This document shows positions 1-34,873 of a stretch of 34,873 bases of DNA, in pieces. How positions within the stretch are numbered: the first letter of the stretch is position 1; each line of letters opens with the position of its first letter. Position numbers and translations under genes: made by a program. Under the pieces are notes generated by a model. That model made no database searches. It was given only the letters and a program-made list of their open reading frames with translations, and had not been told where the DNA came from. Source of the DNA: a virus; IMG/VR virus record IMGVR_UViG_3300010403_000042, positions 1 through 34,873 of that record; one strand, written 5' to 3'.

Positions 1-758
1 GACCTTGTGGACACGTTGAAGTTCCACGACGGGTATCCGCCTTTGCTCAGCACGCCCATTTTGCGCGACGTGAAAAACACCCGCTTGGCGGCGTGGGTGT
101 AAGCCGTGCCCTTCATTGCCCACAGCGCGAGGGCATACTTCTCGCCGCCGATGTCGAAGATGAAGACCGTGTCGTCGTCCGCGACGTGCGCCGGACGCTT
201 GATGATTACGAACGCTTCGGCCAGCGTCTCGAACCGCTTCATGCCAGACGCGGCTTTGAGTTTCCACTCGTTGTAGTCGAGTGTGCCCCCGGCGGCGCGA
301 ACGTCGGCCTCCGTGTTCACAATCATTCCGCGCTCGCCGCCGGAAATCTTTTCCACGAAGCGAGTCGGACGGAACCCAAGCACCGTCAGGTTGACCGGCG
401 GGAGTCCAGGCACCTTGATGTTGCCCGTAGCACGGTCAATGATGGGCAGCGTGAACAGTTCGAGTTTCTGGTCGAACACAATCGCGCCGGGCACGAAGCT
501 GTCTTTCAGCGAGCCTATGCTCTGCACAATGTTGAGCCGGGGCAGGATAATGTCGCGGAAGCCGGGCAGAAAATCGCCGGTGATGAACCCGTCGTTACTC
601 ACCTTGGCCGGGAGTCCGACGCCGGACACCGGGCCGGGGATTTCTGTTCGGGCAATATCGCCCGTGTGGGTTTCGTCGAGGGCTTCGAGCCGCCGCGCTT
701 CTGTTTCGGCAGCGGACTCGTCCACTGCGGTTTGGTTTGCTCCAAATGATACTTCCAT
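1..758 (-). CDS. Conserved phage protein, C-terminus cut off by window edge
   Basis: The reading frame starts at the ATG at 758 and stays open to the window edge, giving at least 252 residues. I do not recognise a named domain. The first 45 residues are acidic and look disordered; the rest alternates hydrophobic and polar residues (for example LPRLNIVQSIG near residue 64), as in compact beta-rich proteins. It lies 8 bp downstream of the PD-(D/E)XK nuclease gene. In many phages a protein of this size and position beside such a nuclease is a single-stranded DNA-binding or recombination accessory protein; here that is inference from position only. Confidence 0.75.
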   Translation of the reverse strand, partial: MEVSFGANQTAVDESAAETEARRLEALDETHTGDIARTEIPGPVSGVGLPAKVSNDGFITGDFLPGFRDIILPRLNIVQSIGSLKDSFVPGAIVFDQKLELFTLPIIDRATGNIKVPGLPPVNLTVLGFRPTRFVEKISGGERGMIVNTEADVRAAGGTLDYNEWKLKAASGMKRFETLAEAFVIIKRPAHVADDDTVFIFDIGGEKYALALWAMKGTAYTHAAKRVFFTSRKMGVLSKGGYPSWNFNVSTR

Positions 759-766
759 ATTACGTA

Positions 767-2110
767 TTAACTTTCTGTTGGTTTGTTGTTGTCTGTTTGT
801 TTTTTCTCGGGCGTTGCCTTCAAAAAAGTGTATGGCTGTTCTCGGACTACCGCACCGGAGTCGAGTAGTTCAGTATTGAACGATTCTACCGCCGCTTTCT
901 TTGCTCCGCGTGGGGCCTTTTCCTTAATTGAGTCTTCGATTTTGCCGAATCCGACCGTGCTGGCGTCCTGTAGTTGTTGCTCCGTGACGTGCCGTAAGGC
1001 AACTTCTCGGAACCGAACCACGTCGGCGATAGCGCGTTCCGAGCGGGTTTGCAGCGTGTGGCCGGGCGGGATGTCGGCCTCGCCACGAATGATTCTGTCT
1101 GTTACTTGGGTTTTGAACGCCTTGGCCCATACCGACACCACGCTGGCCAGTTGCAGCCCGAGCAGGGTGTCGCGGGTGCTGTGCAGGGCACTCGGTGTAA
1201 TGTCCGCCGGTATCGCCAGCGGGTGAAACTTGTTGCCCACCTTACAGGCGAATGCCGCGACTGCCGGGCATCGCCCCAGGTTGCCGCAAAAGTTGCACGC
1301 GGGAACCATCGGGTTTGCGCCGGTCCAATCATCGCGCAGGATGGCGGCGCGCGCAGCACGGGCACGGGCCACGACGGTTTGGACGCGCAGATACAGCGCG
1401 GGCAGTTGCTCACGAGACCAGCACGCATGACTCACGCTGTTCAGGTGCGGCTGCTTGAAAAAGAATTCAAACCGAAGCAGACTCGGGTAACGCTTCGCCA
1501 GCCCGAGGACATACGCGATGCCTTGCAGATTGTTGTCGGCATCTTCGACTGGCCACATACCGAACTTCCAGTCGAAAAGTTTCGCGTGGGTGACGGTGTG
1601 GTCGATGACACAATGGTCAACGTATCCCGCCGTGGTGGACTTCGCATCCGGGAAAACTTCGTCGTCGATTGGCAGATACGCCTCTTTGACTTCGAGCACG
1701 GGGTCGCAACCACACAGCTTGTGTTCCTGTATATACCGCGTCCGGGCTTCCTCGAACAGCCTGCGGTGGTGCTCCACGAAATCCAGGCACTCTGCGGCTG
1801 CCGCTGCGTCTTCGTCCGACAGCCGGTTGTCGTCTTCGCCGGACTCCGCGACGCCGTGGGCGCGGGTGCCAGCGGTAGTGCGTTCGTGCTCCACGGCGGA
1901 CTGCTTGCCGATGTAACACGGACAGGCTTCGAGCGATTGCAGCGTGCTCGGGCTATATGGGTGATGCACTCGGACATTTGCATCGGACTCGCAATACACC
2001 GGGTTTGCGTCCGGCTCAATGTCGCTGATGTCGGCAGCGTTCGGGCAGTGCCGCACAGTGCTAATACCGTCGCCAACCATATCTTCGTGACAAAATTTAC
2101 AGGTGCTCAT
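767..2110 (-). CDS. PD-(D/E)XK nuclease, RecB/Cas4-like
   Basis: Predicted 447-residue nuclease. The N-terminus has a Cys pair (C4, C7) and a later His-Cys (21-22), possibly a metal site. Residues 52-85 hold the usual opening of this family, a Ser-Leu-Cys-Pro stretch followed by GT-AH. The catalytic core follows: an Asp in GYVDHCV (165), then DWKFG (180-184) supplying the D-x-K pair, then a QGIAY helix. A downstream cluster with cysteines near 272, 275 and 281 resembles the C-terminal cysteines of Cas4/AddB-like and DUF2800-type proteins. A start at 2140 is possible, but 2110 avoids overlapping the upstream gene. Likely role is end processing in recombination or replication. Confidence 0.85.
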   Translation of the reverse strand: MSTCKFCHEDMVGDGISTVRHCPNAADISDIEPDANPVYCESDANVRVHHPYSPSTLQSLEACPCYIGKQSAVEHERTTAGTRAHGVAESGEDDNRLSDEDAAAAAECLDFVEHHRRLFEEARTRYIQEHKLCGCDPVLEVKEAYLPIDDEVFPDAKSTTAGYVDHCVIDHTVTHAKLFDWKFGMWPVEDADNNLQGIAYVLGLAKRYPSLLRFEFFFKQPHLNSVSHACWSREQLPALYLRVQTVVARARAARAAILRDDWTGANPMVPACNFCGNLGRCPAVAAFACKVGNKFHPLAIPADITPSALHSTRDTLLGLQLASVVSVWAKAFKTQVTDRIIRGEADIPPGHTLQTRSERAIADVVRFREVALRHVTEQQLQDASTVGFGKIEDSIKEKAPRGAKKAAVESFNTELLDSGAVVREQPYTFLKATPEKKQTDNNKPTES

Positions 2111-2117
2111 AAGTGTG

Positions 2118-2438
2118 TTAGCTGAGGAAAAACAGGTCAACGCGTTTGCCGAGAATTTTGCCGGAAAAAACTTCCTTGTGGTCGTAGCAGTGTTTGCAGT
2201 CCTTGATGTCAGTCACGCCCCCGAGGGTGGTCAGGATGCCACGCAGTCGTTTGAATTCCGGAGTTTCGCTTTCGGTCGTTCTGTGCGGGTAAAAAAACAG
2301 GTCAAGGTCTTTGGTGCTGCTGCCGCGCATCAATGTTCCGCCGCCGAGCGCGACGTGGAACCCTTGTGGTTTTACAACCTTTTCCAACGCGCGCACGACT
2401 ACGAGCGCCTCTTCGAGTGTCCAAAGCACAGTGCTCAC
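2118..2438 (-). CDS. Minimal nucleotidyltransferase-fold protein
   Basis: This 106-residue protein carries the signature of the polymerase-beta-like nucleotidyltransferase superfamily. GGG lies at 32-34, followed by RGSSTKDLDLFF with the metal-binding D44 and D46, and a third acidic residue at D101 in RVDLFFL at the extreme C-terminus. The length matches stand-alone minimal nucleotidyltransferases, which transfer NMP groups to protein, RNA or small molecules. The start is GTG at 2438, overlapping the upstream stop as GTGA, with a G-rich stretch upstream. It lies between the RNA ligase and the nuclease. The substrate cannot be read from sequence. Confidence 0.8.
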   Translation of the reverse strand: MSTVLWTLEEALVVVRALEKVVKPQGFHVALGGGTLMRGSSTKDLDLFFYPHRTTESETPEFKRLRGILTTLGGVTDIKDCKHCYDHKEVFSGKILGKRVDLFFLS

Positions 2439-2746
2439 GCAGATTTCCCCCTTTCCAATCCCCGGCGCACGGCACCAGTAAGTTTTCGTTCGCGGGCCAC
2501 TTCTACTTGGACCGGTGCTGCTGGCTTGACGTTGGCAAACATTGCGGCCCGGCGCTGTGCCCGGTTCGGTCGCGGACTCACAAACACAAACTGGCGCGGC
2601 AGCCCGGCGGGCTTGGGGTTAGCGCAGTCGTGCAGACTGTGCATCAGCCGGGAGTATGGCTTCGTGCTGGTGTTAGAAGCGTTCAGGGCAAGCAGCCCGA
2701 GCCACTGACGGTTACTGTAATTTTCGGATTGTCGGATTTGTCTCAT
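2435..2746 (-). CDS. Small basic hypothetical protein
   Basis: This 103-residue Arg/Lys-rich protein has no recognised domain. It contains the run PNRAQRRAAMF and a basic C-terminus. Its stop overlaps the GTG start of the nucleotidyltransferase gene by four bases, so the two are probably translated together. The ATG at 2746 follows a 48-bp gap after the RNA ligase gene. The composition suggests nucleic-acid binding, but this is a guess. Confidence 0.65.
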   Translation of the reverse strand: MRQIRQSENYSNRQWLGLLALNASNTSTKPYSRLMHSLHDCANPKPAGLPRQFVFVSPRPNRAQRRAAMFANVKPAAPVQVEVARERKLTGAVRRGLERGKSA

Positions 2747-2794
2747 ATAGTTTCGACTCTCAGGTTACCGGAGGGTCCACGGTTTGTCAAATTA

Positions 2795-3415
2795 TTATTC
2801 GGGTTTTCCTGTTTCGTCGTGCTCGAACGTCCGTTTAAACATTGCTTTTGCCGCCGTGTGATAAATCACGATGCCTTCGGGATTTCCGAATCCTGGCGAC
2901 GCCACGCTGCCGGACATGAAAAGGTCGTCCATTACTTTGTCGATGGCAGCGGTGTTGAACGGGCCACGATACAGCACCGGCACCACCGTGCAACACTCGG
3001 GCGGGTCTTCAAGCCCACAAGTGCAAATTGGAAAAGCTTCCGTTCCCTCGCAAGTGCATTTTCCCCAACGACCCACGTTGAACAGCGCGAAGCGTTTCTC
3101 CGTCAACCCATACCGCCGCTGAATGCCCTCGCCGAACCACTCGCCGAAATGCCGCCCAGGTCCCAGCGTGAGTAGCTCCGTTTTGTGCTCCGACACCCAG
3201 CGCGCAAAGCCGTAGTTATCGTTCTCCGGCGTAATCCACCGGGTCCGACTCGCGGCGAAAATTTGGCTACCGTCGTCGGTAATGAATACTGACGCGTTGG
3301 TCCCGTCGATTTTTTCAGTAATCACGATTTCGCGTTGCAGCCGGGCCATGCGCGGAAACCCCTCGAACACCGGGGGCGATAACATGGTGGTGGGGTTGGG
3401 GCAGGTGTCGTCCAT
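2795..3415 (-). CDS. RNA ligase, Rnl2-like nucleotidyltransferase
   Basis: This 206-residue protein shows the ordered motifs of covalent nucleotidyltransferases. Motif I is TEKIDGTNA with the presumed adenylated Lys at K35; GEWFG (91-95) is motif III; FALFNV (109-114) is IIIa; PEGIVIY (179-185) is IV; and MFKRTF (192-197) holds the motif V lysine. The order and spacing fit compact RNA ligases rather than DNA ligases, which carry additional domains. A Cys-rich insert (C120, C122, C131, C133, C141, C142) between IIIa and IV could bind metal and is unusual. Expected role: repair or sealing of RNA nicks, such as cleaved tRNA. A CTAAT sequence lies just before the ATG. Confidence 0.85.
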   Translation of the reverse strand: MDDTCPNPTTMLSPPVFEGFPRMARLQREIVITEKIDGTNASVFITDDGSQIFAASRTRWITPENDNYGFARWVSEHKTELLTLGPGRHFGEWFGEGIQRRYGLTEKRFALFNVGRWGKCTCEGTEAFPICTCGLEDPPECCTVVPVLYRGPFNTAAIDKVMDDLFMSGSVASPGFGNPEGIVIYHTAAKAMFKRTFEHDETGKPE

Positions 3416-3416
3416 A

Positions 3417-3614
3417 TTAGTATTTATCCCCCATCACGCGTTTCTTGATACTGTCGCGCGCCGGAGCGCCGGTCGGTTTCCAGCCGTGCTCTACAGCGTT
3501 GAGCAGGTTGCGCTGCCGCTTTGCGTTGGTGGGAGTGCTGCCCTTGCTCTTTACGCCGCCGGGAGTGCTCACTCGGACTTTACCGGACTTCAGCTTTTGC
3601 ATTTTCACTGGCAT
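3417..3614 (-). CDS. Small basic phage protein, unknown function
   Basis: The product is 65 residues and rich in Lys, Arg, Gly and Ser, starting MPVKMQKLKSGKVRVSTPGG. The start at 3614 is preferred over 3686 because the longer form would run back into the helicase gene. It ends 1 bp before the RNA ligase start. The pattern (short basic N-terminus, then a helix with LLNAVEHGWKPTG) looks like a recurring small phage protein, but I cannot name a function. Confidence 0.7.
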   Translation of the reverse strand: MPVKMQKLKSGKVRVSTPGGVKSKGSTPTNAKRQRNLLNAVEHGWKPTGAPARDSIKKRVMGDKY

Positions 3615-3649
3615 AGTTCGTATCTTTCTATTGTTACTGTGTAGCGATT

Positions 3650-5146
3650 CTAACACTTTGTCAAGCGGAAATTCTCCGGGCTGCAATCTGCGTCGTTAAG
3701 GCAATCCAAATTGTTGCTCTTGGCACGCAACGCTCGGGCCATACTCTTTTCCCCGGTGCCGGACGCAAACAGCACGCGGTAATGACTGTGAGACTTCCCA
3801 CCATCTCGCGGTAGCCGTCCGAAAATCTGGCGCATGGCTTCTGCGCTGGGGCACGGAAAAACATTGCCGATGCGCGGGTGTTCTCCGTGGACATCCTGTA
3901 GCCCGATAGACACGCCCCCGGCCTGATTGTTCAACAGAATTACGCGGGTGTAATTGCGCTGAAACCGCGCTACCCGCCCGGCACGCATACCGGGCCGGTT
4001 GTGCTCTGGTCTTCCGTCGATAATACAATCCGTGTCGAGCCGTTTCGATAACTCGTCAATGGTCGCGCTAAAATTGCAGAATATCGCCACGGAATACCCC
4101 TTGGCTAAATCGTCTTCGGTAAGTTCAACCGCGAGCGGGATTTTGAGTAGCTCAATTCGCTGCCAGGCCCGAAGTTGTCGAGTGATTCCACTATCAGGAG
4201 ATACGTCCGAAGCTTGTTGCGAAGCAAGGGCGTCAAGCGGTCCACGCATCTCAGCGTAGAGCGCATCAATTTGCGCTGGGTTTTCGATGTCATAAAGTTC
4301 GGCACTAATGGTGCGTGTTGGGAAGTTAGGGATGTCTGCTGTCCGGACCCGCACGCCACGCGACGGGATGATTTCGGTGCGGATTGCGCGCATGATTTCC
4401 TGTTGTCGCGCCTCGCTCACCATCCACTTGAAGCCTGGCTGGCCGGGCGGTTTACGACAGCCGAGTTTCCGACACCAGTTGTAAAAGTCCGACTTGCTAC
4501 CGCCGTGCAGCCCAAGCAGGTAGCCCAGGGCGTTCATCTTGAGCGGGCCGGTCGCAGCGGTAGCCGACAGCCCGAGCACCATTTTGTTCTGACGCTTCGC
4601 CGCGTGCAGCATGTCGGCATTGAGGGAGTCAATACCGGAGCATCTATGAACTTCGTCGAAAATCACCAGCCGCACCGGCTCTGCAAACCTAAAGTCTCCG
4701 TAGTTCCAAGCGGTTTTCTTGGCAACAAGACAATGTATCCCTTGCGGGTGACAGTAACATGCGCTAGGAGAGGCGAGTAAAACCGGCAACTGACAGCATT
4801 GACAGATGAATTCCGGAGGCGGCGTGCTGCTAGGTGGTCTGTGCTGCCATGTGCCGAACGGCGTGTTACCCATTCTGAGTGATTCATAATTTATGACTGA
4901 TATAGTGTCGTTGAAATGTTGTTGTGCTACGGACTTCCAAACGGTTTGACTTATCTTCGGGCACACCACCAACGTCGGCGCGCGTAACAACTTGGCCACG
5001 GCGCACGCGACATATGTTTTGCCGACCCCCGTGTCGCTCAGGTCCACCGCTGCGCCGCCGCACACCAGCGACTGTAGCAATGTCATCACCGGTTCTGGCT
5101 GCCACGGGCGCAACCGGTCGAGCAATTCTTGGGGCAGCGTTATCAT
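3650..5146 (-). CDS. SF2 DEAD/DEAH-like helicase
   Basis: This 498-residue protein carries superfamily 2 helicase motifs in order. Walker A is DTGVGKT with K43, motif II is DEVH (164-167), motif III is SAT (194-196), motif V is near QAGGVSIGLQD (408-418), and motif VI is QIFGRLPRDGG (440-450). Between the first motifs and DEVH there is an inserted Cys-rich loop (C115, C118, C130, C132, C139) that may be a zinc ribbon. Its ATG overlaps the stop of the metalloprotease gene as ATGA. It probably remodels DNA or RNA during phage replication. The zinc-ribbon insert is the odd feature. Confidence 0.9.
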   Translation of the reverse strand: MITLPQELLDRLRPWQPEPVMTLLQSLVCGGAAVDLSDTGVGKTYVACAVAKLLRAPTLVVCPKISQTVWKSVAQQHFNDTISVINYESLRMGNTPFGTWQHRPPSSTPPPEFICQCCQLPVLLASPSACYCHPQGIHCLVAKKTAWNYGDFRFAEPVRLVIFDEVHRCSGIDSLNADMLHAAKRQNKMVLGLSATAATGPLKMNALGYLLGLHGGSKSDFYNWCRKLGCRKPPGQPGFKWMVSEARQQEIMRAIRTEIIPSRGVRVRTADIPNFPTRTISAELYDIENPAQIDALYAEMRGPLDALASQQASDVSPDSGITRQLRAWQRIELLKIPLAVELTEDDLAKGYSVAIFCNFSATIDELSKRLDTDCIIDGRPEHNRPGMRAGRVARFQRNYTRVILLNNQAGGVSIGLQDVHGEHPRIGNVFPCPSAEAMRQIFGRLPRDGGKSHSHYRVLFASGTGEKSMARALRAKSNNLDCLNDADCSPENFRLTKC

Positions 5147-5445
5147 CTCGGGACCAAATAATCTCGGACAAAACGACTATTATCCCGGCAAAAAACTTCG
5201 AGCGCACGACCGAGAAAAGTCACGACTGCCTCTTCTTCTTGTCGCTCCGGGAACGCGTGCTCGTGCATCAATGCGTGCAGTATCTCGTGCCACAGCGTAT
5301 CGTTCATCAGTCTTTCATCGAGCGTCCGGTCGATAATGATTAGCTTCCGTTCGTAATCACACCACCCCCGCGCATCCGCTAGCTCACACGCGCTCGGGTC
5401 AGCGAACATCACGGAGTAACTTCGGGTAGCTATTCGGATTTTCAT
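5143..5445 (-). CDS. HExxH metalloprotease-like protein
   Basis: This 100-residue protein has a zinc-protease active site, LWHEILHALMHEHAFPERQEEE. Two His and the catalytic Glu come from HEILH, and downstream Glu residues could supply the third ligand. Size and layout recall SprT-like or ImmA/IrrE-like minimal metallopeptidases, or simply a phage protein with the same fold. The start at 5445 forms TGATG with the upstream stop, and the end overlaps the helicase start. The target is unknown. Confidence 0.75.
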   Translation of the reverse strand: MKIRIATRSYSVMFADPSACELADARGWCDYERKLIIIDRTLDERLMNDTLWHEILHALMHEHAFPERQEEEAVVTFLGRALEVFCRDNSRFVRDYLVPR

Positions 5446-5609
5446 CAGTGTTTGTAGAGAAAAGTTACCGTTGCCGTAATGGCGAGCGCGGAGAGCCAAT
5501 AACAACAATCAGCGGGCTTGCGCTCGAAACCCCAGCGCACGGCGTTGAGCAGATACAACGACATGATGATGTAGTTAAACAACTTTGGGTCGAGGAAAAA
5601 AGATTTCAT
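5445..5609 (-). CDS. Small membrane protein, about two TM segments
   Basis: This 54-residue protein has a hydrophobic stretch near residues 10-22 (YIIMSLYLLNAV) and a second near 35-51 (CCYWLSALAITATVTFLY). They are separated by a short basic loop (RWGFERKPAD). The ATG at 5609 overlaps the upstream stop (ATGA) and the stop overlaps the next start (TGATG), which supports translation. Holin-like function is possible from the two-helix layout, but no lysin is adjacent. Confidence 0.7.
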   Translation of the reverse strand: MKSFFLDPKLFNYIIMSLYLLNAVRWGFERKPADCCYWLSALAITATVTFLYKH

Positions 5610-6118
5610 AAATACTTGGCGGCGGTCTTCCACCTATACCACTGCAACCAGCGCTCCGGACTAGCGTGGGGCATCGGACTGTTAGCAACATACTCCCGCA
5701 CTTCGCCAGAGAGCCGGGCGCGCAACAGGTAAAACCACGGCGGGTCAAACAACACTGACAGCTTGTCCGGCGCGCACAGCGCGGACGGTTGTTGTCCACA
5801 ATCTAGGGCGTAATGACTGCTATGGTGCCGGACTAACTCCCACAGGTCGAGCGCACGAGAAATATTTTTTTCCGTGTGGCTGTGTGTCCGCATGAATAGG
5901 GCGAAAACAAGCAACGCGCCGCGTTCCGGATGGCGTTTCCCGAGATACCCGTCCATGTTGTAGCAGCCCCAGTATCCCCAGTCATGCACGATGATGGCAA
6001 CGGTCTCCCAGAACGTCGGGGTGCGTTTGTAATAATGCCGCCACGCGCGCCAGACGGTGAACGGGTGCCACGCGAACTGATGCACGCCGAAAAGCAATGA
6101 GCGAGTCCCGACTTTCAT
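5606..6118 (-). CDS. HD-domain-like hydrolase
   Basis: This 170-residue protein contains VHDWGYWG (H45, D46), then a conserved-looking DG..GKRHPERGA segment (D56, H63, E65), a His-rich helix (H98, H99, H102) and a late Asp in CAPDKLS (D118). The H...HD...D order fits a metal-dependent HD-superfamily phosphohydrolase, which often acts on nucleotides. The start at 6118 leaves a 2-bp gap to the upstream stop, and the stop overlaps the following membrane-protein gene by four bases. The nucleotide substrate is unknown. Confidence 0.75.
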   Translation of the reverse strand: MKVGTRSLLFGVHQFAWHPFTVWRAWRHYYKRTPTFWETVAIIVHDWGYWGCYNMDGYLGKRHPERGALLVFALFMRTHSHTEKNISRALDLWELVRHHSSHYALDCGQQPSALCAPDKLSVLFDPPWFYLLRARLSGEVREYVANSPMPHASPERWLQWYRWKTAAKYL

Positions 6119-6120
6119 TT

Positions 6121-6345
6121 TCAACCCCACGCGGGAGCGTCGTCAATATCGACTCGTTCAACGTCAAGTTTGTCACCCGTTAAAAAAAACAATCCGTCTA
6201 AAAACCCTTCAGAAATTTCCTTCCCCTTGTCATGATAACTATCCCCGTATTTTCTTACGGTTTTACCATTCACCTTGATTTCAATTGACGTGTAGTCACC
6301 ACCTAAATTACCTTTTGGGTAGTGTGTAATTATTTTAATTTTCAT
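6121..6345 (-). CDS. Lysine-rich hypothetical protein, AT-rich gene
   Basis: This 74-residue protein starts MKIKIITHYPKG and contains IEIKVNGKTVRKYG, suggesting a small beta-rich fold. I do not recognise it. Its DNA is clearly richer in A and T than the flanking genes, with many AAA and ATT codons, which suggests more recent arrival. The ATG overlaps the stop of the upstream membrane micropeptide (ATGA). Confidence 0.65.
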   Translation of the reverse strand: MKIKIITHYPKGNLGGDYTSIEIKVNGKTVRKYGDSYHDKGKEISEGFLDGLFFLTGDKLDVERVDIDDAPAWG

Positions 6346-6413
6346 TTGTGCAAAAGCACGAACACCAGAAAACACACCACGATGATGATGTCGTAATATT
6401 CGTGAGTATTCAT
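6342..6413 (-). CDS. 23-residue membrane micropeptide
   Basis: The frame encodes MNTHEYYDIIIVVCFLVFVLL followed by HK. It has a short acidic head, one continuous hydrophobic helix and a basic tail. Both ends are locked to neighbours: its ATG overlaps the stop of the 27-residue peptide and its TGA overlaps the ATG of the 74-residue gene. That arrangement is the main argument that it is translated. The function is unknown. Confidence 0.5.
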   Translation of the reverse strand: MNTHEYYDIIIVVCFLVFVLLHK

Positions 6414-6493
6414 CGGAAGCTGTCGAAAAATCGCCGCACAACGATAAGGCCAATCATTGCCAGCGCGAAAAATATGATGCACGCAATAGTCAT
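6410..6493 (-). CDS. 27-residue membrane micropeptide
   Basis: The product begins MTIACIIFFALAMIGLIVV and ends RRFFDSFR, a single transmembrane helix with a positively charged C-terminal tail. Its start overlaps the stop of the 58-residue gene (ATGA) and its stop overlaps the next micropeptide start. With that micropeptide it forms a back-to-back pair of one-helix peptides. Possible roles are membrane disruption, superinfection exclusion or lysis timing; none is shown by the sequence. Confidence 0.5.
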   Translation of the reverse strand: MTIACIIFFALAMIGLIVVRRFFDSFR

Positions 6494-6666
6494 CGCACGA
6501 TGGGAATGTGAATCCGTTCGGGTTGGCGCGTGCCCTCGGGACGGCTATCCGTTTTCTCGGTGCTGTCCGTCTCGGACTCCGGCGCGTGTCCGTCGCCAGG
6601 CCATTGCGGTTGCTGGCCGTCGGTGCCGGGTTCAACTGGAATTAAGTTGTTGTTTTTGTCTTTCAT
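6490..6666 (-). CDS. 58-residue acidic, disordered-looking protein
   Basis: The product opens MKDKNNNLIPVEPG and is rich in Pro, Asp, Glu, Gln and Thr, with no hydrophobic core, so it is probably flexible. It starts 1 bp after the kinase-like gene stop (TAATATG) and ends in an ATGA overlap with the 27-residue membrane peptide. It is a link in a continuous overlap chain. No function is recognised. Confidence 0.6.
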   Translation of the reverse strand: MKDKNNNLIPVEPGTDGQQPQWPGDGHAPESETDSTEKTDSRPEGTRQPERIHIPIVR

Positions 6667-6667
6667 A

Positions 6668-7708
6668 TTATTCGTTGTCGATGATTGGTGCGGCGGAAAT
6701 GTTAGCCGAGTCGAGGAATTGTTGCACCGTCCAGAGACGGGAACTCGGCGGGGGCGTGGTGCTGTTCCAAATGACGCGCAGCTTGGGGCCGACCTTTTGC
6801 TGGCTTATGGTGCGGATAACTTGCGCATCCAAGTGCGCCGCGAGTTGTTCCGACGTGTCCTTCAGCACCGGGCTGTTCAGCGCAATTTTGCGCGACGCCA
6901 GCCGGGCTTCCCATTCCTTCGGGGTCGTCATGACGTGCCAGTTGGTATAACCGGACTCCGTCAGAGCCTTGAATTCATTCGCATACCGGACGTTGGTGAT
7001 TGCTACCCGAGCCGGACTCGCGACATTGATGCGCGCCAGCGCAGCGTTCAGCCAAAGATTCTCGTCCCGCCCGTAGTCTTCCCACTTAACCCCGAGGGAT
7101 TCGTCGAGCAACTTCGCACCGGCCAGGCTCCGGATGGCGGCGATGAACACGGCACGCGCCGGGGTGTAAGGATACTGTTCGTTGACGACCCCGCGTCCCC
7201 ACTGGCCAGCGGTTTGCAAGAACGCACGCATTCCCGGAACGTCTTTGTTGATGCCTGCGTTGACAGGCACCCCAAAGAAAAACTCCGCAAGGTGATACAA
7301 CGGTCGCGCGAAGCCTTCGACTGTAGCGCCAGTCAGCCCGGCGACGTAATCCTTGCCGGAGCACAACCGGCCCGTGTAGAACACGCGGGCCAAGTTAATG
7401 GACACCGGAGAGGGCGGTGGTGCCGTGGGAGCGGTAGGAGCGGCAGCTACACGGGGTGGTTTTGCGCGCGAGGCTGCCGACTGTGCCTTTTCCAGTTGGC
7501 TGATTTCGCTAATCGGCGGTGCTCCCGTCGCCAGTTCGCCCGTGCTCCCGTCGCCTTGCGTGGTTGACTCCATGACGGGGCTGTTCAGAAAACCCACCAG
7601 CGCATTCAGCGCAGCGGTATCGTCCCCGAGCGCGGCGCGGTCGAGGGGTCGTTTCAGTTCGGAAGCCAGCAGGTTGTTCGCGGGCGATTCTATGGTGGTG
7701 TTGCTCAT
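6668..7708 (-). CDS. Deoxynucleoside monophosphate kinase-like P-loop protein
   Basis: The 346-residue product has an N-terminal extension of about 105 residues that becomes Pro/Ala-rich. A nucleoside-kinase P-loop follows, YTGRLCSGKDYVAG (113-124, Lys at 119), then GFARPLYHLAEFFFG, and near 236-248 AITNVRYANEFKAL, which resembles the conserved DVRFPNE-type strand of phage dNMP kinases. Such enzymes supply dNDPs for phage DNA synthesis. The long N-terminal region is atypical and may bind a partner. CTAACAT precedes the ATG at 7708. Confidence 0.7.
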   Translation of the reverse strand: MSNTTIESPANNLLASELKRPLDRAALGDDTAALNALVGFLNSPVMESTTQGDGSTGELATGAPPISEISQLEKAQSAASRAKPPRVAAAPTAPTAPPPSPVSINLARVFYTGRLCSGKDYVAGLTGATVEGFARPLYHLAEFFFGVPVNAGINKDVPGMRAFLQTAGQWGRGVVNEQYPYTPARAVFIAAIRSLAGAKLLDESLGVKWEDYGRDENLWLNAALARINVASPARVAITNVRYANEFKALTESGYTNWHVMTTPKEWEARLASRKIALNSPVLKDTSEQLAAHLDAQVIRTISQQKVGPKLRVIWNSTTPPPSSRLWTVQQFLDSANISAAPIIDNE

Positions 7709-7711
7709 ATG

Positions 7712-7843
7712 TTAGTGTTGTTTTACTTGGTGGTGGTGGTCCGGTATTTTGTTCGGCAACTCGACAGGCTGTTCGGATTCAAGGAACGCCAGGTAATCGG
7801 CATACCACTCGTCGTGCTCTGCGTCGTAGTCGTCGATGTCCAT
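7712..7843 (-). CDS. 43-residue acidic hypothetical protein
   Basis: The product starts MDIDDYDAEHDEWYADYLAF and ends in a His-rich tail (PDHHHQVKQH). The N-terminal half is strongly acidic and could form one amphipathic helix. The ATG lies 12 bp after the preceding gene's stop, and its own stop lies 3 bp before the kinase-like gene. It has typical small-gene spacing in this arm, with no recognised function. Confidence 0.5.
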   Translation of the reverse strand: MDIDDYDAEHDEWYADYLAFLESEQPVELPNKIPDHHHQVKQH

Positions 7844-7855
7844 ATACAGTGATGC

Positions 7856-8425
7856 TTAGTTGGCCGCGCCGACAGCACGGAGTAGCGCAGCGCGACGGCG
7901 GACAGCCGGGTCGATATGCTTTGCGCCAGTGCGCAGAATTCGCATCGGGTTGTATGTCCCGGCCCGGCGCGTCAATTCGTCTTCCAGCGTGTCACGCGCG
8001 GAGTCGAGAGCATCGGCCTGCGCTTCCAGCACGGCAATCCGAAAAGCGCGGGCGCGTAATTGTGCCGCGCTGAATTTGCTAGTATCTTGACCGTCCAGCT
8101 TGACCGCTGCGGCCTGGACGACGAGTCGCCGGGCAATGACGCGCCGGAGCCACTTGCCCACTTGGCCGACAGTCTTGGGGCGCAACTTGACCGCGCCGGG
8201 CGTCGGTTTCGCGGGAGCATCGTCGGTGAAAAGCGGCGTCGCCGTGCTGCGCACCTTGAGTCCGGCCAGCATCGGGGTTTCGCTACGAAAAACCCGGTCT
8301 CGGGCACACTTGGCAGCTTTGTGAAAAGTGTTAGTCAGCTTGGCCTTCGGCTCCGTGAGGATGGCTGTGGCTACTTCGCGAGGCATGGAGTCGTCGTTGT
8401 GTTGTGTCGGAATTATCGGATTCAT
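7856..8425 (-). CDS. Basic helical hypothetical protein
   Basis: This 189-residue protein is rich in Arg, Ala and Lys and probably largely helical. A central stretch, RPKTVGQVGKWLRRVIARRL, and a long Ala-rich C-terminal helix suggest nucleic-acid or protein binding. No known domain was identified. The palindrome GTTTAAAC lies 9 bp upstream of the start. It ends 12 bp before the 43-residue gene. Confidence 0.65.
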   Translation of the reverse strand: MNPIIPTQHNDDSMPREVATAILTEPKAKLTNTFHKAAKCARDRVFRSETPMLAGLKVRSTATPLFTDDAPAKPTPGAVKLRPKTVGQVGKWLRRVIARRLVVQAAAVKLDGQDTSKFSAAQLRARAFRIAVLEAQADALDSARDTLEDELTRRAGTYNPMRILRTGAKHIDPAVRRRAALLRAVGAAN

Positions 8426-8452
8426 TGTATTTGTGTTTAAACGGATTGTTGT

Positions 8453-9334
8453 TCAGTATGCTTGGGCTTCTTCTTTTGTCAAGAAAAAATGAATTCCCCC
8501 GGAGCATTCAATCAACGGGTTCGGGTCAAACTTGTGTGGGCGGACGGTCTTACCCACCCGGTATTTAAAACTGTGGTCGTGTCGTGAAATGCCCCCGCCT
8601 TCGAGCACCACAGCAAATTCGGCCCGGCACTTTCGGCCAATGCAACCCCCTACCCGAGCAGCTTCAACCGGAATGCGCAACTGACACAGTTTCCCGTCTT
8701 CGAGTTTTTTCCAAACCAACAATTCCCCGGCAGGAACAATTGTTCGTTGGGCCACAAAAAGGTCCTGCTCACCTTTGGTCCACTCCACACCGCGCAAGTC
8801 CGCGCTGCGCAAGTCCGCGCTGCGCAAGTCCGCGCTGCGCAAGTCCGCACCGCTCAAGTTCGCGCTGCGCAAGTCCGCACCCCTCAAGTTCGCACCGCTC
8901 AAGTCCGCGCTGCACAAGTTCTCGCTGCGCAAGTCCGCACCCGTCAAGTCCGCACCGCTCAAGTTCGCGCTGCTCAAGTTCGCGCTGCTCAAGTCCGCGC
9001 TGCGCAAGTCCGCGCTGCGCAAGTCCGCGCTGCGCAAGTCCGCGCTGCGCAAGTCCGCACCGCTCAAGTTCGCGCTGCTCAAGTTCGCGCTGCTCAAGTT
9101 CGCGCTGCGCAAGTCCGCGCTGCGCAAGTCCGCACCGCTCAAGTTCGCGCTGCGCAAGTTCGCGCTGCGCAAGTCCGCGCTGCGCAAGTCCGCGCTGCTC
9201 AAGTCCGCGCTGCTCAAGTCCGCACCGCTCAAGTCCGCGCTGCGCAAGTCCGCGCAGCGCAAGTCCGCACCGCTCAAGTTCGCGCTGCCTGTGTCGAACA
9301 ACTCTTTTCCCGTAAATCTGTTAAAAATTTTCAT
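8453..9334 (-). CDS. Pentapeptide-repeat protein with conserved phage C-terminal domain
   Basis: The 293-residue product has three parts: a short N-terminus (MKIFNRFTGKELFDTG); 33 consecutive pentapeptides of the A(D/N)LxS type (residues 17-181), which should form a right-handed quadrilateral beta helix; and a C-terminal domain of about 110 residues with LVWKKL, GRKCRAEFAVVLE and IECSGGIHFFLTKEEA. That last domain resembles the one found after pentapeptide repeats in other phage proteins (DUF5758-like, from memory). Pentapeptide proteins can mimic DNA, as in gyrase protection, but many have no known role. The repeat is unusually uniform at both DNA and protein level. Confidence 0.9.
   Translation of the reverse strand: MKIFNRFTGKELFDTGSANLSGADLRCADLRSADLSGADLSSADLSSADLRSADLRSANLRSANLSGADLRSADLRSANLSSANLSSANLSGADLRSADLRSADLRSADLRSADLSSANLSSANLSGADLTGADLRSENLCSADLSGANLRGADLRSANLSGADLRSADLRSADLRSADLRGVEWTKGEQDLFVAQRTIVPAGELLVWKKLEDGKLCQLRIPVEAARVGGCIGRKCRAEFAVVLEGGGISRHDHSFKYRVGKTVRPHKFDPNPLIECSGGIHFFLTKEEAQAY
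8792..9286. repeat. 15-bp tandem minisatellite coding for pentapeptides
   Basis: Thirty-three head-to-tail copies of a 15-bp unit (plus-strand form near AAGTCCGCGCTGCGC) occupy 495 bp within one gene. Because 15 is divisible by 3, copy gain or loss keeps the frame. Runs of identical units (for example around 9001-9055) suggest recent expansion. The regularity also opens long false reading frames on the opposite strand. Confidence 0.95.
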
Positions 9335-9368
9335 GATATTTTGACAGTGTTGTAGTAATATCGTTCAA

Positions 9369-9572
9369 TTAAAATCCGCAGGCGGCGAGGAACCGGGCAG
9401 ACTGGAACTTAGGGTTTTCCACGGCAAAGTCATGCGCAAGGCGGGCAGCCAACGCGTGGAGATTTTCAATCGTGAGAGACGCAGCGCTGGGATGGGCGGC
9501 GGTAATGGCTTGGACGCGTTCCACTTGGGTTTTGATGTTGCGGGCGACAGTTTCAAAATGTTTTTTGCTCAT
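9369..9572 (-). CDS. Small phage protein ending RFLAACGF
   Basis: This 67-residue mostly helical protein begins MSKKHFETVARNIKTQVERV and ends with NPKFQSARFLAACGF. The C-terminal pattern (Asn-Pro, then a helix ending in AACG) recurs in small phage proteins of unknown function. It has its own upstream spacer of 52 bp and lies 34 bp before the pentapeptide gene. Confidence 0.7.
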   Translation of the reverse strand: MSKKHFETVARNIKTQVERVQAITAAHPSAASLTIENLHALAARLAHDFAVENPKFQSARFLAACGF

Positions 9573-9624
9573 ATTTTTTCAGTTGTTCGTGGCTCGGGTT
9601 TGTTCCCTTACCTGTAGCAATGTA

Positions 9625-9909
9625 TCACACCCCCAGGTTGTCGCAAGTGGGAAATCCCCCTTCGGGGGATTCGGGAAATCCCCTAGCTCTCCGGATACTT
9701 CGTATCCGTCGTTCGGCTACCCACGGAACAAACCGGCACTTTACTGACTCGGTTATCCGAAAAACTTTTCCGATAAATCCCACCAACAGCGCGTCAGGCT
9801 GGCGGAAACGGTTGCCCGTTGTGGCTCCGTTGATGTCTTCGACAAAGTCTTCCGCGCAGGGCCAAATCATAATAGTATCAACAAACCCCGTCAGGCATGG
9901 CTGAGTCAT
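9625..9909 (-). CDS. Hypothetical protein with hairpin-coding tail
   Basis: The 94-residue frame starts MTQPCLTGFVDTIMIWPCAE and has no recognised domain. The start overlaps the upstream stop as ATGA, supporting translation. The last 30 residues are encoded by two strong DNA hairpins (9,653-9,706), so the true 3' boundary is uncertain. The C-terminus could instead be a terminator that happens to stay open. Confidence 0.45.
   Translation of the reverse strand: MTQPCLTGFVDTIMIWPCAEDFVEDINGATTGNRFRQPDALLVGFIGKVFRITESVKCRFVPWVAERRIRSIRRARGFPESPEGGFPTCDNLGV
9653..9706. other. Two adjacent hairpins with TTC loops
   Basis: The first hairpin is AATCCCCC-TTC-GGGGGATT (9,653-9,671). The second is GGATAC-TTC-GTATCC (9,692-9,706). 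Both have perfect stems and an identical loop. They lie at the end of the 94-residue frame and 50-80 bp upstream of the next minus-strand gene. No long T-run follows in either direction, so they are not textbook terminators. Confidence 0.6.
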
Positions 9910-10217
9910 AATTCTGATTCTGCTTCGCGTGGCAGCAGTGGACGACTGTCACGCTGGGCTAACATACGTTCACGCGCCAATTCCTCCGCTTGGCTGAGCC
10001 GCATTGTCTGGGTTTGCATCGCTTGACGCTGGCTATAAGTCTCGCGGGCCGCGTCTTCGTTCGGGATATTGTCGCGAATAAATCGCCACGTATCCCGCTG
10101 ACTTTTCAATGCGGCGTTGTTACACGCCAGCACGGTGTTTTCATCCAGCAACCTTTTGTTCTCAAGGCGCAACTTCTTCAATGCTCGGAACGGATTCTTT
10201 AATTTGGGTAATTTCAT
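9906..10217 (-). CDS. Coiled-coil hypothetical protein
   Basis: About 103 residues, highly charged, with a likely coiled coil near the start (ALKKLRLENKRLLDENTVL) and a second helix rich in Gln, Glu and Arg. The start is uncertain. ATG at 10217 overlaps the zinc-ribbon gene by 56 bp, ATG at 10235 by more, and TTG at 10172 by only 11 bp. The end overlaps the following ATG by four bases. No function is recognised. Confidence 0.6.
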   Translation of the reverse strand: MKLPKLKNPFRALKKLRLENKRLLDENTVLACNNAALKSQRDTWRFIRDNIPNEDAARETYSQRQAMQTQTMRLSQAEELARERMLAQRDSRPLLPREAESEL

Positions 10218-10338
10218 GAGAAAATCTTTTGGCACAGGCCGGGTTGCCGCACAGGATGTCTTGATGCGGAGTGTCGCAGATGGTGCAAAAATTCAGGACG
10301 TGGTTGTCACGTTCGTTGGCACAGTGCGGACACTTCAT
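10162..10338 (-). CDS. Small zinc-ribbon protein
   Basis: The 58-residue product has three Cys pairs: CPHC near the N-terminus, CTIC in the middle and C-x4-C (CGNPAC) after that, followed by a charged helix. This is a classic small zinc-ribbon pattern. The ATG overlaps the stop of the TAT-like gene (ATGA). It may bind nucleic acid or protein; the partner is unknown. Confidence 0.7.
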   Translation of the reverse strand: MKCPHCANERDNHVLNFCTICDTPHQDILCGNPACAKRFSHEITQIKESVPSIEEVAP

Positions 10339-10556
10339 AATCTGGTAAATGTTCGGTTGCAACGCCACACAAGCCCGGTGCGCTCAAGTTCTACTTTGTC
10401 ATAGGGCGGAGCGCCGTCGTAATACTTGGCGACAACGGCACGGCGGTAAAGTATGGGAATGACCCACCGTGGCTTTGTCTTCACCACTAACGGAGATACA
10501 AAGCCTGCGAGCGCCGCACCAACCGTTCGCCGGAAAAAGGTTCGCCTGTTAAACAT
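10335..10556 (-). CDS. Small protein with twin-arginine-like N-terminus
   Basis: The 73-residue product begins MFNRRTFFRRTVGAALAGFV: paired arginines followed by a hydrophobic stretch, much like a twin-arginine (Tat) export signal or a signal anchor. The rest is short and basic with no known domain. The start at 10556 overlaps the previous stop by 8 bp. Export by the host Tat system is a reasonable guess, although a Tat substrate this small would be unusual. Confidence 0.6.
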   Translation of the reverse strand: MFNRRTFFRRTVGAALAGFVSPLVVKTKPRWVIPILYRRAVVAKYYDGAPPYDKVELERTGLVWRCNRTFTRL

Positions 10557-10782
10557 ACTCTTGGAGTTGCTTGACAACAGATTCGTCTTGCAACGACTGC
10601 ACCACAGAATGAGTCTGTTTTAGCGAGATACTGCCAGCAACGCATCCCCCAAGTTCAAAGGACACCCTGCCCGCACTGGTGACCGGCAGGCCGATGCGCG
10701 TAGCCATGTCAGAGTGGTCTCGGATGCTGTCGAAAATTACCAGGCTCGGCACGCCGCCGTTGTCGAAAATAATGTATTTCAT
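10549..10782 (-). CDS. Conserved-looking phage hypothetical protein
   Basis: This 77-residue protein starts MKYIIFDNGGVPSLVIFDS and contains HSDMATRIG and SAGRVSF. The beta-strand-rich opening MKYIIxDNG and the later SAG motif recur in small phage proteins I have seen, of unknown role. Its ATG overlaps the stop of the papain-like gene by four bases. Confidence 0.7.
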   Translation of the reverse strand: MKYIIFDNGGVPSLVIFDSIRDHSDMATRIGLPVTSAGRVSFELGGCVAGSISLKQTHSVVQSLQDESVVKQLQEYV

Positions 10783-11150
10783 AATTTAGTAATGTAGTAA
10801 CAGAATCGGACTTCGCTGTCTGCGAATCGGGTTGACTTTATCGGCGTGGGTATGCGGTTACCGCTATCGACTAACATGCCGTTCTGCACCAACACCCAAT
10901 GCCCGGCACCGGGGTCCACGATGCACAAAGTCAGTTCATCAAAATCGTCGAGCCGATAGTCCGGGCCGGGGTTCGCGCCTTGCACCATAGAATACCCGTG
11001 CAGCCGGAGGGTCTCACGCACAACGCTTATGCCGCACTTCCCGGCATCATTCAGGTGCTCGAACGCGCTGGTCTTCAGTCCGGTGATAGCGGCGAGCACC
11101 GCCGGGCCACACCAAAGCTTGCCAGGTAAATCGTGGACGATGGGGTTCAT
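10779..11150 (-). CDS. Papain/C39-like cysteine peptidase-fold protein
   Basis: The 123-residue protein has LWCGPAVLAAITG (Cys14 at the start of a helix), followed by GAGHWVLVQNGMLVDSG (His84, Asp95). The Cys...His...Asp order, with the Cys opening a helix and the His on a strand, fits the papain/C39 peptidase fold. It could be a peptidase or an inactive relative. It sits in a tightly overlapped cluster, with ATGA junctions on both sides. Confidence 0.6.
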   Translation of the reverse strand: MNPIVHDLPGKLWCGPAVLAAITGLKTSAFEHLNDAGKCGISVVRETLRLHGYSMVQGANPGPDYRLDDFDELTLCIVDPGAGHWVLVQNGMLVDSGNRIPTPIKSTRFADSEVRFCYYITKL

Positions 11151-11389
11151 TCGCTACAGGTCACGTCGAATTGAATATCGTCCGGCTTGGCGCGCAGGCA
11201 GCCGTATCGCTTGACCAGCTTGCGACCGTCACGCCGGAAGCCGGTGCAACTGCCGGACCAGTCGATGCTGTCGTAATTATTGCGCCAGTTCGGGGAACCC
11301 AGGTTGGTCCGGGGGGCGTCGCCCTTGCCTGCGCCGACATTGTGGCCGGGGAAAAGGTTGCGCGCTGGTTGTCCGCTATTGCGTGCCAT
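11147..11389 (-). CDS. Small phage protein, unknown function
   Basis: The 80-residue product begins MARNSGQPARNLFPGHNVGA and contains GDAPRTNLGSPNWRNNYDSIDW. It is rich in Gly, Asn and Arg and has little predicted helix. The motif GDAPR..L.SPNWR..YD.IDW looks like a conserved phage family whose role I cannot name. It starts 1 bp after the previous stop (TAATATG) and ends in an ATGA overlap. Confidence 0.7.
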   Translation of the reverse strand: MARNSGQPARNLFPGHNVGAGKGDAPRTNLGSPNWRNNYDSIDWSGSCTGFRRDGRKLVKRYGCLRAKPDDIQFDVTCSE

Positions 11390-11390
11390 A

Positions 11391-11585
11391 TTATTTATCG
11401 TCCTTCTGTTGTTGTTGACTGTCAATTTCTTCTGCCATGACCGATGTGAGGGCGTCACGGATGCGGCTGTGCTCGGGAAAAACTTCGCCGGTTAGCCGTT
11501 GCGCTTGCTGCCGCAGGCTGTCGAATTGGTGCAACAGGTCCTGCGCCGTGACCAGCCTCGCGGTTGCATAGATTCTAACACTCAT
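11391..11585 (-). CDS. Small helical hypothetical protein
   Basis: This 64-residue, mostly helical, Gln-rich protein starts MSVRIYATARLVTAQDLLHQ and ends in a run of Gln and Lys. The start overlaps the previous gene by 11 bp. No domain is recognised. Confidence 0.6.
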   Translation of the reverse strand: MSVRIYATARLVTAQDLLHQFDSLRQQAQRLTGEVFPEHSRIRDALTSVMAEEIDSQQQQKDDK

Positions 11586-11802
11586 TTTTCGGATTTATTG
11601 TGTCGTGAAAAAGTTTCTCTGCACTGACCTGTCGCCCGTTTTGATTCTGCACGGTCATTGGCAACCAACGACCTTGTTCATCTCTAAACTCACTGATATA
11701 CCAGTAGGTCATGTCAGCCCGGCGCTTGACGACCCGATGCCGGACTTCGCCCAAGATGACCGAACGGACAATTTCCAGATTGTTGTTCTGCGTGGCACTC
11801 AC
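11575..11802 (-). CDS. Small hypothetical protein, GTG start
   Basis: The 75-residue product starts at GTG 11802, which overlaps the previous stop as GTGA. It contains VRHRVVKRRADMTYWYISEF and then RWLPMTVQNQNGRQVS, suggesting a small beta-sheet protein. No domain is recognised. Confidence 0.6.
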   Translation of the reverse strand: MSATQNNNLEIVRSVILGEVRHRVVKRRADMTYWYISEFRDEQGRWLPMTVQNQNGRQVSAEKLFHDTINPKNEC

Positions 11803-12167
11803 GATGTCGCGTATTTTGACCGGTCGAGGGTGGCGTGGGTGTCGTCGATGGCATTCGTCCAGAGCGTGACGACGATGGCAGCACCGTCGTGAAAATTGCG
11901 CAGCACGAGAATAATGTCGCGGGTGTTATCGTAGGGCAGCCGGACCACGAGTTTCGTGATGTCGGTGTCGTTGGTAATCTCCGCTTCGATTACTTGCGCG
12001 TCGCTGAAGTCAACCCACTTCGGCGGGCGCGTAACTGTCCCAAGTTTATCGCGCAGTGCTTCGAGCATGGCGTGCCGGGAGTAGGCGAGACGGTAGCTGG
12101 CACCGAAGTCGAAGTGCAAGATGTTCGCCGGGAGGAAAATGTCTTTGTGATATAACTTGGTCGTCAT
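11799..12167 (-). CDS. Phage hypothetical protein with VTLWxN...DDTHATLDRSKY tail
   Basis: This 122-residue protein starts MTTKLYHKDIFLPANI and ends with VVTLWTNAIDDTHATLDRSK and YATS. The C-terminal pattern (Val-Thr-Leu-Trp, then Asp-x-His-x-Thr-Leu-Asp) recurs in small phage and toxin-like proteins I have seen; a nuclease fold is possible but not demonstrated. An alternative TTG start at 12203 would overlap the upstream stop as TTGA. I prefer the ATG, which is preceded by CTAAT. Confidence 0.65.
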   Translation of the reverse strand: MTTKLYHKDIFLPANILHFDFGASYRLAYSRHAMLEALRDKLGTVTRPPKWVDFSDAQVIEAEITNDTDITKLVVRLPYDNTRDIILVLRNFHDGAAIVVTLWTNAIDDTHATLDRSKYATS

Positions 12168-12199
12168 CGCAGTATTAGACAGTGGTGGTTGTGTTTCGT

Positions 12200-12457
12200 T
12201 CAAAGAATGTAGCTGGTCACTTCATATCTCCCGGAGTCCATGCGATAGATGGACGCGTGAAAATACTTCCGGGTGGGTTTACCCTTGAGACTGACGATGG
12301 GCCAGTCGAAGGTGTGAGTGGTGCCATAGGCGACGTGGCCCTTGTCGTAGATATTGCAGGACCAATCCGGAGCTATCTCGGCACCGGCGTCAATGATGTT
12401 GGCGTGCAACGCGACAATCGACTCGCTCAGGGTCTCGAAGTAACATGATTTACTCAT
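12200..12457 (-). CDS. Small phage protein, KPTRKYFHASIYRMDSGRYE family
   Basis: This 85-residue protein has a conserved-looking C-terminal half, LKGKPTRKYFHASIYRMDSG, ending with YEVTSYIL. The pattern suggests a compact beta-rich domain seen in other phage hypotheticals. It starts 31 bp after the preceding gene and overlaps a possible TTG start downstream. Confidence 0.65.
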   Translation of the reverse strand: MSKSCYFETLSESIVALHANIIDAGAEIAPDWSCNIYDKGHVAYGTTHTFDWPIVSLKGKPTRKYFHASIYRMDSGRYEVTSYIL

Positions 12458-12488
12458 GGTGATTTAGACAAGGGTGTCGAGTTTACGT

Positions 12489-12686
12489 TCAACGATATGT
12501 GACAATACTGCAACTGAATCGGCGAACAACGTAGGGCAGCCCCTGCTGCTTGAACGAAGCCCGAAGTTCTTTGACACGAGCCGACGCAGCAATGTGGTTG
12601 CCAATGAAGGAGCACAAACCCACCGCGATTTCCAGGCGCTTTCCGCCCGCCGTTATTACTCTCGGAATATATGTTGTATCAGTCAT
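12489..12686 (-). CDS. Small basic hypothetical protein
   Basis: This 65-residue protein starts MTDTTYIPRVITAGGKRLEI and contains ASARVKELRASFKQQGLPYVV, a basic helix followed by a short strand. Its ATG overlaps the upstream stop by four bases. No domain is recognised. Confidence 0.65.
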   Translation of the reverse strand: MTDTTYIPRVITAGGKRLEIAVGLCSFIGNHIAASARVKELRASFKQQGLPYVVRRFSCSIVTYR

Positions 12687-12937
12687 GGTGCTAATGTAGC
12701 ACCATCCGGAGGGCGGTCAACTGGAATTTCTACCGGCGACTTACTAGGGGATTTACTGACTGCTTCGATAACATCAATCAGGTCCGAGACCCGCACAAAC
12801 CGCCGGGCAGCGGCAGCCGGGTCTGTCAAGCAAAGGTGCCAATGGCCTGGGACATCGTTGACAGGCCACATGCTGCCATCGCTACCGTCGAGATACAGCG
12901 GCAGTGATTGGAGACGTATCTGTGTTAGTGGGTGCAT
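12683..12937 (-). CDS. Small hypothetical protein after the Nudix gene
   Basis: The 84-residue product begins MHPLTQIRLQSLPLYLDGSD and has a Pro/Ser-rich tail with a repeated KSPSKSP. The start overlaps the Nudix stop by 13 bp and the stop overlaps the next start by four bases. A longer start at 13156 would run entirely inside the Nudix gene, so it is rejected. The function is unknown. Confidence 0.6.
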   Translation of the reverse strand: MHPLTQIRLQSLPLYLDGSDGSMWPVNDVPGHWHLCLTDPAAAARRFVRVSDLIDVIEAVSKSPSKSPVEIPVDRPPDGATLAP

Positions 12938-13407
12938 GATTTGTAGCGCAGGTATCCGCCGTCGTCGGTGTGCAGGGCCATTGGCAACAGCCAGCATAGG
13001 TTCGGAAGATAAACGAGATGCTCGGTGAAGTCGTCGGTGAGGGCAACCACACAAATTTCTTCGTCCGTCATGGTGCGGGCGTGAGTCCACATGTTTTCTG
13101 ATTTGAAAAAATGCACGATAGCCTCGTCGAACTCTTGAGTCAGAAAAAGTTCCCATGCCGGTCGCCCAGCGGGGTCGAAAATGCGCTCGCCCGTCTCTTC
13201 GAGATACTCCCGCGCCATCGCAGCCAGTGGGGTTTCTCCCGGTTCAACATGTCCTCCGATACCGTTGAGCTTGCCTGCTTGCCATTCCGGGCGGCGCTTG
13301 CGTATCAGCACCACCCGTGTCGTCGCGTTCGGCTCGGGCGCGCGGACGAAGTTGAACCCGACGACGTATTCCTGTTTAATCAGGCTTCCTTGAACGCTAG
13401 TGGTCAC
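12925..13407 (-). CDS. Nudix hydrolase
   Basis: The 160-residue protein has a perfect Nudix box, GHVEPGETPLAAMAREYLEE followed by TGE, matching Gx5Ex7REUxEExGU. Nudix enzymes hydrolyse nucleoside diphosphates linked to another group, such as oxidised nucleotides, NAD, ADP-ribose or capped RNA. The C-terminus after the box is about 90 residues and may choose the substrate. The start is GTG, overlapping the previous stop as GTGA. The precise substrate is not readable from sequence. Confidence 0.9.
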   Translation of the reverse strand: MTTSVQGSLIKQEYVVGFNFVRAPEPNATTRVVLIRKRRPEWQAGKLNGIGGHVEPGETPLAAMAREYLEETGERIFDPAGRPAWELFLTQEFDEAIVHFFKSENMWTHARTMTDEEICVVALTDDFTEHLVYLPNLCWLLPMALHTDDGGYLRYKSCTH

Positions 13408-13619
13408 GAGAATTCCTTTTCAAGTGTGTCGAGTATGAGCCGCAGCGCCGGGCCGGAAAAGTAATCCCCCGGATAGTTGCACAGTTCGCGGGCTGCGCTG
13501 CGTTCAATAGGTGCATGATGCTTCACCAGTTCGCCGAAGCGTTTGACGACTGCGCGCCGCGCCGCCGATTTGGATTCTCGCAGCGCGGCGTATTTCTCTT
13601 CTGTCAGCGTGTAGGTCAT
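13404..13619 (-). CDS. Small charged helical protein
   Basis: The 71-residue product begins MTYTLTEEKYAALRESKSAA and is rich in Arg, Ala and Glu, so probably helical. Its ATG shares a base with the upstream stop (TAATG), and GGAGG, inside the end of the upstream gene, lies 3 bp from the ATG. This is one of the few clear Shine-Dalgarno sequences in this arm. Confidence 0.65.
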   Translation of the reverse strand: MTYTLTEEKYAALRESKSAARRAVVKRFGELVKHHAPIERSAARELCNYPGDYFSGPALRLILDTLEKEFS

Positions 13620-13972
13620 TAGCCTCCGATGGGCACAATTTTGTTGTCGGTGGGTGCCTGTTGCTCCGGTGCCGGACCAGCGGCACGCGCGGCGGCATGT
13701 TGCGCCAGGATGCCCGAGACCCGGCTCGCGGCTTGGGCCACGATGTTGAGCAGCGGCTCGTATTCATTCTTGACGCCGAACCAGCATCCGATGAATTCGT
13801 TCGCGTGGTTGATGAACGTGTTGGCCATGTATTCCGTCAGGCCACGAATTTCGGCATCATCCTTGGGCTGCTTGATGGTTGCGTTGCGGAGATACTCAAA
13901 GCGCGCATACGACTGCGCGAGTTGCATTGCCTCTTCAGATGTCAGGTTGGGTTTGTTATTGTTGTTGCTCAT
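13619..13972 (-). CDS. Hypothetical helical protein
   Basis: The 117-residue product has an Asn-rich opening (MSNNNNKPNLTSEEAMQLAQ), a helix-rich middle with NTFINHANEFIGCWFGV, and a Pro/Ala-rich tail. No domain is recognised. It may be a small oligomeric phage protein. It is separated by 27 bp from the Acb2-like gene and overlaps the next gene by one base. Confidence 0.65.
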   Translation of the reverse strand: MSNNNNKPNLTSEEAMQLAQSYARFEYLRNATIKQPKDDAEIRGLTEYMANTFINHANEFIGCWFGVKNEYEPLLNIVAQAASRVSGILAQHAAARAAGPAPEQQAPTDNKIVPIGG

Positions 13973-13999
13973 AATGTATTGGTGGGTATTGGTTGTTAG

Positions 14000-14407
14000 T
14001 TAGGGTGAATAGGATTTGGAGTCACAGGCTTTGGCCGGGACGGAATGAAAAGGATGTTGTTGTTCTTGTTTTGACTCTTCAGCCATGCGGTCGATGTCGG
14101 CGCGAAGTGCGGTCAGTTTGGCTTCCGCCGCCGCATCATCTCGTTTTGGTCCAACAGTGCAATCAGCGCCGGGCTGCGCCATATCATAGCAACTGACCCC
14201 GCCGTCAATAGCTTGTATCGCCTTGCCGAGCCGCATGATTGCGTCTTCGACGTGGCGGTAGCTCAGTGTTAGATTCGCGATGACTTCACCACGGTCAACG
14301 CCGGGTTCGGCGATTCGTTCGGAAGATTCCACGCGGGTGCTGAGGACTTGGCGTCCGATGCTGCGCAGTTGAGTGCGGATATAATTGCAGGATTCTTTAA
14401 TAGTCAT
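14000..14407 (-). CDS. Acb2/Tad1-like hairpin protein (putative anti-defence sponge)
   Basis: About 135 residues from MTIKESCNYIRTQLRSIG. Residues about 45-70 read GEVIANLTLSYRHVEDAIMR followed by LGKAIQ. This helix pair, with an A.TxLxxxEDAxMRLGKAI-like pattern, resembles the Acb2/Tad1 hairpin domain that binds cyclic nucleotides and blocks CBASS or Thoeris signalling. The C-terminus (about 60 residues) is extra, charged and probably flexible. The start at 14407 overlaps the previous stop by four bases. The assignment rests on memory of the family, not a search, so it is tentative. Confidence 0.5.
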   Translation of the reverse strand: MTIKESCNYIRTQLRSIGRQVLSTRVESSERIAEPGVDRGEVIANLTLSYRHVEDAIMRLGKAIQAIDGGVSCYDMAQPGADCTVGPKRDDAAAEAKLTALRADIDRMAEESKQEQQHPFHSVPAKACDSKSYSP

Positions 14408-14679
14408 GATAATGTTGGTTTGTGTTCGCAGGTGATGGTGTAAGGCGGCACCCATGGTTCTGGCATTGGTGTAGTTGGGCCGGTAGGAAAAACTCCGGGA
14501 CTCGTCACGATGCCGGGCGGAATTGGCGAAGCTGGGTATATCACAATTGGTTGCCGGGCCATGTCCGAGACCCGAGCCTCAAGCGACTTCAGCCGGGATT
14601 CAATTCGCATCAGCACCGCAAGCAGGTGTTTGTGGCTCGGGTGTGGCGTTGGTTTGTTGTGTTGGTGGTTGCTGCTCAT
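14404..14679 (-). CDS. Coiled-coil plus Pro-rich tail protein
   Basis: The 91-residue product starts MSSNHQHNKPTPHPSHKHLL. A short coiled coil with heptads in VLMRIESRLKSLEARVSDM follows, then a Pro-rich tail ending near WVPPYTITCEHKPTLS. The layout (helix followed by a Pro/Ile-rich arm) occurs in small phage structural or assembly proteins. It overlaps the next listed gene by 80 bp in another frame, so one start may be wrong. Confidence 0.6.
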   Translation of the reverse strand: MSSNHQHNKPTPHPSHKHLLAVLMRIESRLKSLEARVSDMARQPIVIYPASPIPPGIVTSPGVFPTGPTTPMPEPWVPPYTITCEHKPTLS

Positions 14680-14782
14680 GATTTTTTTGTTGTTGCCGTC
14701 TGGCTTTTTCACATCGGCGAACGGCGGCATGAATCATTCGGGCGTTGCTGTTACCAGCGTAAATTTCAGACTTGTCACTCAT
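14600..14782 (-). CDS. Hydrophilic 60-residue protein in overlapping frame
   Basis: The frame encodes MSDKSEIYAGNSNARMIHAA, a basic helix, then a Gln/Pro/Thr-rich tail. The start overlaps the AP2-like gene by 8 bp (ATGAGTGA), which supports it. It overlaps the coiled-coil gene for 80 bp. A run of seven adenines near the overlap could allow slippage, but the needed shift is +1, so separate translation is simpler. Confidence 0.5.
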   Translation of the reverse strand: MSDKSEIYAGNSNARMIHAAVRRCEKARRQQQKNHEQQPPTQQTNATPEPQTPACGADAN

Positions 14783-15446
14783 TGGATTTAAGAGAAGCTC
14801 GTAGCGCGGCGCTACTCGCTGTTGATAATCCCCCGTCGTTGTTGCTCAGTGCGGAGTAAATCCCAGCCAGGATAATTCGAGTCTGTCGAATGTTTTCATC
14901 AAGCATGTCGAGCGTTATCTTTTGTGATTCGTTGGTGTGCAACAACGCTCGCGCTCGGAGCACATCAACACCGAACTGGCGAAAATGGACCGCCATTTGT
15001 TTTGCCAACAGGTCGGCAGGCCGGTTGTCCACCGTGACATCACTCACCACAGCACTATCGGAGATTAGGCCGCGAAGACTGAGCGCCTGCTCTAGCGACA
15101 CCAAAATTTGTTTCGCCTGGGGCACCGCGTCAAGGTCACGCAACGCTGAGCGAAGGGAAAAATTTAGGTCTGAGTCAACGATGGGACGTTTCCGGCGGGT
15201 TCGATATTTGGCGAAATACACCAAGGCCATATCCGCGAAGCGCACCGCCCGTAAGACGTTGAACGTTTCGCCGATGATTCGTTGCTCCCCGCCAATGAAC
15301 AGCTTGACCTGCCAGATGCCGCCGAACCCACAATAGCAATTGTGGATTGTCTTCCCGGAATGGCTGATTTGCTTCAGCCGAGTTTCCAGGTCCGGGTCCT
15401 GTGGCCATTCCGTAATACTATCGAGCAATCGCGCAGTTGCGTTCAT
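14775..15446 (-). CDS. First gene of the left arm, AP2-like DNA-binding candidate
   Basis: The 223-residue protein has a region (about 40-97) with GGIWQVKLFIGGEQRIIGET, then A..FADMAL and LNF. It resembles the AP2/ERF fold in order: a Trp strand, a GxF-like turn, an Ala-rich helix and a closing LNF. The match is weak but the order is right. The C-terminal half is helical. As the first gene from the divergent control region it could be a regulator of the leftward operon. A perfect TTGACA lies about 35 bp upstream of the ATG. Confidence 0.55.
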   Translation of the reverse strand: MNATARLLDSITEWPQDPDLETRLKQISHSGKTIHNCYCGFGGIWQVKLFIGGEQRIIGETFNVLRAVRFADMALVYFAKYRTRRKRPIVDSDLNFSLRSALRDLDAVPQAKQILVSLEQALSLRGLISDSAVVSDVTVDNRPADLLAKQMAVHFRQFGVDVLRARALLHTNESQKITLDMLDENIRQTRIILAGIYSALSNNDGGLSTASSAALRASLKSNE

Positions 15447-15456
15447 ATTCTGAGAG

Positions 15457-15485
15457 ATAGTGTAGGCAAAGCATCCGGATGTCAA
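15457..15485 (-). promoter_or_regulatory. Candidate leftward promoter
   Basis: On the minus strand, TTGACA (15,485-15,480) is followed by CACTAT after 17 bases or TACACT after 15. The start site would be near 15,450, only a few bases from the ATG at 15446, so the transcript might be almost leaderless. The -35 match is exact and the -10 is mediocre. Confidence 0.5.
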
Positions 15486-15518
15486 TCAAAATCGTATTAG
15501 GCCAAGAATTTTACTCCT

Positions 15519-15661
15519 AGCACTCCCACTATACCTTTGGGGTCGCCCCCATAAAGGGCACTGATACATAAAGATAATCTATAAAATATTCACACACATA
15601 TATTACACTATACTATATACCCCTTTTAATGGAACGACCGCGAGGGAATAGTGGGAGTGCT
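15519..15661. promoter_or_regulatory. Divergent control region with 14-bp inverted repeat
   Basis: AGCACTCCCACTAT (15,519-15,532) and its exact reverse complement ATAGTGGGAGTGCT (15,648-15,661) flank 115 bp of AT-rich DNA containing many TATA-like steps. This is the only place where the two gene arms diverge. The repeat could bind one regulator on both sides of paired promoters, allowing looping, or mark a melting site. A short GGGG-TCG-CCCC hairpin lies just inside the left copy (15,537-15,551). Confidence 0.7.
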
Positions 15662-15705
15662 TATAGGATGGCGCGGGCGGCTGGCGCGCAGCACTCTTTT
15701 CTCGG

Positions 15706-15882
15706 ATGCCTGATGATTCTGCAAAACAAGTTGACGATGCGTTGTTCCGCCGGATGCCTGCTGATGTCCGGGCGCTGAACCGCAAGGCGCGTGGCGAATC
15801 TCGCCGTGCTGAGCGATACGCTTGGGCGACTGCCCACCCCAACAATCCCCGAGTCGCTGGCAAGAAGCTGAACAAGCCATGA
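15706..15882 (+). CDS. 58-residue basic protein, first rightward gene
   Basis: The frame encodes MPDDSAKQVDDALFRRMPAD and a highly basic C-terminus (ARGESRRAERYAWATAHPNN). Its TGA overlaps the ATG of the putative small terminase (ATGA). A short basic protein ahead of a terminase gene could bind DNA. No domain is recognised. Confidence 0.6.
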   Translation: MPDDSAKQVDDALFRRMPADVRALNRKARGESRRAERYAWATAHPNNPRVAGKKLNKP

Positions 15883-16532
15883 TACCCATCGAGACCATCC
15901 CAATTGACCGTGAGCAGGCGTTCCTGCTGTTCGCCACATTCACAGGCGACATCGCCAGGACGGCGCACGCACTCGACGTGCCTTCGGCTGCCGTGCTGCG
16001 CATGGCTGAAGAAGAGGGTTGGACAAACAAACTTGGTCCCATCCTCGCGCTGAAGAAATCCACAAAGCCCGGAGACGTGGAGCGCGGAATCAATCGAGCG
16101 CTCAACTTCGTGCAGGCCCATCGTATGCGGTTGTTCATTCAGCGTGTGATTACCCGGCTCACTGCGCTAAATGAAACTGAGTTTGAAGATTACCTTTTCG
16201 TGGGCACCACCGACAAGATTGGCAACACCACAAAGAAACTCACGACGCGTGCGCTGGCTGACCTTGCGTCGGCGTTGGAGAAGGCACAAGCCCTAACATA
16301 CATGGCGCTCAACGATACCGCGCAAGACCGCGCGAAGCGTAAAGAGGAAAGCGGCGACAGCGAAGTGGCAGCCGGAGATTTGCACGCGCAGATTAGTGCT
16401 GGCCTCGCTGCGGTTCGCGCGAGCGCTACGCCACGGGCACAGTTATTCGACGCTCAGCTTGCCCAGGCTGAAGAGTTGACGAAGCAATCGCGGAAGGGTC
16501 CCGAGCACCCGAACGATGACGACAACCACTGA
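15879..16532 (+). CDS. Putative terminase small subunit
   Basis: The 217-residue protein has a helix-turn-helix-like N-terminus, FTGDIARTAHALDVPSAAVL (about 21-40). A helical middle follows that could oligomerise, and the C-terminal third is acidic and Lys-rich. This architecture fits phage small terminases, which recognise the packaging site. It is about 9 kb from the large terminase, whereas the two are usually adjacent, so it could also be a regulator. The start at 15879 is supported by the ATGA overlap; the longer start at 15822 lies in the preceding gene. Confidence 0.55.
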   Translation: MIPIETIPIDREQAFLLFATFTGDIARTAHALDVPSAAVLRMAEEEGWTNKLGPILALKKSTKPGDVERGINRALNFVQAHRMRLFIQRVITRLTALNETEFEDYLFVGTTDKIGNTTKKLTTRALADLASALEKAQALTYMALNDTAQDRAKRKEESGDSEVAAGDLHAQISAGLAAVRASATPRAQLFDAQLAQAEELTKQSRKGPEHPNDDDNH

Positions 16533-16534
16533 GT

Positions 16535-16621
16535 ATGGCTGAAGCGCTGATTGATTGTTGGTTGTTTTTCTTGTTCACCGTCGCCGGGTTTGTGCTCGGC
16601 TACACCTGCCCATTTCAATAG
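16535..16621 (+). CDS. 28-residue membrane micropeptide
   Basis: The frame encodes MAEALIDCWLFFLFTVAGFV then LGYTCPFQ: one hydrophobic helix with two cysteines. It starts 2 bp after the preceding stop. The coupled position and membrane character suggest it is real; the function is unknown. Confidence 0.45.
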   Translation: MAEALIDCWLFFLFTVAGFVLGYTCPFQ

Positions 16622-16702
16622 CTGTGCCTCACTTGAACGGGAGCATATCCCAGTCTTCTGTATGAGCGAATTGACGCGAGGCAATACAGTAAAGCACAGC
16701 TA
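16619..16702 (+). ncRNA. Candidate structured RNA (three-way junction)
   Basis: A perfect 9-bp outer stem joins TAGCTGTGC (16,619-16,627) to GCACAGCTA (16,694-16,702). Inside lie GGGA-gcata-TCCC (16,639-16,651) and CTGTAT...ATACAG (16,658-16,689), giving two inner hairpins. It has no reading frame of its own and does not fit a tRNA, lacking a T-loop motif. It overlaps only the micropeptide stop codon. The fold was found by eye; no energy was computed. Confidence 0.4.
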
Positions 16703-16716
16703 GGTGATTCCCCTAT
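16701..16716. promoter_or_regulatory. Operator-like palindrome, copy 1
   Basis: TAGGTGATTCCCCTAT here matches TAGGGGATTCCCCTAT at 23,575-23,590 in 15 of 16 positions. The second copy is a perfect inverted repeat (TAGGGGA-T-TCCCCTA). This copy is 69 bp upstream of the ATG at 16785. Two near-identical dyads in front of separate transcription units suggest one DNA-binding protein. Confidence 0.5.
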
Positions 16717-16784
16717 CTATCGGACAGTAAGTCCGCACGCAGTTTGTAGTTGCGCGTTTAAACGCCGCGTGGCATATTGGCGGC

Positions 16785-16958
16785 ATGAGTAAATCATACG
16801 ACGAACAATTGAAAGAACATCAGGCCCGCGAGAAAGCCACGGGTATCTTCACTAACTTTGCGCCGAAGGGCCGCAGAGGGTTCAGCGCCCAAAAGTCGCG
16901 CTCAGTCAAGGCCAGCACACGCGCAGGCGTTCCGATGTCGGTATGGTTGAAAGGATAA
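16785..16958 (+). CDS. 57-residue basic hypothetical protein
   Basis: The product begins MSKSYDEQLKEHQAREKATG and ends MSVWLKG. It is basic in the middle (GRRGFSAQKSRSVKAST). It starts 22 bp after a GTTTAAAC octamer and 69 bp after the operator-like dyad. No domain is recognised. Confidence 0.55.
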   Translation: MSKSYDEQLKEHQAREKATGIFTNFAPKGRRGFSAQKSRSVKASTRAGVPMSVWLKG

Positions 16959-16963
16959 ACGTG

Positions 16964-17154
16964 ATGACTGACCAAACTATCGAAGTGCTGAAGGCCGCGA
17001 CAGCCGACATTCGAGCAGCGTGGACGTGGTCTGCACCGATGGCGAGCGCCAGCAGTGGCGCACCAATTGCATTCTGAACCGCTCCGTTTACAACAAGCTG
17101 TTCAACCAGTGGCCCACGCGCCGAATTGAAACTGGGCAGACACAAACATCGTAG
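16964..17154 (+). pseudogene. Possibly frameshifted small gene
   Basis: The ATG at 16964 opens a frame (MTDQTIEVLKAATADIRAA) that stops at 17077. Another frame, entered near 17,010-17,025, reads VDVVCTDGERQQWRTNCILN and continues to TAG at 17154 with normal-looking composition. The two halves look like one protein of about 60 residues broken by an indel near 17,015, although programmed frameshifting or two overlapping genes are possible. Confidence 0.4.
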
Positions 17155-17192
17155 GGCTGCCCCATAGCGAGTAGCTGGATACTGTAACCCCG

Positions 17193-17221
17193 ACGCCCGG
17201 AACTACTCACCGGGCGTTTTT
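17193..17221 (+). terminator. Rho-independent terminator
   Basis: ACGCCCGG (17,193-17,200), a 9-nt loop, CCGGGCGT (17,210-17,217) and an immediate run of T to 17,221 make a textbook intrinsic terminator. It ends the small-gene cluster that starts at 15,706. Confidence 0.9.
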
Positions 17222-17222
17222 C

Positions 17223-17463
17223 ATTTCGACCCACAACCTGTAGTGTCTGGACCTCCTAGTGCCACTAGACCGGCACACCCCAACAGGTTGTGTAAGCGAA
17301 ATCCACTCGACCACCCCCAACCACTGCGTGATTTTCACGCATTATGCGTGAGCCTCACGCACCCCTCTGGCGTTAACGTTAACGCTCTACAGTCTATCGA
17401 CGGAATCGCTGTAGCCCAGTAAATCGCTGGGTCGGACCGGTGCTCCGCGACCCGCGCGGGGTC
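17223..17463. other. Gene-free palindrome cluster (possible origin, att or control site)
   Basis: Between the terminator and the HNH gene there is no convincing gene for about 430 bp. In order, the first 240 bp contain: an outer dyad CACAACCTGT/ACAGGTTGTG (17,232-17,241 and 17,283-17,292); an inner dyad CTAGTG-C-CACTAG (17,256-17,268) on the same centre, 17,262; two copies of GCGTGA-N3-TCACGC starting 20 bp apart (17,326 and 17,346); the 16-bp palindrome GCGTTAACGTTAACGC (17,370-17,385); and stem-loops at 17,387-17,414, 17,415-17,431 and 17,449-17,463. The remaining stretch to 17,652 holds nothing clear. Candidate roles are replication origin, recombinase site or multi-operator. Confidence 0.7.
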
Positions 17464-17652
17464 TAGTCTTCGGTGTAGCGTTCCGACCACCCTGTGCAAA
17501 ATTCGCCAAAAACCCGATGGGGGGGATGCACGCGGGGCCTCCGCTTACTGAAAGTATCTGGTTTTAATACTCAGACATCGAGAATCTCCTTTAAACATTG
17601 TGTTATTTTTAGGTTTCTTTTTATGGGGGTTGCGCACACTCTATATCAGAGT

Positions 17653-18171
17653 ATGAGAGAAATAAAAATGCGAAGTGGCGGGAGGGTTGCTTTGGTTGAT
17701 GACGCCGATTATGCCCGGCTGTCTTCTTTTGTTTGGTTTCCTTGGGGCCGGTCTGGGGATAAAAATCAAGAGCCTCGACCGGCTAGGAATCTGCGACACT
17801 CGGATGGCCGGTGGGAAAATAGATTGATGCACCACGACATTTTGCCCTATCCGTTTTTTGGTCTGACTGTTGACCATGCAGATGGCAATCCTTGGAACAA
17901 CCAACGAAAAAATCTGAGATATGCGACAGGTTCACAGCAAGCAACAAACAGTAAAAAGAGGCGCATGAATGGGAAATCCTCGTCTCGTTTCAAGGGGGTG
18001 AGTTTTGATTCGGCTTATGAGAAGTGGAGGGCTGAAATTTATTTTCAAAAGAAGCGTTATTTTGTGGGGTTCTTCGCCGAAGAAGAATCTGCGGCAAGAG
18101 CGTGGGACATTAAAGCCAAAGAGCTTCACGGAGAATTCGCTCGATTGAATTTTCCGCCGCCTTTGTTGTAA
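17653..18171 (+). CDS. Free-standing HNH homing endonuclease with AP2 domain
   Basis: The 172-residue protein has an HNH core, LTVDHADGNPWNNQRKNLRY (71-90; D74, H75, N79, N82, N83, N87). An AP2 DNA-binding domain follows (about 112-168): RFKGVSFDSAYEKWRAEIYF, then A.AWD and LNFP. This HNH-AP2 pairing is typical of phage mobile endonucleases. The gene is AT-richer than its neighbours and lies just after the palindrome cluster, fitting a recent insertion. The start at 17653 is chosen because the family begins with MREI..RSG..ALVDD-like sequence; the frame is open further upstream. Confidence 0.85.
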   Translation: MREIKMRSGGRVALVDDADYARLSSFVWFPWGRSGDKNQEPRPARNLRHSDGRWENRLMHHDILPYPFFGLTVDHADGNPWNNQRKNLRYATGSQQATNSKKRRMNGKSSSRFKGVSFDSAYEKWRAEIYFQKKRYFVGFFAEEESAARAWDIKAKELHGEFARLNFPPPLL

Positions 18172-18214
18172 AAAATGTTTGCCCCGTGGGATAAAAACGA
18201 GCACATTATAGCAG

Positions 18215-18487
18215 ATGGACACGCTGCTAATTGTCACTGTGGTTTTGACCTTGGGGTGTGTCTGGAAAATTCAAAAACAACAGGAGAAAATACTTATGGG
18301 AGCTTTAAAGAACTTGCAGGATGCCGTCACCGCGCTGAACACTAACTCCGCTGCGATTATCGTCGCGCTGAACGCCGCCAAGACCGGGGTCCCCGAGACC
18401 GAAGTCCAGGCCCAGGCCGATGCCGTCAATGTCGTGAATAGCAATCTCACGACTGCGCTGACGCCCACGTCTCCGATTCAGTCGTAA
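18215..18487 (+). CDS. Small membrane-anchored hypothetical protein
   Basis: The 90-residue product has an N-terminal hydrophobic segment (TLLIVTVVLTLGCVW), then a helical Ala/Asn-rich domain (NLQDAVTALNTNSAAIIVAL) and a Thr/Pro tail. An alternative ATG at 18296 has an AGGAG sequence 9 bp upstream and would drop the membrane segment, so two forms may exist. Similar small Ala-rich proteins occur near phage tail and lysis genes; no clear function is assigned. Confidence 0.6.
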   Translation: MDTLLIVTVVLTLGCVWKIQKQQEKILMGALKNLQDAVTALNTNSAAIIVALNAAKTGVPETEVQAQADAVNVVNSNLTTALTPTSPIQS

Positions 18488-18552
18488 AAGTTGTCCAGTC
18501 TTGGTCTCGACCACCAAGCGTAGCGGGCCACGATACGGTCCACCAATTTTTT

Positions 18553-18771
18553 ATGGTGCTATCACTCAAACCAAGGGCCGGGACTTGTAAGTGCCGGGAT
18601 GCGTGTAACCAGTCGCGCTACTCTGACGGCGACCAAGAAAACAAACGGTGGTTCTGTTCCGAGTTGGTGTGCGCGGCGTTCGCCGCCGGGGGCGTGAGTC
18701 TTTTCAATGCGCGTCACTGGGAAATCAGTCCCGGCACGCTGTCCATTTGTCCTCTACTCCATCAAGTATGA
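18553..18771 (+). CDS. Possible C-terminal fragment of a cysteine hydrolase
   Basis: The 72-residue frame ends with RWFCSELVCAAFAAGGVSLF, then ISPGTLSICPLLHQV. This matches my memory of the C-terminal half of permuted papain-like (YiiX/NlpC-P60-like) hydrolases, where a Cys-Ser-Glu-Leu helix is followed by SPGDL..SPLL. The first half does not look like the family N-terminus, so it may be truncated or frameshifted. Its TGA overlaps the protease ATG, suggesting it is still translated. Confidence 0.4.
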   Translation: MVLSLKPRAGTCKCRDACNQSRYSDGDQENKRWFCSELVCAAFAAGGVSLFNARHWEISPGTLSICPLLHQV

Positions 18772-19571
18772 AAAAATATTTCTTCATTTTCTCCGCTATC
18801 CTCGTCGGAGTTGCCTTTGCGTGGCGCGAACAAACCCACTGGTTGGGCCGGTTTGAGCGCGCACAGAAGTCCACGGTGCTGCTCGAAAGTTCCAAGTCCT
18901 TTGGCTCCGGAGTAATCATCCGGAAGACCAACCCGAACGACTGCCCCCGGCTATTCGTCTGGACCGCCGCGCATGTTGTCCGCGCCGATAACACTGTCAA
19001 GGTGAGTCAGGTAATCCGGCTCGACGGACGCAAAGCAGGCACCATCAACTTTTCTGCGCACGTCCTCGTCCGGGATAGCTCCCTCGACTTGGCGCTGCTC
19101 TGGCTCGAAGCCCCCGCTAACTTTTTCTCGGCATCCGCGTTCGACGGCACCAAGATACTCCCTGTCGGCACTGGGGTTTTCCATTGTGGTAACTTCTCAG
19201 GTCCCAAGTTGGAAGGCAGCTTTAGTTCCGGCGTCGTGTCCCAAGTCGGTGTTAGTTCCCCGGAATTTCCGTGGCAAATTATCGACCAGGCCAGCGCGGT
19301 AGTTCAACATGGGTGCTCCGGCGGTGGGTTATTTTCCGACCGCTCCGGCAAGCTTGTCGGAATTGTTACCGGGCTGTTCGACAGCGGGGTCACGTTTTTC
19401 GTCCCAGCCCGAGCCGTGAATACGTTCTGCGTTGTCCACAATGTCCAGTGGGCCTTCTCGGGCGACGCCTGTCCGAGCGATGGCAAGTTGCTGTTGTTGC
19501 AAGAGTCCGCCAAGCTATCGCCCCAAGCCAAGGCCCCGGATGCTTTTCTTCAATTGCTGCTTGCGCCATAA
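18768..19571 (+). CDS. Exported trypsin-like serine protease
   Basis: The 267-residue protein starts with a signal peptide or membrane anchor (MKKYFFIFSAILVGVAFAW). A chymotrypsin-fold triad follows: H69 in VWTAAHVV, D107 in SSLDLALLW, and S184 in GCSGGGLFS. The domain is close to the size of minimal trypsin-like proteases. The start at 18768 overlaps the previous stop as ATGA; a start at 18648 is discarded because it would read through that gene. Exported proteases are uncommon in phages. Possible targets are host surface proteins or phage protein maturation. Confidence 0.85.
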   Translation: MKKYFFIFSAILVGVAFAWREQTHWLGRFERAQKSTVLLESSKSFGSGVIIRKTNPNDCPRLFVWTAAHVVRADNTVKVSQVIRLDGRKAGTINFSAHVLVRDSSLDLALLWLEAPANFFSASAFDGTKILPVGTGVFHCGNFSGPKLEGSFSSGVVSQVGVSSPEFPWQIIDQASAVVQHGCSGGGLFSDRSGKLVGIVTGLFDSGVTFFVPARAVNTFCVVHNVQWAFSGDACPSDGKLLLLQESAKLSPQAKAPDAFLQLLLAP

Positions 19572-19619
19572 ACAGGCACTGTTTAAGGACGACGACAACA
19601 ATAACCAAGAGAAAAATTT

Positions 19620-19886
19620 ATGGCTGTTCTGAGCACCACCCACAGGGCAATTGTCCAATCTGTTATCACCTACATGGCCGGTAACTACGAGAAGCCCCTC
19701 GACGCAACTGTTATCGACCAACTGGTAAAGGTCTTCGACAACAAGGCATCAACCACTGGGTTTCGCTGTGCTTGTGGGTCCAAGGGTCCCACGCTGAAGG
19801 ACAGCCTGCGTGACGCGCCATTCAGCACGTTGCTGACATTGCTGGTGTCGGTGTCCGACGCTGGCACGGGTCCGGGCACATACTAA
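19620..19886 (+). CDS. Hypothetical protein of tail region
   Basis: The 88-residue product starts MAVLSTTHRAIVQSVITYMA and is helical at first, with a small Cys pair (CAC) near the middle. It opens the tail and host-recognition block. No domain is recognised. It has a 48-bp upstream spacer with a purine-rich stretch (AAGAGAAAAA). Confidence 0.55.
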   Translation: MAVLSTTHRAIVQSVITYMAGNYEKPLDATVIDQLVKVFDNKASTTGFRCACGSKGPTLKDSLRDAPFSTLLTLLVSVSDAGTGPGTY

Positions 19887-19890
19887 GCGT

Positions 19891-20223
19891 ATGGCGAATT
19901 TTTTCAGCACCTTTTTTCCGCGCTTCGATGACGCTGCGCAAAAGCTGCTCTGGAAAATTGCGGCCACGCTCTGCACCGGCATTGGCCTGGGAGGCAATGA
20001 CATCACTACCGGCCCGGCAACGGCGACCGGTGATTGGTGGGTGCTGCACGCGATTGGCGGCGACGTAGTGTTCAACAGTGTCACGTTTAAACCGGGAACG
20101 TCCACCGGCTCACTCGCCGGAAAAACCTTGAGCAATGGCGACCGGCTGTATGGCAACATCACCGGCTTCGATTTGGCCAGCGGCACCATTGTCGCGTATC
20201 GGACATCCGCCGGGAGTCCGTGA
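19891..20223 (+). CDS. Putative virion or tail-associated protein
   Basis: The 110-residue protein is Gly/Thr/Ser-rich and probably beta-structured (TGDWWVLHAIGGDVVFNSVT). It starts MANFFSTFFPRFDDAAQKLL. It follows a CTAAG element and ends in a GTGA overlap with the next gene. The context suggests a tail or baseplate component; the sequence alone does not prove it. Confidence 0.55.
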   Translation: MANFFSTFFPRFDDAAQKLLWKIAATLCTGIGLGGNDITTGPATATGDWWVLHAIGGDVVFNSVTFKPGTSTGSLAGKTLSNGDRLYGNITGFDLASGTIVAYRTSAGSP

Positions 20224-20453
20224 ATGAATCCATGCTTGCGATTTTTCCAGCCTCCCGAGCAGCGCGGCCTATTTCGTGCCGCACGCCGGTTGCTGCTCCG
20301 GCTGTTGTCGTCCATCCGCTGGTGACAGAGTCCATCGTTGAGTTGCTTCGGGAAATTCCCGAACCGATTTTCGCTGTCCCCACACCGATTACTTTTCGTC
20401 AGCGAGTGCTTCGCTGGCTCCGTTCTGTCTGGTCTGCATTGACTTCTTTCTGA
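20220..20453 (+). CDS. Small hypothetical protein, GTG start
   Basis: The 77-residue product starts at GTG 20220, overlapping the previous stop (GTGA). An ATG at 20232 is an alternative. It is Pro/Val-rich with a basic helix (FRQRVLRWLRSVWSALTSF) at the C-terminus that may interact with membrane. No domain is recognised. Confidence 0.5.
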   Translation: MNESMLAIFPASRAARPISCRTPVAAPAVVVHPLVTESIVELLREIPEPIFAVPTPITFRQRVLRWLRSVWSALTSF

Positions 20454-20454
20454 T

Positions 20455-20643
20455 ATGATTCAAGTTCAGAATAGTAACCAGGCATTTCGACACCGGCAGC
20501 ATCCCGGCGGTGTTCCCCCACCCTCGGACAACGACTGGGGATTTTTGTCCCAAGCCGTGTGCGTGAGTAATGATTGGAGATTCGTGACGGAAGCTGCGTG
20601 CGTGTTCAATGAGTGGGGTCAACTGACTGACCCGGTTTGCTAA
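20455..20643 (+). CDS. Small protein with three Trp repeats
   Basis: The 62-residue product contains three imperfect copies of an N(D/E)W-x-(F/Q)-(V/L)-T-(E/D)-x-(V/A)-C-like unit: NDWGFLSQAVC, NDWRFVTEAAC and NEWGQLTDPVC. Such Trp repeats often occur near tail fibres. It starts 1 bp after the preceding gene and ends 6 bp before the tail fibre gene. Confidence 0.6.
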   Translation: MIQVQNSNQAFRHRQHPGGVPPPSDNDWGFLSQAVCVSNDWRFVTEAACVFNEWGQLTDPVC

Positions 20644-20649
20644 CGGACT

Positions 20650-21882
20650 ATGGCCTGCGCAACACAAACACAATTTCGACGCGGCACCGCTGCCGCCAAC
20701 GCCGCGTTCACTGGCGTCGAAGGTGAAGTAACTTACGCCACGGATACTCACCGGCTTTACACCCATGACGGCGTCACAGTGGGGGGTTTTGCGCTTGCAC
20801 TTTTTTCTGACATCGCGACTCAGGCTAGATTATCTCTCAGTGTTAGTGCGCCACTCAACTACAACAACGGGACCGGCGCGTTTACCATCACGCTGGCCGA
20901 CACCACGCATGATGGATATATCAGCAGCGCTGACTGGAACACATTCAACGCTAAACAGGCTGCGCTCGGATTTACGCCGGAGAATGTCGCGAATAAGTCG
21001 ATAGATGGGACCTTTGCTGCTAACAGTGACACACTTTATCCAAGTCAAAAGGCAGCTAAGACATACATCGACACGGGGCTAGCCACGAAACAAAACAGCC
21101 TTGGCTTCACCCCGGAGAACGTAGCTAATAAATCAATTGATGGAACCTTCGCCGCTAATTCTGATACGCTATATCCTAGCCAGAAAGCGGCGAAGACTTA
21201 CGTGGATGCCGGATTAGCTACAAAACTTAGTTCCACCCTTCCAGGGGCAGATAAAGAAGTGTTGTTAAACAGCGGAGGCGTCCTTGGTTCTGATAGTGGG
21301 TTTATTTATGATATTGGGTCACAAATAATGTCTGTTTTATCAGCGCAAATTGGTCCTATTGGGATTCCTTCAATTATATTAGACCAGGGTGGAACGGCTT
21401 CTTTTATGTCCGGCGGTGTTTTTGCATTAAAAATACTGGCGGGAAACCACGTCACTTTAGCGAATGATGGTGTGGACATATTGGACGGTCTTGTTCAAGT
21501 AGAGGACGGGTTTAAAGTTGATGGACCAGGTCCCACGGGTCTTAGTATTCGCAATTCGGACACAGCAACCGTGGTTTTTTCTGTGGCGGGAGCAACGGGG
21601 TTGATTACCGCTACAAACACTCTTGACATGGGGTCTGCTAAAATTTCCAGTCTTGCTGCTCCTGTCGCTGGTGGCGACGCTACAAACAAGACATACGTTG
21701 ATACTGGCCTCGCGCTCAAACTGAATCTCGCGGGTGGAACCATGTCCGGTGCAATAGCGATGGGCACCAACAAAATAATCGGACTGGGGAATCCTACCGC
21801 AGCCCAGGACGCCGCGACCAAGACCTACGTGGACTCTGGCACCCCCGGCAACAAAGTATTTAACTACAACAGCTTTCGATAA
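20650..21882 (+). CDS. Tail fibre / receptor-binding protein
   Basis: The 410-residue protein opens with QFRRGTAAANAAFTGVEGEV, which matches the N-terminal domain of major tropism determinants and other phage adhesins (Mtd_N-like). It then has two tandem 45-residue repeats (106-150 and 151-195; 41 of 45 identical). A region of different composition follows (about 200-310), then the typical fibre pattern KTYVDTGLALKLNLAGGTMS and AQDAATKTYVDSG. The middle is AT-richer, suggesting a swapped module for receptor specificity. CTAACG precedes the ATG. Confidence 0.85.
   Translation: MACATQTQFRRGTAAANAAFTGVEGEVTYATDTHRLYTHDGVTVGGFALALFSDIATQARLSLSVSAPLNYNNGTGAFTITLADTTHDGYISSADWNTFNAKQAALGFTPENVANKSIDGTFAANSDTLYPSQKAAKTYIDTGLATKQNSLGFTPENVANKSIDGTFAANSDTLYPSQKAAKTYVDAGLATKLSSTLPGADKEVLLNSGGVLGSDSGFIYDIGSQIMSVLSAQIGPIGIPSIILDQGGTASFMSGGVFALKILAGNHVTLANDGVDILDGLVQVEDGFKVDGPGPTGLSIRNSDTATVVFSVAGATGLITATNTLDMGSAKISSLAAPVAGGDATNKTYVDTGLALKLNLAGGTMSGAIAMGTNKIIGLGNPTAAQDAATKTYVDSGTPGNKVFNYNSFR
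20965..21234. repeat. Tandem 135-bp tail-fibre repeat with recoded codons
   Basis: Two adjacent 135-bp units encode nearly the same 45 residues. In the first 34 codons all 34 amino acids are identical but 25 codons differ, including Ser written AGT in one and TCT in the other. DNA divergence with protein identity suggests strong protein constraint plus pressure against homologous recombination between copies. Confidence 0.9.
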
Positions 21883-21890
21883 CAAAACCT

Positions 21891-22292
21891 ATGGCAGCTA
21901 ACACATCCCCAATTTTCACACTCACGCCTGTCGTCGCAGTCGCCACGGTCAGCGCCGCCAACACCAACCGTGACGGGACCGGCACTATTGTCGCCGTTGT
22001 CACAGGCGGCACCAACGGCACTCGTATCGAGTTCATCACCATCAAGGCGACAGTCACGACTAGCGCAGGCGCTATTAGTTTGTATGTTGACCCCGGCACC
22101 GGGACGTGGCATCTCTGGACGGAAGTGTTAGTAACCGCTGTCACGGCAAGCACGACTGTTGCGTCGTTCCAGACCGAACTTGTCCGGACGGACGGACTGC
22201 CTGTCATCACGCTTCCGAGCACTTGGCGACTCGGTGCTAGCACGGAAATCGCGAACAACTTCCGTATCATCGCGCACGGGGGAGATTACTAA
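21891..22292 (+). CDS. Putative virion protein, beta-rich
   Basis: The 133-residue protein is rich in Thr, Val, Ala and Gly, with alternating hydrophobic strands (GTIVAVVTGGTNGTRIEFIT). It resembles small phage structural proteins of the tail or head-decoration type. It lies directly after the tail fibre gene and before a second adhesin-like gene, so a tail role is likely but not specific. Confidence 0.6.
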   Translation: MAANTSPIFTLTPVVAVATVSAANTNRDGTGTIVAVVTGGTNGTRIEFITIKATVTTSAGAISLYVDPGTGTWHLWTEVLVTAVTASTTVASFQTELVRTDGLPVITLPSTWRLGASTEIANNFRIIAHGGDY

Positions 22293-22297
22293 CAGTT

Positions 22298-23221
22298 ATG
22301 CAGATGGGCCAAGGCAGCGGTGGGTTTAGGGGATTTTCGCAACCAGATGTTTCGCAATCGGCTGTTCGAGTTACTCGTGGCTTGTTGGTTGGAACAGGAG
22401 CGCAGTCTTTATTCAGTCTTGCGCCTGTCTGGAATACAACTGGGACACCAACAGCATTCAAAATAAACGCCACAGATACCGCGAGTTCGGCGTCTAGTTT
22501 GTTGGCTGATTTTCAAGTCGGTGGGACCAGTTTTTTTTCCGTAAAAAAGTCTGCGGCTTTGTTGTTAGGGGATATTACATCTGCTCAGGTTACTATACAA
22601 GGGACTAATCAAGGGTTCCAAGTAAATTTGGGCGGGAAATCAATTCAACTAAATCTTAATTCTGGTCAGCCATCTACTGTTTATGCTGACCGTTTGTGTG
22701 TAGATTTTAGCAATTCAGATGTTTTTCTTGTTCGGGATGCGGCTAACATTCTTGCATTGCGAAGTGGGACCCTCGCCCAGCAGTTCAACCTGTATAACAC
22801 TTTCACGTCGTCCACTAATTTTGAACGCCTTGATTTCAAATGGGGTTCCAACGTAGCTCAACTTTGGACCGAAAAGGGGTCCGGCGGGGGAACGGCCCGC
22901 GATATGGTGCTCGGCGCAGATGCTACAGAAGTCATGCGATTTACGTCTTCTGATTGCAAGTTGGCCACGGCAAAAACACTCAGTGTCGCCAGTGGCACCA
23001 ATCAGCGGGCCGGTAATGCAACGCTTATTGCAGGCACAGTCACGGTGAACAACACCACCGTGACGGCGAACACCATCGTCATTCTGACTAGAAAAACATC
23101 CGGCGGAACTATCGGAACTGCTATTACATACACTGTTAGTGCTGGGGCGAGTTTTACAATTACGTCCGACAACATACTAGATACATCCACCTTCAGTTAT
23201 TTACTAATCGAAGTCCCATGA
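22298..23221 (+). CDS. Putative tail spike or fibre protein
   Basis: The 307-residue protein is Gly/Ser/Thr-rich with many beta-turns, and its last 60 residues (GTVTVNNTTVTANTIVILTR onward) look like a trimeric fibre tip. The first half is AT-rich (TTT and TTG codons); the last third is GC-richer, which suggests modular exchange. CTAACAG precedes the start, and an ATG at 22304 is equally possible. The stop overlaps the next ATG. Confidence 0.6.
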   Translation: MQMGQGSGGFRGFSQPDVSQSAVRVTRGLLVGTGAQSLFSLAPVWNTTGTPTAFKINATDTASSASSLLADFQVGGTSFFSVKKSAALLLGDITSAQVTIQGTNQGFQVNLGGKSIQLNLNSGQPSTVYADRLCVDFSNSDVFLVRDAANILALRSGTLAQQFNLYNTFTSSTNFERLDFKWGSNVAQLWTEKGSGGGTARDMVLGADATEVMRFTSSDCKLATAKTLSVASGTNQRAGNATLIAGTVTVNNTTVTANTIVILTRKTSGGTIGTAITYTVSAGASFTITSDNILDTSTFSYLLIEVP

Positions 23222-23577
23222 AAATACTCAACGACCAAGTAACTTTCGACGACACCGACATTGCGCAGCTTTCCCCCGCGTTGCAAAAGGGGCTGCAACT
23301 TTTCGTCGGCACCGCGCTGGATGACCAAGGCAATCTGAAGTTGCCCGCTTCGCAGTTCTTGTCGGACACTGTCAACGCCATTTTGAAGTCCGCCGGGCAG
23401 CTTATTGCCAAACTTGAGCACGATAATTTCAAGGATTTTTCCACCGCTTTCGTGGCTGCTGACGCCGCGACTCAAGCGCAAGTGCAGCCGTTGCTCGACC
23501 AGGCCGCGCTCATTCTTGGGGTAAAGATTGACCCGCCGCCTGCGCCCGCCGCAGCCGACGAATTGGCTAAGCCGTAG
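23218..23577 (+). CDS. Helical tail-region protein
   Basis: The 119-residue protein starts MKILNDQVTFDDTDIAQLSP. It is helical with an Ala/Gln-rich C-terminal half and a Pro/Ala tail (DPPPAPAAADELAKP). Its ATG overlaps the previous stop. It may be a small tail or assembly protein. The TAG stop is the left edge of the operator-like dyad copy 2. Confidence 0.55.
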   Translation: MKILNDQVTFDDTDIAQLSPALQKGLQLFVGTALDDQGNLKLPASQFLSDTVNAILKSAGQLIAKLEHDNFKDFSTAFVAADAATQAQVQPLLDQAALILGVKIDPPPAPAAADELAKP

Positions 23578-23590
23578 GGGATTCCCCTAT
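23575..23590. promoter_or_regulatory. Operator-like palindrome, copy 2
   Basis: TAGGGGATTCCCCTAT forms a perfect dyad (TAGGGGA-T-TCCCCTA) that begins in the stop codon of the preceding gene and lies 59 bp before the recombinase ATG. It differs at one position from the copy at 16,701-16,716. It could be a repressor site controlling the recombinase. Confidence 0.5.
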
Positions 23591-23648
23591 ATTGCGCACC
23601 GTGAAAGTCACGCTTGACTGGGGCGCGGGTTCGTTCTATAGTGGTCGT

Positions 23649-24350
23649 ATGAATGTAGTAAGTTATCTCCGGGTGAGTAGCAAGGGTCAAGTCGAGGGCG
23701 ACGGGTTCGACCGGCAGGAGCGCGCCATTGAAGACTTTTGCAGAATTCAAGGGTTGAAGAATCACCGTGAGTTTCAGGAACGTGGGGTCTCAGGGGCGGT
23801 TGAGGGTCTTGACCGACCTGCTTTTTCTGAGCTAATTGAATTTATTGAACAGTGCCGGGAGTGTCTTATAGTAGGCATTGTGGTCGAACGCATGGACCGA
23901 CTCGCGCGCGACCTGATGGTGTCCGAAGTGCTGCTCGCGGAGTGCCGAAAGCGCAACATCCAGGTGTTCAGCGCCGACCAGGGCGCATTAGTCAACATGG
24001 CCGAGAACGGCGGCGACCCGACGCGGGTGCTAATCCGCCAAATCATGGGAGCGCTGGCGCAGTGGGAGAAAACGATGGTGGTGCATAAACTCCGCGCGGC
24101 GCGGGAACGCATCAAGGCGTCCGGCGGGCGGTGCGAGGGCACGAAGCCTTATGGCCATTGTGCCGCAGAAGCCCCCCTGCTGTCCTACATTATCGAGCAG
24201 CACAACAAGGGTGCAAATTTTTCTAACATCGCGCGGTTGCTAAACGCGATGGACGCGCGCACGCGCTCGGGCCGACCTTTCAAACCGCAGAACGTGCGGA
24301 TGATAATCACAAACCACAACAAGAACAACAACAGCAAGAACAAACAATGA
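23649..24350 (+). CDS. Serine recombinase (resolvase/invertase family)
   Basis: The 233-residue protein has the N-terminal catalytic core: YLRVSSKGQ with the presumed nucleophile at S10, then Q.RAIEDFC, later RMDRLARDL and ALAQWEKTM. A short C-terminal DNA-binding part contains a helix-turn-helix-like SNIARLLNAMDA followed by SGRPFKPQNVR. The size fits small resolvases or invertases, not large integrases. It could mediate inversion of tail genes, resolution or integration. The start at 23649 is chosen because the catalytic core begins there. Confidence 0.9.
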   Translation: MNVVSYLRVSSKGQVEGDGFDRQERAIEDFCRIQGLKNHREFQERGVSGAVEGLDRPAFSELIEFIEQCRECLIVGIVVERMDRLARDLMVSEVLLAECRKRNIQVFSADQGALVNMAENGGDPTRVLIRQIMGALAQWEKTMVVHKLRAARERIKASGGRCEGTKPYGHCAAEAPLLSYIIEQHNKGANFSNIARLLNAMDARTRSGRPFKPQNVRMIITNHNKNNNSKNKQ

Positions 24351-24514
24351 ATCTGAACTTTACATACGAGGCCGGTCCCAAGACCAGCCGCAAATCCAAA
24401 GTGGTTGAAGAGGCCAAGCAAAAGGCTGCGCAGGACGCACAGCTTCGGCTGGCCCGAATCCAGAACGGCGCGGAGCCAGGATACTGCAAGGGCGGGCGCT
24501 GCAAAAGCAAATGA
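24347..24514 (+). CDS. 55-residue basic protein with CxxxxxC tail
   Basis: The frame starts MNLNFTYEAGPKTSRKSKVV and is highly basic, ending in a Cys-rich tail (YCKGGRCKSK). Its ATG overlaps the recombinase stop (ATGA), so it may be coexpressed and could be a DNA-binding partner. No known domain. Confidence 0.55.
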   Translation: MNLNFTYEAGPKTSRKSKVVEEAKQKAAQDAQLRLARIQNGAEPGYCKGGRCKSK

Positions 24515-24521
24515 ATTTTAA

Positions 24522-24598
24522 CCGGGGGTCGTCTAAAACCCAGGACACCCACAATGCAATGTGGGAGACGCGAAGTTGAAGTCTCGCACCCCGGACCA
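24522..24598 (+). tRNA. Degenerate tRNA-like gene, GCA at anticodon position
   Basis: All tRNA elements are in order: acceptor CCGGGGG/ACCCCGG with one mismatch; D-stem GTCT/GGAC (24,531-24,546); anticodon stem CCCAC/GTGGG with an 8-nt loop AATGCAAT (24,553-24,560); T-stem near 24,570-24,587; and an encoded CCA (24,596-24,598). Loops are off-consensus: the D-loop AAAACCCA lacks GG, the T-loop has an extra base, and the usual C56 is G. The presumed anticodon GCA would be Cys, but the 8-nt loop makes this uncertain. It may be a decayed gene, a frameshift-reading tRNA or a tRNA mimic. Confidence 0.6.
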
Positions 24599-24605
24599 AT
24601 TTGAA

Positions 24606-24785
24606 ACTCTGTCTTCACAGAGTAGCGACGGAAGTCACCGTTATGACATACATGAAAGAGAGGGATTTATGACAAATTAGTGTTTAAACATTGTTCATCA
24701 TTTTTATCACTCTGGGCTGGGGAACACCCCGGCTCCTTGAGGCCGAGGCTCACATGGACTGTTTGTTTCCGGCCTCTTTTGTTTT
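24606..24785. other. Structured spacer between the two tRNA genes
   Basis: This stretch has no gene. It contains a perfect hairpin ACTCTGT-CTTC-ACAGAGT (24,606-24,623), a GTTTAAAC octamer (24,682-24,689), a stem-loop GCTGGGG-AACA-CCCCGGC (24,716-24,733), and a longer pairing GAGGCC (24,739-24,744) with GGCCTC (24,771-24,776) followed by TTTTGTTTT, which may terminate transcription. The rest is AT-rich and may hold a promoter; none is clear. Confidence 0.55.
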
Positions 24786-24820
24786 CCCGAACAGTCCCCA
24801 GCGTGCGCACTGTTTGGTAG

Positions 24821-24894
24821 CGCGGGGTAGAGAAACGGTATCTCGTTTGGCTCATAACCAAAAATTGCGGGTTCAATTCCCGTCTCCGCTACCA
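24821..24894 (+). tRNA. tRNA-Met (CAT), initiator-like
   Basis: A 74-nt cloverleaf with encoded CCA. The acceptor 5' strand is CGCGGGG and the first base does not pair with position 72 (C1 opposite T), a bacterial initiator trait. The D-stem has A11-T24 (another initiator trait), the loop has GG, the anticodon loop is CTCATAA (CAT), and the T-loop is TTCAATT. The anticodon stem is TTTGG/CCAAA, so it has two of the three G-C pairs typical of initiators. It may be an initiator-type tRNA carried by the phage, or an elongator with initiator-like ends. Confidence 0.85.
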
Positions 24895-24899
24895 TTTTC

Positions 24900-25283
24900 A
24901 TGAATGTTTACACTTACTTCGACAGTAGCGAGCACGCCGACAGCAACCAGGCTATGTTACTCAGTCTGTGGGTCCGGTCATGGTCTGCGCGCGGCTGGAA
25001 ACCCCGAATACTCTCCGTCCGCAACGCCGCGCGTCACAAATCCTTTTCTCTCTTCGCCAATGACGCCCGAGAGCATCCCCGGTTGGCCGCAGAAGCCGCA
25101 GGCGTAAAATGGTTGTGCCCGATGACAACCATGAACTTTGGGCTATCGCCCGCGCAATACAGGCGCAAAGGTGCCCCGCTGCTTCGGCACTTCCACGAAG
25201 TGGGGTGGCAATCCGCGTCGCTGGTGGATTTTCCCAACGTCCATGACGCTGATGTGATATTGCACTGCGGGCGACCGCTCTAA
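24900..25283 (+). CDS. Glycosyltransferase-like or hypothetical protein
   Basis: The 127-residue product starts MNVYTYFDSSEHADSNQAML and continues with WVRSWSARGWKPRILS, a pattern resembling the opening of phage glycosyltransferase-like proteins, where a strand is followed by W..SW...GW.P..L. The family assignment is weak because the C-terminal half has no clear motif. It begins 5 bp after the tRNA and ends 7 bp before the terminase. Confidence 0.5.
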   Translation: MNVYTYFDSSEHADSNQAMLLSLWVRSWSARGWKPRILSVRNAARHKSFSLFANDAREHPRLAAEAAGVKWLCPMTTMNFGLSPAQYRRKGAPLLRHFHEVGWQSASLVDFPNVHDADVILHCGRPL

Positions 25284-25290
25284 CATACCC

Positions 25291-27228
25291 GTGCTGCCAC
25301 CAGGACCAGAAGCCAAGCTTGCCGCTGAAGTGGCCCGGCTGGTGCATAAGGAGCACAAGCGGGACGCGGCGCTAGCTATCGCGGACGCGTGCAACATCCC
25401 CCTGAAACTCGCCGACGATAACCCGGCGAAGTTCCTGCCGGTGTTGCAGAATTACTTGCACGTCCTGCTTGAGTCCGAAGCGCCGGAAGAAGCGGCGCAG
25501 ATACTCTGGACACCCACACTTTTCAATCCCGAGCCAAAGTCGAGTCGGGACATCTGGAAGCTGTATGACACCAGCAACCAAGGACTCATTATGGGCGCGG
25601 GCAGCATGAGCAAGTCCTATAGCATGGGCGTTCGGCTGTTTTTGGAATACATCCGCGACCCGGAGTTCACCACGGTGCGCGTGCTCGGGCCGAGTGAGGA
25701 CCACTTGGAAACGAACCTTTTTTCCCACCTTGTCCGGCTGCACAGCACGGCGACGCTGCCCATGCCCGGAGAAGTCGGAGAGCTATTCATCGGGAAGTCC
25801 CGACGCAACCAGACTGGCGCAATAAAAGGGTTAGTAATCCCAGTCGGCAAGACGAAGAAGGCTGGCCGCATCCAGGGAACAAAGCGGGTGCCGCGCCCGA
25901 CCCCGCACTACAAATTTGGAAACCTGTCAAGGCTTTTTTTGTTCCTTGACGAAATCGAAAACATTCCGGCGGGAGTCTGGGGCGACATCGACAACGTCCT
26001 CAGCCAAGTCCAGGAAGACGGGGAAGTGTTTGGGTTCAAGATTTTCGGCGCATACAATCCGCGTAACCAGCGAGACGAAGTGGGTCAGCGCGCGGAGCCG
26101 CCGTTTGGGTGGGAAAGCTTTGACCTTGACAAACATTTTCGGTGGAAGTCCGTCCGGGGTTGGGACGTGCTCCGGCTCGATGGAGAGCAGAGCGAGAACG
26201 TGGTGCAAGGCCGCACGGTGTATCCCGGACTGCAAACCAAGGCCGGGCTGGAAGCCATCGCGCGCAACGCCGGGGGCCGTCAGTCGCCAGGGTATTACAC
26301 GATGGGACGCGGAGCGTATCCGCCGCAGGGTATTGAGTTAGCCGTTATTCCGCCGGGTATGCTGAGTAGCATGAAAGGGGAATTTATTTGGCTCGACAAA
26401 CCAGTGCCCGTAGCCTCGTGCGACTTGGCACTTGAGGGCGGCGCTGGCGCTCCTTACACGCTGGGGTTGTGGGGACGGGCTACGGGTATGAAACTTCCGG
26501 CCACGCTGGAATACCCCAACGGGCGGACAGTAATGTTCAAGGACACAACCAGCCGGACGACGACGCGCTGGGGGCTTCAGGTGAGTCAGCAATTTTTGTT
26601 GCCCAAGGGCGACACCGTGGTGATGGCGGAACAGTTGGTCCGAATCAACAAACGCGCCGGGGTAAAACCGGAGTATTTCGCGTGTGACCGAACGGGCCAC
26701 GGCGCTGGCATCGCGGACTTGATGAAGCACGACTGGTCTGCGGCCATCCACGATGTTAACTATTCTAACAGCCCAAGTGACACCAAGTTAATGGAGGAAG
26801 ACAGCAAGCCGTGCTCGGAAGAATTTAGCCGGATTTGCTGCGAGTTGTGGTTCGGTCTCCGGGCGTATGCGGAATTCGGATACCTGCTGCTGAGTCCGTC
26901 AATGGACCTGAGCAAACTGGCCGTCCAGGTGACGCAGCGAAAGTTCGTAACGACCGGCAAGCTAAAGAAAGTGCAGACGAAAAAGGACTACGTCAGCACC
27001 GGAAAAGAATCGCCGGACGAGGCCGACAGCTTGACACTTTTCGTTTACGCGGCGCGCAAGGGGTCCGGTGTGGTCCTCAGCATGAAGGGCAACGACGTGG
27101 GACTGCCCGGCGATGCTGACGGTGTCGATGGGTGGGCCGACGAGCGGATGCTGAAGGGTGGGAGCTACATCGACAGCACGAACCGAACGGATTATCTCGA
27201 CGACCGGAACGACGTTCAGATATTATGA
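25291..27228 (+). CDS. terL: Terminase large subunit
   Basis: The 645-residue motor protein has an atypical Walker A (GAGSMSKS, 102-109), Walker B LFLFLDE (215-221), a coupling motif GAYNP (253-257), and a nuclease domain with Asp at about 378 (SCDLALEGG), 466 (ACDRTGHGAG) and 579 (DEADSLTLF). It translocates DNA into the capsid and cuts it at the end. The start is GTG with CTAACAT upstream. The stop overlaps the next gene by four bases. Confidence 0.9.
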   Translation: MLPPGPEAKLAAEVARLVHKEHKRDAALAIADACNIPLKLADDNPAKFLPVLQNYLHVLLESEAPEEAAQILWTPTLFNPEPKSSRDIWKLYDTSNQGLIMGAGSMSKSYSMGVRLFLEYIRDPEFTTVRVLGPSEDHLETNLFSHLVRLHSTATLPMPGEVGELFIGKSRRNQTGAIKGLVIPVGKTKKAGRIQGTKRVPRPTPHYKFGNLSRLFLFLDEIENIPAGVWGDIDNVLSQVQEDGEVFGFKIFGAYNPRNQRDEVGQRAEPPFGWESFDLDKHFRWKSVRGWDVLRLDGEQSENVVQGRTVYPGLQTKAGLEAIARNAGGRQSPGYYTMGRGAYPPQGIELAVIPPGMLSSMKGEFIWLDKPVPVASCDLALEGGAGAPYTLGLWGRATGMKLPATLEYPNGRTVMFKDTTSRTTTRWGLQVSQQFLLPKGDTVVMAEQLVRINKRAGVKPEYFACDRTGHGAGIADLMKHDWSAAIHDVNYSNSPSDTKLMEEDSKPCSEEFSRICCELWFGLRAYAEFGYLLLSPSMDLSKLAVQVTQRKFVTTGKLKKVQTKKDYVSTGKESPDEADSLTLFVYAARKGSGVVLSMKGNDVGLPGDADGVDGWADERMLKGGSYIDSTNRTDYLDDRNDVQIL

Positions 27229-27803
27229 AAAAACGAATTAACGTCAATCTGTATCCGCGCGAGGGATACTTTTTCAAGGAGTCTGACGGCAGCGTTCATC
27301 GCGCTGATAGCTGGCCACATGTTATGGCCCGAGTGTCGGCGTATCGCAAACGCGCCGGGTTGCCCATCGGTGACGTGGAGTCCGAAGTGGCACAACAGGC
27401 GTGCTCCCGTAACCCGGCGCACTGCTCAGAAATCAACGACGCCACGGTTCATCAAACGCTTGTCGTCAGCTTGAAAACTCGGATACTCAAATATATGTCT
27501 TTTCTCCGGGGACTCGGTCCTCGCATCCCGTGGGTGACTGCCGCCGAAGCGAGCCGCCGCGCGAGCGTGTGCGCCATGTGCCCGCACAACACGGCGCTGC
27601 CGGAGGGGTGTGGGTCTTGCCGCGCGGCACTCAGTGCAATGCGGGACGAAGTGCTGGGGCGAGGACGGGCCAAGGATGGACGATTGCACGGGTGCGCCAT
27701 ACTCGGGGAAGACCTTCCGACCAGCGTGCATGTTGACCACGACGTAGTAGAAAACGACAGCCTTCCGAGCGCGTGTTGGCGAAAACGGATACCACCAGTA
27801 TGA
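27225..27803 (+). CDS. Cys-rich conserved phage protein
   Basis: The 192-residue protein has a basic N-terminus (MKKRINVNLYPREGYFFKES) and two Cys clusters: C60/C67 in the first half, and CAMCPHN with CGSC later, followed by GCAILGEDLPTSVHVDHD. This Cys pattern occurs in conserved proteins between terminase and portal in some phages. A zinc-binding role in packaging or assembly is plausible. The start at 27225 overlaps the terminase stop (ATGA). Confidence 0.65.
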   Translation: MKKRINVNLYPREGYFFKESDGSVHRADSWPHVMARVSAYRKRAGLPIGDVESEVAQQACSRNPAHCSEINDATVHQTLVVSLKTRILKYMSFLRGLGPRIPWVTAAEASRRASVCAMCPHNTALPEGCGSCRAALSAMRDEVLGRGRAKDGRLHGCAILGEDLPTSVHVDHDVVENDSLPSACWRKRIPPV

Positions 27804-28066
27804 AAGTCCCCAATCCAATTCTTTTTTTGCTCGCGATGGTTCGCACCTGCTACGTCCGGCTGTGGGGATACCGCATCTTGGTGAATGAAGAAGAGGAAAA
27901 GTTTCGTTGGCGCAGGTGCAATATATGCCCCCATCGGATAAAGGGGCCGGAGATTATCGGCGACCAGTGTGGGATTTGTAGCTGCCTGCTTGACGCCAAA
28001 CTGTTGCTGACGATGGAACAGTGCCCGGACAATCGCTGGAAACGAATCTGGCGTAAATCGCCTTGA
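27800..28066 (+). CDS. Small zinc-ribbon protein upstream of portal
   Basis: The 88-residue product has Cys pairs CNIC (near 40) and CGIC followed by C, then CPDNRWKRIW: the C..C...CG.C.C.L..K....CP...W pattern of a small zinc ribbon. It overlaps the previous gene by four bases. It may act together with the larger Cys-rich protein before it. Confidence 0.7.
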   Translation: MKVPNPILFLLAMVRTCYVRLWGYRILVNEEEEKFRWRRCNICPHRIKGPEIIGDQCGICSCLLDAKLLLTMEQCPDNRWKRIWRKSP

Positions 28067-28088
28067 CGGCACACTGTTTAAAGGACTT

Positions 28089-30194
28089 ATGCCCATTCAG
28101 TCTGTATATCCGACTAACGCGAACATGAACCCCGCCGGGGGTCTTATTCAGTCCCCCATGATTAACGCCAAGGGGACTCCGGAGCAACGGTCCATCCGAG
28201 ACATCGGGATGGCGCGCAACGTGGTGCGGACCATCATCCAGGCGAACCGAACCCGACAAGTAGTCAACAGCCGAATCCTCGCGAAATACAACGCTGAGCG
28301 TCCGTATGATAGCGCCCGACTCGAATCCGAGGGACTCGGGTGGAAACAAAATTTTACGACCAAACCGCTGCCGCTCTGGATGGAAAAAGTCGCGCCCCGG
28401 TTTTGCGAAGCCGTGGCCGGTCTGAAGTATCTGACCGATGCCACACTCAGCAACAAGTGGGAAAAGGCGACCGAGAAGTCGGAAAAATTTCGCGAGGTAA
28501 TTACCAAAACCATTCGCAGCCGACCTGGCTGGCGGACACTGGTGGAAGACTTGTCCTTCGACAACGCTTTGTTCGGACACACCGTCGTTGCGTGGCTTGA
28601 CGAATTTACATGGTTCCCGAAGGTCTTCGTCCAGGCCGAGAATTTTCTTCCGGACGGCGCAAAACAGTTTGCGGCTAACGCACAGTTCATCGTGCTCAAG
28701 GAAATGTATCTCCCGCACGAGCTATTCGCGGAGATAAAGGACCGTGAAACAGCAGAGACGCTTGGTTGGAACGTGACGAACACCATTGAAGCTATCAACA
28801 CGGCCAGCCCGGCGCAGATTCGGGACCTACTCAACATTGGCGGGACAATTGAAACGTGGTATCAGAACGCCATCCGGGAGCTAACGGTGGGCGTGAGCTA
28901 CATGGCGGGTGCTTCTGTCAACACAGTTTACACTCTTTTGGTCCGTGAAGTGACCGGCAAGGTGAGTCATTACCGCATGGCTGGCTCGGAAATGCTTGAA
29001 ATTTTCACCAAGGAAGACCGGTTCAACAGCATGGAGGACTGTGCCACGTTTTTCGCGTTCCAAAAGGGCAACAGCACGATGCACGGGTCGAAGGGCATTG
29101 GCCGGGACCTATACGAACTGGCCGGAATGATTGACCGGACCCGGAACGAAGTCGTGGACAGGTCCATTCTTAGCGGAAAAGCCATCGTCCAGGGGGACAT
29201 GAAGCGCATCCACACTTTTAAAATGTCCGTCGTCGGCAGTATGGTGATACTTCCGGACAACTGGAAGGTTCTGGAACAGAAGATTGACGGTAACATTGAA
29301 CCTTTCCTTAAACTCGATGCGTATCTTGCCCTGTTAGCCGACCAGTTAATCGGAAACACCAGCCCCCGGCAGTTCGGCGGCGAGCGCACCACGAAAGCTG
29401 AAATAGATTTGTTTGCGGCTCGGGAAGAAGAGACCAAAGACGTTCGGATTACGCGGTTCTTGGAGCAGTTTGTGTCTATGGTAGCCACAATGCAGCGCCG
29501 GATTTGTGACACAGAGACTGTCGAAGACGATGCCAAGGCGGCGCAGAAGGAACTGCTGAATCACATGACCCGGCCTGAAGTCGATGAACTGGCGAAATCG
29601 ACCGTCGCGGGCACAGTGCGTGACCTAACACCTGCGGAACGCCAAATGATTGCGGCCTTCACCAATGAGAAAAAAGGAAATCCCCTATACAACCAGCGCG
29701 CCCTTGAAGTGGAAGACGCTGTGGCGCGGGTTGGCGCTGATTTTTCTGACCGTGTGCTGTTGCCTACGAATGACCCGACAGAACAAGCGGAGCAAACGAG
29801 GCTGCAACAGATGGAACTCGCGTTATTACTTCAGGGACAGCCGGTCCCCGTCAGCCCTCGCGATAATCACGAGATTCATCTGGCGATATTGATGCCAATC
29901 GCCGAGCAAACGGCGGCGTCGATGTTGCAAGGGTCTGCGACCACGGAACTTTTCGAGACGCTTGTGGCTCACGTCAATGAGCACGCGAATCGTTGGGAAT
30001 CCCAGGGCGCACCGAAGGACAAAATAAAGCCCATTCTCGCCTTTTTGGCTAAGGCAGGACCTGCGATTGCCCAACTCAAAGAACACGACGCGCAAGCGGC
30101 TCAGCTACAACAGCAAAGTATGGAGCACGACGCGCAAGGACACACAATAGCGGCTGCGGTTGGCCCACCCCCACCGGAGCAAATGACCCCATGA
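28089..30194 (+). CDS. Portal protein
   Basis: The 701-residue protein sits directly after the terminase group, as portal genes do. It has long helical stretches, a central region around SKGIGRDLYELAGMIDRTRN, and a C-terminus rich in Gln, Ala and Glu (EHDAQAAQLQQQSMEHDAQG). Size and order suit podovirus-like portals. The assignment rests on position, length and helix content because portals lack short motifs. AAAGGA is a plausible ribosome binding site before the ATG. Confidence 0.75.
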   Translation: MPIQSVYPTNANMNPAGGLIQSPMINAKGTPEQRSIRDIGMARNVVRTIIQANRTRQVVNSRILAKYNAERPYDSARLESEGLGWKQNFTTKPLPLWMEKVAPRFCEAVAGLKYLTDATLSNKWEKATEKSEKFREVITKTIRSRPGWRTLVEDLSFDNALFGHTVVAWLDEFTWFPKVFVQAENFLPDGAKQFAANAQFIVLKEMYLPHELFAEIKDRETAETLGWNVTNTIEAINTASPAQIRDLLNIGGTIETWYQNAIRELTVGVSYMAGASVNTVYTLLVREVTGKVSHYRMAGSEMLEIFTKEDRFNSMEDCATFFAFQKGNSTMHGSKGIGRDLYELAGMIDRTRNEVVDRSILSGKAIVQGDMKRIHTFKMSVVGSMVILPDNWKVLEQKIDGNIEPFLKLDAYLALLADQLIGNTSPRQFGGERTTKAEIDLFAAREEETKDVRITRFLEQFVSMVATMQRRICDTETVEDDAKAAQKELLNHMTRPEVDELAKSTVAGTVRDLTPAERQMIAAFTNEKKGNPLYNQRALEVEDAVARVGADFSDRVLLPTNDPTEQAEQTRLQQMELALLLQGQPVPVSPRDNHEIHLAILMPIAEQTAASMLQGSATTELFETLVAHVNEHANRWESQGAPKDKIKPILAFLAKAGPAIAQLKEHDAQAAQLQQQSMEHDAQGHTIAAAVGPPPPEQMTP

Positions 30195-30200
30195 CCACTT

Positions 30201-30506
30201 ATGGAAATCACCAACGACGAGCTACCTTGGGATAGCGAAAACGTAGAGATTTTTCGCGCATTCCTACTCACCCCCACCGGTCAAAGGCTGGTCCCGAAGC
30301 TGGCGGCATCTGCGCCATCGCTGCTTGCCAAGGGGGATACCAATGAAATTTGCATTCGCTGCGGCGAAGTTCGCGGATTTCAAGAAGTGCTAAAGTCCCT
30401 TTTGTCCCTAACAGTGATACAGCCCGGCCCACCGAAAGTCGAAGATGCGTATCCCCGGCTTGAAGACGACAAAGCATGGTCCGACGGAGAAAAAATTAAC
30501 ACCTAA
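30201..30506 (+). CDS. Conserved small protein after portal
   Basis: The 101-residue protein has LLTPTGQRLVPKLAASAPSL then ICIRCGEVRGFQEVLKSLLS. This pattern (F..FL.TPTGQRL.PKL...AP.LL..GD.N....R.GE..GF...L..LL) recurs next to portals in podovirus-like phages. The role is unknown; it may assist portal or scaffold assembly. It starts 6 bp after the portal gene. Confidence 0.7.
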   Translation: MEITNDELPWDSENVEIFRAFLLTPTGQRLVPKLAASAPSLLAKGDTNEICIRCGEVRGFQEVLKSLLSLTVIQPGPPKVEDAYPRLEDDKAWSDGEKINT

Positions 30507-30511
30507 CACTT

Positions 30512-31849
30512 ATGCCTGAACCAACACCCGAGAAAAAAGAAGTATTCGACAATCCGGAAGCCCACAACGCCGAGATTGCCGCCAAACTTGCGGCTCAAGA
30601 CATCCTTGGCCAGTCGCTAGCCCCTAAAGATGACGGCAGCGCCAGCGGGGCGCTCGACATCCTGGCGAAAACTGCTGAAGAGGCGGCGAAAAAGGCGTCA
30701 GAAGCGCCAGAACCGACCCCGGAAAAGAAACCCGAGGAAATAGCCGCCGAAGCAGAGGCCGCGAAGAAGGCCGAAGAGGCGCAAAAGGCGGCGGATGATG
30801 AGCGTGCGCGCGCAGAAGCCCTTTTCAAAGACGCTCCGGCACTCCCGCCGGGCGCAAGTCCGAAAAGTGCCGAGTCTTTTGCCGCAATTAAGGTCCGCGC
30901 CGCGCAAGAGATTGCAAAACGCGACGCCGAACTCGAAAAGTTGCGCAAAGAGCACGCGGAGGCCCAAGAAAAACTCAAAAACACCGCGCCGCCGGAGTCC
31001 GTCAAGGAACTCGCGGAGTTGCGGGCGTGGCGCGCGAAACTTGACGTAGAAGCCGACCCGAAGTTCAAGGAATATGACAAATCCATCGCGCAAACGCACG
31101 AATTTATCTATGCGCAACTGAGCCGGTCCCCCGTCATCACCCCGGAAGTCATTGCCGAGATAAAAAAACACGGCGGGCCGGAAAAGGTCCAGATGGATAA
31201 GATTTTTGCCGCCATCAAAGACCCGGCGTTGCAAAAGTCCATCGAAATGCAGATTTCGGACATTGAAAAAATTCAGTTCAATAAGAACAAAGCAATCGAA
31301 GCTGCAAAAGCCGACCTGAACGGCTATGTTGCGGAGCGGACCAAAGCCGCGACCGAAGCGCTGACCCAGCACAACGCCGCGACCGAGAAACACCTGGGGG
31401 AACTGGCAAAAAATCTCTCGTGGTATTCTGAGAAACCTGTGGACCCGAAGCAGCCCGAGGCTGAGCGAAAAGCGGCAGAGGACCACAACGCATTTGTGAC
31501 CACCACCAAGCAGCAGCTTGCGGCGGCGCTGAAGGATGACAGCCCGGAGATGCGCGCCATTATGCTTGCTGGCATGGCACAGCTTTTCTATCTGCAAAAG
31601 GTGCATGAGGGTGCTACGGCGAAACTCGTAGCCACAGAAAAGGCGCTCGCGGACATCACCGAGAAATACGACAAGTTGCGCAAGGGAAGTGTTAGCCGAT
31701 TGCGGGAATCTCAGGCACCGCCAGGCGGCGCGCCGCCTGCGCCGAAACCCGAGGACCAGTTTACCAAACCTGCTACGCAGTCGCTTGACGACATCGCCAA
31801 GCAGGTTATGGAAGAACGCGCCGCCAAGGCTGCCGCCGGGGGCAAGTAA
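30512..31849 (+). CDS. Putative scaffolding protein
   Basis: This 445-residue protein is rich in Ala, Glu and Lys, with long predicted helices and coiled coils (for example about 75-150 and 230-330) and Pro-rich linkers (EAPEPTPEKK, PPGGAPPAPKPED). The charge pattern and position after portal fit a phage scaffold that guides capsid assembly. CTAACACTT precedes the ATG. The TAA stop shares a base with the next ATG (TAATG). Confidence 0.65.
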   Translation: MPEPTPEKKEVFDNPEAHNAEIAAKLAAQDILGQSLAPKDDGSASGALDILAKTAEEAAKKASEAPEPTPEKKPEEIAAEAEAAKKAEEAQKAADDERARAEALFKDAPALPPGASPKSAESFAAIKVRAAQEIAKRDAELEKLRKEHAEAQEKLKNTAPPESVKELAELRAWRAKLDVEADPKFKEYDKSIAQTHEFIYAQLSRSPVITPEVIAEIKKHGGPEKVQMDKIFAAIKDPALQKSIEMQISDIEKIQFNKNKAIEAAKADLNGYVAERTKAATEALTQHNAATEKHLGELAKNLSWYSEKPVDPKQPEAERKAAEDHNAFVTTTKQQLAAALKDDSPEMRAIMLAGMAQLFYLQKVHEGATAKLVATEKALADITEKYDKLRKGSVSRLRESQAPPGGAPPAPKPEDQFTKPATQSLDDIAKQVMEERAAKAAAGGK

Positions 31850-32727
31850 TGGACTTGTTCGCCAACGCGCCGGTTGCGGTGCCGCCGACGAATAGCGTCG
31901 TGGCGCTGCAAAATAAGGTCATGATTGTGCTGCCGTGGATGAAGCAGACAAACCCGATGACCGCGTTTTGTGTGGCGCAACTCATGGATAAAAGGCGCAC
32001 GGCCAGTATGCTGAACTTCGGAGATGCCTTCGTCGCGCACAGCAGAAATACGTGCGCCGACCTTTTTCTTCAGTCCGGGCTTGAATACATGCTGACGATT
32101 GACGACGACATGATTGTTCCGTTCGGCAACGCTACGTGGTATAACGCACACACTGGCTTTGCATTTCCCGAACCCTTCGCCAGCTTTAATGCCATCGACC
32201 GGCTGCTGAGCCACGGAAAGTCACTCGTCGGCGCGTTGTATTTTGGACGGCAGCCAAACGGCAGCAAACCTGTATTTAACGAGGGGTGCTCGCACAAAGC
32301 GGTTGACGCCGACTGTCGCCGCACTCCACGGGATGAACTACACCCGACGAAATGGGTTGGCACCGGCTGCATGTTGATTCACCGCAACGTGTATCTGGAC
32401 ATTGAGAAGAAATTTCCGCTGCTCGCGCGTGGACCAAACGGACTCGGGGGACATTGGTTCAGTTCTTCCGAGCACTGTGCTATGGACGGAATCCAGCGAA
32501 CCATCGACATGCTGACGGACGGACCCATGACGGGAGAAAAGGCGGCTCGCGCACACAGCCTGTTAGTAAACGCCCAGTCGGAAGCGCGCGCGAATAGCTG
32601 TTTGGGGATGGGCGAAGATGTCGCGTTCTGCACCCGCGCACGAGCCGCCGGGCACACGGCTTATGTTGACTATGGGCTAGTGGCCGGGCACATTGGGCAC
32701 AAAGTTTACGGACCCAAGAATCCATGA
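31849..32727 (+). CDS. GT-A-like glycosyltransferase
   Basis: The 292-residue protein has MLTIDDDMIV (DDD at 85-87), the DxD-type metal motif of GT-A glycosyltransferases. GTGCMLIHRNVY follows, and near the end GEDVAFCTRARAAGHTAYVD, like the acceptor and closing motifs of GT2 enzymes. It could transfer a nucleotide-activated sugar to a phage or host target. It lies between scaffold and another GT-like gene, with four-base overlaps. Confidence 0.75.
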   Translation: MDLFANAPVAVPPTNSVVALQNKVMIVLPWMKQTNPMTAFCVAQLMDKRRTASMLNFGDAFVAHSRNTCADLFLQSGLEYMLTIDDDMIVPFGNATWYNAHTGFAFPEPFASFNAIDRLLSHGKSLVGALYFGRQPNGSKPVFNEGCSHKAVDADCRRTPRDELHPTKWVGTGCMLIHRNVYLDIEKKFPLLARGPNGLGGHWFSSSEHCAMDGIQRTIDMLTDGPMTGEKAARAHSLLVNAQSEARANSCLGMGEDVAFCTRARAAGHTAYVDYGLVAGHIGHKVYGPKNP

Positions 32728-33482
32728 GCAGTCCTATTGTTTATCTTTCCAAACCACCCAGCAATCGACTTCTGTTGGTATTGCAATTCTGGGAACGCGA
32801 CAAGGCCCAGGCGATGGCGCTGGCGCGGCTGATTGCAGACTTGCAACCGGCGCACACGTCGATGGCGGATTTCCTTTTCGTGAACCGGTTCGATTGTGAG
32901 CCAGACCGCAAGACGGTGCAGCATGTAAGCCGGAAGTTCAACGTTTTTTCTTATCGTTCGGCGCGGCGCTCCGTCGGCTGGCCGCGTGGGTGCAACGGAT
33001 TATTCTTCGGCGGCGCGGAGTATCTGTATCACATGAGCGCGGAGGACAAGAAGACCCCCCGATACAAGGCGGCGTTTTTCATGGAGGCAGACTGTTGTCC
33101 GTTGAATCGCGACTGGCTGAGTATTTTTAGTTCTGTGTGGGACAGTTACAAGGGAAAAATTTTTATCTCCGGGTGCCAAGTGGAGTCCGAGCATGTCCAT
33201 CGTCACATAAACGGAAATTGTTTTGTTTCCGGCGACCTGAAATTTCTGCACTGGTTGGTGAAGTCTGTGGGCGAGCCGGAGAATATTGGGTGGGATTATG
33301 GTTTGGCCCAAGACTTCCGGAATTGGGGTGTCGCGGTTACGCCCGGCATGGAATTCGTGTGGCGCACACCGACACTCTCCGTCGCGGAGTTGACAGAGCG
33401 GGTCAATCGTGGTATTGTGTGGTTGCACGGCGTCAAAGATTTTTCAGCATTGAACTACGCTCGAAAGCACCTACTAACATGA
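32724..33482 (+). CDS. Glycosyltransferase-like protein
   Basis: The 252-residue protein has [15 protein letters not shown] with E-x-D at 121-123, a possible metal site. It also contains [20 protein letters not shown] and an ending [12 protein letters not shown]. It resembles phage glycosyltransferase-like proteins that follow the first GT. The sugar and acceptor are unknown, but the GDP-fucose genes downstream suggest fucosylation. It overlaps both neighbours by four bases. Confidence 0.65.
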
Positions 33483-34441
33483 AAACAGCACTAATAACTG
33501 GTATTACTGGCCAGGACGGAAGTTATCTGGCCGAACTACTGTTGGATAAGGGATACGATGTCCACGGAATCGTCCGGCGGGCTAGCTCATTCAATACGGG
33601 CCGCATCGACCACATTTTTGACCAGCTTAGCCTTCACTTCGGAGACTTGTCGGATGGGGCCAGCTTGGCTCGATTGCTGACTAAAATTCAGCCGAATGAA
33701 ATCTACAATCTGGCGGCGCAGAGTCACGTCCGAGTGTCCTTCGACGTGCCTGAATACACCGCCGACATAACCGCTGTCGGCGCTGTGCGGATGCTGGAAT
33801 CCATCCGGGAAGCCGGTATTTGTCCCCGGTATTATCAGGCCAGCAGCAGCGAAATGTTCGGCATGGTGCAGGAAATCCCGCAGCGGGAAACCACACCGTT
33901 TTATCCCCGCTCACCTTATGGCTGCGCCAAGGTGTTTGCGTATTGGATTACCAAGAATTACCGGGAGTCCTACGGGTTGCACGCGAGCAACGGAATTCTG
34001 TTCAACCACGAATCACCCCGGCGCGGGGAAACTTTCGTCACGCGGAAAATCACTAAGGCAATCGCGCGAATCCTCGCGGGCAAGCAGAAAGAGCTTCGGC
34101 TCGGAAACTTGGACGCGAAGCGGGACTGGGGCTTCGCCGGGGATTTTGTTGAGGGCATGTGGCGAATGCTACAGCAGGACGAGCCGGACGATTACGTGCT
34201 CGCGACCGGCGTAACACACAGCGTTCGGGAGTTTTTGGAGTGCGCGTTTAAACGTGTGAATCTTGATTGGCAGGACTACGTGGTGTATGACGATAAGTAT
34301 GCCCGGCCCGCTGAAGTGGACTTGTTGCTCGGGGACGCCAGCAAGGCCCGGCAGAAACTCGGGTGGGAACCGCGAGTGGGTTTCGCCGAACTGGTTAATA
34401 TGATGGTAGAACACGATTTGGCAAATGAACAAGGACGATAA
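33479..34441 (+). CDS. gmd: GDP-mannose 4,6-dehydratase
   Basis: This 320-residue short-chain dehydrogenase has the NAD(P) motif [13 protein letters not shown] (7-19), [12 protein letters not shown], the active-site SSSEMFG (122-128) and PYGCAKVFA with Y147 and K151. It converts GDP-mannose to GDP-4-keto-6-deoxymannose, the first step to GDP-fucose. The start at 33479 overlaps the GT-like stop as ATGA. The end overlaps the GDP-fucose synthase start by 17 bp. Phages carry this gene in some aquatic lineages. Confidence 0.95.
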
Positions 34442-34873
34442 AATTTTTGTCGCCGGGCACCGGGGCCTCGTCGGCAGTGCGTTGGTCCGACAACTGCGTG
34501 CGCGTGGATATTACAACTTGCTTTTGTTCAACCACTCGAATTGCGACCTGACCAACCGTAATTCGGTTCATCAACTTTTTTCGACCCAGCGCCCGGAGTA
34601 TGTTTTTCTCGCCGCTGCCCGCGTGGGCGGGGTGTGCAGCAACGACCATCGTGAAGCGGACTTTCTGTTGCAGAATTTGCAGATTCAGAATAACGTGATT
34701 GAGTGCGCTCAACTTTTTGGCGTCAAGAAGCTGTTATTTCTCGGGTCCGCGTGTGTGTATCCCCGGCTCGCGCCAGAGCCGGTGGTTGAGTCTGACCTGT
34801 TGTGTGGTCCTCTTGAACCGAGCAACCAGTGGTATGCAATCGCCAAAATCGCGGGCATCAAGTTGTGCCAGGC
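34425..34873 (+). CDS. fcl: GDP-L-fucose synthase, C-terminus cut off by window edge
   Basis: The frame begins [20 protein letters not shown] (the NADP-binding GxxGxxG at 11-17) and continues to the window edge at 149 residues plus two bases. It has [13 protein letters not shown] and [14 protein letters not shown], which hold the Ser, Tyr (137) and Lys (141) of the active site. It epimerises and reduces the Gmd product to GDP-L-fucose. It starts inside the gmd end (17 bp overlap), so the two genes are coupled. Confidence 0.95.

Follow-up and report, generated by a model that had tools for sequence, protein, structure and literature searches.

Exchangeable palindromic modules, putative binding sites of dimeric proteins, around one of a conserved pair of inverted sites downstream of a small-terminase-like gene in uncultured phages

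In SPP1, TerS (gp1) binds the pac region, made up of pacL, pacC and pacR, and the cut lies between TerS sites (PMC4856287, PMC6316719). The locus described here, found in about 30 uncultured phages of ~70-75 kb, resembles pac in several respects: pac adjoins the small terminase gene and our locus follows a putative TerS-like gene; two sites, here A and B, flank the region; pac overlaps gene 1, and site A falls within the end of terS in some relatives; and one flank is AT-rich. Unlike pacL and pacR, which are without sequence identity, A and B share one sequence, in opposite orientations. We know of no SPP1 counterpart to the variable palindromes around A. These palindromes are reminiscent of lambda-type operators, in that the 17-bp palindromes of one module (M1) are paired 20-23 bp apart and specificity varies between relatives; they differ in that no repressor gene tracks the palindromes, several classes are possible in one phage and each genome has a single locus. 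Being dyads in a phage that encodes a small serine recombinase, they also recall res and hix. Small serine recombinases have crossover sites of 26-28 bp; the dyads reported here measure 61 bp (outer) and 13 bp (inner), are not conserved with the recombinase and show no inversion.

The window, that is, the whole stretch of 34,873 nucleotides analysed here, is a virus record and, since its relatives measure 68-75 kb, is judged to be a fragment. Among the isolated phages of INPHARED, we found no similar DNA and no similar TerL or portal protein. A minus-strand gene at 8453-9334 of the window encodes a long pentapeptide-repeat protein. The dyad site lies after a plus-strand gene, past a terminator and ahead of an HNH/AP2 gene, and its surroundings are as follows.

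15879-16532, plus strand: TerS-like gene, the steady upstream neighbour of the locus in about 30 phages (homologues, AlphaFold model, Foldseek)
17193-17223, plus strand: intrinsic terminator, an inverted repeat ACGCCCGG-N9-CCGGGCGT followed by TTTTTC
17223-17228, strand not applicable: ATTTCG, the left outer arm of the initial annotation; relatives retain site A without ATTTCG
17232-17241, strand not applicable: left arm of the outer dyad, CACAACCTGT, with the module core CAACCTG
17256-17268, strand not applicable: inner dyad CTAGTG-C-CACTAG, with the module core TAGTG-C-CACTA at 17257-17267
17283-17292, strand not applicable: right arm of the outer dyad, ACAGGTTGTG, with the module core CAGGTTG
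17293-17301, plus strand: site A, TAAGCGAAA, directional and conserved in the loci of relatives; it holds most of the right outer arm of the initial annotation
17520-17584, plus strand: site B element, made up of a G run, CTCCGCTTACTG (the inverted copy of A), an AT-rich stretch and GACATCGAG

The profile of the protein encoded at 15879-16532 identified 47 homologous viral loci in IMG/VR. The protein itself had no Pfam, PHROG or PDB sequence match, an absence that does not exclude a small terminase. Its AlphaFold model (34 sequences, mean pLDDT 80, pTM 0.50) displayed a helix-turn-helix (HTH) followed by a long helix, and the best viral Foldseek matches were HTH proteins and Small Terminase entries (E 0.003-0.02, prob 0.8-0.99, low TM-scores; E 0.006-0.02 for the entries named Small Terminase, also with low TM-scores), whereas fold searches of the PDB returned no clear relative. 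From these weak structural matches we infer that the product is small-terminase-like and likely functions in DNA packaging.

The letters and coordinates given for the two dyads in the initial annotation were all correct in the window sequence: both dyads are centred on 17262, with 41 bp between the outer arms. The terminator upstream was confirmed, and our search found no gene running through the dyad site, in agreement with the gene-free setting described. A concentric pair (outer arm of at least 10, inner arm of at least 6, one centre) occurred once in 34,873 bases and in none of 40 dinucleotide shuffles. A 10-bp dyad alone, in contrast, is ordinary (three in the window with spacers of up to 60, versus 2.0 in shuffles); the exact 10-bp dyad with N35-47 had no match anywhere in IMG/VR. 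When the whole window was scanned, short-spacer palindromes peaked in 450-bp windows covering 17050-17750, with 4 observed and 0.23 expected. The outermost pair, ATTTCG and CGAAAT, had been misread as a third set of arms: CGAAAT is the end of site A plus one base, and its left partner is not kept in relatives. Because CGAAAT belongs to the conserved site A, which is present as [AG]AGCGAA on the plus strand in 23 of 29 related loci (1.7 in shuffles) and on the minus strand in none, its match with ATTTCG is probably a chance one.

Site A takes the form [TAC]AAGCGAAA or GAGCGAA across the relatives, on the plus strand only, and is missing from six of the 29 loci. Site B follows 200-320 bp past site A (about 250 bp) as its inverted copy, and in relatives it consists of a G run, then CGCTTAG or CGCTC, then an AT-rich stretch that is often TCGAGAAATAAAAAATTGACATCGAG. 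The two sites change together: AAGCG was found with CGCTT in 12 loci and GAGCG with CGCTC in 7, with a single mixed case (19 matched of the 20 loci in which both sites were read; Fisher p 1e-4), although this count is confounded by ancestry, which alone could produce the covariation. Across about 25 phages, no other non-coding element of the region is as well conserved as the site B element at 17520-17584.

The relatives did not keep all three arm pairs with free spacers, as the initial annotation had envisaged for one composite site, nor did the arms vary merely at random; each of the two dyads recurs in one distant relative only. The outer core recurs in L084 as CAACCTG-37-CAGGTTG, directly ahead of site A and without the inner dyad. 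The inner 11-mer TAGTGCCACTA recurs 13 bp ahead of the TAAGCGAA site in L053/L155, the sole occurrence of TAGTG-C-CACTA among ten related full genomes, and L053 is without the outer dyad. A search of all IMG/VR for the outer core beside site A returned two matches (the L084 locus and unrelated coding DNA) and one for the inner core before site A returned 14, in which the only family member was L155 (L053's own contig); both patterns were framed after L084 and L053 had been spotted, so that these searches give a background rate and are not blind tests. Because each dyad recurs alone, in different relatives, just ahead of site A, we conclude that the outer and inner dyads are independent modules and that their common centre is a peculiarity of the window that is not conserved. 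We also considered chance as the explanation, in which hairpin-rich DNA would have produced the shared centre and both dyads with no function attached to them. Such an account would fit the 10-bp dyads expected about twice per window and L049, the closest relative having the locus, which carries quite different dyads and neither of those in the window; with no concentric pair in the shuffles and with both dyads found separately ahead of site A in other family members, we regard it as distinctly unlikely.

Palindromes are abundant at the locus in general. Dyads with arms of at least 7 numbered 111 in the 29 loci, against 38 expected, and 182 12-mers were common to different loci, against 0-10 in shuffles, some of them from closer relatives or pairs. 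The recurring set comprises TGCGTGA-N3-TCACGCA, TGNGYCA-N3-TGRCNCA, TTGGGTG-N4-CACCCAA, GTTAACGTTAAC and TTTCTGTC-NN-GACAGAAA. The recurring palindromes M1-M5 were confined to the locus in each of the ten full genomes, and the locus was the top palindrome window of the genome in the window and in 4 of the 10 full relatives. The tandem TGCGTGA form was present in eight IMG/VR stretches, every one from this ~70-75 kb phage family, and one phage, L080/G023, carries three palindrome classes. Two of these modules are present in the window.

17325-17361, strand not applicable: module M1, two 17-bp palindromes TGCGTGA-N3-TCACGCA, 20 bp from start to start (IMG/VR scan)
17371-17386, strand not applicable: module M4, palindrome GCGTTAACGTTAACGC, with GTTAACGTTAAC at 17372-17383 (12-mers shared with five other loci)

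The M1 pair and GCGTTAACGTTAACGC (17325-17386) are the strongest recurring modules of the locus. Two records of ~72-74 kb (L040/L041 and L043/L044) are self-closing, through overlaps of some 110-140 bp that lie within the palindrome locus, and their sequence differs at the overlap edge.

The palindromes recur with exact arms and variable centres among phages whose core proteins are merely 35-45% identical; for this reason, sites of the dimer-binding type are the best reading of the locus. Exact arms, free centres, tandem pairing and a coordinated change of half sites (below) are the imprint of dimeric DNA-binding proteins and argue for an operator-type arrangement. We therefore consider it probable, on the sequence comparisons, that the two dyads of the window are independent palindromic modules and putative binding sites for dimeric proteins, located in conserved cis-acting DNA that follows the TerS-like gene. 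This retains the proposal of dimer-type sites in gene-free control DNA, whereas a single concentric site of the recombinase type was not supported.

As RNA, the dyads could instead form one long stem-loop in a transcript, serving as a 3' stabiliser, a terminator or a regulatory RNA. The plus strand of 17223-17302 indeed folds as one rod that includes all arms and extra pairs (-29.3 kcal/mol, z -4.45); the spacers, taken to be asymmetric and free, are not free in this fold, as GTGTCTGG pairs with CCGG(C)ACAC. In addition, one or two hairpins immediately precede site A in several clade-1 relatives (z -2.4 to -4.6). However, folding z values across relatives were similar on both strands (means -1.46 and -1.53), as DNA palindromes give, and the recurrent modules preserve exact arm letters and not pairing alone. 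No T run follows 17292 on the plus strand, as an intrinsic terminator formed by the dyad stem would need, and a good terminator already lies upstream; the 80-nt dyad site is also outside the 15 most structured 80-nt windows of the window. Rfam and tRNA searches gave no match at the dyad site. Because folding is strand-symmetric and the arm letters are conserved, we favour a DNA-level reading and consider the RNA rod unlikely. A strong hairpin DNA at 24701-24790, between the recombinase gene and tRNA-Met (24821-24894), ranks second among the structured 80-nt windows.

The locus could also be a replication origin, with the palindromes as initiator sites and the G-run/AT-rich B element as the unwinding region. 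The leftward arm of replication genes and the rightward structural arm part at this position, an AT-rich stretch adjoins B and the palindromes are clustered, all of which would suit an origin. Against this, no initiator gene following the palindromes was found, GC skew shows no clear switch at the locus, the constant neighbour is TerS and the palindromes differ among near-identical phages. We thus rate an origin as a possibility, but a rather small one.

Comparison of close relatives revealed how freely the palindromes are exchanged. Just past the TerS-like gene, the palindromes of the near-identical phages L083 and L087-L093 fall into three distinct sets that occupy the same positions. Two TGCGTGA-N3-TCACGCA palindromes are found in L083 and L088, and L087, L089 and L090 carry TGNGYCA-type half sites (TGTGCCA, TGGGTCA, TGCGCCA and TGTGTCA) at the same positions and without a change in length; each of the four half sites in the second group has C where the first group has G at position 6. 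In its conserved part, the TerS-like protein shows no difference between L088 and L087/L089/L090. Likewise, palindromes differ between L027 and G030, despite 99.65% identity over 12 kb, and between L031 and G031, despite 99.8% identity over a 2.7-kb stretch bearing the recombinase. As the palindrome pairs swap while both proteins stay nearly unchanged, these comparisons speak against the TerS-like protein or the recombinase reading the exchanged palindromes. Readers encoded by phage genes beyond the stretches compared are possible. Among protein families that could plausibly bind DNA, none tracked TGCGTGA (M1) in the ten full genomes; the single family limited to TGCGTGA phages was missing from two of them, and HTH_3 matches were weak and present in 4 of 24 records.

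These swaps also bear on the idea that the dyads are the inversion or resolution site of the phage's small serine recombinase, the gene for which lies further downstream.

23592-24350, plus strand: small serine recombinase (PF00239, 6.5e-25)

As the recombinase has been conserved in 23 of the 24 family records, it would be expected to have a conserved site somewhere; A and B, moreover, are inverted copies. However, the dyads differ between all records while the enzyme is conserved, and the 99.8% identical stretch that bears it accompanies different palindromes. Each dyad recurs without the other, neither site A nor site B is itself a dyad, and an inverted A-B segment was seen in none of the 29 loci. 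The recombinase-site proposal of the initial annotation is therefore not supported, and we regard it as highly improbable. A 28-bp sequence, CGTAGCGGGCCACGATACGGTCCACCAA, is identical in the window (18519-18546) and in L010 (5624-5651), at different places in phages that are otherwise ~70% similar; as a candidate recombinase site it was rejected, because none of the ten full genomes contains it even when up to 6 mismatches are allowed.

In the dimer-site reading, dimeric proteins would bind the exchangeable palindromes around A and thereby tune events at the locus. Because the swaps follow neither TerS, the recombinase nor any tested phage protein family, the host or other elements may provide these binders. 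One form of this idea is that the locus is a docking array for proteins that the phages do not encode, such as host segregation or nutrient regulators, which would make packaging or late expression depend on the state of the host; the sites would then be exchanged as cis modules without their readers. It is hinted at by L065, which holds GTTCCACGTGGAAC, the 14-bp letters of chromosomal parS (PMC4368675), by L066, which matches the Streptomyces iron box TTAGGTTAGGCTCACCTAA (PMC7174319) at 15 of its 19 letters, by the swaps with unchanged phage proteins and by the want of a tracking phage gene. The parS and iron-box letters are single cases and a hint only, in a scan that compared about 110 palindromes with some 26 consensus sites: likeness to host regulator boxes was seen in L065 and L066 alone, the window's dyads fit no consensus tried, and ArgR-like letters, again in L065/L066 only, are a match expected by chance. 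A ParB gene gave one sub-threshold match in 24 records, and a literature search found none of the exact palindrome strings as known motifs. We offer the docking array as a speculative and minor possibility; if true, phage timing would be wired straight to host regulators without phage-encoded sensors. In L062, AAAAGTTAGGCTC and GGCTCACCTAACTTTT lie ~80 bp apart in the stretch that runs from the TerS-like gene to some 35 bp beyond A, with GGCTC at both inner ends, a layout that looks as if an L066-like box had been split by an insertion.

Two kinds of event could be tuned by dimeric proteins at these palindromes. TerS might start DNA packaging at A/B, which would then be a pac-like site. More contig breaks than expected fell in the 2 kb that follow TerS (5 of 23 near-complete contigs, p 4e-4, the rest being spread over the map), an excess that headful packaging would give but that assembly trouble at hairpins or variable DNA would produce likewise, and fragments of <67 kb were without a clear excess. 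A cos site, which contig ends near B had initially suggested, was not supported: these ends fall at different places and, over 47 contigs, ends are similarly frequent just before TerS, so that we claim no fixed terminus. Alternatively, the palindromes might govern transcription of the rightward arm, which begins beyond B. A promoter scan detected no sigma-70 site at 16000-19000 of the window, and TTGACA is present beside B in some relatives. Separately, GCGTTTAAAC occurs several times per genome (window 16754-16765 and 34244; also G003, G011 and G012) and may be a phage promoter element.

A fixed frame with palindromic sites that are traded even between near-identical phages would constitute a fast-evolving control point beside a packaging gene. 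The same phage background with two site pairs would, in turn, be a natural experiment for finding the proteins that bind them.
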